Source: Bacteroidota bacterium
GTDB lineage: Bacteria > Bacteroidota > Bacteroidia > Chitinophagales > Chitinophagaceae
NCBI GenBank assembly: GCA_013285595.1
Contig: JABDHF010000004.1
Coordinates: 1 to 64,000, forward strand
Direction of reading: 5' to 3'
DNA: 64,000 bases
The notes below the pieces were generated by a model that had not been told where the DNA came from, did no database searches, and saw nothing but the letters and a program-made list of their open reading frames with translations. Below, one piece after another: positions 1 to 64,000 of the stretch; the stretch's first letter is position 1, and each line of letters opens with the position of its first letter. The translations under genes and the position numbers were made by a program.

Positions 1-53
1 GGCATTCATCTTTCAGCCAACACACCCGCAACACCTCCGGGGGAGAGGCACAC

Positions 54-82
54 AAAAAAAGGGCCGGTATCACACCAGCCCT
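54..82 (-). terminator. Rho-independent terminator of the giant Ig-repeat/T9SS gene
   Basis: On the minus strand agggctggt-gtgat-accggccct is followed by TTTTTTT, just downstream of the stop at 107. Confidence 0.7.
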
Positions 83-106
83 CCAATCATTTATCATTAA
101 CCATTA

Positions 107-1421
107 CTACTGTTCCACCACTATATGGAACACCCGGCTGCCGCCGGCTGTCTTCAGGTTCAGCAGGTACATGCCGTTGGCTATGCCGCCCAGCTGTATG
201 CGCTCGTTCACCTTACCGCCCGGAGCCTTCGCCTGACCGCGGTATACCACCTGCCCAAGCATGTCCGTCACCTCTATCGTTACCTCCCCGTCTGCGCCCT
301 CCAGCGTTCCCTTCACCACAAACGATCCCCGGTTAGGGTTCGGTACCACCGTGAAGTCCTCACCAGCGCTCAGCGTACCTACACCCTCGGCATGCGTGCC
401 TATATACACCCACCCGTAAGAGGTAGCCCCGCACGCTCCGTCCGTTGTCACAAGGCACGTCACAGAGTCCTCATGGGGATAGTTGAAGTTATTGCTGATG
501 AACGTATTGCCTGTAGCTCCGGCCACCGGAACATTGTTCACCACCCACTGGTAGCTCACATGCGCATCGCCGCTGGCAACTGTTGCCGTCAGCGTATCAA
601 ACTTCCCGATAACCACACTCGTATGGCCGCTGATCGTTACCACAGGGATATACGGCGTGTCCACGCTGATCGTTACCAGGTTGCTCACCACCGTCGTCGC
701 CGTACGGCACAGGTAGTCGCTGTTCATGCTCAGCTGTAATATGTCTCCCGCATCAGGGATATACGTATACGAGGCTGATGTAGCCGCGTTTGATCCGTTC
801 TTTATCCATGTATATGCCGGCGATGCGCCGCCATATACCGGCGCCGCCGTCACCGTCACCGCACTGCCCCGGCATACCGTATCGCCCGGCGTCGCCACCA
901 CGCCGGCTACCGGAAGCTCCAGCGCCAGCACCGTCATCCGAAGGCTCGTATCGGCCGTTACAGGCAGCGGGCACGCAGCATTGCTTGTCAGCACCACGCC
1001 CACCTCGTCGCCATCGGCGGGGATGAACGTATACGTACTGCCCGTACCCACCGCTACGCCGTTCACAGACCATGCATAGGCGGGGGCCGTGCCACCGTAG
1101 AACGGCACTGCCGTAAAGACCGCAGACGTACCCGTACATACCGTGCTGCCGCCCGGAGTGCTGATGCTCACAGACGGAGCTGTAGTCGCCAGCACCGTTA
1201 CCGTGGCGCTGCCACCCATAACATTCGTACACCCGGTGGTTGTATTGATCGCCGTCACCGTATAGGCTCCGCCTACCGTCTGCAGCCCGAAGTCAAGGGC
1301 CGAGCCCGTGCCAGGGAACGTACCCGTCGGCGTAGCCCCGTGGTACAGCAGGTAGTTGACGCCGCCTGTGGAGCCATTTAAGCCTATGTGAACGCCTGCG
1401 CCACCGGCACAATAGCTGTCG
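107..1421 (-). CDS. C-terminal part of giant Ig-like repeat protein with T9SS type A sorting domain (frame-shifted from 1293..9068)
   Basis: ORF 107..1258 begins at an internal GTG. The frame is open upstream to the C7 tract at 1422-1428, reading DSYCAGGAGVHIGLNGSTGGVNYLLYHGATPTGTFPGTGSALDFGLQTVGGAYTVTAINTTTGC. It ends in FTVVPNPNRGSFVVKG...GMYLLNLKTAGGSRVFHIVVEQ, a T9SS CTD. Confidence 0.85.
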
Positions 1422-4400
1422 CCCCCCCGTCAGCGCAAACACTGTCGGCAATGGCTGAACCTGGATGATCTTACCCGCAGAGCAGCCAAACCCTAATGAG
1501 TAGCTGATGATCACAGAACCTATGGCTACGCCATGGACAACGCCGGAGGATGACCCCACTGTCGCCACGCCGCCGTTGCTGCTCGTCCATACGCCCCCCG
1601 TGACCACATCCGTAAACAGGTCATCGGCATGAAGGCATACATTCGATGGGCCCGTGATAGCCTGTGGCGACGGATGCACCGTTACTGCCGCCGTGGCCGA
1701 ACAACCCGTCGGCAAACTATACGATATCGTCGCTGTGCCGGCAAGGAGGCCGCTCAGCGCTCCCGAAAACGGGTTGATACCCGCTACCCCGCCATTGCTG
1801 CTGCTCCACAGTCCCCCTGTCGTTACTTCAAACAACGCCACTGTGGCCCCTTCACACACGCCCAGCGGTGATGACGGGCCGGTTACCGGGCCCGGGGCAG
1901 GGTTCACTGCTACTGTTATATCCTGCGTGCAGCCCGCTCCCAGAGAATACGTGATACCGGCAAAGCCGCCCAGGGGCGTCACCCCAAGCACCGCGCCCGT
2001 AACGGAGTCCACCGTTGCTACCGATGCGTCAGAACTGCTCCAGATACCGCCGCCGGGGCTGTCGCCAAGAACCGTGACAGCTCCGGTGCATACCACCGGG
2101 ACGCCCGTGATGCTGCCCGGCATAGGGCTTACCGTCACTACCTGCACGGCCGCACATACACCCGAAGAATAACTGATAGCCGACGTACCAACCGCAAACC
2201 CATATACATTACCCGCAGCGTCTACTGTCGCTACGCCTGTATTGCTGCTGCTCCAGTCCCCGCCAACACTCGTTTCCGCAAGCGTGATGCTCGTGTTGAT
2301 GCAGATATAGCCTGTCCCTGTTATAGGGTCCGGAGATACACTCACGCACACCGTGGCCGACACACTACAGCCGCTGCCCGTGGTATACGTGATACCCACG
2401 CAGCCTGCACTCACCGGCAGCGCCATCCCTGTCGCCGCATTGATGCTCACTACCGATGCATCGCTGCTGCTCCACGTGCCGCCGGTCGTCACCTCTCCAA
2501 GGACTGATGGCAGCCCCTGGCATAATACCGCAGGGGCCATTATCGCGCCCGGCTGGGGGGGTACCGTTATCGTGGTTCCCGTACCGCAGCCCGCGGCTGT
2601 CGAATACGATATCGTCACTGTGCCTCCGCTGCCGCCCGTTACAACACCCGTTACAGGATCCACCGTAGCTATCCCCGTAGCCGTGCTGCTCCACGTGCCG
2701 CCTGTGGCCGCATCCGTTAAGGTTATCGTTGACCCCACACATACTGCTGACAACCCGCTGATAGCAGCTGGCGTGGCGTTAACCCCTATATGCTCACTTG
2801 CCGTGCAGCCGCTGACCAGCGTGTACACCGCTGTCGCGGCGCCGCCGGTGGTGCCTGTGCCCGTAAGCACCCCTGTTACAGGGTCTATCGTAGCTATCGC
2901 TGCAGGGGAAACACTCCATGTGCCGCCGCTCACCGCATCTGTTAATGTTATCGTCGCGCTGCCGGTAAGGCATACCGATGACGGGCCGCCGATCGCAGGA
3001 GGCACAGGGTTCACCGTTACCACCGCTACCGCAGGACAGCCCGTGCCAGGGCTTGTCGTCGTGATCGTAGCAGTACCATACGATACCCCCGTCACCACGC
3101 CACCACCCGATATAACCGCTACAAGCGTATTGCTGCTGCTCCACGCACTGCCCCCGCTAAGGCTGCTCGTGGAACCCACACATATATTCAGCAAGCCGCT
3201 GATCGCTGGCGGGGCCGCGTTGACCGTTACCGCTACGGAGGTCCCGCAGCCTGTCGGCAGCGTATACGTGACCGTCGCCGTTCCCGCGGCCACTCCCCCA
3301 ATGAGCCCTGTCGTTACTCCGCTTGTTATTGCTGTCGCTATCCCCGCGTCGCTGCTGCTCCAGCTGCCGCTGCCCGTCGTATCGGTAAGCGTCATCGCCA
3401 TCCCCTGGCACAGCGGCGCATTACCCGCTATTGGCGACAGCGCATTTACTATAATGCTGCTGATCACGCTGCAGCCCGTACCTATCGTATAGGATACGAT
3501 CACCGTTCCTGAAGACACACCCCACAGAACGCCGCTAGTACTATTGATCGTCGCCAGCGAGGACGGGCCCGTAGACCACGTGCCCCCGGTAGCCGCATCT
3601 GATAAAACTGAGGAGGAGCCTGTGCACACCATCGCGCTGCCAAGGATAGGAGGTGGCGGTGGCAGCACGCTTATCAGCTCGCTCACCATGCACCCCGGGC
3701 CCAGCGAATACTGGATCGTAGCAAAACCACCCGATATGCCGCATACCTGCCCGCTCGTCGCGTTCACCACGGCGACCGCGGTATTGCTGCTCGTCCACGT
3801 ACCACCGGTGGTAGCATCGCTGAGCAGCGTACACGGGCCCTCACAGATACTCACCGGCCCACCGATCGCTGCAGGGGCTGTGGTCACTGTAAATAATTCA
3901 CTTATAGAACACCCGGTCGGGGGCGTATAGGTCACTGTCGTTGTCCCGGGGCCTGCCCCGGTGATGATCCCCGAGGTCGCAGGAAGGAATGTCGCTACTG
4001 CGGTATTGCTGCTGCTCCAGGTGCCGCCGCCGGCCGTTGAGCTCAGCGCGGTCGACGATCCCGCACACTCATGGCTACCGCCGCTGATAGAGCCCGGAAG
4101 CCCGTTCACAGTCACCACTACCGACTTCGTGCACCCAAAACCTAAAGAATACGTTATCGTGGACGTACCCGCTATATTGCCGCATACCAGGCCGCTGCTG
4201 CTGCCCACCGTAGCTACCGATGTATTGCTGCTCGTCCACGTACCACCGCTGATCGTATCGGACAGCGGCGTGCACACACCCATGCATACATGCGTCGTCC
4301 CTGTTATAATAGAGGGCGCAAGGTTTACAGTTACCGTTACCGATGCGCTGCAGCCCGCGGCCGTAGTATAAAAAATAGCTGCCGTACCCTGGCTTAACCC

Positions 4401-7400
4401 AAGAACCGTACCGCCGCTTACCGTGGCAACTCCTGGTGCTACGCTGCTCCACGTGCCGCCAGGGGTCCCGTCTGTTAACGTTGTCGTCGTGCCAAGGCAC
4501 ATCCCCGTGCTGCCAACGATAGCCTGTATCGGGTTCACCGTAACTATCTTCTGCACCACGCAGCTGCCGCCAAGGGAATAGGTTATCGTAGTAAGGCCGC
4601 CGGTAAGGCCGCTTACATGGCCGTTGCCGTCTACTGTGGCCACTGTTGTGTTGCTGCTCGTCCACGTACCGCCGCTGATGCCATCAGACAGCGTGGCCGT
4701 TGCACCTGCACATACCGACGAAGCGCCGCTGACCGGAAGTGGCGCGGAGTTCACCGTTACCGTCACCGACGCGCTGCAGCCACCCAGCGTATACGTGATC
4801 ACCGAGGTACCGGGGGTTATGCCCGCCGTCACCGTGCCGCTGATCACCGTTACTACTGTATTGCTGCTCGCCCAGCTGCCCCCGCCTATCCCATCGGTAA
4901 GCACCGAGGTAGCTCCCGCACAAAGGCCCTGGGAGCCAAGGATCGCAGAGGGAGCTGGGGTTACCGTCATCATACGCGTTACCGTGCAGCCCGAGCCAAG
5001 GGAATACGTGATCGTCGCCGTGCCCCCGGATACGCCCGTTACCGTACCCGCACCGGAGCCTACCGGTACTACCGTAGCCACCGAGGTCGCCGAAGACGTC
5101 CACGAACCGCCCGAAGGAAGGTCGCTCTCTATAGTTGCAGCGCCAACGCATACAGTGCCCGATCCCGTGATAGGGCCGGGGGAAGAGCTTACCGCTACTG
5201 TGGTCGTAGCCGTGCACCCGCCGGTGGTCGTATACGTTATCGTGGTCGTTAAGCCAGAGCCGGAGATCGTACCCGTCACCAGGCCGGTGCCCGCCACCAC
5301 TGTCGCCGCCAGCGTATTGCTGCTGCTCCACGTGCCACCGGTAAAGCCCGGGGCCGACTCCGGGATAGAGGCGCCGGCGCATACTGCCGTCGGGCCCATG
5401 ATCGTCGGAACCGCGCTGATCGTTACCGTAGCGCTGCCCGTCATCAGCTTCGTACACCCTGTCGAGGTGTTCGTCGCCACTACTGTATAAGTGCCCGCTG
5501 CCGGCTGGGCGCCAAAGTCTATAGATGCTCCTGTGCCGGGCATAGAAGCACCCACCATGGACGTGCCAAGGAACAGCTGGTACCCAACGCCTGCTGCTGA
5601 GTTGGACAGCAGGATATGAGGGCCCGCGCCGCCGGGGCACACCGTACCGCTCCCCGTTACCGTAAAGGCTGCCGGTAACGGCAGTATCGTGATCACCGCG
5701 CTGCCGGGCATAGCCGCAGGGCACCCGGAGGTTGCCGTAACCGTATACGTGCCAGCTACGGTATAAGTGCCAAAATTAAAGGAAGATCCCGTGCCGCTTG
5801 TCGTGGTGATCGTTGCAGCCCCGTTATGTAAAGTATACGTTACGCCAATGTCTGATCCCGCAAGACCTATCAGCGCACCGACACCGGGACAGATGTTCCC
5901 GCCGCCGGTAACTGCATAGGATGACGGGACAACCGCCGCCGTCACTATCGCCGAGCCTGTCATCGTGCGGCTGCAGCCCGTAGCTGCATTTGCAGCTACT
6001 ATAGTATAGGTCCCAGCTGTGGTCACCGTGCCCAGCGTCAGCGCTGAGCCCGTGCCCGTAACAACGCCGCCCACAGGCGTCCCGCCCACGGACAGCTGGT
6101 AATGAACCCCTACTACTGACCCGCTGAGCGTAATAGCTATACCCGCGCCGCCGGCGCAGTAAGACCCGCCGCCGCCTACCGTAAATACCGCGGGCAGGGC
6201 ATACACCGTCACCACTGCTGTGGCTACGCACGTGCCGCCCGTTGAATACGTGATCGTCGTGATACCGCTCGGGGCCGTCCCCGACAGCACGCCCGTGATA
6301 ATACCGGTAGTAAGGCCTGCCGTAGCAACCGTTGCCGTGCTGCTCGCCCACGTGCCTGTACCCGGAGGGTCTGTTAACGTGACCGTAGAGCCGGCACATA
6401 CAGACAAAGTACCCGTAATAGGGCCCGGGGCTGCATTTACCGTTACCACAGCTACCCGCGTACAGAACGTGCTCGGCTGGGTATATATGATCGTATCTGT
6501 TCCGGGGGTAACGCCTGTCGTCACGCCGCCGCCCGTCGGGCCGGGCGTAACCATCGCTATACCGGGGTGGACACTCATCCACGTTCCCAGACCCGGAGGA
6601 TCCGATAAGATCACCGACTGACCCGCACACACATGCAGCACGCCCGAGATCGGGTTGGGGGGTGGGTATACCGTGATCAGTGTCGTTATAGAACAGCCCG
6701 AAGGGGCAGTATACGTGATCGTTGTAAAGCCGGAGCTGCCCGTTACCGTGCCGCCCGTTACTATGCCGTTCGTAAAGCCTATCGACGCCACCGCCGGGTT
6801 GCTGCTCGTCCACGTACCACCCGTGATCGGGTCGGTCAGCGTGATCGTAGCTGCGGTACAAACAGTACCCGGGCCCGCGATCGGCGGTGGGGACGGGTTC
6901 ACCGTCAGCACCGCTGTTATAGGACAGAAAGAAGAGTTGGTATAAGTGATCGTAACCAGCCCGGCAACAATGCCACTCTGCACTACTCCCAGTACCGCGT
7001 CTATCGAGGCTATATTATTATCGCTGCTCTGCCAGAAGCCCCCAACAGAGGTATCGAACAAGGTCGTAAAGCTCCCGTTCTCACACAGAGACAGTACACC
7101 CGTAATTACACCCGGCAATGCACCTATCGTTACCGTAGTGGTCGTATCACAACCCGACGGCAGTGTATACGTGATCGTAGCCGTACCGCCCGATACACCC
7201 CATACCGCACCCGATGAGGAGCCCACCGTAGCCCTCGCCGTATTGCTGCTCGTCCATATGCCGCCACCAGGGTCGGTCAGCGTGGTCGATGTCCCGGAGC
7301 ATGTAACAGGTGTCCCGCCTATAGGTTGCGGCAACGCATTCACCGTCAGCAATGCTGTTATAGAGCACCCGCCTGGCGCCGTATACGTAACCGTTGTAGT

Positions 7401-9068
7401 AGTCGTAAATATCACAGCGCTGCCCGTTGCAATACCCGTCGTAGATCCTGTAGAAGCGATCGTAGGATTGCTCAGCCATGTACCGCCCGGCGTCGCATCG
7501 GTAAGCTGTGTTGTCAGCCCGGCGCATACGTGCAAAACACCACCTATAGGGGCCGGAGCAGGGTTAACCGTTACTACAGTTGAGGTAAAGCAACTGCCTA
7601 ATGAATAGGTGATCGTTGTAGTGCCCGGGGCCAGCCCATGCACTATACCAGGCGTACCTGTAGTATTTATAGTAGCAACACCCGTATTACTGCTGCTCCA
7701 CGTACCACCGGCAGTACCGTCGGTAAGTGCTATCGTTAGTCCCTGGCACAGCAACGCTGCGGCACCCGATATGGGTACTGGCGTGGTTACGATATTTATC
7801 GGGTATGTAACATAACATCCCGCAGGCATAATGTAACTGATACTGGCTATGCCAACGGCCACGCCCGTAACGACTCCCGAAGATGTTACCGTAGCAATTC
7901 CCGTATTACTGCTGCTCCACGAGCCGCCAGTAGTAACCTCCGTAAGTGTAGTAGTGGAGTTGGTACATAACGATGACATGGTGCCGGAAATAGGCGCAGG
8001 AACAATGTTCAGGATCAACTGTATTGGTGCGGAAGGAGCGCTTAACCCGGAATTGGTACACAGGTATACGCAACGATAGTAAATGGTGCCGGTAACAGAG
8101 GCTGTATAGCTGGCGTTGGTAGCGCCCGGCACATTCGTCCATCCGGTAGCGCCATCTAGCGATGACTGCCACTGAAACGTAATACCTAATGGAACACAAG
8201 GCGGCACAGACACAACAGAGGTGTATGGCGCACATGCTGCCGTAACGGTAGCACTTACTGTACCTGGGTTTGGTATGCCTGTACAATTAGGGTCCCACCT
8301 GTAAACCTGGCCTGTGGCAGGCACGCCGGTTAATGACCTCGATTCCGTAGTCATACTTGGAGTGGGGGAAGTGCCTGTACTATTCAGCGACCAATAAGGT
8401 TGTACGCCAGTAACAGGAACAGGGCCGTTGCCACCAGTAATTCCGATAGCTAAAAAACCTGTAAAAGTTGTATAGGTTGACAAAAAATTGTACGTAAAGT
8501 CAATGACATTTGTCGATTCGTATAACTTTAATTCAACACTTACTGCAGGCCCCCCAGTAAACGGCGCAAATAGATTTGTGATAACAAAGGCAACGCTGTC
8601 CCACTCTATTGTAAAAATCCGGTTAGGTGCAATACCCGTTGTAGAATAACGCACCGTGGGCGTCGCAGTAGATGCATCGATCCAAAACGGTGCTAAAATG
8701 GGCCGGGGTAAATTAGCGCCACCAGGAAAAGTATTTGACAGATCATCATCGTAAGTATCGAACCCTAAAGTGGAAGCTGAGGTACCCAGCGTTTGCCCTA
8801 AAACAACCCAGCAGTTTGCAGATGCCGATAAAGAATTATAGGTATTGCAATTATAAACGAAATTAAACCCGATAGGGATGTTGTTATACCAGCAATCATC
8901 GTAAGTACTGGTACTATTCAAAGTTCCGCCCGAAGGAGTAGTCATAAATGGCGTGGTCAACGAAGTATATGGACTATTGAATGCACTGAAGTTATAACTG
9001 CTTAAAGGCTGGCAAAATCCAGTATTTACAAAAACGATCGATAGGATAAGTAATAGTAGCTTTTTCAT
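1293..9068 (-). CDS. Giant secreted multi-Ig-like (BIG2-type) repeat protein, N-terminal and repeat-array part
   Basis: Signal peptide MKKLLLLILSIVFVNTGFCQ and an N-terminal jelly-roll-like region. These precede about 30 repeats of the pattern 'P.pI.G...vC.G....L.D...GGTWSSSN..vATV....G.v.G...G.a.ItYslg.GC....vtVn'. The last about 44 aa (RQLLCRWRRRSHRL...) are out of frame. Confidence 0.9.
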   Translation of the reverse strand: MKKLLLLILSIVFVNTGFCQPLSSYNFSAFNSPYTSLTTPFMTTPSGGTLNSTSTYDDCWYNNIPIGFNFVYNCNTYNSLSASANCWVVLGQTLGTSASTLGFDTYDDDLSNTFPGGANLPRPILAPFWIDASTATPTVRYSTTGIAPNRIFTIEWDSVAFVITNLFAPFTGGPAVSVELKLYESTNVIDFTYNFLSTYTTFTGFLAIGITGGNGPVPVTGVQPYWSLNSTGTSPTPSMTTESRSLTGVPATGQVYRWDPNCTGIPNPGTVSATVTAACAPYTSVVSVPPCVPLGITFQWQSSLDGATGWTNVPGATNASYTASVTGTIYYRCVYLCTNSGLSAPSAPIQLILNIVPAPISGTMSSLCTNSTTTLTEVTTGGSWSSSNTGIATVTSSGVVTGVAVGIASISYIMPAGCYVTYPINIVTTPVPISGAAALLCQGLTIALTDGTAGGTWSSSNTGVATINTTGTPGIVHGLAPGTTTITYSLGSCFTSTVVTVNPAPAPIGGVLHVCAGLTTQLTDATPGGTWLSNPTIASTGSTTGIATGSAVIFTTTTTVTYTAPGGCSITALLTVNALPQPIGGTPVTCSGTSTTLTDPGGGIWTSSNTARATVGSSSGAVWGVSGGTATITYTLPSGCDTTTTVTIGALPGVITGVLSLCENGSFTTLFDTSVGGFWQSSDNNIASIDAVLGVVQSGIVAGLVTITYTNSSFCPITAVLTVNPSPPPIAGPGTVCTAATITLTDPITGGTWTSSNPAVASIGFTNGIVTGGTVTGSSGFTTITYTAPSGCSITTLITVYPPPNPISGVLHVCAGQSVILSDPPGLGTWMSVHPGIAMVTPGPTGGGVTTGVTPGTDTIIYTQPSTFCTRVAVVTVNAAPGPITGTLSVCAGSTVTLTDPPGTGTWASSTATVATAGLTTGIITGVLSGTAPSGITTITYSTGGTCVATAVVTVYALPAVFTVGGGGSYCAGGAGIAITLSGSVVGVHYQLSVGGTPVGGVVTGTGSALTLGTVTTAGTYTIVAANAATGCSRTMTGSAIVTAAVVPSSYAVTGGGNICPGVGALIGLAGSDIGVTYTLHNGAATITTTSGTGSSFNFGTYTVAGTYTVTATSGCPAAMPGSAVITILPLPAAFTVTGSGTVCPGGAGPHILLSNSAAGVGYQLFLGTSMVGASMPGTGASIDFGAQPAAGTYTVVATNTSTGCTKLMTGSATVTISAVPTIMGPTAVCAGASIPESAPGFTGGTWSSSNTLAATVVAGTGLVTGTISGSGLTTTITYTTTGGCTATTTVAVSSSPGPITGSGTVCVGAATIESDLPSGGSWTSSATSVATVVPVGSGAGTVTGVSGGTATITYSLGSGCTVTRMMTVTPAPSAILGSQGLCAGATSVLTDGIGGGSWASSNTVVTVISGTVTAGITPGTSVITYTLGGCSASVTVTVNSAPLPVSGASSVCAGATATLSDGISGGTWTSSNTTVATVDGNGHVSGLTGGLTTITYSLGGSCVVQKIVTVNPIQAIVGSTGMCLGTTTTLTDGTPGGTWSSVAPGVATVSGGTVLGLSQGTAAIFYTTAAGCSASVTVTVNLAPSIITGTTHVCMGVCTPLSDTISGGTWTSSNTSVATVGSSSGLVCGNIAGTSTITYSLGFGCTKSVVVTVNGLPGSISGGSHECAGSSTALSSTAGGGTWSSSNTAVATFLPATSGIITGAGPGTTTVTYTPPTGCSISELFTVTTAPAAIGGPVSICEGPCTLLSDATTGGTWTSSNTAVAVVNATSGQVCGISGGFATIQYSLGPGCMVSELISVLPPPPPILGSAMVCTGSSSVLSDAATGGTWSTGPSSLATINSTSGVLWGVSSGTVIVSYTIGTGCSVISSIIVNALSPIAGNAPLCQGMAMTLTDTTGSGSWSSSDAGIATAITSGVTTGLIGGVAAGTATVTYTLPTGCGTSVAVTVNAAPPAISGLLNICVGSTSSLSGGSAWSSSNTLVAVISGGGVVTGVSYGTATITTTSPGTGCPAVAVVTVNPVPPAIGGPSSVCLTGSATITLTDAVSGGTWSVSPAAIATIDPVTGVLTGTGTTGGAATAVYTLVSGCTASEHIGVNATPAAISGLSAVCVGSTITLTDAATGGTWSSTATGIATVDPVTGVVTGGSGGTVTISYSTAAGCGTGTTITVPPQPGAIMAPAVLCQGLPSVLGEVTTGGTWSSSDASVVSINAATGMALPVSAGCVGITYTTGSGCSVSATVCVSVSPDPITGTGYICINTSITLAETSVGGDWSSSNTGVATVDAAGNVYGFAVGTSAISYSSGVCAAVQVVTVSPMPGSITGVPVVCTGAVTVLGDSPGGGIWSSSDASVATVDSVTGAVLGVTPLGGFAGITYSLGAGCTQDITVAVNPAPGPVTGPSSPLGVCEGATVALFEVTTGGLWSSSNGGVAGINPFSGALSGLLAGTATISYSLPTGCSATAAVTVHPSPQAITGPSNVCLHADDLFTDVVTGGVWTSSNGGVATVGSSSGVVHGVAIGSVIISYSLGFGCSAGKIIQVQPLPTVFALTGGRQLLCRWRRRSHRLKWLHRRRQLPAVPRGYADGYVPWHGLGP
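1422..1428. other. Homopolymer C7 (G7 on coding strand) at the frameshift point
   Basis: tgtcg-ccccccc-gtcag. Removing one base restores the repeat consensus TGGDSYCAGGAG. Confidence 0.9.
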
Positions 9069-9240
9069 TTCATGGAGGTTTGAGGAGTTTATAATCTTGT
9101 AACCTAAAGATAATAATAATTTGGTTTCTATATTATTTTTTCCGTTTATTAACTACAGGCAATAAAGAACATAGAATTTAGCAGCTAAAAGGAATTTCAA
9201 AAAAATCGTTCGCGCAAAGCCAAGCCTTAAATACATAACA

Positions 9241-9278
9241 AAAAGCGAGGCTGCCGGAAATCCGGCAGCCTCGCTTTT
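9241..9278 (-). terminator. Perfect 18-bp stem terminator downstream of the OmpA-family gene
   Basis: aaaagcgaggctgccgga-aa-tccggcagcctcgctttt, a perfect inverted repeat 18 bp from the stop at 9296. Confidence 0.85.
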
Positions 9279-9295
9279 ACTTCTATAGCTAATAA

Positions 9296-11146
9296 CTATT
9301 CTCCTACATTCAGGTGCATTACGGCACGCCTGTTTTCCATTCTTCCTTCTTCAGTATCGTTGCTTGCAGCAGGGGCGTTAGCGCCATGGCCTACCACCTT
9401 TATTCTCTTGGCATTGATACCCAGTTTCACCAGGTGTGCTTTTACTGCATTGGCACGTTTTAGAGAAAGGGCCTTGTTGTAGTTAACCTTACCCGTAATA
9501 TCAGTGTAGCCATCTACAATAATGTAAGAAGACTTGTCTTCATTCAGCAACTTTACTGCTTCGTCCAGCACTGGGTAAGATGAGTGATGGATCACCGTCT
9601 TGTTTGTTTCAAACAATATTGGGGTAGATACCTTTGTCTCTTCTACTACAGGTGGTTTTGGCGGATAAGGACAACCATGATTATCTGCCGGGCCGGCTAC
9701 CGTTGGGCACTGGTCTTCGTTATCAGGTATACCATCGCCATCTGTATCAGGGCAGCCGTGGAACTGGGCAAGGCCTGCTTTATCAGGGCAAAGGTCATCT
9801 TTGTCTATTATGCCATCGCCGTCCCTGTCGGGGCAGCCATGATATTGTGCCGGGCCTGGCGCATACGGACAAGCGTCTTCTTTATCAGGTATGCCATCGC
9901 CATCGCTATCAGGGCAGCCATGGAACTTCATGATACCCGGTACTTTTACACAAGAATCTTCATTGTCTGGTATGCCATCGCCATCTGTATCAGGGCAGCC
10001 GTGAAATTGTGACAGGCCGTATACATGAGGGCACCAGTCGTCTTTGTCAGGTATACCGTCACCATCACTGTCTTTAGCTTTACCAAAGAAGAAGCGCAGG
10101 CCAAGGTTGATACCATAAGACTGGCTGTTGACAGCCGATGCGGTATTTTGCACAGAGCTGTATTCACCGGCCTTATTAGTAAGCATATAGCTGCTGTTAG
10201 TGGTATTCTTAAATGGCTGGTACAGGTAGTAAACGCCTACATTAAGCGCCACCATATCAGAGAAATAATAGTTAACCGATGGTTGCACCAGGAAGCCCAC
10301 AGAACCCGTCATATAAGAAACAGACCCTGAATTATTGTTTGGCTTTACACCCAGGCCTACATTATAGCCATTGTTGCGCAGCTTACTAAAATAGTCCTGA
10401 ATTGTTGGGTACACATCGCTCGCCACATAAGCGTTCTTGGTATAAAACACGTCGTTCGAATTTGGAGTTGCAGACGCATCATACGTTGTAGGAAGGCCGT
10501 TTTTGCCTTGCGTACCCTGGGTATACTTATATATCGCCTCATAGTCAAAAGAAGCCTTGGAAGAATAAGCATTACGTTCCTGCAGGTTAATGAGTACACC
10601 CGCGTCAGCAGCAAAGCCAAATCTCTTTGAGAACCTTGTTTTATACTTCAGCACTATAGGTATGTTCATATTAGTGATCGTAATGTCCTCTTTTATTGGC
10701 CCGTTAGAGGTGATCAACTGGCGATATGTGTTTCCCTGGTTATCAGTAGCCTGGTATTCTACATGAAAGGGAGTAGTTGTACTCAGTTGCCCCTGCTGCC
10801 CCAGGTACATAAAGCCTGCCCCAAAGCCAAAGTGCCGCTTCTTTCCAAGAAAATACCCTATCTGCGCGTCAAAGCCAAAGCTGTGGCTTGTAGCAAACTT
10901 TAGGTTACCACCTGTATTGCTTACGTCAGCTATGCTGTTGTTATAATTAGCGAGCGAGCTATGGGTAGTATAGTCTTGTGTTAGTCCCCCGGCCAAAAAG
11001 TTTACATCCAGCACCCACCTCATCAGCAGGCTGTCTTTAGTATACTTGCGGTGCCCATTGTTAGAGTAGCCTTGCGCTCCCGGTGTTTGTGCCATAGCTG
11101 CTAGTGCGCTGCTGGCTGCTATCAACAGTAAAAATACTTTTTTCAT
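9296..11146 (-). CDS. OmpA-family outer membrane protein with beta-barrel, thrombospondin type-3-like Asp-rich repeats and OmpA C-terminal domain
   Basis: Signal peptide; repeats DGDGIPD(N/K)(E/D)D.C....G...(F/Y)HGCPD; C-terminus ILFETNKTVI...VDGYTDITGKVNYNKALSLKRANAVKAHLVKLGI...GRMENRRAVMHL. Confidence 0.93.
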   Translation of the reverse strand: MKKVFLLLIAASSALAAMAQTPGAQGYSNNGHRKYTKDSLLMRWVLDVNFLAGGLTQDYTTHSSLANYNNSIADVSNTGGNLKFATSHSFGFDAQIGYFLGKKRHFGFGAGFMYLGQQGQLSTTTPFHVEYQATDNQGNTYRQLITSNGPIKEDITITNMNIPIVLKYKTRFSKRFGFAADAGVLINLQERNAYSSKASFDYEAIYKYTQGTQGKNGLPTTYDASATPNSNDVFYTKNAYVASDVYPTIQDYFSKLRNNGYNVGLGVKPNNNSGSVSYMTGSVGFLVQPSVNYYFSDMVALNVGVYYLYQPFKNTTNSSYMLTNKAGEYSSVQNTASAVNSQSYGINLGLRFFFGKAKDSDGDGIPDKDDWCPHVYGLSQFHGCPDTDGDGIPDNEDSCVKVPGIMKFHGCPDSDGDGIPDKEDACPYAPGPAQYHGCPDRDGDGIIDKDDLCPDKAGLAQFHGCPDTDGDGIPDNEDQCPTVAGPADNHGCPYPPKPPVVEETKVSTPILFETNKTVIHHSSYPVLDEAVKLLNEDKSSYIIVDGYTDITGKVNYNKALSLKRANAVKAHLVKLGINAKRIKVVGHGANAPAASNDTEEGRMENRRAVMHLNVGE

Positions 11147-11172
11147 CGTTTAGGTTTTTAGTGCTGAGTGTT

Positions 11173-14100
11173 TTAGTTTTTAATGAACCTTGTTGCCCCT
11201 AATTTCACGCCATTGCTGTAGCAATCTACCAGGTAGCAACCGGCCGGCAGACTAGCTACGCTGATCTGTGCTTTATGATCCGTTGCCAGTGTAGTGCTTA
11301 CTTTTTGCCCCAGCATATTCAGCACTTCTACTTCAATGCTGCCGGCAGCCGTAGTGTTTACATCCACATTGATCATATTGCTTGCAGGGTTCGGGTAAAC
11401 CTTTATGTCAGCATGCTCACCTTCATTTATATTAGTGATGCCTGTAGGTGCATTGTAGTATGACTTCTGCATACAGCCATCGTGATTAGTGATCACCCAG
11501 TAATACCTGTTATTAAAGTCGGGGCCGCTGATAAAATATGTCTGGTTAACTTCTCCTTCTACCAGGGTAGAATCAAGTGTGTGTGCATCGTCATAACCCC
11601 ATTGATAGTTGTCTACATTATTTTGCAGGCAGGAGAACTGCCCGTTGTAGTAGATCACTTCCGGCATATCAGCTGTGCTTCCGCTTACATTCACTGTATA
11701 AGTGCTGCTGCTGGTACATGCAAAGCCTGCAAGGTTTGCATTGAGCGTTATCACAGATGTACCCTGTGTAGGGAAGCTGACAAGTATATATTGTTTATCA
11801 GTACCGGTTGCCCAGATAGTTGCATTCTGTGCGCTCCAGCTATATTGCTGTCCTGCAGGCGCAGGTGTGCTGGTACCAAAATTCTGCAGGCGTGTGTTCG
11901 AACAAACCGCCGCCGGTGAATGGGTAGTGATCTGTGCTACAGGCGGCGCCGGATTTACGGTAACGTTGAGCACCTGTATGTGAGTACAGCCATTTGCTGT
12001 TAAAGTGAATACATACATAGTTTGCAGAGGCGCCATTGCGGTGTCTGTAAGTACCTCGCTGATCACGTTGTTCGATCCCGAATTGGTTGCTGATAGAATA
12101 CCGGCAACATGCGGGCGTACCCATGTGTAAGTAGTTCCAAATACGCGGCCGGAGTCGATTGGCACATAACGGAACGTAGCGCCGCTGCATACGCTCTCAG
12201 TAAACGCCGATGATAATGTAGGGATAGGATGTACTTCTACCGTTACATCCTGGGTATTACTGCAGCCATTCGCTGTAAGCGTATAGTCGTATGTAACGGT
12301 AACGTTAGAATTGCTTGTATTGTACAACGTATCTGAAATGCTGCCTGTACCGCTGGCAGCCGGGAGAGCTATACCCAGCACAAACGGCCGTACCCATGCA
12401 TAAGTAGTGCCTGTAGTAGCGCTTGCAGGGGTATAGTTAAACAGGGCGCTGTCGCAAATGCCTGTTGCAGTAAGCGCAGAGGTCAGCACTGGCTTAGGAT
12501 TAACCGTAACATTTATGTTCTCTGTATTTATACAGCCATATGCCTTCAGCGTGTCTACATACACTACACTTATCGGGTCCACAGCAGTGTTTATAAGAGT
12601 CTCCATAATAGTGTCGCCACCGCTTGCTGCCATGTTGCTGATGCCGGTAATCGCAGCTCTGCTCCATGAGAACGTAGTAACATCCACATTGCTTGCAGGT
12701 ACATAAGTAAACGCTGTATTGCTGCATATAGCCGGAGGAGTGGTATTGGTAGTTAATACAGGTAAAGGGTTAACTGTCACAGTTATGCTTTCCGTATTGC
12801 TGCAGCGGAATGCCGTGATCGTATCTATATAGATCACAGTTACAGGCAGGTTTGTAGTATTTACCAGCCTTTCGTTGATCACTCCGCTACCACTGCCATC
12901 CATGTTCGATATTCCCAATACAGCTGCCCTGCTCCACGTAAATGTAGCAGAAGGAGTGCTGCTGATAGAAGTATAACTAAACAGTGCACTGTCGCAAACA
13001 GTGGCAGTAAGTGTGCTCGTCAGTACTGGTGTCGGGCTTACCAGCACCTTTACGTCTTGTGTATCTACACAGCTACTTGCTTCCAGTGCATATACATAGG
13101 TTACCTGTACCTGGTTAGGCGTTGTGTTTATCAGTGTTTCATCTATATCTGTGCCACCTGTTGTAGAGCTGTTGCTAATGCCGGCTACACTATCGCGGCT
13201 CCAGCTAAAGTTTGTTCCTGTCGTTGCGCTGGTAGCGGTATAGGTAAATGGTGTATTGTTACAAACAGAGGGGGCTACAAGCAAGCTGTTCAAAGTAGGC
13301 GTAGGATTTACCTTTATAGTAAAGCTGTTTGAAGTACCCGGGCAACCATTTGCCGATGCCGTAACCGTTATAGAACTTGTAACAGAAAAAGAACTGTCGT
13401 TGGTTGCCGTAAAAGAAGGGATACTGTCTGTACCGCTCGATGCCAGGCCAATAGTAGTATCAGCATTAACCCACGTATAAGTAGACCCCGCTACTGAGGA
13501 GGTAAATATTACGCTCGCAGTAGGTAGTCCGTTACAAACTATCTGGTTATCTGATGGGCCAGGGTTAGGAGTTGGGTTTACCGTGATGCTAAAGGTCTGC
13601 GTAGCGCCGCTGCAACCATCAGCTACAGGTGTTACCACAATAGTTGCTACAATGATAGTATCATCACCGTTAGTAGCCGTAAATGCATCTATATTTCCCG
13701 TTCCCGATGCTGCAAGGCCTATTGCCGGCTTATTATTTATCCAGTTATACGATGTAGCGTCTACGCCCGATCCGCCAAACGTAACCGCAGTGGTTGCTAT
13801 CCCGTTACACACTGTCTGGCTGCCTATTGGCGACACACTAGGTGTTGGCTTCACAGTTATTGTAAACGACATCGCATCGCCGGTGCAGGTACTTGTAGCG
13901 GGAATAACTGTGATCGTTGCTGTTACGGCCGTATCTGCCGGGTTAAGCGCCTGGAAAGAACGAATGCTATCTACACCACTTGCAGCTGGGAGCCCAATGC
14001 TAAAAGTATCACTGGTCCAGCTAAATGTAGTACCGGGTATAGTATCTGTAAAATATATTATATTGGTCAAACTTCCGTTGCATACCGGCGATACACTTAC

Positions 14101-15567
14101 CTGGTCTGCATAAGGTACCGGGTTCACTGTTTCAATTGCAGTTGCACTGCAACCATTAGCATTTGTATAGCTGATCGTCGCCGTGCCGGCGCCCACGGTG
14201 AAAAGAGTTCCTGAAGGGTCTATTGTTGCCACAGATACGTTGCCACTGCTCCAGGTGCCACCAGAATCGCCATCGGTCAAAGGAGTGCTGGCTCCTGCAC
14301 AAAGGAATCCTGTACCAATAATGCCTGCTGGTAAAGGATTTACAGTAACGTATATTGTAGTTGTTGTACTTGCGCCTAATTCATTCAAAACCGTTACAGA
14401 AAAAGTGTCATTGCCGGTAAAGCCCGGATTTGGAGTATATGTAACGCCAGAAGGTGTTAATGTATCTCCGGTATATATCCCAGTCGTGGGTAAGTTTAGT
14501 AGACCATTTGCTGGCGCTAAAGTCGTCATCCAGACTTCCGTTTCACCGGGAGTACTATCAGTTATTGCAAGTAGCCCGCTTATATCCAAAGAAGTATTTG
14601 AACACGCAGAAACACTCTGCGGACTGCCATGTATATAGGTAGGTGGGTAAACAACAGAGATAGTTACAATACCATTGCCTGTATTGCCCACACTATTTTG
14701 CTGAATAGCGCCGCCGTTAAAGGAGCCACCACCGCCACCTGACTGAAAGACACTTATAGCAGAAACAAGTTCGCCACCTGCCCCACCACCACTGTAGCCG
14801 CCACCGCCGCCGCCGCCTGCTTCACTGCAACGGCCCTGGCCACCGCCGCCACCGCCAAATCCACCATTCCCATCAAATGTTCCAGTTCCGCCAAAAACAC
14901 CACCTGCGCCACCACTTAACGGTGTAGCGCCACCACCGGCTGAACTACAAGTAATCGTACTGCCGGCATTTCCACTATTACCTGGCGATAGCCACCCGGT
15001 TCCACCACCGCCATAATCAGCCACAGCTGCACCAGGGGTTGTGGCTCCATGTCCCGCTATTCCAGCTCCATCAGGCATTGTATTTCCGGGTACACCATCA
15101 ATTGCCGTAGTAGCATCTACGCCATTTATCCCCGAGCTAAGAAAATTGTACCCCGCGCCGCCGCCGCCACCCGCAGCCAATAAAAGAGTATTGCTGGCAT
15201 CCCATATAAAAGTTCCGCCACCGCCGCCGGCGCAGAAAGCAACACTTGCAGGCTTTTGGCCTACCAACAGGTTTAATACCTGCCCTGGCGTTACTGCGAA
15301 AACACCTGACATTATAGCGCCATTGCCACCTGTAGCAGCAAAATCAGTAACATCACCACCAGCCGCTCCACTTCCGGATATGGAAATAAAAGTAACGCCT
15401 GCCGGAACGGTATACGTTTGTATTGCTCCGGTATAGTTAAATGTCGAATTCTGGGAGAAGGCATTAAACCCAATGCCTAAGAGAAAAAATGATAAAATAA
15501 ATAACTTTTGTACGTAGAATCTTGTCTTCATAATGTATGGCTTTAAATCACGGCCGAAAGTACTCAA
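11173..15567 (-). CDS. Large secreted protein: Gly-rich domain, one BIG2-like repeat, two families of PKD/Ig-like repeats, T9SS sorting domain
   Basis: N-terminal GGGGGTFIWDASNTLLLAAGGGGGAGYN...GGGGGGQGRCSEAGGGGGGGYSGGGAGG; repeated 'VCNG.AT..V.F....' and 'VCDSALFSYT...TFTWSRAAV.GIS' units; C-terminal IKVYPNPASNMINVDV...LPAGCYLVDCYSNGVKLGATRFIKN. The annotated first Met may lie upstream of the true start (MKTRFYVQKLFILSFFLLGIGFNAFSQ). Confidence 0.9.
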   Translation of the reverse strand: MSTFGRDLKPYIMKTRFYVQKLFILSFFLLGIGFNAFSQNSTFNYTGAIQTYTVPAGVTFISISGSGAAGGDVTDFAATGGNGAIMSGVFAVTPGQVLNLLVGQKPASVAFCAGGGGGTFIWDASNTLLLAAGGGGGAGYNFLSSGINGVDATTAIDGVPGNTMPDGAGIAGHGATTPGAAVADYGGGGTGWLSPGNSGNAGSTITCSSAGGGATPLSGGAGGVFGGTGTFDGNGGFGGGGGGQGRCSEAGGGGGGGYSGGGAGGELVSAISVFQSGGGGGSFNGGAIQQNSVGNTGNGIVTISVVYPPTYIHGSPQSVSACSNTSLDISGLLAITDSTPGETEVWMTTLAPANGLLNLPTTGIYTGDTLTPSGVTYTPNPGFTGNDTFSVTVLNELGASTTTTIYVTVNPLPAGIIGTGFLCAGASTPLTDGDSGGTWSSGNVSVATIDPSGTLFTVGAGTATISYTNANGCSATAIETVNPVPYADQVSVSPVCNGSLTNIIYFTDTIPGTTFSWTSDTFSIGLPAASGVDSIRSFQALNPADTAVTATITVIPATSTCTGDAMSFTITVKPTPSVSPIGSQTVCNGIATTAVTFGGSGVDATSYNWINNKPAIGLAASGTGNIDAFTATNGDDTIIVATIVVTPVADGCSGATQTFSITVNPTPNPGPSDNQIVCNGLPTASVIFTSSVAGSTYTWVNADTTIGLASSGTDSIPSFTATNDSSFSVTSSITVTASANGCPGTSNSFTIKVNPTPTLNSLLVAPSVCNNTPFTYTATSATTGTNFSWSRDSVAGISNSSTTGGTDIDETLINTTPNQVQVTYVYALEASSCVDTQDVKVLVSPTPVLTSTLTATVCDSALFSYTSISSTPSATFTWSRAAVLGISNMDGSGSGVINERLVNTTNLPVTVIYIDTITAFRCSNTESITVTVNPLPVLTTNTTPPAICSNTAFTYVPASNVDVTTFSWSRAAITGISNMAASGGDTIMETLINTAVDPISVVYVDTLKAYGCINTENINVTVNPKPVLTSALTATGICDSALFNYTPASATTGTTYAWVRPFVLGIALPAASGTGSISDTLYNTSNSNVTVTYDYTLTANGCSNTQDVTVEVHPIPTLSSAFTESVCSGATFRYVPIDSGRVFGTTYTWVRPHVAGILSATNSGSNNVISEVLTDTAMAPLQTMYVFTLTANGCTHIQVLNVTVNPAPPVAQITTHSPAAVCSNTRLQNFGTSTPAPAGQQYSWSAQNATIWATGTDKQYILVSFPTQGTSVITLNANLAGFACTSSSTYTVNVSGSTADMPEVIYYNGQFSCLQNNVDNYQWGYDDAHTLDSTLVEGEVNQTYFISGPDFNNRYYWVITNHDGCMQKSYYNAPTGITNINEGEHADIKVYPNPASNMINVDVNTTAAGSIEVEVLNMLGQKVSTTLATDHKAQISVASLPAGCYLVDCYSNGVKLGATRFIKN

Positions 15568-15641
15568 AAAACCGCATTTATTGCCCGATAACTGTTAATA
15601 TTTTTCAAAATCCGGCAGCCGGAAAGCTTATAATACAGGCA

Positions 15642-16376
15642 TTACAGGCCTTTCCATGCTATTATCTCCCTTCCATTAAGGTAGGGCACAACCGGGTGCA
15701 GGTTTGGTGTGGCGCAGTAGGCCATATCATGCTCCAGCCCGTACGCCGAAAGCCGCCTGTAGTGAGAGCTGTCCTTCAAAAAATCAATGAAATTTCCACC
15801 AGATTGGGCATACAGATGCTTTGCCGCCCGTGCACTGTCGCAATTGATCGTAAACGACTCCTGCACAGCATCAATAACTGCGCCGGCAAACAGCGTATCC
15901 TCAAGGTTAAACTTATCTTTCCACGATGCGCAGCCTAGCAGCACATTCTTGTTTTGGGCTGTCAAAAAATCGCAAATAGCCTGCAGATTCAGAAAAGACC
16001 CTATAACGATCACCGAAGCCCCTTGTACCATGTGCAATAGCCTTGTTCCGTTAGTGGTAGTCAGCACCAGCGTTTTATCTTTGACAAATGATGCCGGGTA
16101 TTCCAGTGGCGAATTGCCATATTGCAGCCCCTCGGCTATTTTCCCGTCGCGCTCCCCCGCCGTAATACTCCCTGGAATACTATTGCCCAGCGCAATACAC
16201 TCCGCGACCGACGCCACGGGTATCACACATTCTGCACCGTTATGCAATGCTGCCGTAATAGTAGAAGTAGCCCTGAAAATGTCTATAATAACAACTACCG
16301 AGCCCGCTGTATTATAAAGATGCAATAATGCAGGAGAAAGGCAAACTTCAAGGCTCGGTTTTTCTCCGTTCGTCAT
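15642..16376 (-). CDS. comB: 2-phosphosulfolactate phosphatase family protein (ComB-like)
   Basis: LEVCLSPALLHLYN...VVVIIDIFRATSTITAALHNGAECVIPVASVAEC...AGERDGKIAEGLQYGNSPLEY...LVLTTTNGTRLL, typical of the ComB family. Confidence 0.85.
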   Translation of the reverse strand: MTNGEKPSLEVCLSPALLHLYNTAGSVVVIIDIFRATSTITAALHNGAECVIPVASVAECIALGNSIPGSITAGERDGKIAEGLQYGNSPLEYPASFVKDKTLVLTTTNGTRLLHMVQGASVIVIGSFLNLQAICDFLTAQNKNVLLGCASWKDKFNLEDTLFAGAVIDAVQESFTINCDSARAAKHLYAQSGGNFIDFLKDSSHYRRLSAYGLEHDMAYCATPNLHPVVPYLNGREIIAWKGL

Positions 16377-16410
16377 GTAGTAAAATTGTGCTGCAAGATA
16401 AATATTTATG

Positions 16411-16440
16411 AGAAAGCCCCCGTTTATCCGGAGGCTTTCT
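16411..16440 (-). terminator. Stem-loop terminator downstream of gldN
   Basis: agaaagccccc-gtttat-ccggaggctttct, 28 bp from the gldN stop. Confidence 0.6.
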
Positions 16441-16467
16441 TGCGAAGATTATGTAGTCAGGTATTGA

Positions 16468-17376
16468 TTAGTATACCCACATATCATGTTCTTTGTTGAA
16501 TATTTCGTCGGCAGTGCGCTGGCTTTCATATAGCGACTCCATTGGAGACATGTTGTCTTTGAACTGCTGGTTTACGAATGGGCTGCTCACCTTAGTGATA
16601 CGGCTTGCAAACTGGCGGCTTTCAAAGAATTCATCCCATGTATAGCGCGCTACGTCGTTAAGCGGGTTGTACACTTCATATTGTGCGAGCAAACCACGGA
16701 TATCCGGGTAGAACAACCAGAACATCGCCTGCGAACCGCGGTAAACCCCGTCATCCCCAAAGATGTCCTTAACTGGCGCCAGCCCTATGATCCTAACAAC
16801 CATCTGCCCTTGGTTACGGTCAAATATCCAGTCTTCCTTGATCCTGTATTTAGTAATAGTTTCAGGGTTAAAGTCATGGTTAATGTACTTGGTAACTTCA
16901 GTTCCGCTTACAGGGTCAGTGATCACTTGCGTATCCACCTTTCCAGCCACCGATTCCATGATGTCATCCTTGGTCATGATAGTAGTAAAGCGGTCGTCAA
17001 AGCTCTTGTAAGCCTTGATCTTACCCCTCTTTATCGCATCTATCAGGATTTCTATGAACATACCACCACCTGTATTTTCATCTCCTGCATACCTGAACGC
17101 TATGTTCGGCTTTTCACGGGTATCTATTTCACGCCATACACGCTTCTTCCACAACACATCATCCGGACGGATGGGCTGCCATGGAATAGGCTGGCTGAGA
17201 TGGGGAACACGGTCCAATACCCCGTCGTTGGTACGGGAAGGAAGCCAGTCTTTATTTACAAATTGCTGGCTGCCGGGTAGCGGCGCATCAGATGCTCCGC
17301 CCTGGGCAAATGCAGCATTGCCTGCAAATAGTAATGCTGTTGCTAACGCTAATCTGTATGAATGCAGGATGGTCAT
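16468..17376 (-). CDS. gldN: Gliding motility / type IX secretion protein GldN
   Basis: Last gene of the gldKLMN order; DVLWKKRVWREIDTREKPN...TKYRIKEDWIFDRNQGQMVVRIIGLAPVKD is GldN-like. Confidence 0.92.
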   Translation of the reverse strand: MTILHSYRLALATALLFAGNAAFAQGGASDAPLPGSQQFVNKDWLPSRTNDGVLDRVPHLSQPIPWQPIRPDDVLWKKRVWREIDTREKPNIAFRYAGDENTGGGMFIEILIDAIKRGKIKAYKSFDDRFTTIMTKDDIMESVAGKVDTQVITDPVSGTEVTKYINHDFNPETITKYRIKEDWIFDRNQGQMVVRIIGLAPVKDIFGDDGVYRGSQAMFWLFYPDIRGLLAQYEVYNPLNDVARYTWDEFFESRQFASRITKVSSPFVNQQFKDNMSPMESLYESQRTADEIFNKEHDMWVY

Positions 17377-17401
17377 ATCCTTTGTTTTTTTGCTAAGTTA
17401 A

Positions 17402-18979
17402 TTAATTTAAAGACAAGTTAATAGCTCCCGGCAATGTTCTTGTTTGTCCGTCAGGCCCTACTGCTTTAATTTCTTCTATAAATACCCTGTCGCCTGCTCT
17501 TGCACGCTGCATTGCTTTCTGTATATCCTGGTTGTCTGTGAAACGGCAACCATTCCTGTTATTAACCACGTATGGGCCAAGGATATCTTTACCCTTAGGC
17601 AACGTCATGTACGAGAAGCTGACGATAGTAAATTTTGCATCGAAATCAAAGTTATCCAACCTTGCAGCTGGCGCTATCTGCGCCCTGAACAATGCTGCGC
17701 TTATACCGCCACTGGTAACGTTATTTACCGAAGCTATCGGGTTAGGTATACGCTTCACACGTATTGGCATACCGCCAACCTTCTTTACCGGGCCATCTTT
17801 TGTTTTCGCATTGATAGCCACATCTACATTTCCCGGCTTATCTACTCTTATCACATAGTGGCCTTTAGCGCCTGTTACAACTGCACCAGGTATGCTCAGC
17901 GATACATCTTCTACAGAGTAACCCGCAGCCGCAACAGTAACCGGATTGTCAACCCCAATATAAAACACGTTCATCTTATCAAGCTGCATAGATGCGCCTG
18001 TAGTACCTACCATGTACTCAAATTTCCATTCTCTTGATACCGGGCCGCTTTCTGTTTGTAATTCTATTCTTCCTCTTACAGTCTGCAAGCCAGTGCCATG
18101 TGCCACGGTTTCCCATGGTATGATACCATTTATAGCAGGTTTTGTACTACCCCCGCCAGAAAGGCCTTTGATCTCTGGTTTTTGTGCTTTATTGAAAGCT
18201 GCGAGCAAGATCGATGCTTCTACCTTATCACCTTCCAGTGCATAGCTTGTTTTTGGTACGGCAACAGCACCGATGGTATCAAACTTGATATCTTTCAAGT
18301 GAGCCTCTTCAAATAGCCTGTTAAGTACTAAGGCTTCACTGCTGCGCACGTCATTCTGGTACTTTGAGAATAGGGCTAATGCTGCAATCGACGGCATGTG
18401 CTCAAAATTCTCAACACTCCAGTCACCGGTAGGGTTGTGATCATTTTTTCTTGATGGAACAACTCTCAAAGGCATCAGTGGACTTATTGCAGCGGTATCT
18501 TGCGGGCGAACAGCTTCTAATAGAAATTGCCTTAAGCTACTGATCCTCTGTTTTAACTCATCCCCTCCTTTCTTTTCTACAAGCAATAATGTAGTCGCAT
18601 CTATATTATCTGGCCTGGCTGGCAACGCTTTTTCGTCTTCGTCACCTTCTTTATTATAACCACCGGCTTCTACAATTATCTTTTTCTTCCAGCTATTAAG
18701 GTATGCCACCATGTCATCGGCCTGCTTCACTACTTCATCTGCTTTTTCACGATATGGCTTTACTTTTTCTGCCTGTCCGGGAGCTTTTTCATTCTCCTTT
18801 ATGGCGTTATAAACATCGGTATTCTTCTGATCTATTGACACATTCGATTTGTCAATACTCAGGCTCAACGTTTGAAACGCGTGGAGGATCTCATTAGATA
18901 CATTTAGGGCCAGCAGGGCTGTCAACACCAGGTACATCAGGTTGATCATTATCTGCCGCGGCTCTTTAGGTATAGACAT
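17402..18979 (-). CDS. gldM: Gliding motility / type IX secretion protein GldM
   Basis: MSIPKEPRQIMINLMYLVLTALLALNVSNEILHAF N-terminus, a GldM hallmark, in the expected position. Confidence 0.96.
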   Translation of the reverse strand: MSIPKEPRQIMINLMYLVLTALLALNVSNEILHAFQTLSLSIDKSNVSIDQKNTDVYNAIKENEKAPGQAEKVKPYREKADEVVKQADDMVAYLNSWKKKIIVEAGGYNKEGDEDEKALPARPDNIDATTLLLVEKKGGDELKQRISSLRQFLLEAVRPQDTAAISPLMPLRVVPSRKNDHNPTGDWSVENFEHMPSIAALALFSKYQNDVRSSEALVLNRLFEEAHLKDIKFDTIGAVAVPKTSYALEGDKVEASILLAAFNKAQKPEIKGLSGGGSTKPAINGIIPWETVAHGTGLQTVRGRIELQTESGPVSREWKFEYMVGTTGASMQLDKMNVFYIGVDNPVTVAAAGYSVEDVSLSIPGAVVTGAKGHYVIRVDKPGNVDVAINAKTKDGPVKKVGGMPIRVKRIPNPIASVNNVTSGGISAALFRAQIAPAARLDNFDFDAKFTIVSFSYMTLPKGKDILGPYVVNNRNGCRFTDNQDIQKAMQRARAGDRVFIEEIKAVGPDGQTRTLPGAINLSLN

Positions 18980-19027
18980 TATTTAGCTTTTACTATTAAG
19001 TAATTATTTTTCTTGTGTACTTTTTAC

Positions 19028-19849
19028 TTAGCGGCCCTGCATTGCAGAAAGCATATTGCCATATACCTGGTTCAGAACAGTTAAGTTCTTGGCAAGTAAG
19101 CCTATCTGCTCTTTCGCATTGGTTGCATCCGTAGCGCTCGATGCCATAGCATCTGATGCGTTAACGAGGCTGCTATAGAACTTGTTCATCGCTTTCAGAT
19201 GATTGTTAGCGTCAGACAATTCTACTTCGTATATCTGGTTAAGTGTACCTAAGTTCCTTGACAATACAACTACCTGGTCGTGGAACTTAGCAGTATCTTC
19301 TGCTGCTTCGTTAAATGCGCTCATTGTTTTTGAAGCGCCTACGAATGTAGTCTTCATCTGGCCTAAAGCTTCAGCAGCTTCGCGTGCACTTTGAGAGTAC
19401 GCACTTGTAGCATTTGTAACTTCAGACATGTCTTTGATCTGGTCTACAGCCTTATTGAAGTTCTGGAAGTTCTCATTCAGTCGCTTCAGGTTAGGGGTAT
19501 TGATCTGCGCTTCTTCCAACATCCTGTCGAGCGACTTTGTTGGTGGTTCACCTGGTTTAGGCAGATGGCCTGTTTTAATACCTTTCCTGTATGCTTCCAC
19601 GTGCGGGTTTTCAGTGATATCCGGGTAAAAACGCTCCCAGTAGTAATCAGCGTGAGGTGGGAGCAGGCCAAGCATCGCAAAGATAAATGCCTCAGTACAC
19701 ATCCCGGCTGTAAGCATAAGGCTTGCACCTGGCCAGTGTTGTATTTTAAAAAGGGCGCCCAACAATACTACAGAGGCTCCAAGACCAATTATCAGATTTT
19801 TAAGGTATTTACCCTGGCTGGTTTCAAAAAACAATGCTATTGGATTCAT
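19028..19849 (-). CDS. gldL: Gliding motility / type IX secretion protein GldL
   Basis: MNPIALFFETSQGKYLKNLIIGLGASVVLLGALFKIQHWPGASLMLTAGMCTEAFIF. The ORF track starts at 19918; an internal ATG at 19849 is the better start and removes overlap with gldK. Confidence 0.95.
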   Translation of the reverse strand: MNPIALFFETSQGKYLKNLIIGLGASVVLLGALFKIQHWPGASLMLTAGMCTEAFIFAMLGLLPPHADYYWERFYPDITENPHVEAYRKGIKTGHLPKPGEPPTKSLDRMLEEAQINTPNLKRLNENFQNFNKAVDQIKDMSEVTNATSAYSQSAREAAEALGQMKTTFVGASKTMSAFNEAAEDTAKFHDQVVVLSRNLGTLNQIYEVELSDANNHLKAMNKFYSSLVNASDAMASSATDATNAKEQIGLLAKNLTVLNQVYGNMLSAMQGR

Positions 19850-19901
19850 TTTGCTGATTTTTCTTTTCTTGATTATTAAAATGTAGTTATTAGCTTTTGG
19901 A

Positions 19902-21170
19902 TTATTGCCTGATTGCACGCCTGTTGGTCAATGCAGGCTGTACTTCGGTATACACGCAACGGAAGCCAATATATGCTTTAGAGGTATCTTCATATTCGTA
20001 ATCCCTGGTGCTTACCTGCAGGTAATAAGCTACGTCGCGCCAGCTGCCACCACGAACCACTTTACGTTTCATCCACTGTGCATCGCCTGGTTGGTCATTA
20101 TAAGTCACGCTAGGGTTGATATCTGCCTGCTGCTGGTAAGATCCGCCATAGTAAGCTGATTCTGTCCATTCTGATACGTTACCCGACATGTTTTTCAGGC
20201 CATAATCGTTGCTTGCATACCAATCAACAGGAACCGTGTATAGTCCGCCGTCAGCAGCGTAGTTGCCGCGTTGTGGTTTAAAGTTAGCAAGGTAACAGCC
20301 TTTTTTGTTGATGATATAAGGGCCGCCCCATGGATAAGGTGCTTCGTTACGGCCGCCGCGCGCTGCCCATTCCCACTCCTGTTCTGTAGGTAAACGGAAA
20401 CGGCTTTCAAAATATTGTCTTTCTTTCTCACGCTCTGAGCGCCACATTGCAGTACGCCAGTCGCAAAATGCATGTGCCTGTTTCCAGTTTACACCTACTA
20501 CAGGATACTTGTTAAAGCCCTGGAACCAAAAGTACTGTTGTGCTATAGGTTCGTTGAAAGAGTAGTTGAACTGGCGCATCCATACCGTTGTATCAGGGTA
20601 AGAAGGAACATTGAAATTATTAATGTATTTCACCTGCGATTCTGTAGGGTGTTGTATCGCATCTGCATAGTCGAAAGCAGAGTAGTGATATACCAGCTTG
20701 CTTTCATCAAATGTTTTCCGTCCCCAGCCAGATAATTCTGCAGGTACATACAAGGCTGAAAGCTGATCCTGCAGTTCAGGATCTTTCCAGTTGATGTGCT
20801 TGCTCATATCCAGGCGCTGCGTACCATCCGGGTTGTCTTTAAAGTTCCCCAGTATAGTATTAGCTATAGAATCTCTAACCCAGTTTGTAAACTGGCGATA
20901 TTCCTGGTTAGAGATTTCAGTAGCATCCATATAAAACCCTACAAGCTGTACGGTATGTATGGTCGCATCATTCCGGCCACGGATATCCTCATCGCTGGCG
21001 CCCATTTTATAAGAGCCTGATGGGACATATACCATGCCTATAGGCAATGGAGCCTTATACGTTGATCTTGATTGATCCCCTACCAACTGGCCATTTGACG
21101 TTGGCTGCCCGCAACTCGCAGCAAATGCCAGCAATGCGAAAGCTGAGACCTCCAGGAATGTTTTTTTCAT
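19902..21170 (-). CDS. gldK: Gliding motility lipoprotein GldK (FGE-sulfatase/SUMF1 fold)
   Basis: Lipobox-like LLAFAASCGQ; PIGMVYVPSGSYKMGASDED...GVNWKQAHAFCDWRT...RLPTEQEWEWAARGG...VRGGSWRD. Start taken as MKKTFLEVSAF (21170) rather than the 21215 ORF start. Confidence 0.94.
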   Translation of the reverse strand: MKKTFLEVSAFALLAFAASCGQPTSNGQLVGDQSRSTYKAPLPIGMVYVPSGSYKMGASDEDIRGRNDATIHTVQLVGFYMDATEISNQEYRQFTNWVRDSIANTILGNFKDNPDGTQRLDMSKHINWKDPELQDQLSALYVPAELSGWGRKTFDESKLVYHYSAFDYADAIQHPTESQVKYINNFNVPSYPDTTVWMRQFNYSFNEPIAQQYFWFQGFNKYPVVGVNWKQAHAFCDWRTAMWRSEREKERQYFESRFRLPTEQEWEWAARGGRNEAPYPWGGPYIINKKGCYLANFKPQRGNYAADGGLYTVPVDWYASNDYGLKNMSGNVSEWTESAYYGGSYQQQADINPSVTYNDQPGDAQWMKRKVVRGGSWRDVAYYLQVSTRDYEYEDTSKAYIGFRCVYTEVQPALTNRRAIRQ

Positions 21171-21350
21171 ACTACTGTGTATTGTTTTTGCAATTTTTGC
21201 ACCTAAAATTTTCATCCTTTTCAGTTCAGTTTACCGAACCGACGCACAATATTCAAAGTTTTTTCCAAAAATACAAGTTTCAGCAAAAAAATGTTTGCTC
21301 CATCACTCCGGAGAAAGTTTAAAATTCATCCTGTTTTTTGCTTTTTTCAT

Positions 21351-23372
21351 TCATCTGCCCAGAAGGCTAAGTGCCGACTCTGTGCTATTTACAGGCGATA
21401 GGCAAGCCTGTTCTGTACAAACAAATATATACATTTTATCAGCAAAAAACTTTTTTTCAAGAATGGGCAATTCAGATATTTCTTTTTTAGAAGTGAGCAA
21501 AAATGATGCTGGCAGATAGTTTGCCTGCATTTCCTTCCTGCCCTCATCTGCTCCTTTTCCCGCGCAAATGATTGTTTTGCTCCCGGCCGTAGATCGCTGC
21601 ATCAGCAATGCCCAATACCCGAACGAATAGCTGTATCTCACCGCGGTATCCGCCATTTGCCGCAACATCACTTTTGAGCGCTCTATCCATTCGCTTTTTT
21701 CCATGCACATACCACATATCCACAGGTTCTGGGCCATAAATGCATTGGCCGATGGTGTTGCGCCATCATACAGGTCCACTTTGCGCACAGGTATGTCACT
21801 TTGCTGTTCCGGGGTGTAAAAGAAAAAGCCGTCTTCCCTGCTAAAATCTGTTATTACAGTGTCCGTAAGCGCTGAGGCCTTCAATACCCACTTGTTTTCT
21901 CCGGTTGCAGATGCCAGTTGCAGCATTGCCTGCACCAGGTAAGCGTAGTCATCCAGCTTGGCAGGTATTTTTGCCACTCCGCTCTTCCAGGTATGCAGTA
22001 CCCCCCCATTGGCCTCAAAGCTGTCCCGCATCCAGTCCATGTGCCCGGCTGCCAGTTTCAGGTACTTTTCTTCCCCCAGCGCCACTCCTGCCTTGCTCAA
22101 GCTTATGTTCATCAGCGCATTCCACGATAGCAGGCACTTATCATCAGTTTGCGGCCTTTCCTTTTTTGCCCGCTGTGCCAGCAGCTTATGCTTGGCTTCG
22201 TCAATGATCCTTTTCACCTCCTCCCCAGATAACCCGTTTTCAGCAGCAATTTCATCCATTTTTTTTGAAATGTGCAGTATGCTCGTCCCTTCCCAGTTTC
22301 CCTGTGGCACAAAGCCAAAATACTCCGCAGCTATCACGTTACTATCCCCAAGCACCTCCATCCACTCTTCCCATGTCCATGTATAAAATTTGCCCTCCAC
22401 CCCTTCGCTATCTGCATCCAGGGCGCAATAGTACCCTCCGCTCTTATCTTTCAGTTCATTTTCTACAAAAGCTATCGTTTCTTCTGCAATTACCTTATAC
22501 CGGACGTTTTTTGTAATACTGTACGCATCGCACAGCGAAGAGATCAAAAGTGCATTATCATAAAGCATTTTTTCAAAGTGCGGAGCCAGCCATTCCCTAT
22601 CAGTGGAGTAGCGTGCAAAGCCCCCTGCCAGCTGATCATAAATGCCCCCATCTATCATCGCATCCAGGCTTAGCAAAGCATGTTCCAGTGCCGGTTCATA
22701 CCCTGTAAAATGGTAGTGCTCCAGCAAAAAGCTTATCGCCATAGTGCCTGGGAATTTTGGGGCATTGCCAAACCCGCCTTTCTCCTTGTCTGCCTGCTTT
22801 AGCAGGCTGTCGGCTATCTTCCTGCAAGTATCTCGGTCAAATGCCTGTCCCTGCTTCACAAATGCCTTTTCTGATGCCTGTCGCAAGTGTTGTATCATCT
22901 GCTCTGCCTGCTGTGCTACTTCGTCTTGTTGCAGCCGCCATATCTCATCCATTCTGTGCAGCAATTGCGTCCACGATGGCCGGTTAAATGCAGGCCTCGG
23001 CGGATAGTAGGTACCTCCATAAAACGGAGCCCGCTCAGGTGTTACAAACACATTGAGCGGCCAGCCTCCATTACCTGCTATGGCCTGCACTGCATCCATG
23101 TACATGTGGTCCACATCAGGGTGCTCTTCCCGGTCCACTTTTATGCATACAAACCGCTCATTCATAAGCGCAGCCACTGCATCATCTTCAAAGCTCTCAT
23201 GCTCCATTACATGGCACCAGTGGCACGCCGCATAGCCGATGCTTACTATTACGGGTTTCTGTTCCGCTTTAGCTTTGGCAAAAGCCTCGTCGCCCCATGG
23301 GTACCAGTCTACAGGGTTATGGGCATGTTGCAGTAAATAAGGGCTTTGTTCGTTAATGAGTTTGTTGGCCAT
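21351..23372 (-). CDS. Thioredoxin domain-containing protein, YyaL/DUF255 family
   Basis: [63 protein letters not shown]...[26 protein letters not shown]. Confidence 0.95.
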
Positions 23373-23468
23373 ACAGCAAAGGTAATAGCCATTAGCCAAA
23401 AGGGCTTAATGCACAGATAAGCAGCCCTTTTTGCCTGTAGACAGTTTACGAATTATACTTCGGTGAGA

Positions 23469-24263
23469 TTATTTCTTAACATCCGAAAGGAATAGCTCCA
23501 GCGCTGATACCATAGAGGGCGCATTTACAGCAGGCGCTTTCACATCAAGCCTCAGGCCGCTATCTTCCACAGCCTTAGAGGTAGTAGGGCCAAAAGCGCC
23601 TATCAGCGTACCATTTTGCTTAAAAGAAGGATCAAAGTCAAATAACGTCTGCACGCTGAAGGGGCTGAAGAAAACGATCATATCGTATGGAGAACTCATT
23701 ACACCGGCAATATCATTTGATACCATCCGGTACAGTGTACCTTCTGCATATTTTATGCTGTGTTTCAGCAGGTATTGGGCAATATCGTTTTTCGCGGTAT
23801 CAGATACCGGCAGTATGTATTTTTCGTTTTTATGCTTACCTATTACCTCCAGCAGGCCCGCGGTGCTGCCATCTGCCGAGAAGAAAACTTTACGCTTGCG
23901 GTACAATATAAATTTTTGCAGGTAAAGGGCCACAGCCTCGGTAATGCAGAAATATTTCATATCCTGCGATACCTTGATCTTTAATTCTTCGCATATCCTG
24001 AAGAAGTGATCTACAGCATAGCGGCTGGTAAAAATGATGGCTGTATATTCACCAATATCTATGCGCTGTTTGCGGAATTCCTTGCCACTAAGCCCTTCCA
24101 CGCGGATAAAGGCATGAAAATCCAGTTTCAGATCGTATTTTTTGGCAAGATCGAAATAAGGCGAACGGTCCGTATCCGGCCGGGGCTGGGTTATTAATAT
24201 ACTGTTGACCTTCAGCTCCTTTTTCTCAACACCCTTCTTTTTTGAATTAACAGCTTTGGCCAT
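23469..24263 (-). CDS. hemD: Uroporphyrinogen-III synthase (HemD family)
   Basis: SILITQPRPDTDRSPYFDLAKKYDL...AIIFTSRYAVDHFFRICEEL...IVFFSPFSVQTLFDFDP...GAFGPTTSKAVEDSGLRLDVKAP. Confidence 0.88.
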   Translation of the reverse strand: MAKAVNSKKKGVEKKELKVNSILITQPRPDTDRSPYFDLAKKYDLKLDFHAFIRVEGLSGKEFRKQRIDIGEYTAIIFTSRYAVDHFFRICEELKIKVSQDMKYFCITEAVALYLQKFILYRKRKVFFSADGSTAGLLEVIGKHKNEKYILPVSDTAKNDIAQYLLKHSIKYAEGTLYRMVSNDIAGVMSSPYDMIVFFSPFSVQTLFDFDPSFKQNGTLIGAFGPTTSKAVEDSGLRLDVKAPAVNAPSMVSALELFLSDVKK

Positions 24264-24316
24264 ATTTATTAATAAGGATTATCGAACGGTTCTTACTAAA
24301 AAATGCTGATTGTGAA

Positions 24317-25192
24317 CTAGTAAAACATCAATCCTTTTACTAATAATTTCATCAATACAGCAAGTGGCAGCAATTCCGAGGCGCAAAGGTACATAAAAAA
24401 ATGAAATTTACTATACTGGAAAAACGACCCAAACACCTCCCACGAGCGTATGTACCGGTTGAGCAGCAACGCTCCGGATATGATAAAAGATATAACTACC
24501 ATCTGCTGCGCCCACTCGTGGTCGGCAAATGCCAGCACTATGATAAACGGGATAAGTGTAATACCCAGCACCTTATTAATAAGAAAAACATTGAATAAAT
24601 AATGCTCCGTTATCCCTTCTACCCTGAATGCCCAGCCGCTGAAGCGTACGGCTGTATACTTAGCTAAATAGATAAGTCCGTTACCCGCAATAAGCATGAT
24701 GATAAGCAGCGACGGCGGTATAACCCCCGAATGGTGCGGCGTAAAAAACCTTACTATGTAGTAGATGTAGGCCCCACCGGCAAAGGTAAAGAAGACATTC
24801 ATCAGAAAATTAGGAAGGCCGGAGCCTTGCAGCTGGTCTTTAAGTTGCCTGTTACTCAGCGTTGGGTTCCAGAATGCCCGCCACAGGTTTATGAAATACT
24901 TGGTGTCCATATACCGGATAACCCCCAGCATAAGGCATAAAAAGAGCAGTAAGTAGAAGTCGGCTGTTTGCGTTTCAAAAGAGTGGGGCAACTCTATATC
25001 GCTGATCACCCGCGTAGTCGCCATCATGGGGTGCATCAGCAGCAGGTGCTCGGTCAGTTGCTCGGTACCTGCCTGTAGCTTTGCACTATCCGGTAACGCC
25101 GCAATTCCATACTTGCCGGGTATTACTTTGGCATATCCATTTGAGAACAAAAAGACGGTTGCAATAACCAGGAAAATGCGAGAAAACCACAT
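24317..25192 (-). CDS. DUF4271 domain-containing integral membrane protein
   Basis: Multi-TM protein directly downstream of hemD, a neighbourhood I recall for DUF4271 in Bacteroidota. MWFSRIFLVIATVFLF (25192) is the probable start. Confidence 0.75.
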   Translation of the reverse strand: MWFSRIFLVIATVFLFSNGYAKVIPGKYGIAALPDSAKLQAGTEQLTEHLLLMHPMMATTRVISDIELPHSFETQTADFYLLLFLCLMLGVIRYMDTKYFINLWRAFWNPTLSNRQLKDQLQGSGLPNFLMNVFFTFAGGAYIYYIVRFFTPHHSGVIPPSLLIIMLIAGNGLIYLAKYTAVRFSGWAFRVEGITEHYLFNVFLINKVLGITLIPFIIVLAFADHEWAQQMVVISFIISGALLLNRYIRSWEVFGSFFQYSKFHFFMYLCASELLPLAVLMKLLVKGLMFY

Positions 25193-25332
25193 ATTGATGC
25201 ACAGCCCAACAGCCGGACACAAAATTAATCGTAAAAGTGACGCCCTCCCCTATTTTTTACCAACATGCTATTCAGATGTTCGGCGTAAATTCTAAGATCG
25301 CGCCTTTTTCATCTTTTTGATTGATTACTTTA

Positions 25333-25340
25333 TACTTTTG
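25333..25340 (+). promoter_or_regulatory. Bacteroidota -7 box (TAnnTTTG)
   Basis: TACTTTTG 10 nt before the ATG at 25351. Confidence 0.5.
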
Positions 25341-25350
25341 GCTTTAGCCA

Positions 25351-26526
25351 ATGACCAGCAACATCTACAGCAAATTTCGCCGTATCACCACCAACCAGCT
25401 CTATTTCCCCGAAATAGATGGTATACGGTTTCTTGCTATAGTGCTGGTTGTGCTTTTTCATACGCACGGCTATTTTATGGGTAAATCAACAACGCCATTT
25501 ACCGACGATCCCGCATCATACCACGCAGTCAATGCTTTCCTCACCCATGGCGATCGTGGCGTGCAATTGTTCTTTGTACTCAGCGGCTTCGTCCTCTGCC
25601 TGCCATTTGCCCATCACTACCTTAACAATGGCAAAAAAATATCCCTGAAGAAGTACTACCTCCGCCGCGTCACCCGGCTAGAGCCTCCCTACTTCATTGC
25701 TATGACGGCAACCTTCCTCCTTGCCGCAGCTATGCAGGTAAAACCCCTCTCTGTGTTATTCCCAAGCTGGCTGGCATCGCTGGTATACAGCCACAATATC
25801 ATCTTCCACCGCGCACCCTTTATTACGGTTGTCGCCTGGTCGCTGGAGATAGAGATACAGTTCTACCTGCTGGCCCCTCTTTTATTCAGGCTGCTGACAT
25901 TGCATAAAATAACCCGCAGGTTCATCTTATGCGCCGCCGCTATTGCTTTCACGCTTTTGCAATGGAACTACACCCCACCTTTCATTAGCATCTACAACTT
26001 CATTCAGTACTTCCTAATCGGTATACTCCTGGCAGACGTCTACGTGAGTGGTGAAGCAGCGGAGCTAATGAATAAGCCCTCCATCATACCCACAGCCGCC
26101 ATCGCCCTTGCAGCTATCTGCTTTCTGCCCGTCCGCAGCGCTTTGTATGCCGTTTTGCTCTTTCCCTTTCTCATTGGGTTTTTCTATTACATCGTGTTAA
26201 AAAACAATGTGGTCAAAAAAATATTCAGCTACAAATTCGTCCCCATCATTGGCGGCATGTGTTATTCCATTTACCTGCTGCATTACACTATTATTTCAGT
26301 CGTCGGCAGGGTCTCGTTGCACATCCATATTACCAACTATTACCTTCCCAATCTTTTATTGCAAATTGTCTTGATAGGCATCCCGGTGCTGCTGCTATCA
26401 TCTGTCTTTTATTTTTATATCGAAAGGCCTTTTATGTCAAGCAAATGGCTCAATATGCTGATGAAAAAAGATAAAAAAGAGCGCGACGTTTATACAAATC
26501 CTATTAGCGAAGAAATGCAGAAGTAA
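25351..26526 (+). CDS. Acyltransferase family 3 (OafA/YrhL-like) membrane protein
   Basis: FPEIDGIRFLAIVLVVLFHTHGYF...GDRGVQLFFVLSGFVLCLPF...YYLRRVTRLEPPYF. Confidence 0.93.
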   Translation: MTSNIYSKFRRITTNQLYFPEIDGIRFLAIVLVVLFHTHGYFMGKSTTPFTDDPASYHAVNAFLTHGDRGVQLFFVLSGFVLCLPFAHHYLNNGKKISLKKYYLRRVTRLEPPYFIAMTATFLLAAAMQVKPLSVLFPSWLASLVYSHNIIFHRAPFITVVAWSLEIEIQFYLLAPLLFRLLTLHKITRRFILCAAAIAFTLLQWNYTPPFISIYNFIQYFLIGILLADVYVSGEAAELMNKPSIIPTAAIALAAICFLPVRSALYAVLLFPFLIGFFYYIVLKNNVVKKIFSYKFVPIIGGMCYSIYLLHYTIISVVGRVSLHIHITNYYLPNLLLQIVLIGIPVLLLSSVFYFYIERPFMSSKWLNMLMKKDKKERDVYTNPISEEMQK

Positions 26527-26593
26527 CAGATACCTTAATGCTCTTTTTATATGTTAAAACGATTTCGGTTCCCGCGAATTCGTTTTTAATTTG

Positions 26594-26601
26594 TAACTTT
26601 G
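26594..26601 (+). promoter_or_regulatory. Bacteroidota -7 box upstream of pyrG
   Basis: TAACTTTG fits TAnnTTTG, in the intergenic region upstream of the ATG at 26728. Confidence 0.55.
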
Positions 26602-26679
26602 TCCGACCGCAACAGCTACCTCCCTGATCTTATTGGCAGTATCATAACTGGAAACGGTCATTTCAAAAAGTGTGATTAA

Positions 26680-28377
<1,698 letters not shown>

Positions 28378-28532
28378 TACTATAACATTTGTCAAAAGAT
28401 AAAAAACTGTAGTTCATAACAAGAGCTACATTTTTTTTGTGTCTTTATCAATAAAACCAAGGAAAGATTGATCCTTTATATGTTATTATTCTAATTTAAC
28501 TGTAATTAATTTTTGAATCGAAAAGTACTTCT

Positions 28533-28652
28533 ATGCCTTATGACTTTTCCGCACTAAATGATAAAGAATTAGAGCAGTTTTCACGGGATATATTGAATGC
28601 TGAATTTTCTTTAGACCCCACTGGTCCAAGCGTCCCCTTGGTCCTACTATGA
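28533..28652 (+). pseudogene. Truncated N-terminus of an Mrr-like restriction endonuclease family gene
   Basis: MPYDFSALNDKELEQFSRDILNAEFSLD then an abrupt switch into palindromic intergenic repeat (PTGPSVPLVLL*). Resembles the N-terminus of Mrr-type '(Y)DFS.LND.EFE.L.RDLL..E..L' proteins. Confidence 0.55.
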
Positions 28653-28675
28653 GGAAGCGTCCGCTTCCAAAAAAT
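28620..28675. repeat. Hyphenated palindromic intergenic repeat
   Basis: ggtccaag-cgtccc-cttggtcc followed by ggaagcg-tc-cgcttcc. Confidence 0.65.
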
Positions 28676-28714
28676 ATGCAACACACCAAGTCCACAAATT
28701 TCCAGTTCAGCCAA

Positions 28715-29075
28715 TTTCCCACTCCATTTCAACCATCCTACCTTTCCCTTAAAAATGCCCGGTAGAAATGTATCAATCACACCAACAATTCCCAAAACAC
28801 AGTTATCATAGCAGAAAGCAACAATGAAAAAACACCTATCCGCTCCCCCAAAAACGCACGAAAACCCGCACGCAGCAAGGGTTTCATTTTTGGGCCACTA
28901 TTTGATCTCAGAGCATGCAAATACCCCATGTATAGCTATGAATATACCTCAGTACAACCCATCCGGCAGAAGAACATCAACTTCCCCGTAGCAACAAGCA
29001 GCAATAAAAAAGCACGCACCCGCTCCCCCAAAAACACATAAAAAGCCGCACCCAGCCTGCATTTCAATATTCAAT
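28715..29075. repeat. Dispersed intergenic repeat array, copy 1 (conserved core 'cgctcccccaaaaac')
   Basis: Cores at about 28841-28856 and 29021-29035. Same core, spacing style and left boundary as the 55.0-55.7 kb array. Confidence 0.7.
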
Positions 29076-29215
29076 GAAAAAGAAAAAGCAGAGCAGCTCC
29101 GGTAAAGAAGAAATAACCTAAAGAAAAGGTAAAAATGAAAAAGATAGTCTAGCCCAATAATAGAGCTTCAGACGAAGACATAGACACCGCCAAATAGCAG
29201 GTCCCCCTTTAGGGG

Positions 29216-30523
29216 TCAGGGGTTGATCCTCCGTATATCCGCGCCCAGTGCATTCAGCCGCTCATCTATGCGTTCATACCCACGGTCTATCTGGTGTATG
29301 TTCTGTATAGTGCTTTTGCCGGTGGCAGATAGCGCAGCTATCAGCAGCGCCACACCCGCACGTATATCCGGCGACACCATGTTAATGCCGCGCAGAGAAA
29401 CTTGTTTATCGAGGCCTATTACTACTGCCCGGTGCGGGTCGCAGAGTACTATCTGCGCGCCCATCTCTATCAGCTTATCCACGAAGAAGAGCCTGCTTTC
29501 AAACATCTTCTGGTGCACCAGCACGGTGCCCTTGGCCTGCGTGGCCAGCACCAGCACTATGCTTAGCAGGTCGGGCGTAAGGCCCGGCCAGGGATGGTCG
29601 TATACCGTGAGTATAGAGCCGTCTATAAACTTCTGTATACGGTAATGCTCCTGTGCAGGTATGTAAATATCATCGCCCTGTATGGTCAGCTCTATCCCCA
29701 GTTTCTGGAAGGTCTCAGGTATTACGCCCAGGTGCTCGGCATCTACATTCTTTATGGTCAGTTCGCTCTGCGTCATAGCAGCAAGGCCTATAAAGGAGCC
29801 CACCTCTATCATATCGGCCAGCAGCCTGTGCTCACAGCCACGCAGCTTTACCACACCCTCTATGGTCAGCAGGTTAGTGCCTATGCCCGTAATGTTTGCG
29901 CCCATGCTTATCAGCATACGGCACAGTTGCTGTATATAAGGCTCACAAGCCGCATTGTAAATAACGGTGGTACCCTCAGCCAGCGTTGCCGCCATTACCA
30001 GGTTGGCAGTCCCGGTGATCGATGGTTCATCCAGCAGCATTTTCACACCCGTCAGCTTTTCAGTATCCAGGCTAAACATCTGGTTGTCTATATCATACAC
30101 AAAGTCCACACCCATCTTCTCAAACCCGCGTATATGCGTATCCAGCCTTCTGCGGCCTATCTTATCTCCGCCCGGTTGTGGTATATAAGCCTTGCGAAAG
30201 CGTGCCAGCAGCGGCCCCGCAAGCATCACCGTCCCCCTTAGCTTCCCAGACTTCTTCTTAAAGGCATGCGTAGTAAAATAGTCAGGGTCAATATTAGCAG
30301 CCTGCAATATTATCTTATTGGCCGACGGGCGCTCTACCTTCACGCCCATATCTTCCAGCAGTTCTATCAGGGTGTTCACATCTACTATGTCGGGTACATT
30401 GGTAAGCGTCACGCGCTCGTCAGTGAGCAGCGCTGCGCACAATACCTGTAGCGCCTCGTTCTTAGCGCCCTGCGGGGTTATCTCCCCCTTTAGTGATTTG
30501 CCACCATGTATCTCGAATACCAT
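29216..30523 (-). CDS. murA: UDP-N-acetylglucosamine 1-carboxyvinyltransferase
   Basis: FEIHGGKSLKGEITPQGAKNEALQVLCAALLTDERVTLTNVPDIVDVNTLIELL...MFESRLFFVDKLIEMGAQIVLCDPHRAVV. Confidence 0.97.
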   Translation of the reverse strand: MVFEIHGGKSLKGEITPQGAKNEALQVLCAALLTDERVTLTNVPDIVDVNTLIELLEDMGVKVERPSANKIILQAANIDPDYFTTHAFKKKSGKLRGTVMLAGPLLARFRKAYIPQPGGDKIGRRRLDTHIRGFEKMGVDFVYDIDNQMFSLDTEKLTGVKMLLDEPSITGTANLVMAATLAEGTTVIYNAACEPYIQQLCRMLISMGANITGIGTNLLTIEGVVKLRGCEHRLLADMIEVGSFIGLAAMTQSELTIKNVDAEHLGVIPETFQKLGIELTIQGDDIYIPAQEHYRIQKFIDGSILTVYDHPWPGLTPDLLSIVLVLATQAKGTVLVHQKMFESRLFFVDKLIEMGAQIVLCDPHRAVVIGLDKQVSLRGINMVSPDIRAGVALLIAALSATGKSTIQNIHQIDRGYERIDERLNALGADIRRINP

Positions 30524-30701
30524 ACCCCCAAACCCCTGAAGGGGCTTCCCCTTATTTTTAATTGTTGATAAGTCAAATGTTCTCTGTCACCCAAAAGAAA
30601 AATAAACCAGCTAAATCAATCTACCCCGTCCATGCATAAGCTACAGCCAATGCATGGTTCCCCGGCGCCTGTCCCGATTTTCATCGGGAGGGGTCAGGGG
30701 T

Positions 30702-31466
30702 TTACTTGTTCTTATTTTTAAACTTCCTGTTTTTATTAAAGTTGTTGCTATAGCTGCCACCAGTGCCGTTATTGTCGCGGAAGTTGTTATTGTTATTATT
30801 GCGCGAATTGCCGCCCTGGCTGCCCTGGCCACCCTGGTTGTTACCTTTAAAGTTGCGGTTGTTGTTACTATTGTTGTTGCTATTATTATTGCGCTGCTTG
30901 AAGCCACGGTTATTACTGCTATTGTCGTAGTGCACACGGTAGCCGCCGGTCTCATATTTCAGCTGTCCGCCGGTTATTTCGGCAAGCTCGTTCTTTATCA
31001 TGTCGTCATGCACAGGCTCTTTATGCCAGTTGGCATAGGCCAGCTTCATGTAGTAGCCTATTGCCTGTGTAAGGCCATGGCGCTTCTCTTCATCAGTTTC
31101 GGCAAGGGCTTTATCCAGCAGCGCCAGTATATTCTTGCCCAGGTGCCGGTGCCTTATAGGCTCCTGCGGATACGGCAGCACTTCAGGCTTCTTAAATATC
31201 ATCTCCGGTGTAGGGCACGGGTATGGCGCATCTACATCCAGGTTAAAATCAGTCATCTGGAACAGGTGGTCCCAAAGCTTGTGTTTATAGTCCTCAATAG
31301 TTTTCAGGTGTGGATTGAGGGTACCCATCAGCTCTATGATCACCTCAGCCTGTTTCAACCGCTTTTCCCGGTCTTCCACACTGATGAGGTATTCGATCAT
31401 TTTTTGCACATTACGTCCGTATTCAGGCATGAGCAGCTTGCTCCGCGTGGTATTATATTCCATCAA
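30702..31466 (-). CDS. DUF4290 domain-containing protein with Asn-rich low-complexity tail
   Basis: MEYNTTRSKLLMPEYGRNVQKMIEYLISVEDREKRLKQAEVIIELMGTLNPHL; C-terminus NNNSNNNSNNNRNFKGNNQGGQGSQGGNSRNNNNNNFRDNNG. Confidence 0.88.
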   Translation of the reverse strand: MMEYNTTRSKLLMPEYGRNVQKMIEYLISVEDREKRLKQAEVIIELMGTLNPHLKTIEDYKHKLWDHLFQMTDFNLDVDAPYPCPTPEMIFKKPEVLPYPQEPIRHRHLGKNILALLDKALAETDEEKRHGLTQAIGYYMKLAYANWHKEPVHDDMIKNELAEITGGQLKYETGGYRVHYDNSSNNRGFKQRNNNSNNNSNNNRNFKGNNQGGQGSQGGNSRNNNNNNFRDNNGTGGSYSNNFNKNRKFKNKNK

Positions 31467-31629
31467 AATTTTAAAAAATTGTAAGCTAAGGAAAAGATTT
31501 CTATCGAATCGAAGCTTAAAAACCGGGCCCCGAACGGGTACACCAGCATAAGCTATAGCAAATATAGGGGTTCACTGTTCAAATAACAAAATTCAATTTA
31601 GCAAATGCCAGCAGCCTATCTGTTTGAAA

Positions 31630-31842
31630 TTATTGACGAGGACTTCTCTTGTGATTGCTAAACACTATATATAACCAACAAGATATTGATATTATCCAGG
31701 AAGCGATATTCCAATGCACAATCCACACTGACCAAAAATCTTTGCCAGCGCCTTCAAGTTGCACTAATCCCCATATGGTTACAGTTAACCCTATTGAGAT
31801 TATACTAAATATTGATCCCAATATGATTATCACTATCCGCAT
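31630..31842 (-). CDS. Small two-TM hypothetical membrane protein
   Basis: 70 aa, MRIVIIILGSIFSIISIGLTVTIWGLV...WIISISCWLYIVFSNHKR. Confidence 0.45.
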   Translation of the reverse strand: MRIVIIILGSIFSIISIGLTVTIWGLVQLEGAGKDFWSVWIVHWNIASWIISISCWLYIVFSNHKRSPRQ

Positions 31843-31918
31843 AATGTAAATTTAATAAAAACTCCAGCTAGAGCCCGAAGTTCAAATAACAAAATCCATA
31901 TCTCAACTCATTAAAAAT

Positions 31919-31946
31919 GCAAACCCCGCCAAAAGGCGGGGCTTGC
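31919..31946 (-). terminator. Terminator of the 31973..34336 gene
   Basis: gcaaaccccgcc-aaaa-ggcggggcttgc. Confidence 0.7.
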
Positions 31947-31972
31947 TATTTAAGTATGAGCTTATGTCCGGA

Positions 31973-34336
31973 TTATTCTACTACAATACGGCCTACATAT
32001 TTACCACTAGTTGTAGTCACTGACAAAAGATAAACGCCTGGCGCCTGGTTCAGTTGTACATCGGTAATATTGTTGGTAGCCGCAGTAAATTCTTTTACTT
32101 TCTCACCTACGATATTAGAGATCACAATGTGCGCCTGCTCATTGTTCTGAGATAATATGTTCAAAGTAAATGTGCCTCTGTTTGGGTTAGGGTATATGGT
32201 AATTTCATTCTGAGAATTACCTGTATTGGTAACTGACAAAAGGCATGTAGCTGTTGACAGTACATTTACGGCCTGTGTAGCTGCAAGTGTTCCACAGTCG
32301 TTACTAACCGTATAGCTAATAGTAGCTGCACCTGCCGATACGCCCGTCACAAGCCCTGACGATGTTATAGTGGCAATAGATGAATTGGTGCTGCTCCATG
32401 TTCCGCTTCCGGCAACGTCTGATAAAGTTGCGGTATCGCCCTGGCATATAGTAACCAGGCCAGTAATGATACCTGCATCAGGCAATGGATTGATCGTAAT
32501 ACTAGTGCTTGTGCCAATGCTGCCGCAAATATTGGCAACTGTGTAAGATATGGTAACACTGCCACCAGAAACACCATGCACTATACCAAAGCCATCTACA
32601 GTAGCTATGGCCGTACTGGTGCTGCTCCATGTGCCGCTTGCAGCGCCATCGTTCAGAGTAGTGCTTGCGCCAGCGCATAATACAGAGCTGCCGGTAATGG
32701 TGCCTGCCGTTGTAGGTGCTGTAAGAACAATAACTGAAGCCGACGTAGAACAACCAGCTGCAGTGTACGTAATAGTTGCAGAGCCTGTTGCGCCGCCGCC
32801 AGTTACAACACCAGTGCTGGAAACAGAGGCGGCACTGCTGCTACTGCTGCTCCATGTGCCGGGAACAGTGGCATCGTGCAGTGTGGTGGTGGCGCCTATA
32901 CAAACGCTGGTAGTACCGGTAATGCTGGCAGGAAGAGGGTTTACGGTAAATATAGCAGTAATGCCGCATCCTGTAGCAGTATTCGTGTTTGTAATTACTG
33001 TAGTGCCAGGCCCTGCACCATACACCGTGCTCCCGGATACGGTTGCAACTGATATGGTGCCACTTGTCCAGCTGCCACTTGGAGACGAACTTAGTGTTGT
33101 TGTGGCTCCTACGCATGCGTGCATAGTTCCCGTAATGGCTGATGGCAGAGAGTTGACTGTAACTGTTGAATAAGAATGATGGCCAGAGAGGTTATAGGTA
33201 ATAGTTGCGGTGCCAAAAGAAACGCCGCCCATAGTGCCTGAAGAATTTACTGTAGCTACAAAGGTATTGCTGCTGCTCCATGTGCCGCCAGTAGCGCTGA
33301 ACGACAACGCTGTGGTGCTGCCAGCGCATACAGACAGTGTACCTGCAATGCTATCGTTAAGGTCGCAGGTAGGGCAGTTAATGTGGTATTCAATAACTGG
33401 GTATTGCAGGCCTGTTGCCGCTACACCGCCATAGGTATATCCCCAGTTTGGTATATATAAGCCTCCCCAAGGCGAATTTGAAGCAATAGGGCTGCCAAAA
33501 TAACCTACATTCTTATCAGCTGTATCGTAGATAGGAAAGGAATAAGAGCCTGCGCTGCCTGCATATTGTACAACGCTAAAAAACTCACCGTATTTTACAT
33601 CTCCCGATGCATACTGTACTGTATCAAATGGGTGGTATGTAGCATCGCCGCTTTTAAATGTAAGTGACATAGCTGCCGAGCTGCCCGCCGGTACTGAATA
33701 AGGAGTGGCTAAGGCGATAGGCCAGGCGATACCGAAAGACGTTGTATCGTGAGTACCTAAAACAATAGATTGCACGTAGGGCGTTGTTACTACACCAGGG
33801 TTCCTGCCAGCAATGTTTCTAGTGCTGTCGTACATCATCTGAAGCCACTTTAAAGTGTCTACGCCATACAATGCCGGGGTGCTGCCTGTCTCGAAATATT
33901 GAGGCAAATTTGTGGTGTTATTACCATTGCCATATACAAATGCTAACCGCAAAGTATCCTTGACCAATGGTTTTGCATTGTTGCGTAGGTAGGCGCCATA
34001 TACCCTTACAGAGTCAATGGTGTACGCGTCTCCCGGTCCTACTTTAATAGTGGAACCATATATGCTGGCATCGTTCCATGTATTTAGAACAGGTGCAAAT
34101 GACAATCCATCTGAAGTAAAGCCATTCAGAGAATATGTCGGCAATCCCGAAATTGCGTCTATATAGCCAAGTAAACTGGTAGTATCGTTCCATAATTGAA
34201 GATATCCGCCATCAACAGCCGGGGTATTATTTGCCTGATAGTCTGCGTAGCTGTACCAGCGGGTAACCTGCGCTTCAGATCTGAGGGCGCTGAAAAAAAC
34301 AGCGCATAGGGAGAAGAGTATAAGTTTGGTCTTCAT
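31973..34336 (-). CDS. Secreted BIG2/Ig-like repeat protein with T9SS sorting domain
   Basis: N-terminal secreted domain, about 6 BIG2-like repeats (GGTWSSSNTFVATVNSSGTMGGVSFGTATITYN), C-terminal ITIYPNPNRGTFTLNIL...GVYLLSVTTTSGKYVGRIVVE. Confidence 0.92.
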   Translation of the reverse strand: MKTKLILFSLCAVFFSALRSEAQVTRWYSYADYQANNTPAVDGGYLQLWNDTTSLLGYIDAISGLPTYSLNGFTSDGLSFAPVLNTWNDASIYGSTIKVGPGDAYTIDSVRVYGAYLRNNAKPLVKDTLRLAFVYGNGNNTTNLPQYFETGSTPALYGVDTLKWLQMMYDSTRNIAGRNPGVVTTPYVQSIVLGTHDTTSFGIAWPIALATPYSVPAGSSAAMSLTFKSGDATYHPFDTVQYASGDVKYGEFFSVVQYAGSAGSYSFPIYDTADKNVGYFGSPIASNSPWGGLYIPNWGYTYGGVAATGLQYPVIEYHINCPTCDLNDSIAGTLSVCAGSTTALSFSATGGTWSSSNTFVATVNSSGTMGGVSFGTATITYNLSGHHSYSTVTVNSLPSAITGTMHACVGATTTLSSSPSGSWTSGTISVATVSGSTVYGAGPGTTVITNTNTATGCGITAIFTVNPLPASITGTTSVCIGATTTLHDATVPGTWSSSSSSAASVSSTGVVTGGGATGSATITYTAAGCSTSASVIVLTAPTTAGTITGSSVLCAGASTTLNDGAASGTWSSTSTAIATVDGFGIVHGVSGGSVTISYTVANICGSIGTSTSITINPLPDAGIITGLVTICQGDTATLSDVAGSGTWSSTNSSIATITSSGLVTGVSAGAATISYTVSNDCGTLAATQAVNVLSTATCLLSVTNTGNSQNEITIYPNPNRGTFTLNILSQNNEQAHIVISNIVGEKVKEFTAATNNITDVQLNQAPGVYLLSVTTTSGKYVGRIVVE

Positions 34337-34437
34337 CTTATTATAAATTTAATTGTAAAACTATGTTTAAAGAAGGTCGTGGGCAAAAAAAATGTACAAG
34401 TGTGCCGGAAAATAGTTTATCCGTGTTACGTTGATCA

Positions 34438-35997
34438 TTACAATTTGATCAGGTCATCGGTCTGTGTATCGTAAAAGTTGTATTCGGTAAGCGGGGCGTT
34501 GTTATCGGCCACTACCTTTACTTTTACTTTATGTTCCTTGTCCCATTTTTTTACAATAGAAGGTTTGAAGAAAGAACCTTTTGTAAGATATGCTTCCAGT
34601 ATGGGGTTCACATATAAGGTGAGATTTCTGTGCCCTTGTGTAATGATGTATTTCAGGTCTTTTTCAATATCGTCGCCAAGCAATATAGATGGCCCAATAG
34701 TGCCGGTGCCTTTGCAGGTTGGGCACACTTCGGCGGTCGAAATATTCAACTCAGGGCGCAAACGCTGGCGGGTGATCTGCATCAGCCCGAACTTGGATAC
34801 CGGCAATATGGTATGGCGGGCGCGGTCTGTAACCATCAGCTCTTCCATAGCATCATACAGCTGCTTGCGGTTCTCGGGCAGCTTCATATCTATGAAGTCC
34901 ACGATGATGATACCGCCCAGGTCGCGCAGTCGCATTTGCCTTACTATTTCCTGTGCAGCCTCAAGATTAGTGGCAAGGGCATTTTGCTCCTGTCCTGCCT
35001 CACCGCTGCGTGTGCCACTGTTCACGTCTATTACATGCAGCGCTTCCGTATGTTCTATGATCAGGTATGCGCCACTGTTCAGGTTTACTGTTTTACCAAA
35101 CGAGGATTTTACCTGTTTGGAAACCCCATAAGTATCAAAAATTGCCTGGCCATTGTTGTGAAAGATCACTATCTCTTCCTGGTCGGGCGATATGCGCGAT
35201 ATATATTCCTTGGTTACTGATAGCAGCTTTTTGTCGTTCACCGCTATCTTCTGGAATTTGTCGCTCAGGAGGTCGCGGAGGATAGAGGTGGTCTTGTCTT
35301 GCTCACTAAGCACCATCTGTGGCGGCTTTGCACCCTTTAGGTTGCTTTGTAAGGTCTTCCATGTCTTTTCCAGCTCCAAGATGTCGTTGTGCAGCTCTGC
35401 AGTATTCTTTCCCTCAGCAGCAGTACGCACTATTACCCCAAAATTCTTTGGTTTTATGCTTTCCACTATACGCTGCAATCTTTTACGCTCTTCAGCAGAA
35501 TGTATCTTGCGGGAAATAGCCACTACGTCGTTGAATGGTGTAACAACTACAAAGCGCCCCGGCAGCGATATTTCGCAGCTCAGGCGTGGGCCTTTTGACG
35601 AGATGGGCTCCTTTAATACCTGTACTATTATTTCAGGCTTACCAGTAAAAACTTCTGTTATTTTCCCGGTCTTAAGTATTTCGGCTTCGTTCTTGAATTT
35701 GCCAAAGTCTTCGCCCCATGACGGGTTACCATCCACAGATTGTTTTGTGAATTTAAGCAGCGATCGCAAATAAGGGCTAAGGTCTGTATAGTGAAGGAAT
35801 GCATCTTTCTCATAACCCACATCCACAAAAACAGCATTCAGCCCAGGCATCAGTTTCTTGATCTTACCAAGGTACAGATCGCCAACTGCAAATTGATTTT
35901 GCCCGCGGCCGTAATGAAGTTCTACCAGCTTCTTATCTTCTAATAAAGCTATCTCTACACCTTCATCCGATGCATTAATAATAAGTTCTTTGTTCAT
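34438..35997 (-). CDS. rng: Ribonuclease E/G family protein
   Basis: MNKELIINASDEGVEIALLEDKKLVELHYGRGQNQFAVGDLYLGKIKKLMPGLNAVFVDVGYEKDAFLHY...IDVNSGTRSGEAGQEQNALATNLEAAQEIVRQMRLRDLGGIIIVDFIDM. Confidence 0.96.
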   Translation of the reverse strand: MNKELIINASDEGVEIALLEDKKLVELHYGRGQNQFAVGDLYLGKIKKLMPGLNAVFVDVGYEKDAFLHYTDLSPYLRSLLKFTKQSVDGNPSWGEDFGKFKNEAEILKTGKITEVFTGKPEIIVQVLKEPISSKGPRLSCEISLPGRFVVVTPFNDVVAISRKIHSAEERKRLQRIVESIKPKNFGVIVRTAAEGKNTAELHNDILELEKTWKTLQSNLKGAKPPQMVLSEQDKTTSILRDLLSDKFQKIAVNDKKLLSVTKEYISRISPDQEEIVIFHNNGQAIFDTYGVSKQVKSSFGKTVNLNSGAYLIIEHTEALHVIDVNSGTRSGEAGQEQNALATNLEAAQEIVRQMRLRDLGGIIIVDFIDMKLPENRKQLYDAMEELMVTDRARHTILPVSKFGLMQITRQRLRPELNISTAEVCPTCKGTGTIGPSILLGDDIEKDLKYIITQGHRNLTLYVNPILEAYLTKGSFFKPSIVKKWDKEHKVKVKVVADNNAPLTEYNFYDTQTDDLIKL

Positions 35998-36160
35998 TCG
36001 TCAGTACCAATTCCGCTCCGGCAACAAGCGCCCCCATAGTATCAGCGAGGCCTTAAGGCTGTAATAATAAACCCGCACATCGCCTGCTGCGCATTGGTAC
36101 GCATGCACGCGATGTGCTGATTTAACGGCAACGTTTGTAAGGGAAGCAGTGGTTAATAGC

Positions 36161-36253
36161 CTACTTGTTCTTCTTATGACGGTTCTTTCTCAGACGTTTT
36201 TTACGTTTGTGAGTGGCTATCTTATGACGTTTTCTTTTTTTACCGCAAGGCAT
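36161..36253 (-). CDS. 30-aa basic mini-protein, AURKAIP1/COX24 (mS38)-like
   Basis: Hand translation: MPCGKKRKRHKIATHKRKKRLRKNRHKKNK*. Absent from the ORF track because of its length. Confidence 0.85.
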   Translation of the reverse strand: MPCGKKRKRHKIATHKRKKRLRKNRHKKNK

Positions 36254-36273
36254 ACTTGAGTTATTTTATTTAG

Positions 36274-37137
36274 TTACTTTAATGAATTTATATGTTGATC
36301 GATTTCTTTACTAAAGCCCGGATCATTTACGATCTGTTTGCATTTTTCCAATAGTTCAATAGCCTTCTTCTTATCACCCTTTCCTTCATAGGCCTGTGCC
36401 AGGAAGTACAATGCTTCTTTATTCTCAGGCTCTGTCTTCAATATTGTTTCAAAGCGGCCCACTGCTTTGTCAAACTGGCCCGACTGTATAGACATTCTGC
36501 CTAACAGCATGTTAGCAGGTATATCATCTGGTTTTTCACGGGTAATTGCCAATAGTATCTGTACACCCCGCATCGGTTCTCCCGTGCCTTCTATATATCC
36601 TGTAGCCAGCGCCAGCTTTGTGTCTTCGTTGTCCGGATCTATCTTTAACGACTGCTCTAAACAACTAACTGCCTCACCCGCTTCCCACGCCTGCACTGAT
36701 GGTGATTGCTCACTTTCCATCAACTGCAAAAAGAATTGGCCTGCAAAGGTGAGCTTTTTTTCCGAATTTTCCAATTTCGCTGCACGCGCATTATAATATG
36801 CTGCAACAGGCATTTGTTTTGCCCGCTCCCAGACCTTGGAAAGGCGTAAAAAAACAGAAGCCATCCGCGACGAGTCGTGAATGGCTGTAAGTTCATTTTC
36901 GATGGTTACTACCGTGTCAGCAACTGTTTTCGGGAGCTGCTTACGCGACACGGTTACTATAGAGTCGAAAGAGGCGGGCTTCATGGTGTTAGGGCCCTGG
37001 GATACTGATCCACCTGAATTAGGACGTTGCATTTCGGCAACATTCTTTTTAAGTGGTGGTATCGTATTACCTCCCCAGTATAAAAGAGCGATTAGTGTTA
37101 CTGCAATTGCAATTGTGATGTAGTGTATTGCCTTCAA
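36274..37137 (-). CDS. Membrane-anchored tetratricopeptide repeat protein
   Basis: N-terminal TM, then TPR-like YIEGTGEPMRGVQILLAITREKPDDIPANMLLGRMSIQSGQFDKAVGRFETILKTEPENKEALYFLAQAYEGKGDKKKAIELLEKC. Confidence 0.88.
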   Translation of the reverse strand: MKAIHYITIAIAVTLIALLYWGGNTIPPLKKNVAEMQRPNSGGSVSQGPNTMKPASFDSIVTVSRKQLPKTVADTVVTIENELTAIHDSSRMASVFLRLSKVWERAKQMPVAAYYNARAAKLENSEKKLTFAGQFFLQLMESEQSPSVQAWEAGEAVSCLEQSLKIDPDNEDTKLALATGYIEGTGEPMRGVQILLAITREKPDDIPANMLLGRMSIQSGQFDKAVGRFETILKTEPENKEALYFLAQAYEGKGDKKKAIELLEKCKQIVNDPGFSKEIDQHINSLK

Positions 37138-37188
37138 GTCTTAAAATTTTCGAGGCAAAGGTAACAAAATCACTCTTGCGGTTATTCT

Positions 37189-37515
37189 TTAATCATGTTC
37201 TACCAAATCAGCGTCGGAATGTTCTGCCAACTCATGCTTTGAATCTTTAACTGCCTGAACGAATTCTTTTGCCGGCTTAAACGCTGGTATAAAGTGCTCA
37301 GGTATTTCTACCGCTACATTCTTTTTAATATTACGGCCTATTTTAGCGGCACGTTTTTTCAGGATAAAGCTGCCAAATCCACGCACGTATACCGGCTCAC
37401 CTTCTACTAAAGATTCTTTTACTTCTTTAAAGAATGTTTCTAATGCCACCAGGATATCCACCTTTGGTATTCCTGTCTTTTCAGCAATACTCCCTACAAC
37501 ATCTGCTTTTCTCAT
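37189..37515 (-). CDS. HU family DNA-binding protein
   Basis: MRKADVVGSIAEKTGIPKVDILVALETFFKEVKESLVEGEPVYVRGFGSFILKKRAAKIGRNIKKN...IPAFKPAKEF. ATG at 37515 preferred over the 37605 ORF start. Confidence 0.93.
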   Translation of the reverse strand: MRKADVVGSIAEKTGIPKVDILVALETFFKEVKESLVEGEPVYVRGFGSFILKKRAAKIGRNIKKNVAVEIPEHFIPAFKPAKEFVQAVKDSKHELAEHSDADLVEHD

Positions 37516-37876
37516 AACATAAAATTTGAAAATAATTAAACCGCTTTCACGAGGATATGTATCACTTGGTGCGCAACTAAAATCAAGAATCAGTCCATTT
37601 TTCACACATTAGATAAATAATTTTTCGTAAGGCAGCTTTGGCCCTAGATCAATGTAGGTACATAAATAGATAAACCCTTTATAATCAGCGCTTACAGTGG
37701 TTTTTATAATTTGTTAACGATCTATTATGTAAATATTAATTGTCCATACTTAAACTCTAAAATATGTAAAATACACTGGATGTGGGGAATATAATGAGGA
37801 AATAACTCCACACTTTATTGGGGAAATACACACTTTTAGCTCGAAATTTTAGCTCCGCTATTGATAATACATCAAT

Positions 37877-37884
37877 TACTTTTG
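37877..37884 (+). promoter_or_regulatory. Bacteroidota -7 box within the ORF-called N-terminus of ctaA
   Basis: TACTTTTG (TAnnTTTG) 18 nt upstream of an in-frame TTG at 37902. Confidence 0.5.
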
Positions 37885-37901
37885 CTAAAAATTTCGTTTG
37901 T

Positions 37902-38972
37902 TTGGAAAATAAGAAGAAAAAAGCGGTGGCGTGGTGGCTGTTGGCCGGGGTAATAATGATCATTATACAAACTCTGCTGGGCGGCGTAACCAGGCTTACC
38001 GGTTCAGGCCTGTCGATCACTAAATGGAATCCCCTCTTCGGGATACTGCCCCCACTCAATGCCAAACAATGGAACGATGCCTTTGAAGGCTACAAACAAA
38101 TAGGGCAGTTTAAATATATAAATAGCAGCTTTTCGCTCGACGACTTTAAATCCATCTTCTTCTGGGAATGGCTGCATCGGTTTTGGGCACGGATGCTGGG
38201 CGTTGTATTTGTCGCAGGTTTCGTCTACTTCCTGGTAAAAAAATATTTCGACCGGCAAATGATCAGGCCATTTATTGTCCTGTTCATTCTCGGCGGGTTA
38301 CAGGGCCTTATAGGCTGGCTAATGGTAAAGACCGGCCTGAACTCAGAGGATATTCATGTGAACTATATCGCCCTGGCCTGCCATTTCGTATCTGCCATGA
38401 TACTCGCGTGCTACACGTTATGGTTCGCTCTGCAATTACTCGTGCCTGCCGAAAACAGAGTCACAAATACCGGCCTCAGCAATTTTACCATCATTATCAT
38501 TATTGTGCTTTTTGTGCAATTAACTTATGGCGCATTCATGGCGGGCCTTAAAGCAGCAATGGCAGCCCATACCTGGCCCGACATCAACGGCATGTACCTG
38601 CCACAAACCGTCTTTACCAATAACCTTGTACATGATGACAATATAGGGGCGCTCAGTATAAATGTGCATTTTATGCACCGCACTATAGCTTACCTGCTGT
38701 TCACCTTACTAATGTTCTGGTTTGGCGCTACATCCCGGGCCAGTCGCGCACCATCTGCGAGCCTCTTAGTAAAAACACGATGGTGGCCGTTTTTATTGGT
38801 ATGGCTACAGGTAATACTAGGTATTGTTACCGTGCTTTCGTCCCCATATATAGTACCCGGTAAGTTCGGCACATTTGAACTGCTCGCAGAAACACACCAA
38901 TTGGTGGCTATGTTCCTATTGATGTCGCTGGTGGTGAATTTGTATACGGTGAAGCGTACCGCGAGTAAATAG
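37902..38972 (+). CDS. ctaA: COX15/CtaA family heme A synthase
   Basis: MENKKKKAVAWWLLAGVIMIIIQTLLGGVTRLTGSGLSITKWNPLFGILPPLN...WEWLHRFWARMLG. The ORF track starts at TTG 37818; TTG 37902 fits the promoter better. Confidence 0.9.
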   Translation: MENKKKKAVAWWLLAGVIMIIIQTLLGGVTRLTGSGLSITKWNPLFGILPPLNAKQWNDAFEGYKQIGQFKYINSSFSLDDFKSIFFWEWLHRFWARMLGVVFVAGFVYFLVKKYFDRQMIRPFIVLFILGGLQGLIGWLMVKTGLNSEDIHVNYIALACHFVSAMILACYTLWFALQLLVPAENRVTNTGLSNFTIIIIIVLFVQLTYGAFMAGLKAAMAAHTWPDINGMYLPQTVFTNNLVHDDNIGALSINVHFMHRTIAYLLFTLLMFWFGATSRASRAPSASLLVKTRWWPFLLVWLQVILGIVTVLSSPYIVPGKFGTFELLAETHQLVAMFLLMSLVVNLYTVKRTASK

Positions 38973-39003
38973 ATTTGACAACTTTTTTAAAAGTTGTCAA
39001 ATC
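38972..39003. terminator. Bidirectional terminator between convergent genes
   Basis: gatttgacaactttt-tt-aaaagttgtcaaatc, perfect 15-bp arms. Confidence 0.85.
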
Positions 39004-39016
39004 CTCACGTTTACCG

Positions 39017-40525
39017 TTACCGGATAAATCGCCCGATCACGGGCATTCCCCCCAGCTCTTTCTTCTCCACATTAAGCACCAGTAAGAGAAATAAGAACAT
39101 AAAGACCGTAGCAGCCACAACCCTTATCGCAATAATGCCCGTTATATGCATCACACCTTGCTCTGCAAAGAAGAGGAGGAGCATTACTACTATATAAGAG
39201 ACAAGTTTCTTTGTAGGATATGGCACTGGGAAGTACCTCTGCCCCAAAAAGTAAGAGATCACCATCATACAGCCATACGCTGCAAGCGTAGCCCATGCAC
39301 AGGCATACATACCGAATGCGGGGATAAAAGCAAAGTTCAAAACAAGGGTGATAACCGCACCAATGAGTGTTATCAGCATGCCTATATACATCTTATCAGT
39401 GATCTTGTACCACACCGAAAGATTGTAGTAGATGCCCAGCGCCAGGTTGGCAGCAAGCAATATAGGCACCACACCAAGGCCATCCCAGTAAGTCCTGCCC
39501 ACAAAATGCTTCCATATATCGAGGTATAAACCCGTAAACAGAAAGGCCACACAGAGCGTGATCACAAACCACTTCATCACCCGCGCATAAGTCTTAGGTG
39601 CATTCTTATCGGCCGACTGGCTAAAGAAAAATGGCTCTGCTGACATTTTAAATGCCTGTATAAACAGGGTGATGAAAATAGCCAGCTTATAGTTTGCCGA
39701 ATATACACCCACGGCTATTTTAGCCACCTCTTCGCTTCCCGGCAATAATTTCCGTAGCATGATACGGTCTATGGTCTCATTCACCATACCACCAAGGCCC
39801 ACTATCACCATAGGCCATGTATACACCATTATCTTTTTCCAAAGCACATTGTCAAACCCAAATCGGAACACACGCCACTCCTTCCACAACAACAGGAAGG
39901 TGATAACACTTTGCGCCAGGTTTGCCAGCACCAGGAAGCCGGTATTGTTGTATTGTGCGTACCAGTTAGCATAGGCAGAGCCGGGATGTGCCTGCACATA
40001 TTGCGGGCTATAATATATAAAAAACAGCGTCAGCAATATATTTACAAAAATACCGGCCACTTTTGTAAATGCATACTTACGCGGCCGTTCCTCTTGCCTC
40101 AACTTCGCAAAAGGTATGGCTGCCATTGTATCTGTGGCAATGATGAGCACACACCACGTGATATATTCCGGATGGCCATTCAGCCCCAGGAAGCTATCAA
40201 TTGTGCCTCTGCCCGAAATAAATGCAAGGCTCAATAGCAAAGTACTTACTAATAGCGATGAAAACGTCGTCTGAAAGAGCTTACCCCTATCAGTGCTCGA
40301 CACCGAAAACCGGAAATAGGCCGTCTCCATGCCATAGGTATAGATCACGTTGATAAAAGCTATACTTGCCATCAGCACGCTGTAGTCGCCATATTCCGCC
40401 TGCTGGCTTTTACTGTGCAGCAGATAGGTAACTATAGGGGTAAGTATATAGTTAAGAAATCTGGCCCCTATATTACTAAGGCCATACCAAACCGTTTGCC
40501 CTGCCAGTTTTTTAAGAGAAGCCAA
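39017..40525 (-). CDS. Polysaccharide biosynthesis / oligosaccharide flippase family protein
   Basis: MASLKKLAGQTVWYGLSNIGARFLNYILTPIVTYLL...GDYSVLMASIAFINVIYTYGMETAYFRF; multi-TM Wzx-like. Confidence 0.9.
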   Translation of the reverse strand: MASLKKLAGQTVWYGLSNIGARFLNYILTPIVTYLLHSKSQQAEYGDYSVLMASIAFINVIYTYGMETAYFRFSVSSTDRGKLFQTTFSSLLVSTLLLSLAFISGRGTIDSFLGLNGHPEYITWCVLIIATDTMAAIPFAKLRQEERPRKYAFTKVAGIFVNILLTLFFIYYSPQYVQAHPGSAYANWYAQYNNTGFLVLANLAQSVITFLLLWKEWRVFRFGFDNVLWKKIMVYTWPMVIVGLGGMVNETIDRIMLRKLLPGSEEVAKIAVGVYSANYKLAIFITLFIQAFKMSAEPFFFSQSADKNAPKTYARVMKWFVITLCVAFLFTGLYLDIWKHFVGRTYWDGLGVVPILLAANLALGIYYNLSVWYKITDKMYIGMLITLIGAVITLVLNFAFIPAFGMYACAWATLAAYGCMMVISYFLGQRYFPVPYPTKKLVSYIVVMLLLFFAEQGVMHITGIIAIRVVAATVFMFLFLLLVLNVEKKELGGMPVIGRFIR

Positions 40526-40697
40526 TAAGCGGGTGTTTTAACTATGATTGCCAAAAGTAAATAGTCGGGGGCAGAAAAGTGAATAAGCGGTAATAAGTTG
40601 AAAAGTTAAAACACCACCCACGCATTAGAAGAAAAGTATCATTATTAAAATTTTAGAATATTGTTTACATTTAAAACATCATTCAATCAATTTAATT

Positions 40698-41162
40698 ATG
40701 AGACAAGTATTAATTTTCACCACTTGCCTGCTTATTTCAGGTGTCGCATCAGCTCAGAATAAAACTGCAGCCACAAAAACAACTACTACCACCAAAACAA
40801 CAACCACAAAACAAACAACTAAGGTAAGCCATGGCAGCGCCATAGGTGGCTTTATACACGATGCCCGCAGGCATCCCCTGACTGGCGTACAGACATTCAT
40901 TTACCAGGCCGATTCTTCTATTATAGCCTCTGGCTATACCGATGCCATGGGGTATTATGAAACCAATGGCGTATTGCCCGGTAAATACGATCTTAAAATT
41001 GTCTATTCCTCTTCCAAAGCCATAATAGTAAAAGGTGTGCCTATAAAAGCAGGGGTAACGCAGGTGAGCCTCAACGTAAACCCACCCGATACAGATACCA
41101 CCATGCTCTACACCGACCTGGTGCCAAAAGTGGAAAAGAAATCGGACAAGAAGAAAGCCTAA
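40698..41162 (+). CDS. Secreted protein with Thr/Lys-rich linker and carboxypeptidase-regulatory-like domain
   Basis: Signal peptide, TKTTTTTKTTTTKQTTK linker, GGFIHDARRHPLTGVQTFIYQADSSIIASGYTDAMGYYETNGVLPGKYDLKI. Confidence 0.75.
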   Translation: MRQVLIFTTCLLISGVASAQNKTAATKTTTTTKTTTTKQTTKVSHGSAIGGFIHDARRHPLTGVQTFIYQADSSIIASGYTDAMGYYETNGVLPGKYDLKIVYSSSKAIIVKGVPIKAGVTQVSLNVNPPDTDTTMLYTDLVPKVEKKSDKKKA

Positions 41163-41307
41163 ACACATTTTCGGGCAGGTTGTTTTACACCACGCATTGT
41201 TAAAAAAAGTTAACTCCTCTTTTTTAAACCCGTTTAATGCCGCGGTTTTTTATATTTTTGACCCCTTATCCCCACTATTTGCGGTGGCAGAATAATACCT
41301 AAGAAAT

Positions 41308-42165
41308 ATGTCAGCAGGCAAAAAAGCGAAACCTTCCTATTTCAATGCTATTATGGGCGTGGCGCTGGTATTGTTCCTATTGGGCATACTGGGCTGGCTG
41401 CTTATTAATGGCAGGGCGCTCTCGCGCGCATTTAAGGAAGACCTGGAGATAAATGTGGATTTTCATGATAATGTGCCGGATGAAAGCCTTACCAAGATGA
41501 AATCAATCCTCGATAAGCAGCCCTTTGTGCTCACCTCAAGGATTATTACCAAGGACGAAGCCATAAAAATGGAAAACCAGGTAGAAGGTAACAACATGGT
41601 GGAGTTCCTGGGCTACAATCCCTTATTTGCATCTATATCCCTCCGGCTGCATGAAAATTATGTAAATAAAGACAGCCTTGAAAAGGTAAAGAAATTCATA
41701 CTGCAAAGCAATGTGGTAAGAGATGTGACCTGGCCAAATATAGTGGTAGACCAGATGAACAGTAATCTTAGGAAGATAGGCATCATACTGGGCAGTATTT
41801 CCGTTTTACTATTGGTGATCGTCATCTTCCTTATCGACAATACCGTACGCCTGGCCATGTTCAGCAACCGTTTCCTGATCAAGACCATGCAAATGGTGGG
41901 CGCTACCCGAGCATTCATCACCCGGCCTTTCGACCTTCGTGCATTCATTAATGGCCTTATCAGTGGTATTGTAGCTGTAATAGGGCTTTGGATCATCATT
42001 TCCTTTGCCAATAACCAGCTACCAGTGCTTTCCCTGCTGAATGATCCGGTATTGCTTGCTTTGCTGATGGGTGGAATGATAGTGCTGGGCATCTTTATTT
42101 CTATGATTAGCACGCACCGCTCTGTAGTAAAGTACCTGAAAATGCATGTAGACGACCTTTATTGA
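41308..42165 (+). CDS. ftsX: Cell division protein FtsX-like permease
   Basis: Four-TM permease, INVDFHDNVPDESLTKMKSILDKQPFVLTSRIITKDEAIK...; followed by a DUF3098 gene. Confidence 0.9.
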   Translation: MSAGKKAKPSYFNAIMGVALVLFLLGILGWLLINGRALSRAFKEDLEINVDFHDNVPDESLTKMKSILDKQPFVLTSRIITKDEAIKMENQVEGNNMVEFLGYNPLFASISLRLHENYVNKDSLEKVKKFILQSNVVRDVTWPNIVVDQMNSNLRKIGIILGSISVLLLVIVIFLIDNTVRLAMFSNRFLIKTMQMVGATRAFITRPFDLRAFINGLISGIVAVIGLWIIISFANNQLPVLSLLNDPVLLALLMGGMIVLGIFISMISTHRSVVKYLKMHVDDLY

Positions 42166-42201
42166 TCTTTGATTAGCTAATTATTTCCTAATATTGTATT
42201 T

Positions 42202-42546
42202 ATGTCAACGTTACCAAAACCAACACAAACACCGCCACCAGCAGCGCCCCGCCCTACGCCACCGCAGGCAAAAAAGCCAGCTAATATGCAGAACAGGGAA
42301 CTCTTTTTCCTGTTCGACAAGGAGAATTATATGTGGATGATAGGCGGTATGCTACTCATATTTATTGGCTTCATGCTCATGTCTGGCGGCAAAAGCCCGG
42401 ATCCGCACAAATTCAACTACGACGAGATCTATAGCTTCCGCCGTATCACGCTCGCGCCAATTATCATACTGCTTGGCTTCGCTGTAGAAGTATATGCGAT
42501 CATGAAGAAACCTAAGGAAACCGCACAAACACCACAACAGGCATAA
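42202..42546 (+). CDS. DUF3098 domain-containing protein
   Basis: LFDKENYMWMIGGMLLIFIGFMLMSGGKSPDPHKFNYDEIYSFRRITLAPIIILLGFAVEVYAIM. Confidence 0.9.
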   Translation: MSTLPKPTQTPPPAAPRPTPPQAKKPANMQNRELFFLFDKENYMWMIGGMLLIFIGFMLMSGGKSPDPHKFNYDEIYSFRRITLAPIIILLGFAVEVYAIMKKPKETAQTPQQA

Positions 42547-42570
42547 AATATTGAATATTCATAAAATGAA

Positions 42571-42598
42571 AACAGGGTGGGCACTTGCTCACCCTGTT
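42571..42598. terminator. Bidirectional terminator
   Basis: aacagggtgggc-actt-gctcaccctgtt between convergent genes. Confidence 0.75.
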
Positions 42599-42618
42599 CG
42601 TTTTAAGTAGCGGTCCTG

Positions 42619-42981
42619 TTAACGCTGCATTTCGTGATAGCTCCATCCGTTGCCATCAGGGTCTTTAAATTGGGCAAATTTACCCCAGGGTGTAGTGTCT
42701 ATCTTATCGATCGTTATACCCTTCGCACGCAGGTCATTTACCTCCTGCTCTATATCGTCTACCTTAATGAGTATACCCTGCAGGCTGCCCGCAGGCATGG
42801 CCGTAAACCAGTTAACCAGCGTAATAGATACATCGGCGCCCGGCAGTGCAAGCTGTATCCATTTAGCATCGCTACCAAATGGGGCTTCTGCTATTACCGC
42901 AAAACCCAGTTTGCTTGTGTAAAACTCTTTTGCTCTTTCCTGGTCTGCTACCGGGATAGAGATCACTTCAATTGCTTTCAT
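42619..42981 (-). CDS. VOC (glyoxalase/bleomycin resistance-like) family protein
   Basis: IEVISIPVADQERAKEFYTSKLGFAVIAEAPFG...FAQFKDPDGNGWSYHE. Overlaps the upstream gene by 4 nt. Confidence 0.92.
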   Translation of the reverse strand: MKAIEVISIPVADQERAKEFYTSKLGFAVIAEAPFGSDAKWIQLALPGADVSITLVNWFTAMPAGSLQGILIKVDDIEQEVNDLRAKGITIDKIDTTPWGKFAQFKDPDGNGWSYHEMQR

Positions 42982-43313
42982 TTTTTTGTTTTTTTAGATG
43001 ACCGTTTATGTAATAATTTTTCAAGGTTAAGCAGCTTCTGGTTCCAGAATTGCTCAAAGAATACGATCCAGTGTTTCACCTCTTCAAATCCCTTCTGGTT
43101 AAGCTGGCAATAGCGTTCGCGCCCTTGCTCTGTGATCGTAATAAACCCCGCCTCATCCAGTATCTTGATATGCTTAGACACCGCAGGCCTGCTGATATCG
43201 AAGTTGTTAGCTATCGCGTTTATCGATAGTTTCTCTGTCGTCAGCATCATCAATATATCTCTTCTGCCCGGGTCTGCTATGGCATGAAAAGGGTCGTAGT
43301 TATAGTTTGGCAT
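42978..43313 (-). CDS. ArsR/SmtB-family winged-helix transcriptional regulator
   Basis: FHAIADPGRRDILMMLTTEKLSINAIANNFDISRPAVSKHIKILDEAGFITITEQGRERYCQLN. Confidence 0.93.
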   Translation of the reverse strand: MPNYNYDPFHAIADPGRRDILMMLTTEKLSINAIANNFDISRPAVSKHIKILDEAGFITITEQGRERYCQLNQKGFEEVKHWIVFFEQFWNQKLLNLEKLLHKRSSKKTKK

Positions 43314-43749
43314 GGGCTATTTTTTCAAGTTCTCTTGCAAATCTTTTGGCTATATGTTTCTTCCAGCCGCTTTCCATCATAAAGCTTACCAGGTAGCTTC
43401 TTGTACCTGTAAATCCTTTATGCTCCAAGGTTAGTTCTGTTCCGTTTTCTTTTGGCTGCAGTGTCCATGTCACCACGGTATCCAGTGTTGTTGCAGTGTT
43501 GTCCGGGCCACCGCGCCAGGTAAATGATAATCTCTTCAGGGGCGCCAGCTCCGTCACTTCGCAGTATACTATACCATCCCATTTAAACGCAGGTTTCGGC
43601 TTCGCACGAAACTGGAATTTGTGGCCCAGCACGGGCTTAAAATCATTCTTCATCAGCCACTGGCCCATCAGGTCAGCATCGGTAAGGCATTCCCATACTT
43701 CTTCAGGCGAATTTGGGTAAAACCATTTCATTACAATATCGCGTTTCAT
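43300..43749 (-). CDS. SRPBCC (AHSA1-like) family protein
   Basis: MKRDIVMKWFYPNSPEEVWECLTDADLMGQWLMKNDFKPVLGHKFQFR; start at ATG 43749. Confidence 0.9.
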   Translation of the reverse strand: MKRDIVMKWFYPNSPEEVWECLTDADLMGQWLMKNDFKPVLGHKFQFRAKPKPAFKWDGIVYCEVTELAPLKRLSFTWRGGPDNTATTLDTVVTWTLQPKENGTELTLEHKGFTGTRSYLVSFMMESGWKKHIAKRFARELEKIAHAKL

Positions 43750-43754
43750 AACGT

Positions 43755-43799
43755 GTAACTTTTTTATTACGCAAATATACGTAACTTTTTTATTACGCA
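43755..43799. promoter_or_regulatory. Tandem 19-bp operator-like repeats flanking a TATATTTG -7 box
   Basis: gtaacttttttattacgca at 43755-43773 and again at 43781-43799; -7 box TATATTTG on the minus strand at 43772-43779. Confidence 0.75.
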
Positions 43800-43906
43800 T
43801 AATATTTTATTTTTTTTTAGAATGACTAAGAAAGTGAATACTTATGTAAATAAAAAAGAGACACCAGGTCAGTGTCTCTCTATGAAGTCATTTATATTAA
43901 CTCGCG

Positions 43907-44575
43907 TTATGCCTCGGGTGCAGATGATGTATTTGTTGTATCACCCGGCTCCGTGTTTTCTATAACTGCGTCTGTTATTTCCTGTGGCATATCGTTGGTT
44001 GTCACCTCCGGAGTTTCTGTGTTCACCGGTATATCCACGATGTCCATCATCTCTGCTGGTGCGGCTTGCGGGGCAGTTGCCTTCTTTGTCGGCGCTGCTT
44101 TTTTAGCGGGCGCTTTTTTCACAGGGGTGTTTTTCTTAACTGCACTTTTCGGCGCGGCTTTCTTTGCTGGCGCGGCTTTCTTAGGAGCGGTTTTTTTTGC
44201 AGGAGCTGCCTTTTTAGGAGCAGCTTTTCTTGCTGGTGCCGCTTTCTTTGCTAGTGCTGCCTTTTTAGGTGCAACTTTTTTTGCTGGTGCAGCCTTTTTA
44301 GGCGCTACCTTTTTAGGCGCTGCTTTTGGTGCAGCCTTCTTAGCTACCACTTTTTTAGCGGCGGCCTTTTTCACAGGAGCGTTTTTGGCTACAACCTTTT
44401 TTGCTGCGCTTTTCTTTGGCGCCACCTTCTTTGCAGGGGCGGCTTTTTTTGCTGGCGCTGCTTTTTTAGCTGGTGCCTTTTTTACCGCTTTCTTAGGAGC
44501 AGCTTTTTTAACGGCTCTGTTGCTTGTGCTTTTTACTGCCGCCTTTTTAACGGCCTGTTTTTTTGAAGTTGCCAT
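43907..44575 (-). CDS. Histone H1-like Lys/Ala/Pro-rich repeat protein
   Basis: [55 protein letters not shown]... repeats with acidic C-terminus. Confidence 0.85.
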
Positions 44576-44777
44576 ACCATAATTTTTGTAAGTCAGGAAT
44601 GTTTTTAATGGTTTATTTAATGTCAAGATATGAAAAAAATAAAATAGTAATGCTATAACTCTAAAATATTTTTGTATTATCATTTCACTTTTACCAAAAT
44701 TGCGCCGTTATAAAATCGACTTTTAAAAACTGGCATTATTTGTGCGTATATTTTAGGTTCGAGATAAATAGATCTGT

Positions 44778-45191
44778 ATGAAAAGAGTTTTCCTTGTTAC
44801 CTGTTTCCCTGTATTGTTCCTTGCCTGCAACTCATCCAGTACGCCGCAGCCACCGGCGAAGTATGAGGAAAAGAAAGCCTCGCTGGAGGAAATAGAAAAA
44901 GGTAGCCCCTTAAAGTTTCTAAGGGTACAGGGCTCCCATCACCGCAACTTGGTAAACCAGGCCGTAGTAACCGGGGAAATCACCAATAAAGCTACTTTGG
45001 TAAGCTATAAGAATATAACCCTTCGCATATCGTGGCTAGATAAAGATGGCGCTGTAATAGAAAAGCAAAAAGAAGTACTTGATGATGTAGTAAAACCTAA
45101 TTCCACTATCGACTTTAAAATAAAAACAAACCACGTAAAAGGCACCGAATCGGTATCTATGGATATTGTCAGCGCCATAGCAGATAAGTAA
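44778..45191 (+). CDS. Predicted lipoprotein
   Basis: MKRVFLVTCFPVLFLACNSSSTP lipobox; FxLYD-like ITLRISWLDKDGAVIEKQKEVL. Confidence 0.75.
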   Translation: MKRVFLVTCFPVLFLACNSSSTPQPPAKYEEKKASLEEIEKGSPLKFLRVQGSHHRNLVNQAVVTGEITNKATLVSYKNITLRISWLDKDGAVIEKQKEVLDDVVKPNSTIDFKIKTNHVKGTESVSMDIVSAIADK

Positions 45192-45284
45192 TTATAGGTG
45201 GTCTGTCATAGCGTATTTATCCTCTCCAAAAAAAATCTTAAGCTATTCTGTAACTTTTTTCTCCCTCTGCCGATATACTATTGA

Positions 45285-45761
45285 ATGGACGTTAAAGAGT
45301 ACAATGCATGCGTACAGGAATGGGCTGATCCGCTCCTCAGGTTTGCCTGCAAATGTACCGGCCAGGTAAGCGATGCGCACGATGTAGTACAAAACGGCTT
45401 TGAAGTTCTTTGGGGGAAGAGAAAGGATGTGGTTTATAGCAAGGCAAAGGCATTTCTGTTCCAGGTAGTGTACCGGCAGTCGATAGATAATTACCGGAAA
45501 AGGGTGAAAGTCACCTTTACAGAAATGCCGGAGCAAAGTATCACGCCCGCCAATCCTGACCTGAAAAAAATACTCGACAGGGCATTGGCACAGCTCGACG
45601 AACAGGCAAGGGCGTTGGTATTGCTAAAGGATTATGAAGGGTATACCTACGAAGAAATAGGCGTAATAACAGACCTGTCGGAAAGCCAGGTAAAGGTATA
45701 CCTGCACAGGGCAAGGAAAACGTTGAAGGATTACCTGGTAAGTGTTGAAAACATTATATAG
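45285..45761 (+). CDS. ECF RNA polymerase sigma factor
   Basis: WADPLLRFACKCTGQVSDAHDVVQNGFEVLWGKR...LVLLKDYEGYTYEEIGVITDLSESQVKVYLHRARKTLKDYL. Confidence 0.93.
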   Translation: MDVKEYNACVQEWADPLLRFACKCTGQVSDAHDVVQNGFEVLWGKRKDVVYSKAKAFLFQVVYRQSIDNYRKRVKVTFTEMPEQSITPANPDLKKILDRALAQLDEQARALVLLKDYEGYTYEEIGVITDLSESQVKVYLHRARKTLKDYLVSVENII

Positions 45762-45762
45762 T

Positions 45763-46566
45763 ATGATAACGCGGGAAAATTATGAGGAGTATATAATGAT
45801 GTATGTGGATGGCGAGCTGCAACCCGCACAGGAAGAAGCATTGCATAACTTTCTCGACCAAAACCCAGAACTTAAAAACGACCTGCATGCTTATGAGCTT
45901 ACCAAACTAACACCTGACAACGCTATAACTTTTAAAGGAAACGAGTCTTTACTAAAAACATCGGGGAAACGTGTTATTGCCCACCCTGGGTGGGCTAAAT
46001 ATGGCATCGCAGCCGGCATCGCAGCTATCTTTTTCATTACCATATTCCGCTTTATTACAACCAATAAAAATGAGGTAGCAACAAAAGATCAGGTAGTGTC
46101 AGTACCCCATAATAATGTCGAAAAAAGGGTACAGGAGACGCAGGCACCTAAGCCCGTAGAATCGGTTACAATAGCGAAAAAAGACACCATGATAACCGCA
46201 TCTATCAGCTACCCTACTCGCGGCAACCTGGAGGCAAAAAGAGATGTTAAACACAAAGAAACAACGAGTGCGCCTACAGAGCATAATATACCGGATCTTG
46301 CTGCTATCGTTATCAATAAAATAGAAGCCACCAGCTTAAATCAATTAACCAGCAAACCCGAAACCCTCGCCCCTTCTTCTATACAGGTTCCTGCATACAC
46401 AGTTGCGGTAAATACCGAACAGAAAAAAACCTTTTGGGATAAGTTGCCCATCGACGACCTGAAGAAACAACAGTTAAACAATATCAGCGCTGATATTAAA
46501 AACGGACTGGACGAAAAAGTACTGTCAGTAAAAATTGAAAAAAGAAAACTCATTCTATCCTTTTAA
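45763..46566 (+). CDS. Putative anti-sigma factor (single TM)
   Basis: MITRENYEEYIMMYVDGELQPAQEEALHNFLDQNPELKNDL, then a TM; immediately downstream of the ECF sigma gene. Confidence 0.78.
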   Translation: MITRENYEEYIMMYVDGELQPAQEEALHNFLDQNPELKNDLHAYELTKLTPDNAITFKGNESLLKTSGKRVIAHPGWAKYGIAAGIAAIFFITIFRFITTNKNEVATKDQVVSVPHNNVEKRVQETQAPKPVESVTIAKKDTMITASISYPTRGNLEAKRDVKHKETTSAPTEHNIPDLAAIVINKIEATSLNQLTSKPETLAPSSIQVPAYTVAVNTEQKKTFWDKLPIDDLKKQQLNNISADIKNGLDEKVLSVKIEKRKLILSF

Positions 46567-46579
46567 ATCTTTAACCTTT

Positions 46580-47437
46580 ATGAAAAATATATTTTGCACT
46601 ATAGCTGCAATACCATGCTTATTGTTTTCTGCCCGGTCTTTAGCACAAGACAGCGACACCACCGCAAAGAAAAAAAAGCACCACGCCATTACTATATCTA
46701 ACAGGGGCTTCTCTATAAAAACGATCGATAGTACCACACCCAATAGCCAGGTCGGGAAAATAAAAGATACTGTAGAAGAAAAAAGCCGTTTCAATATCTC
46801 GTATGCCATGGTAGACCTTGGCGTAAACATCATCTCTGATAATACCAACTATGCAGACCCCGCCGTAAAAACATTTCTCAACGTACCCGCCAACAGGCAA
46901 AACAAAAGCCTCTTCGACCTGCGCACGGGTAAATCTATCAACGTAAATATCTATCCTGTAATGGTAAAATTCACAGCCTTAAAAGCAAAAAAGCAAAGGA
47001 TCTATATATCCACAGGTCTAGGGCTGCAACTCTATAACTTCCGTTACGAGTCTCCACTCACCTACACTAAAAATCCGTCATCGGTAACACTGGACACCAT
47101 AACGTTTAAAAAAGATAAGCTCGCCCTCGACTATCTTAATGTGCCTCTGATGTTCACCTTCAAAACCAAGCTGCATAAAGATACATGGCTTACCTACGGA
47201 GTAGGGATAACAGAAGGCTACCTGATCGCTTCATGGACAAAGCAGGAATCGGGCCAGCGTGGCAAAGTAAAGCTGCGTGATGCTTTCGGCTTGGCTAACA
47301 CCAATACGTGCCTCAGCGCAGAGTTTGGAGTAGAGGGTATCTTCAGGTTCTTTGCCAGCTACCAGCTTACATCATTGTACCAGAATGGGCTCGACCAGCA
47401 CCCTATTAGTTTCGGATTAAGGTTTGGAGGGATTTAA
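46580..47437 (+). CDS. Outer membrane beta-barrel (PorT-like) family protein
   Basis: Signal peptide MKNIFCTIAAIPCLLFSARSLAQ and beta-strand-rich body ending SFGLRFGGI. Confidence 0.65.
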   Translation: MKNIFCTIAAIPCLLFSARSLAQDSDTTAKKKKHHAITISNRGFSIKTIDSTTPNSQVGKIKDTVEEKSRFNISYAMVDLGVNIISDNTNYADPAVKTFLNVPANRQNKSLFDLRTGKSINVNIYPVMVKFTALKAKKQRIYISTGLGLQLYNFRYESPLTYTKNPSSVTLDTITFKKDKLALDYLNVPLMFTFKTKLHKDTWLTYGVGITEGYLIASWTKQESGQRGKVKLRDAFGLANTNTCLSAEFGVEGIFRFFASYQLTSLYQNGLDQHPISFGLRFGGI

Positions 47438-47445
47438 TATGCCCC

Positions 47446-47473
47446 GTAGAGACGCAATTCATTGCGTCTCTAC
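47446..47473. repeat. 28-bp palindromic repeat GTAGAGACGCAAT-tc-ATTGCGTCTCTAC
   Basis: Perfect 13-bp arms with a 2-nt centre, between convergent genes. Confidence 0.9.
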
Positions 47474-47506
47474 ACAATACATTACAATACACCCCTCGCA
47501 AAAACA

Positions 47507-48178
47507 TCAGTTCTTTTTCTCGTTCACTATTTTACCATCCTGCATGGTAAGCGTGCGGTCGGTCATTTTTGCCAGCGCATCGTTGTGGGTGATCATCACA
47601 AAGGTCTGCCCAAACTTATCGCGCAGCTGCAGGAAGAGGTTATGCAGCGCCTGTGCATTAGCGCTGTCCAGGTTGCCAGTAGGCTCGTCCGCCATCACTA
47701 CAGATGGGCTGTTTACCAGCGCCCTTGCTATAGCTACCCGCTGCTGTTCCCCGCCAGATAGTTCAGATGGCTTATTCTCAAGCCTGCCGCCCAGGCCCAC
47801 TACATTCAGCATTTCTGCTGCCTGCTGCATAGCCTCTTTCTTGCTCACCCCTTTTATCCACAGCGGTACAGATACATTTTCGATCGCGCTGAACTCAGGC
47901 AGCAAATGATGAAACTGGAATACAAAACCTATATGGCTGTTGCGAAACCTTGCCTGCTTTTTCGATGGCAGTTGCAAGATGTCCGTACCCTCTATCAGCA
48001 CCTTACCACTATCCGGCTTGTCCAGCGCACCTACCAGGTGCAGCAGCGTACTCTTCCCCGCGCCCGATGGGCCAATGATAGATACTATCTCCCCTTTTGC
48101 TACATTTAAAGAAACATCATTGACCACCGTAAATGCGGCATATTTTTTGAAGAGGTTTGTTGCAGACAGCATATCCAA
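47507..48178 (-). CDS. lolD: ABC transporter ATP-binding protein (LolD-like)
   Basis: IIGPSGAGKSTLLHLVGALDKPDSGKVLIEGTDI...LSGGEQQRVAIARALVNSPSVVMADEPTGNLD. Confidence 0.9.
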   Translation of the reverse strand: MDMLSATNLFKKYAAFTVVNDVSLNVAKGEIVSIIGPSGAGKSTLLHLVGALDKPDSGKVLIEGTDILQLPSKKQARFRNSHIGFVFQFHHLLPEFSAIENVSVPLWIKGVSKKEAMQQAAEMLNVVGLGGRLENKPSELSGGEQQRVAIARALVNSPSVVMADEPTGNLDSANAQALHNLFLQLRDKFGQTFVMITHNDALAKMTDRTLTMQDGKIVNEKKN

Positions 48179-48369
48179 AGCGTAGTTTAATAAACTAATA
48201 ACTGCAAGTTATTTATTAATTAGCGACAATACCGAATAATAAGTTCATGCAGTATTCAATGCTAATCCTATTTTATTGTTAACAATTATATCTTTTCAAT
48301 TTTGTGTTTCAAATTTTGAATTTTGCCTTACATTTGCGGGAATTAGAATAAAAACAAACTATTTATAAT

Positions 48370-48591
48370 ATGTTCTGGACACTCGAATTAGCATCACATC
48401 TTGAAGACGCCCCATGGCCGGCCACAAAAGACGAACTTATCGATTATGCCATCCGGTCAGGTGCACCGCTTGAGGTGGTAGAAAACCTGCAGGAGCTTGA
48501 TGATGAAGGAGAGATCTACGAAGGCATTGAAGACATTTGGCCCGACTATCCTACACAGGAAGACTTCTTCTTTAATGAAGATGAGTATTAA
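48370..48591 (+). CDS. DUF2795 domain-containing protein
   Basis: MFWTLELASHLEDAPWPATKDELIDYAIRSGAPLEVVENLQELDDEGEIYEGIEDIWPDYPTQEDFFFNEDEY; preceded by TACATTTG. Confidence 0.88.
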   Translation: MFWTLELASHLEDAPWPATKDELIDYAIRSGAPLEVVENLQELDDEGEIYEGIEDIWPDYPTQEDFFFNEDEY

Positions 48592-48627
48592 GTAAACCGA
48601 CAGCCATTGCCATTGCCATTTAATTTT

Positions 48628-48655
48628 GATCCCGCTTCGGCGGGATCTTTGTTTT
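48628..48655 (+). terminator. Terminator of the DUF2795 gene
   Basis: gatcccgc-ttcg-gcgggatc followed by TTTGTTTT. Confidence 0.85.
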
Positions 48656-48784
48656 CAACGCATTCACTATTATCCCGATCTGTCGCCATAGCAGCGCTTT
48701 TCAGCATATAAAATGGCAGCTTGAGAAACGTTGCCTAGCGCTGTAAGCAGTTATATTGCTACATTTGGGTCATAATCAACGTTT

Positions 48785-49366
48785 ATGGAAAGCATAGTAG
48801 TTTTTTGCGGATCGGGAGAGGGCTACAACGAGCTTTACCGCGAAACCGCCTACCAGCTTGGCAAAACCCTGGCTGAGCAAAATATACGCGTAATATACGG
48901 CGGCGCTAAAGTGGGATTGATGGGCGCTCTTGCCGATGGCGTTTTGCAGCACGGAGGGAAGATAATAGGCGTCATCCCCTACTTCCTGAAAACAAAAGAA
49001 GTAGCACACGAAGGCCTTACAGAATTGATAACGGTAGAGACCATGCATGATCGCAAGCTGAAGATGTCTGAGCTCAGCGACGGCGTCATCACCATGCCGG
49101 GCGGCTGGGGCACTATGGAAGAAATGTTCGAGATGCTTACCTGGGGCCAATTAGGCTTGCACACAAAGCCCATAGGCCTGCTCAATGTGAACGGCTACTA
49201 CGATGCCCTGAAAGCGCTCTCCGACAATATGGTGCAGGAAGGCTTCCTCAATGAATGCGTAAACGCCACACTCCTCATGAGCGACAGCATAGAAGAGCTA
49301 ATGGAGCAAATGACCGCCTACGTAGCGCCGCCAGCCCCAAAATGGATCACCGAACAAACAACATAA
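48785..49366 (+). CDS. LOG/TIGR00730-family Rossmann-fold protein
   Basis: VVFCGSGEGYNELYRETAYQLGKTLAEQNIRVIYGGAKVGLMGALADGVL...MPGGWGTMEEMFEMLTW; PGGxGTxxE motif. Confidence 0.94.
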   Translation: MESIVVFCGSGEGYNELYRETAYQLGKTLAEQNIRVIYGGAKVGLMGALADGVLQHGGKIIGVIPYFLKTKEVAHEGLTELITVETMHDRKLKMSELSDGVITMPGGWGTMEEMFEMLTWGQLGLHTKPIGLLNVNGYYDALKALSDNMVQEGFLNECVNATLLMSDSIEELMEQMTAYVAPPAPKWITEQTT

Positions 49367-49386
49367 AAACATAAATGAAAGCATAC

Positions 49387-49421
49387 AAAAAGGGCTGGTC
49401 GAAAATCGATCAGCCCTTTTT
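49387..49421. terminator. Bidirectional terminator
   Basis: aaaaagggctggtcga-aaa-tcgatcagcccttttt. Confidence 0.85.
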
Positions 49422-49442
49422 GTTGAGTAGCTATATGCATTA

Positions 49443-50453
49443 TTACCTGTTCAGTGTCACGTTCCCTTTTTGTATAGTAGTACCGCTATTATCTTTTATA
49501 GTATAGAAGTACATACCACCCGCTAATTCTGATACATCCAGCGCATCTTTGCCCGTCAGTACTTTAGTAGCTGCCACCTGCCCGCTTGCAGATAGCAGGG
49601 TGCATGTAAGCCCAGCGCTCTGCGCACCATCAAAGAAGATAGTATTCGTTGCCGGGTTAGGGTACACTTTTATTGCATTGTTGGCAACCACATTCTTCAC
49701 AGCCTCGTGAGAAACTTGCGGCCTGCTGGTCATAGTCACATCGTCTACATACAGTATGCTGCTGTCCAGTGTCTGCGTAGCGCCCCCACTGCTTGCAAAG
49801 GTGATGCGAAATGTATCAGCTGTGCTAAGCGTGTCTGTGTAAACAACATTGGCTGTTATCTGTGTCCACGACGAGCTAGGCCCTATCAGCGCTATACCAG
49901 TACCTATTGTGCCCCCAACCCTGCTGATGGCTGTTACAGTAAGTAATGCCGTATCGTGGCCGCCAAACAAATGGGTTATCGAGTCTTTACCAGGATAGTA
50001 TTGTGTCCAGGCGCTTACTGACATCGGCCTGTCAGTAGTAAGCAGGCCGCCTAAAAAGCTGACACCGGTTATATAAGGCGCAGTAAATATAATATGCACG
50101 TTAGCCTGTGAATTGGACATAGTGCCCGCAAACAATAGAGTATCCTGGAATGTGCTCATTATTTTGGCAGAATGAGAGCCGCCATGCACATAGGTAGGGT
50201 TACTTTCTTCAAAAAGCTGCGCATGCCATGCGTCATCCGGTATTGGCGTAGGTAACAGCGCACCAAACGTTTGCCCTAACCCTATAAAAGTAGAATCTGA
50301 ACCAAACCAGCTTGCCGGGCATTGTACTCCTATTGCGGTGGAGGTCCCCGACGTATTACTGCGCCATATCTCCATATCACCACCAGGCACTGTTTGAGCA
50401 AACGATCCCATAGCTGCCGTTAATGCACAAAAAAGTAAATAGATCTTCTTCAT
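49443..50453 (-). CDS. Secreted protein with T9SS sorting domain
   Basis: MKKIYLLFCALTAAMGSFAQ...IKVYPNPATNTIFFDGAQSAGLTCTLLSASGQVA...GGMYFYTIKDNSGTTIQKGNVTLNR. Confidence 0.9.
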   Translation of the reverse strand: MKKIYLLFCALTAAMGSFAQTVPGGDMEIWRSNTSGTSTAIGVQCPASWFGSDSTFIGLGQTFGALLPTPIPDDAWHAQLFEESNPTYVHGGSHSAKIMSTFQDTLLFAGTMSNSQANVHIIFTAPYITGVSFLGGLLTTDRPMSVSAWTQYYPGKDSITHLFGGHDTALLTVTAISRVGGTIGTGIALIGPSSSWTQITANVVYTDTLSTADTFRITFASSGGATQTLDSSILYVDDVTMTSRPQVSHEAVKNVVANNAIKVYPNPATNTIFFDGAQSAGLTCTLLSASGQVAATKVLTGKDALDVSELAGGMYFYTIKDNSGTTIQKGNVTLNR

Positions 50454-50495
50454 ATTTTTTTATTTAAGGGCCTTATAAAATTATAAAGGTGCAAA

Positions 50496-50969
50496 TTACT
50501 GATTAATCTCTTTCAAACATGCCTGTATCGCATCAAAATTGGGTATTTCAGTTGCATTTTCCAGCACTTCGGCATAGCGCACAATACCTTCTTTATCAAT
50601 TACAAACGCAGAGCGCTTCGATACACCGTCCATGTCATTGAAGAAATGCTCATAAATGGCATCATATGCTGTCGATGCCGTTTTATTAAAATCACTAAGC
50701 AATGCAAAATTCAGGTTCTGCTCATGCTTATACTTATGCAATGAAAACAAGGAGTCGACCGATATTCCAAATACTTCAGCCTCTATATTATTATAAAAAG
50801 CAATATTGTCTCTCACAGAGCAAAGCTCCTTCGTACATGTGCTGGTAAATGCTAATGGGAAAAACAACAATACAACATTTTTACCCTTTTGCTCGCTAAG
50901 GGTCACTTTATTCTTATCGCTGTCGCGTAGCGTAAAGTCTGGGGCTTGCTGTCCTATCTGTATGGCCAT
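50496..50969 (-). CDS. Peroxiredoxin (AhpC/TSA family)
   Basis: QIGQQAPDFTLRDSDKNKVTLSEQKGKNVVLLFFPLAFTSTCTKELCSVRDN. Confidence 0.93.
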   Translation of the reverse strand: MAIQIGQQAPDFTLRDSDKNKVTLSEQKGKNVVLLFFPLAFTSTCTKELCSVRDNIAFYNNIEAEVFGISVDSLFSLHKYKHEQNLNFALLSDFNKTASTAYDAIYEHFFNDMDGVSKRSAFVIDKEGIVRYAEVLENATEIPNFDAIQACLKEINQ

Positions 50970-51172
50970 GTCTTTTTGGTAAAAGTAAGTGATGAAAAAT
51001 TACTGTCAAAATGAAATATATTATTGTTTATAATAAATTTTAACCTGTCAGAATAAACAAAAAAATCGGCAGATGGTCTCGCTGGCCTGCAAAATTGACC
51101 GACATTTGCCCCCCGCCGCACAATGGCATAAAATGTGACGAACAGTATTTACAAAACTTAAAATATACAATT

Positions 51173-51454
51173 ATGGCTACAAACGTAAACATTACCCCCT
51201 TGCACGACAGGGTAATCGTGAAACCCGCCGCTGCTGAAGAGAAAACTGCCGGAGGCATCATTATCCCCGACACTGCAAAAGAGAAACCGCAACGTGGCAC
51301 CGTTATGGCGGCAGGCCCTGGTAAAAAAGATGAACCAATGACCGTAAAAACAGGCGATACCATCCTTTATGGCAAGTACGCCGGCACAGAAGTATCGCTG
51401 GAAGGTGAAGACTACCTGATCATGCGCGAAAGTGATATACTGGCTGTGATCTAA
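51173..51454 (+). CDS. groES: Co-chaperonin GroES
   Basis: [53 protein letters not shown] at 51173 rather than 51095. Confidence 0.97.
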
Positions 51455-51455
51455 A

Positions 51456-51551
51456 ACCCCAAACCCCTAAAGGGGCTCTAAAAAGTAAGACAAATACAGT
51501 AAAACAATTCCTAACAATACTCCGATGCTCCCCTTTAGGGGCCGGGGGCTT
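51456..51551. repeat. Paired inverted AACCCCTAAAGGGG repeats in the groES-groEL spacer
   Basis: ccccaaacccctaaaggggctc (51457-51478) and gctcccctttaggggccgggggct (51527-51550), mutually inverted. Confidence 0.85.
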
Positions 51552-51558
51552 AAATTAA

Positions 51559-53202
<1,644 letters not shown>

Positions 53203-53230
53203 GCTCAATAAGTTTAAGATAAAAACCAAT

Positions 53231-53256
53231 AGCCCTGGCGAATGCCGGGGCTTTTG
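53231..53256 (+). terminator. groEL terminator
   Basis: agccctggc-gaat-gccggggct followed by TTTT. Confidence 0.8.
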
Positions 53257-53500
53257 CTATTATGCCAATTGGTTTGCCCCGGCGGGGCTATCTGTTTGTA
53301 GCCCTACAAAACAAAAAACCGTTTCTTGCCCCAGCGGAGCTGCCCTACTCGTTGCTTTCGTCGCCGCCAGATCTCCACCGCTATAGCGTCTATAATACAG
53401 TACTTTACCCACGGCTCCTGATTTGTTATCAGCAACTTGGCGCAACAAACAAAATATTTTTCCATATCTTTCGTTATACTTCTAAACCATCTGCCCCTCT

Positions 53501-54886
53501 ATGAAACGCATATTACTACATTCATCCCTTGTTATCCTCCTGCTTCTATCCTTCGCATCTCAGGCCCAGGTCATTTATCATTTTGCTGGTAGCGGGGTTA
53601 ACGGCCCTAGTACCGGTTGCGAGCAGCCAGCCATATCATCCGCATTCTCTTTTGGCGACCATGCAATTTTCGCCAATGCCTGGGATACCTATGTCTGGGG
53701 CGGAGATCTTTACGTGTGCGAGAAAAACAACCACAGGGCACGGGATGTTGATAACTCCTTTGCGCTCGACTGTTATGCCGGCAGCAACACTTCGGGTTAT
53801 TCTGGCGATGGGTTGCACAGCGGTTATGCCACACTTATTTCACCACATTCCATGTTCTGGGACACTACTATTGCTACCGGTTTTATAGCAGACAGTGGTG
53901 CCCGCAATATCCGTATGGTAAACGGCCCCCGCTACATATCTACACTGGCGGGTTTCGGGGCGCCATTGACTGGTGAAACTACAGGCACAGACACAATAGG
54001 TATTGATATTGAGGGAATCACAGGCAATTATCATGGCGATCTTTATTTTACTGATCTTGTTCACCGCTCGGTTCGCCATAGAGATCCCGCTGGCATTATC
54101 ACCACTATAGCCGGCAACGGCACTGCTGCATATCCCGCCGATGGCGGTCCCGCCACTGCCGCATCTCTCCGCTACCCGTCCGATATTACTATAGATGCCT
54201 CGGGCAATATCTATTTTACTGACTCACAGCGCGTACGTATGATAAACCCTTCAGGCACCATTGCCACCATTGCAGGTTGCGATATTTCCGGGTATCTCGG
54301 CGATGGTAGTCCCGCTACAGACGCCCATATCACACCTACCGCTATCGCATTCGATCACTATGGCTGCATGCTCATAGCCTCCCCGTCAGACCATCGTGTG
54401 CTTAGGGTCAGCCCTTCCGGTACCATCTCTACCCTTGCAGGCAATGGCACTTGGACGGGTGTCACACCCGCCGATGGTACCCCCGCCACTGCAGCCCAGC
54501 TTCAATATCCTTCAGGTGTCACTGTAAATATTGTCGGCGATATCTTTATTTCGGATTCACACTCACAAATAGTCTGGCTTATTCGCTCATCTTCTGTACC
54601 CCCTCCTCCTGGTACTTCAGCTGTCACTAACGTCTATGCTACTTTCCAGCCTGTGCTCTCTCTTTACCCTAACCCTAACCCCGGCGCGTTTACACTGTTG
54701 CTTACCACACCTGCTGCTACCACTGCTCACGTCATTATCACAGATATTGCCGGGCAAAACGTCGCGGAGCAAGACATAGCGACAAACCATGTTATACCAC
54801 TCACACTTACCGCGCCGCCCGGACTCTATTTTATTACAGCTATCACCCCGGGCACAAAGCAAACTATTTCCTTTAGCATCCAGTAA
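53501..54886 (+). CDS. NHL-repeat secreted protein with T9SS sorting domain
   Basis: ITTIAGNGTAAYPADGGPATAASLRYPSDITIDASGNIYFTDSQRVRMINPSGTIATIAG; C-terminal LSLYPNPNPGAFTLLLTTPAATTAHVIITDIAGQNV. Confidence 0.9.
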   Translation: MKRILLHSSLVILLLLSFASQAQVIYHFAGSGVNGPSTGCEQPAISSAFSFGDHAIFANAWDTYVWGGDLYVCEKNNHRARDVDNSFALDCYAGSNTSGYSGDGLHSGYATLISPHSMFWDTTIATGFIADSGARNIRMVNGPRYISTLAGFGAPLTGETTGTDTIGIDIEGITGNYHGDLYFTDLVHRSVRHRDPAGIITTIAGNGTAAYPADGGPATAASLRYPSDITIDASGNIYFTDSQRVRMINPSGTIATIAGCDISGYLGDGSPATDAHITPTAIAFDHYGCMLIASPSDHRVLRVSPSGTISTLAGNGTWTGVTPADGTPATAAQLQYPSGVTVNIVGDIFISDSHSQIVWLIRSSSVPPPPGTSAVTNVYATFQPVLSLYPNPNPGAFTLLLTTPAATTAHVIITDIAGQNVAEQDIATNHVIPLTLTAPPGLYFITAITPGTKQTISFSIQ

Positions 54887-55044
54887 TCTTCGCCACCATC
54901 GCGACTTCGCCATCCACGAGAAATGCTTGCACAAAATATTAGGGAAGAGCATCTTGTTCTGCCCATAAGTCTCGGTTTGAAACCGGCATTCACTTGATTC
55001 AGCCTAATCAAGCCGGGCCATGTTGCATTATCTATAGATCACTG

Positions 55045-55655
55045 ATTCCACTTCCATTCACCATTCCTAACTTTCCTTAAAAAAGCCCTTGCATACCATC
55101 AACCACGATCCAATAAACAAATCCCTGATCCCATAGCAATAGAGCACGTGAAAAACATAGCACCCGCTCCCCCAAAAACGACCTTAACCCCAAGCCAGGC
55201 AAGCCTCTCAGATCGGAGCCGTCATTTCGCAACGGAGTGCGGCGCAGCAAACGAAGTGGAGAAATCCCCTGAGAATTGGCAATCAGCCAAATCAACGAAC
55301 TGCCTCCCAATTGCGGCAGCAATCATACAGAACACATGAAAAACACAACACCCGCTCCCCCAAAAACGACCTCAAAACCAAGTCAGGCAAGCCTTTCATT
55401 TTCCAAGCCCATACATTCCGGCTATCCGAATACGATCCCAATTCCCAAAATAATAGAGCACATGAAAAATACAGCACCCGCTCCCCCAAAAACGACCTTA
55501 AACCCAAGACAGGCAAGGTTTTCAGATCGGAGCCGTCATTTCGCAACGGAGTGCGGCGCAGCAAACGAAGTGGAGAGATCCCCTGAGAATTGGCAATCAG
55601 CCAAATCAACGAACTGCCTCCCAATTGCAGCAGCAATCATACAGAGCACATGATA
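55045..55655. repeat. Dispersed intergenic repeat array, copy 2 (three conserved cores with alternating inserts)
   Basis: Cores at about 55163-55180, 55351-55369 and 55477-55494. 55148-55339 and 55456-55651 are near-identical direct repeats of about 190-195 bp. Confidence 0.85.
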
Positions 55656-55735
55656 CTACCCCCCAAATTCCCAATAACAAATTCCTAACTCCTAACCAAT
55701 TTCATTAACTTTATATAAACAAAAACACACTGCAT

Positions 55736-56008
55736 ATGAAAAAGGGCATACAAAAATGGAGTGTATTCTTAGGCAAGTCCATGCTTTGGTCGTTACTGCT
55801 CTATGTAGCGCTCATGCTTGCCGTAAACTGGGACGATATTCACAATGCCTTTACCGGCAGGAATAAAATAACCATTGTAGCCGATACCACCACAGCATCA
55901 CAAAATACATCAGCGCAAGTGCCTGCAACAATTACACATCACGCAAGCTCCTTTAAGAAGGTCATTACATTATTCAGTGGCATATCAAAAGCCGCTACAG
56001 CATTGTAA
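55736..56008 (+). CDS. Small single-TM hypothetical protein
   Basis: MKKGIQKWSVFLGKSMLWSLLLYVALMLAVNWDDIHNAFTGRNK. Confidence 0.55.
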   Translation: MKKGIQKWSVFLGKSMLWSLLLYVALMLAVNWDDIHNAFTGRNKITIVADTTTASQNTSAQVPATITHHASSFKKVITLFSGISKAATAL

Positions 56009-56013
56009 TAAAC

Positions 56014-57765
56014 TTAGTTTAAGTGGCTCCACGCCATCCGCAGTGATGTATTGTCATTTCGCTTGTACTGCACCAGCGTAGCATACACCCCACGCTGTTC
56101 ATCAAAGTCAGCGCCCTCTATAAAGCTGCACTTATATTCATTCTTAGCAGGCTCACCCAGCAGGTAGCTCCTGGTGATCTCCTTTTTGCTGTTCATCTTG
56201 TAATAAAAGGCATTGGTCTGCTCAAAGTTGAAGACTGTATCTCTGTCTGCATTTTTTATATTCTGGTAGTTCAGCTGGTCATCGTTAAAAACTATGTACA
56301 GGTTGTTGTTATGGAAGTAAGAATTCAACGAGACAAACTGGCGTTGTGTCACTTGGTCGGGTAGGTCATCAAATAGCTTGTGCGATTGGTCTTTCTTAGC
56401 AATTTCCTCCGGCCGGTAGTAGTGCTTGTAGCTCTTCAGGTATTCAGAGTGTGGCAGCACAGTACCCCATATCTCGTTACCATCATCATCCAGCTGGGTA
56501 ATGCCGATATTCCCAAAATAAGTATTCCAGTCATACCGGACCGAATTAGCACTTGCCCTATCCGGTATATTCCTGTTCACGGGCCTGCCTCTCACGTATC
56601 GCGTCTGGCCTGCATAATTCGGGTCTCTTGGCGCCGCTGCTACTCCTGATTCCGGCTCGTCATACCGGTCATACGATTCAGACACCAGTGTTGTCAGGCC
56701 ATTGCTGTTGGTATACATCCCTAGTGGTACCCCTAAAAACACCTTCGATGTGTCTGCACTTTTTTGCAGCGCAGCTGTCGCTATATCATTTTTCACCCAG
56801 TTCATTTTAATGTCGCTATTATCTTCTTCTATTTTAAAGAACATATTGCCCAGGGCAGTTCCACGTTTTACATCTATACCAAATTTATAAAACAATTCCC
56901 TGTAGCTAAACACCAGCAGGTTCACCGTCTTTGCAAAAAGGTTATAGGTAACTTCAGAATAATCCGGCGTCACATCGGTCGATACATCCACTACCTGCTT
57001 ATATGCCTTACTACTGTCTTTAGGAATATAGTATATAGCTTCATGATGGTTATATACATCCCTCTGCGCACTCTCTCTCGATGTAGTCATATTTTCCACC
57101 AGCTTTTTCAGGTCCAGCACCACGCATATACCGTTAGGCCGCGCTTCAGCACAGGCTACATACAGGTAATCATATTTCTTCCTGTCTACGTCCAGCGGTA
57201 TCTCCTTAAGTACGTCATGCCTATTGTTATAGTAGGTAATGTGTATTTCACAATCATAAAACTGGGGTACATCTGTGCTGTATAAAATGGCATAGTTGTC
57301 TTCACCTCTATTCTTCATTACATAAAATTTCGTTCGCTTACTTATGCCCGGCGATTCCTTTACCAGTTTTTCCTCCAACAACTTACCATTCTTACCATCA
57401 AAGCGAAGCCTCACCAGGCCGAACCTGCCCAGGTGTTCCTGCTCTATAAATAGTACTGCCTCTCCGTTAATATCAAATAACCCTTTGAATTCAGAAGTCC
57501 TGAGCGTGCTTATATCCAGTACACTGCACACATGTTCCTGGTTAGCAATTCTTTTATGCAAGCTGTCAAACACTTTTATCTCCACCGGCCTGGTAGGGTC
57601 AAGATGAAAAAGAAACGTATTGCCGTTTTTCATGCATAGCACTTTGTTCCAGCCAGTTTGTTTAAACTCTATCGGGTTGCTCATTTCATAGTTGGCACCC
57701 TGCGCATAGCTGCAATATGCCATGAGCAAAAATGGCATGACGAACAATAGTGTTTTATAATTCAT
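56014..57765 (-). CDS. Secreted hypothetical protein
   Basis: Signal peptide MNYKTLLFVMPFLLMAYCSYAQ; 583-aa continuous ORF; no family recognised. Confidence 0.75.
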   Translation of the reverse strand: MNYKTLLFVMPFLLMAYCSYAQGANYEMSNPIEFKQTGWNKVLCMKNGNTFLFHLDPTRPVEIKVFDSLHKRIANQEHVCSVLDISTLRTSEFKGLFDINGEAVLFIEQEHLGRFGLVRLRFDGKNGKLLEEKLVKESPGISKRTKFYVMKNRGEDNYAILYSTDVPQFYDCEIHITYYNNRHDVLKEIPLDVDRKKYDYLYVACAEARPNGICVVLDLKKLVENMTTSRESAQRDVYNHHEAIYYIPKDSSKAYKQVVDVSTDVTPDYSEVTYNLFAKTVNLLVFSYRELFYKFGIDVKRGTALGNMFFKIEEDNSDIKMNWVKNDIATAALQKSADTSKVFLGVPLGMYTNSNGLTTLVSESYDRYDEPESGVAAAPRDPNYAGQTRYVRGRPVNRNIPDRASANSVRYDWNTYFGNIGITQLDDDGNEIWGTVLPHSEYLKSYKHYYRPEEIAKKDQSHKLFDDLPDQVTQRQFVSLNSYFHNNNLYIVFNDDQLNYQNIKNADRDTVFNFEQTNAFYYKMNSKKEITRSYLLGEPAKNEYKCSFIEGADFDEQRGVYATLVQYKRNDNTSLRMAWSHLN

Positions 57766-57845
57766 GGCTTTTTATTTTCTATATAAAATTAACGAAAAAA
57801 CAAATGCCTGATTAACTGAGATTATTGTTTAACCCAAAAAGAAAT

Positions 57846-57885
57846 ATCCGCATATTAATCCGGCAAGCCGGTTAAAAATGCGGAT
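57846..57885 (-). terminator. Stem-loop terminator of the 57922..59304 gene
   Basis: atccgcat-att-aatccggc-aa-gccggtta-aaa-atgcggat, nested inverted repeats. Confidence 0.7.
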
Positions 57886-57921
57886 AAAACTTTGTTTCTA
57901 TGGTTTAGGGTAAACTTCAAC

Positions 57922-59304
57922 TTACTTCTCAATAACAAACCGCGCCACATCATTTGCAGTGGCCGATCTTATATTCAGCATATAGAATCCTTCCGGCAAA
58001 CTTTCATCCAGGTGTATGGATGCGTTTATAATGCCGCTATGTGCTGCTGTAGTATTCTTATAGATCACTTCACCGGTTAAATTAATAACGGAGATTTCCA
58101 CACTTTCATCTATCGCTGAGTTTAGCGACCCCTTAACCGTAAAGGTTCCTTTATTTGGATTAGGGAACACCGTTACTGAACTGTTTTGGCCGCCTACCTG
58201 CTGCACGCCTACTTTATTTACCTGGTATACTTTGCGTATACGGTTATTGTTTTGGTCAGCTATATACAGATTTCCAAGTGTATCTACAGCAAGGCCTTGT
58301 GGGCCAGCCAACATGGAAGTATCAGCCAGGCCGCCATCTCCTTTATAATCGTTGAAGCTATACTGCCCTGCATATTCATTTATGCTGTCATGCGCATTGA
58401 TCTTTCTCACTTCCTGGTTATCTGATATAAAGATATTACCGAAACGATCAGCCGCTATACCAGTAGAATAGCTTATTTTGGCTGCGGTTGCAAGACCTCC
58501 ATTACCAGTATATCCGGTGGCGCCGGTGCCGGCAATAGTAGATATTATCTGGCTGCTTACATCCACTTTACGTATACGATAGTTATTCTTATCTGCTATA
58601 TATACATTCCCAAAAGTGTCTACGCATACCGCCGAAGGTAGGTTTAGCTGAGCCGTTGTGGCCGCAACATCATCCATGTTATAACCTGAAATTGTAGTTC
58701 CGGCATAAGTAGTGATCGTTCCTGTTGCGTCTACCTTACGAATGCGTCCATTGCCCATATCTGCAATAAATACATTCCCGTTTTTATCCACTGCCACAGA
58801 TGCCGGCGAGCTCAAATATGCTGCTGTAGCCGGGCCTCCGTCACCAAGGGTTGTTGCAATACCCGGGCCGGCAAAAGTGGTGATAATACCAGTAGTATTC
58901 ACTTTGCGGATAACATTATTATAATTATCGGCAATGTATAGATTGCCTGCATGATCTACGGCCACTCCGTATGGAAAGTGTAATGTAGCTGCAGTGGCTG
59001 CGGCATTATCGCCGCTATATCCTGCAGTACCATTTCCCGCTACAGTAGAAATTATACCAGCACTCGTCACCTTACGTATCCTGTTATTGCCCTCATCGGC
59101 AATGTAGAAATTTCCCTTATCATCTGCCGCAACGCCCTGGGGAGTAGATATTTTTGAGGCCGTCGCCTGGGTTGACGTTTCCGGGCCATAACCTTGAGTA
59201 CCATTACCAGCCGCGGTCTTTATGTAGTACTTTATTTGAGCGTTCGCGCTCAAACTGGTCATTAATAGTGCTGATACTAGTAGTTTGTTGAAGTTTTTGT
59301 TCAT
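57922..59304 (-). CDS. NHL-repeat secreted protein with T9SS sorting domain
   Basis: ISTPQGVAADDKGNFYIADEGNNRIRKVTSAGIISTVAGNGTAGYSGD...; C-terminal VTVFPNPNKGTFTVKGSLNSAIDESVEISVINLTGEVIY. Confidence 0.93.
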   Translation of the reverse strand: MNKNFNKLLVSALLMTSLSANAQIKYYIKTAAGNGTQGYGPETSTQATASKISTPQGVAADDKGNFYIADEGNNRIRKVTSAGIISTVAGNGTAGYSGDNAAATAATLHFPYGVAVDHAGNLYIADNYNNVIRKVNTTGIITTFAGPGIATTLGDGGPATAAYLSSPASVAVDKNGNVFIADMGNGRIRKVDATGTITTYAGTTISGYNMDDVAATTAQLNLPSAVCVDTFGNVYIADKNNYRIRKVDVSSQIISTIAGTGATGYTGNGGLATAAKISYSTGIAADRFGNIFISDNQEVRKINAHDSINEYAGQYSFNDYKGDGGLADTSMLAGPQGLAVDTLGNLYIADQNNNRIRKVYQVNKVGVQQVGGQNSSVTVFPNPNKGTFTVKGSLNSAIDESVEISVINLTGEVIYKNTTAAHSGIINASIHLDESLPEGFYMLNIRSATANDVARFVIEK

Positions 59305-59628
59305 ACGTTTTAAATTTTGGTTGTTTTAAGATGGTCAAGTTGTTTAGTTAAAATGGGCATAGCTATCTGCTTCAATTCTCTGCATAATTTAAAAATGATG
59401 TATTATAAATTCGGGTTACTACATACTTCTTTAAAAAAGAAGGACAGGGTATAGAAATACCAACCTGGCTACAGGTATAAAACTAATGTGGTACAATAAT
59501 CACCACTCGCTTTCGCGACTAAAAAAAAATAAATTTCTGTAATAAAGCAAATTTCTGTTTGGGTTTCGCCAATACTAATTGTTATAATAAAGAACTCACA
59601 AACTACTTTTATACTAAACTATGTTCAT

Positions 59629-59949
59629 CTACACAGCCTCTGCTACCAGCCCCATGTGCTCAGAACTCACCATTTGCAGAGCCAGGCTCTTTATTGATGG
59701 ATACACCAGCTCATAAACTCCTTTCTTACTCGGCGGCACGTCAGCTTCCTGCATGGCTACTATATAGATGATGGATTCAGGGATATCCAGTACCGTGCAC
59801 ACCTTCGAAATAGTTCTCTGGCTGGGACGTTTCACCCCGGTCTCTATTTGCGACAGAGACGTCTGTGAGAGTTCGCATTTTTCAGCAAGCTCGTATTGGG
59901 TTATGGAAAGTTTCTTCCTGATCGACTTAATAGCTAAACCAATGTTCAT
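59629..59949 (-). CDS. XRE-family helix-turn-helix regulator
   Basis: IGLAIKSIRKKLSITQYELAEKCELSQTSLSQIETGVKRPSQRTISKVCTVLDIPESII. Confidence 0.92.
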   Translation of the reverse strand: MNIGLAIKSIRKKLSITQYELAEKCELSQTSLSQIETGVKRPSQRTISKVCTVLDIPESIIYIVAMQEADVPPSKKGVYELVYPSIKSLALQMVSSEHMGLVAEAV

Positions 59950-60133
59950 TTGACGGTTTTTAGAGTTTTCGGATAAATGATTTGATAATTAATAAATTAC
60001 CCCATATTCATTTATCTCCGGTGCTACTCAATAAGACGGAGGTAAACTAGAAAACGTTTGGTTCCGCTGAAATTTTCCTTGCGCATAGGGTAGTTGCAGC
60101 GCTTTTTATATTGTTTATAATACCTTTGTTTCT

Positions 60134-60373
60134 GTGTCAAATAGCTTTTCAAAACAAGTAGTTTATAATAGAAAGCCTATACTGGCGGTGATAGTGCCAC
60201 AGCTTAGGAAAGACGGCATGTATTATGAAGTTAATATGAAGGGGTATCCCCGCTTTTTCATGGCCTGGTCTGAATTAGGCAGGTACGATGCAGCCAATAA
60301 CAATGAGGCGAACATACCTTACGAGCTTATTCTTGCCGTAAGCGACATGATAGAAAAGCACAAAAAGGGCTAA
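60134..60373 (+). CDS. Hypothetical 79-aa protein (GTG start)
   Basis: (M)SNSFSKQVVYNRKPILAVIVPQLRKDGMYYEVNMKGYPRFFMAWSELGRYD; preceded by TACCTTTG. Confidence 0.6.
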   Translation: MSNSFSKQVVYNRKPILAVIVPQLRKDGMYYEVNMKGYPRFFMAWSELGRYDAANNNEANIPYELILAVSDMIEKHKKG

Positions 60374-60382
60374 TGCAACCGG

Positions 60383-61315
60383 TTATTTTACCTTCTTTAG
60401 CTTAATGACCGATACCTGGCCCTTAAGATTGTAAGCAAGCACACTATATTTCCGGGTGCCATCGGTAAGCAATAGGCTGGCTGTATTTGGAGGATCTGAG
60501 CCCTCTGTATTTGCCATAATCGTAATGGTATTTACAGATAACGGATCCAACGCTATACGTAGTTGTCTTTTTTCTTTTACCAGGTAGTAATTAGTAAGAT
60601 ATGGCTGGTCATTAAACGAGATAGAGATGCGGTCTCCATCCACATTACCACCATCCCAAACGTCTATTATCACAGAGTCGCTCTTCCAGTCATACGTTTT
60701 TTCTATCCCTTTTGTTATCTTATCTGTTCCTGCTGGTTGTTGTGCTACCAGCGCTTGTTCGCTGCCTGCGTCATCTTTTACTTTGGCTTCATTTCCATTT
60801 GCCTCAACAGGTTCCTTTACCTTTTTTTTCATAGAGATAACCGTATCATACTGCTCATGATACCCGAAGAGATTTTGTATTTCCTCAGCGTTGTTAAAGG
60901 TTATGGTGCCGCCGGTGCAAACGGTATTGTCAGCCTCGGCACTGGTTATAGGGCCTTTGAGCACAAAGCCGTTACCGCTCTGCACATACTCAAGTGTGGC
61001 ATTTACCAGGCACATATATGCCTTGGTATGAAACCCGTGCGAGTAAAGAATATCCTTTTCTTTAAAGCTAAGCCGGTGGTTTCTCCTGTCAAGGGTTCCT
61101 TGTATTCCAGCCTTTGTATCATTCGGCTCTTTGTATGTAAGCGAATAGCCCTTTATTATTCCTGCGTTTTCGGTCACAACAATTTTATATTGGAACGACT
61201 CGCCGCTATTTACATCAATGTATCCTGTCAGTGCTATCTGCTTGTCCTGGGCATAGGCATGCCATTGGTTAAGGATAACTATAATGATCGTAAGAAGCAG
61301 GTATTTTTTAATGAT
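60383..61315 (-). CDS. Secreted hypothetical protein; reading frame extends upstream to a signal peptide lacking a canonical start
   Basis: The ORF track starts at internal GTG 61177. The frame stays open to 61315, reading IIKKYLLLTIIIVILNQWHAYAQDKQIALTGYIDVNSGESFQYKIV, with an in-frame TAA just upstream. Confidence 0.7.
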   Translation of the reverse strand: MIKKYLLLTIIIVILNQWHAYAQDKQIALTGYIDVNSGESFQYKIVVTENAGIIKGYSLTYKEPNDTKAGIQGTLDRRNHRLSFKEKDILYSHGFHTKAYMCLVNATLEYVQSGNGFVLKGPITSAEADNTVCTGGTITFNNAEEIQNLFGYHEQYDTVISMKKKVKEPVEANGNEAKVKDDAGSEQALVAQQPAGTDKITKGIEKTYDWKSDSVIIDVWDGGNVDGDRISISFNDQPYLTNYYLVKEKRQLRIALDPLSVNTITIMANTEGSDPPNTASLLLTDGTRKYSVLAYNLKGQVSVIKLKKVK

Positions 61316-61599
61316 CTTGGATTTTTACAAAAGTAACGGTATATAAATATTAATAAACATCTATTATTCCATATATCACCAATTATTTAAGACATAAATC
61401 ATGTGCATTCGATTTGCGTTCAATTAATTATGTATAAGACGTAAAAAGTAATGGGACGACCAACTGTAGCTGGTTTTTAGTTTTCCTAATGGCGCTTCAA
61501 CATACTAAATGACAAGCTATAGGTAGCTGATATAAAAACTGTTGCCGGCAAATATCTTGCTTTTATTATCTTACCTTCTTCAAATTAAATTAAAGGCCG

Positions 61600-64000
61600 G
61601 TGCGTAAATACTTATTCTTAATTCTGTATATACTGCCTCTTTTTAGCTCCGCCCAGCGTACTCAGTTGATACGTGGAAGTGTGCGGGATAAAGAATCAAA
61701 GGCACCCATAACGGGGGTAATTATACAGGTAACAGATCTGCAGCCGGTGCCGGGTGCAGTTACAGATACTAATGGCAACTTTGCTATAGCAAATATACCC
61801 GTAGGTAAGCATGTTATTTCTATTTCAGGCATCAGTTACCAGTCAGTTACGTTAAATGAAGTACTGGTAACTACGGCAAAAGAAGTAGTGCTGCCATTAG
61901 AGCTGGAAGAATCTGCCGTGAAAATGAAGGAGGTTACGGTATCGCGTAAAAGAGAGCACATAAACGAGATGGCGCTGGTAAGTACACGAACTTTTGACGT
62001 GCAGGAAACAGAACGCTATGCAGGCAGCAGGTCAGATCCTGCACGTATGGCATCTAACTTTGCCGGTGTACAGGGTGGCGATGACTCCCGGAACGACATC
62101 ATTATCCGTGGCAATAGCCCGCAAGGCGTGCTGTGGCGGCTTGAGGGTATAGACATACCTAACCCTAACCACTTTGCCATACCTGGCACAACCGGCGGCC
62201 CGGTATCTATGCTCAATAGTAAAACGCTGGCTAACAGCGATTTCTTTATGGGAGCATTCCCTGCGGAATATGGCGATGCGATAGGTGGAGTATTTGATCT
62301 GCGGCTGCGCAATGGCAATAATGAACGGTATGAATTTACCGGCCAGCTAGGTTTGCTCGGCACAGAGCTTGCAGCAGAGGGGCCACTGTCTTCAAAAACG
62401 GGTGCATCTTTTTTGTTTACCTACCGGTATTCTACCCTTCAACTGTTTCAAGGACTAAACATAAAAATAGGCACCTCCTCGGTTCCTAATTATCAGGATG
62501 CGACCTTTAAAGTAAACCTGCCAATCGGTAAAAAGTCAGACCTGGCTTTCTTCGGTATCGGCGGGCTAAGCAGTATCAATCTTATAGTGAGCGATGTCTC
62601 GCAACCAAGCTCTGAGCTTTATGGAGAGAGCGACCGTAACCAATATTTCACTGCAAATACCGGTATAGTAGGCGCTACATTCAGCCATACTTTTAACCAG
62701 AGCACTTACACAAAATTCACTGTAGCTGAGACTGCAAGCGATATCTATGCCCACCACGATTATATCTTCCGGGATAGTGCAACCAATAATGCAGACTCTC
62801 TAAAAAATATACTTGGTTACCGGTTTATAACCACTACTACCGTAGCGCATTGGTATCTCAATAAAAAGCTATCGGCTAAACAAACACTAAAGTTTGGCAT
62901 CATCAATAATCTCTATCATCTTAATCTTACAGATAGCAGCAGGCAATTTCCGCCTACACGGCAAGACTGGACCCATCGGGAAGACTTTACCGGTAATACA
63001 GACCTGGCTCAGGCATACATCCAATATAAGTACCGCCCAAATGACGCCCTTACATTTACTGCCGGGCTGCATGGCCAGTACTTTACACTCAACGGATCAA
63101 AGTCTATAGAGCCGCGTGCAGGCATGCGCTGGGCGCTTAGCAGCAGCGATATTATTACTGCCGGGTATGGGCTGCACAGCGAGATACAGCAGTTGTACCA
63201 GTACTTCGCTGTTGATACTTTCAAGGCAATGGCCAACAAGAATATAGGGTTTACACGGAGCCATCATTTTGTTTTAGGGTACGAAAAAATATTATCGAAA
63301 AACCTGCACCTTCGGCTGGAAACCTACTACCAGTACCTATTTGATGTGCCTGTGGAAACAAGAACAGGTTCTTCCTACTCGGCATTGGATCAGGGTACCG
63401 GCTATTCGCGCGACTTTCCTGACTCCCTGAAAAATACGGGCACCGGTTACAATTATGGCCTTGAGCTGACGCTGGAAAAAACATTCAGCAGTGGTTATTA
63501 TTTTTTGTTTTCAGGGTCTGTATATGATTCTAAAGCAAAAGGTAATGATGGTGTGTACCGAAGCACCGACTATGACACCCACTATGCCTTTAGCCTGCTG
63601 GCTGGCTATGAACATAAATTAGGCACTTACAGTACCCTGATAACAGGATTAAAAATGACGTTGATAGGCGGCCAGCTATATTCACCGGTTGATACCGGAG
63701 CATCTGGCAAGACAGGGGATATTGTAGTTGTAGACAATCAACGGAATAGCCTGGAGTTCAAACCTTACTTTCGTACCGACCTGAAGCTTGGTATGCGTTT
63801 CAACTCAAAAAAAGTAACACATGAGATCGCACTTGACCTTTTGAACATCTTTAACACAAAGAATATCCTCTCAGAAACATTCAGCTACGGCCTTTATCAG
63901 CAAACCGGTGGCACACAATCTTTCTATTATCAATACCAGCTCGGATTTTTACCGATCTTTTATTATCGCCTGGATTTTGGTTTGAAGAAACATACTGCAA
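61600..64000 (+). CDS. TonB-dependent receptor with carboxypeptidase-regulatory-like N-terminal domain (partial, runs off window)
   Basis: GTG start, VRKYLFLILYILPLFSSAQRTQLIRGSVRDKESKAPITGVIIQVTDLQPVPGAVTDTNGNFAIANIPVGKHVISISGISYQSV...SDPARMASNFAGVQGGDDSRNDIIIRGNSPQGVLWRLEGIDIPNPNHFA. Open to the window end, so missing from the ORF track. Confidence 0.92.
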   Translation, partial: MRKYLFLILYILPLFSSAQRTQLIRGSVRDKESKAPITGVIIQVTDLQPVPGAVTDTNGNFAIANIPVGKHVISISGISYQSVTLNEVLVTTAKEVVLPLELEESAVKMKEVTVSRKREHINEMALVSTRTFDVQETERYAGSRSDPARMASNFAGVQGGDDSRNDIIIRGNSPQGVLWRLEGIDIPNPNHFAIPGTTGGPVSMLNSKTLANSDFFMGAFPAEYGDAIGGVFDLRLRNGNNERYEFTGQLGLLGTELAAEGPLSSKTGASFLFTYRYSTLQLFQGLNIKIGTSSVPNYQDATFKVNLPIGKKSDLAFFGIGGLSSINLIVSDVSQPSSELYGESDRNQYFTANTGIVGATFSHTFNQSTYTKFTVAETASDIYAHHDYIFRDSATNNADSLKNILGYRFITTTTVAHWYLNKKLSAKQTLKFGIINNLYHLNLTDSSRQFPPTRQDWTHREDFTGNTDLAQAYIQYKYRPNDALTFTAGLHGQYFTLNGSKSIEPRAGMRWALSSSDIITAGYGLHSEIQQLYQYFAVDTFKAMANKNIGFTRSHHFVLGYEKILSKNLHLRLETYYQYLFDVPVETRTGSSYSALDQGTGYSRDFPDSLKNTGTGYNYGLELTLEKTFSSGYYFLFSGSVYDSKAKGNDGVYRSTDYDTHYAFSLLAGYEHKLGTYSTLITGLKMTLIGGQLYSPVDTGASGKTGDIVVVDNQRNSLEFKPYFRTDLKLGMRFNSKKVTHEIALDLLNIFNTKNILSETFSYGLYQQTGGTQSFYYQYQLGFLPIFYYRLDFGLKKHTA

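Follow-up and report, generated by a model that had tools for sequence, protein, structure and literature searches.

A probably incidental extra base in a G run places a giant Ig-repeat protein and its T9SS sorting domain in different frames of an incomplete assembly

T9SS type A substrates with Big_2 repeats combine an N-terminal signal-like segment, an Ig-like array and a C-terminal type A domain. The protein described here is built in the same way but, unlike those substrates, it is assembled with its sorting domain and its repeats in different frames, at a run of seven G. Phase-variable contingency loci with poly-G tracts are known from Campylobacter and Neisseria, and contingency tracts usually have 8 or more bases. 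Like those loci, the present gene encodes a predicted surface protein and carries a G run at an out-of-frame length; unlike theirs, the run is short and not conserved, and the break is common to housekeeping-type genes. The best-known slippage sites are A/T runs of about 9, and a G7 run is a weak one. The GeneTack survey, which covered 1,106 genomes, attributes frameshifted genes that are singletons, with their homologues intact, mainly to sequencing error (PMC3711429). The present break resembles the singletons of that survey (PMC3711429) in that it occurs in one genome only, the homologues of relatives are intact and the site is not conserved, and differs in that the breaks of this assembly are concentrated in G/C runs and are all of one sign.

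The stretch analyzed, called the window throughout, comprises positions 1-64000 of contig C4 (74,479 bases), part of a MAG of 2.93 Mb in 146 contigs that is 59.6% complete. Its features that bear on the break are these:

1293..9068, minus strand: upstream ORF of 2,591 aa, with a signal-peptide-like N-terminus and an Ig-like (Big_2) repeat array
1422..1428, minus strand: G7 run (C7 on the plus strand), one base over what the frame of relatives requires
107..1429, minus strand: downstream open frame, with the last Ig-like repeats and a conserved C-terminal module of 437 aa
110..346, minus strand: T9SS type A sorting domain (TIGR04183 / PF18962), residues 359-435 of the downstream frame
2555..2561, plus strand: control tract, C7 in coding sense, in the same gene, frame unbroken
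22001..22007, minus strand: control tract, G7 in ORF 21351..23399, frame unbroken

The upstream ORF consists of native sequence to about residue 2549, where the G run lies (plus-strand context GTCG CCCCCCC GTCAGC), and its final 42 or so codons are out of frame: it reads PLPTVFALTGG up to the tract, then RQLLCRWRRR and on to the stop, with the repeat consensus lost. In the downstream frame a TGA at 1432-1430 adjoins the run, and no other stop follows from 1429 until the one at 107. The change of frame must therefore fall within 1429..1293, and the point where the repeat consensus is lost places it at the tract. Two independent scans, one of codon usage and one with a 3-periodic Markov model, locate the switch at 1423. 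The sorting domain of the downstream frame is recognized by TIGR04183 at 39.6 bits (cut-off 23) and by PF18962 (Por_Secre_tail) at 34 bits (cut-off 27), while profile matches in the upstream ORF are to Big_2 and an Ig-like family. These results bear out the preliminary description, according to which the G7 run at 1422-1428 ends the frame of the Ig-repeat ORF (9068..1293) and the other frame runs on past the tract into a T9SS sorting domain. As assembled, that domain is not in the frame of the exported repeats, whereas it is in frame with the repeats in those relatives whose open frame continues through the site.

Joined across the tract, for comparison only, the two frames give a protein of 2,986 aa, in agreement with the length of about 2,990 aa first proposed. 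Over most of its length, tract included, the joined protein aligns with 43-46% identity to an intact paralogue of 2,800 aa, encoded on contig C65 of this genome. The 437 codons downstream of the tract show no decay. The stretch VHIGLNGSTGGVNYLLYHG comes from the C-terminal part of this giant protein.

Other accounts of the two frames were considered and set aside. The first start codon of the downstream frame (GTG at 1258) lies within an Ig repeat and the homology extends upstream to the tract, which argues against a separate downstream gene. The 437-aa module has homologues in every member of the genus, which argues against a frame open by chance. A loss of two bases in place of a gain of one is disfavored, since a motif that is mostly ungapped would then gain a residue.

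Homologues of the 437-aa module occur in all 35 genus genomes, many of which have it in several giant paralogues of about 2,000-6,000 aa each; most of the full-length copies listed are part of open frames that span about 2,000 to 6,000 aa. The genome of the window itself holds eight further homologues that cover nearly the whole module. At the site of the tract, the inspected homologues that cover it read VTGGGSYC or a close variant in one frame, nearly all of them ungapped, and the window protein reads LTGG-DSYC. Their codons there are of the GGC/GGT type, except in one locus (L061) that has a diverged stretch instead, and no G run stands there in any of the inspected homologous C-terminal loci. 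Since the homologues keep a single frame without a G run, the run in the window is one base too long (+1). Comparison of the tract in relatives had been proposed at the outset as a check, and this is its outcome. No near-identical strain in which the same tract could be compared was found among the 100 relatives searched by DNA, and there was no IMG/VR match.

Family members with short open frames were examined as possible parallel cases and rejected, since most either run into a contig end or open with a natural start. L164, L126, L127 and L157 are exceptions; L127 and L157 are family pieces near contig ends. L164 (genome G031, contig C102) is also one of the family's repeat proteins, and an in-frame TGA within one of its repeats interrupts it.

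All G/C runs of at least 7 in the assembly of the window were listed, their neighborhoods were read and the frame was called with the 3-periodic Markov model; together with selected further stretches, the sequence examined in this genome came to about 810 kb. Coding runs of this kind number 28, of which 24 are in frame and 4 are shifted, each of the four having one base more than the homologous frame needs. The four broken genes are the adhesin of the window and genes for an O-antigen-ligase-like membrane protein, a histidine kinase and a DEAD-box helicase, names that for the last three were taken from reading the translations, not from family search. The other breaks in the assembly are as follows:

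Contig C40, 18063-18070: C8 run that breaks the putative DEAD-box helicase gene
Contig C23, 28439-28446: G8 run that breaks the gene of a putative O-antigen-ligase-like membrane protein
Contig C95, 8719-8725: G7 run that breaks a putative histidine kinase gene between its N-terminal membrane segment and the remainder
Contig C7, 3272: one-base break outside long runs, at C4 in a ClC-type channel gene
Contig C3, 14353: one-base break outside long runs, at A4 in a second repeat protein (L126)

Two of the three other tract-broken genes are associated with the envelope (the ligase-like membrane protein and the membrane sensor kinase), a class of genes in which real variation might be favored. The helicase is in one frame in 32 of the 32 other genus genomes that have the gene, the O-antigen-ligase-like gene is unbroken in 14 of 14 other loci of relatives, and the histidine kinase gene is unbroken in the relatives that cover the site.

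Coding A/T runs of at least 7 behaved differently: in the sequence read, 0 of 138 were shifted, against 4 of 28 for G/C (Fisher p = 0.0007). In two better assemblies from the genus, all 32 coding G/C tracts were in frame (25 in G002 and 7 sampled in G028), a small comparison between assemblies that gives p = 0.04. The other G/C runs of at least 7 in repeat genes of the family are also in frame. One relative has a coding G/C run of 12 bases (L237; G002, contig C1, 193110-193121) that is in frame by the model and would be a likelier place to find variation in length than the run in the window.

Apart from its one-base breaks, the assembly has joins of exactly 10 N inside several contigs. In two contigs, Ig-repeat coding pieces without start codons stand head to head (L127, 1-1300, contig C64; L131, 12593-13098, contig C77), which suggests chimeric joins within the repeat family.

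We conclude that the frame break is probably incidental, a G run made one base longer in this assembly, and that the extra base most likely arose as an artefact when the DNA was amplified, sequenced or assembled. One extra G would have been added to the run by a slip at one of these steps in the making of an incomplete MAG. Similar breaks are seen elsewhere in the assembly, in genes that are unrelated to the adhesin and otherwise conserved. Because the break is not specific to one gene, is not conserved and is common to a conserved helicase, it points to slippage at G/C runs across the genome, technical or real, and away from a switch evolved in the adhesin gene. We infer a technical cause because conserved genes are broken, because the assembly is incomplete and has other flaws of joining and indels, and because the survey cited above holds sequencing error responsible for most singleton frameshifts with intact homologues (PMC3711429). 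Restriction of the breaks to G/C runs fits slippage by a polymerase, in the cell or during amplification, better than it fits errors of run length, which would strike both kinds of run. Among the options that the preliminary description had left side by side, the incidental indel is thus the one now favored, the same +1 having appeared in three unrelated genes that are intact in relatives, and there is no sign of regulated phase variation or programmed recoding particular to the adhesin gene.

It is possible, although rather unlikely, that the +1 slip is a genuine mutation that arose recently in the cells sampled and inactivated the adhesin, leaving a product of about 2,590 aa that would lack the T9SS domain and be trapped in the periplasm. 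The main point for real slippage is that the shifts strike G/C runs and spare A/T runs, but slippage in amplification would also fit; the common +1 sign of all four shifts is likewise in favor. Loss of the adhesin could be tolerated because the genome has several paralogues, and the eight further copies of the C-terminal module agree with this. Such a mutation must, however, be extended to a helicase that every other genus member with the gene keeps intact and to kinase and ligase-like genes that are intact in relatives, and no further decay has followed downstream of the tract.

Slipped-strand phase variation, in which the G run would be a contingency locus and would turn the display of the adhesin at the surface on or off, is improbable. 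A homopolymer within a surface-protein gene, assembled at an out-of-frame length, is what such a locus would look like, and the second break, in an O-antigen-ligase-like gene, falls in a plausible class for phase variation. Seven bases are nevertheless short for a contingency tract, and the repeat of a contingency locus is expected at the same place in homologues, whereas no homologue inspected has a G run there. Other G/C runs of at least 7 leave the frame intact, both in the same gene (at 2555) and in the family's repeat genes, and the same break is seen in a cytosolic helicase and in the kinase. Regulated phase variation of the adhesin gene is therefore weakly supported. A broader version, in which G/C runs are unusually prone to slip in this lineage and those of 7-8 bases thereby serve as on/off switches throughout the genome, is highly doubtful; the switches would then include giant T9SS adhesins and, with equally little probability, O-antigen ligation, and weak mismatch repair would be an example of a cause.

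Least probable is that some full-length protein is made because transcription slips at the G run or ribosomes shift by +1 there. G7 is a possible slippage site, and the TGA that immediately precedes the run in the downstream frame keeps the change of frame within a short stretch. Against this, neither run nor shift is conserved in any homologue inspected, as recoding would be expected to be, relatives need no shift, and G runs of 7 slip weakly. The earlier remarks that restoration of the frame needs +1, and that a classic -1 ribosomal slip does not fit, are both correct. With the shift site absent from the homologues inspected, a conserved programmed frameshift was rejected, and programmed frameshifting is unlikely.

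Single homopolymer breaks in incomplete metagenome assemblies thus call for caution before a gene switch is read from them. A cheap test is to count how tracts of equal length behave, both in the assembly itself and in relatives, and here that count points away from a gene-specific switch. If reads nevertheless showed the tract at mixed lengths, poly-G phase variation of T9SS adhesins would merit a report for an uncultured member of the Bacteroidota. Under the favored reading, an incidental extra base, the gene in the organism would be an ordinary, intact Ig-repeat T9SS substrate of about 2,990 aa. To judge from its domain family, the intact protein would be exported by Sec; its C-terminal type A domain would then direct it across the outer membrane by way of the T9SS, and it would be held at the surface or released. 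The many giant Ig-repeat T9SS proteins per genome, which share one conserved C-terminal module, may interest specialists beyond the break itself.
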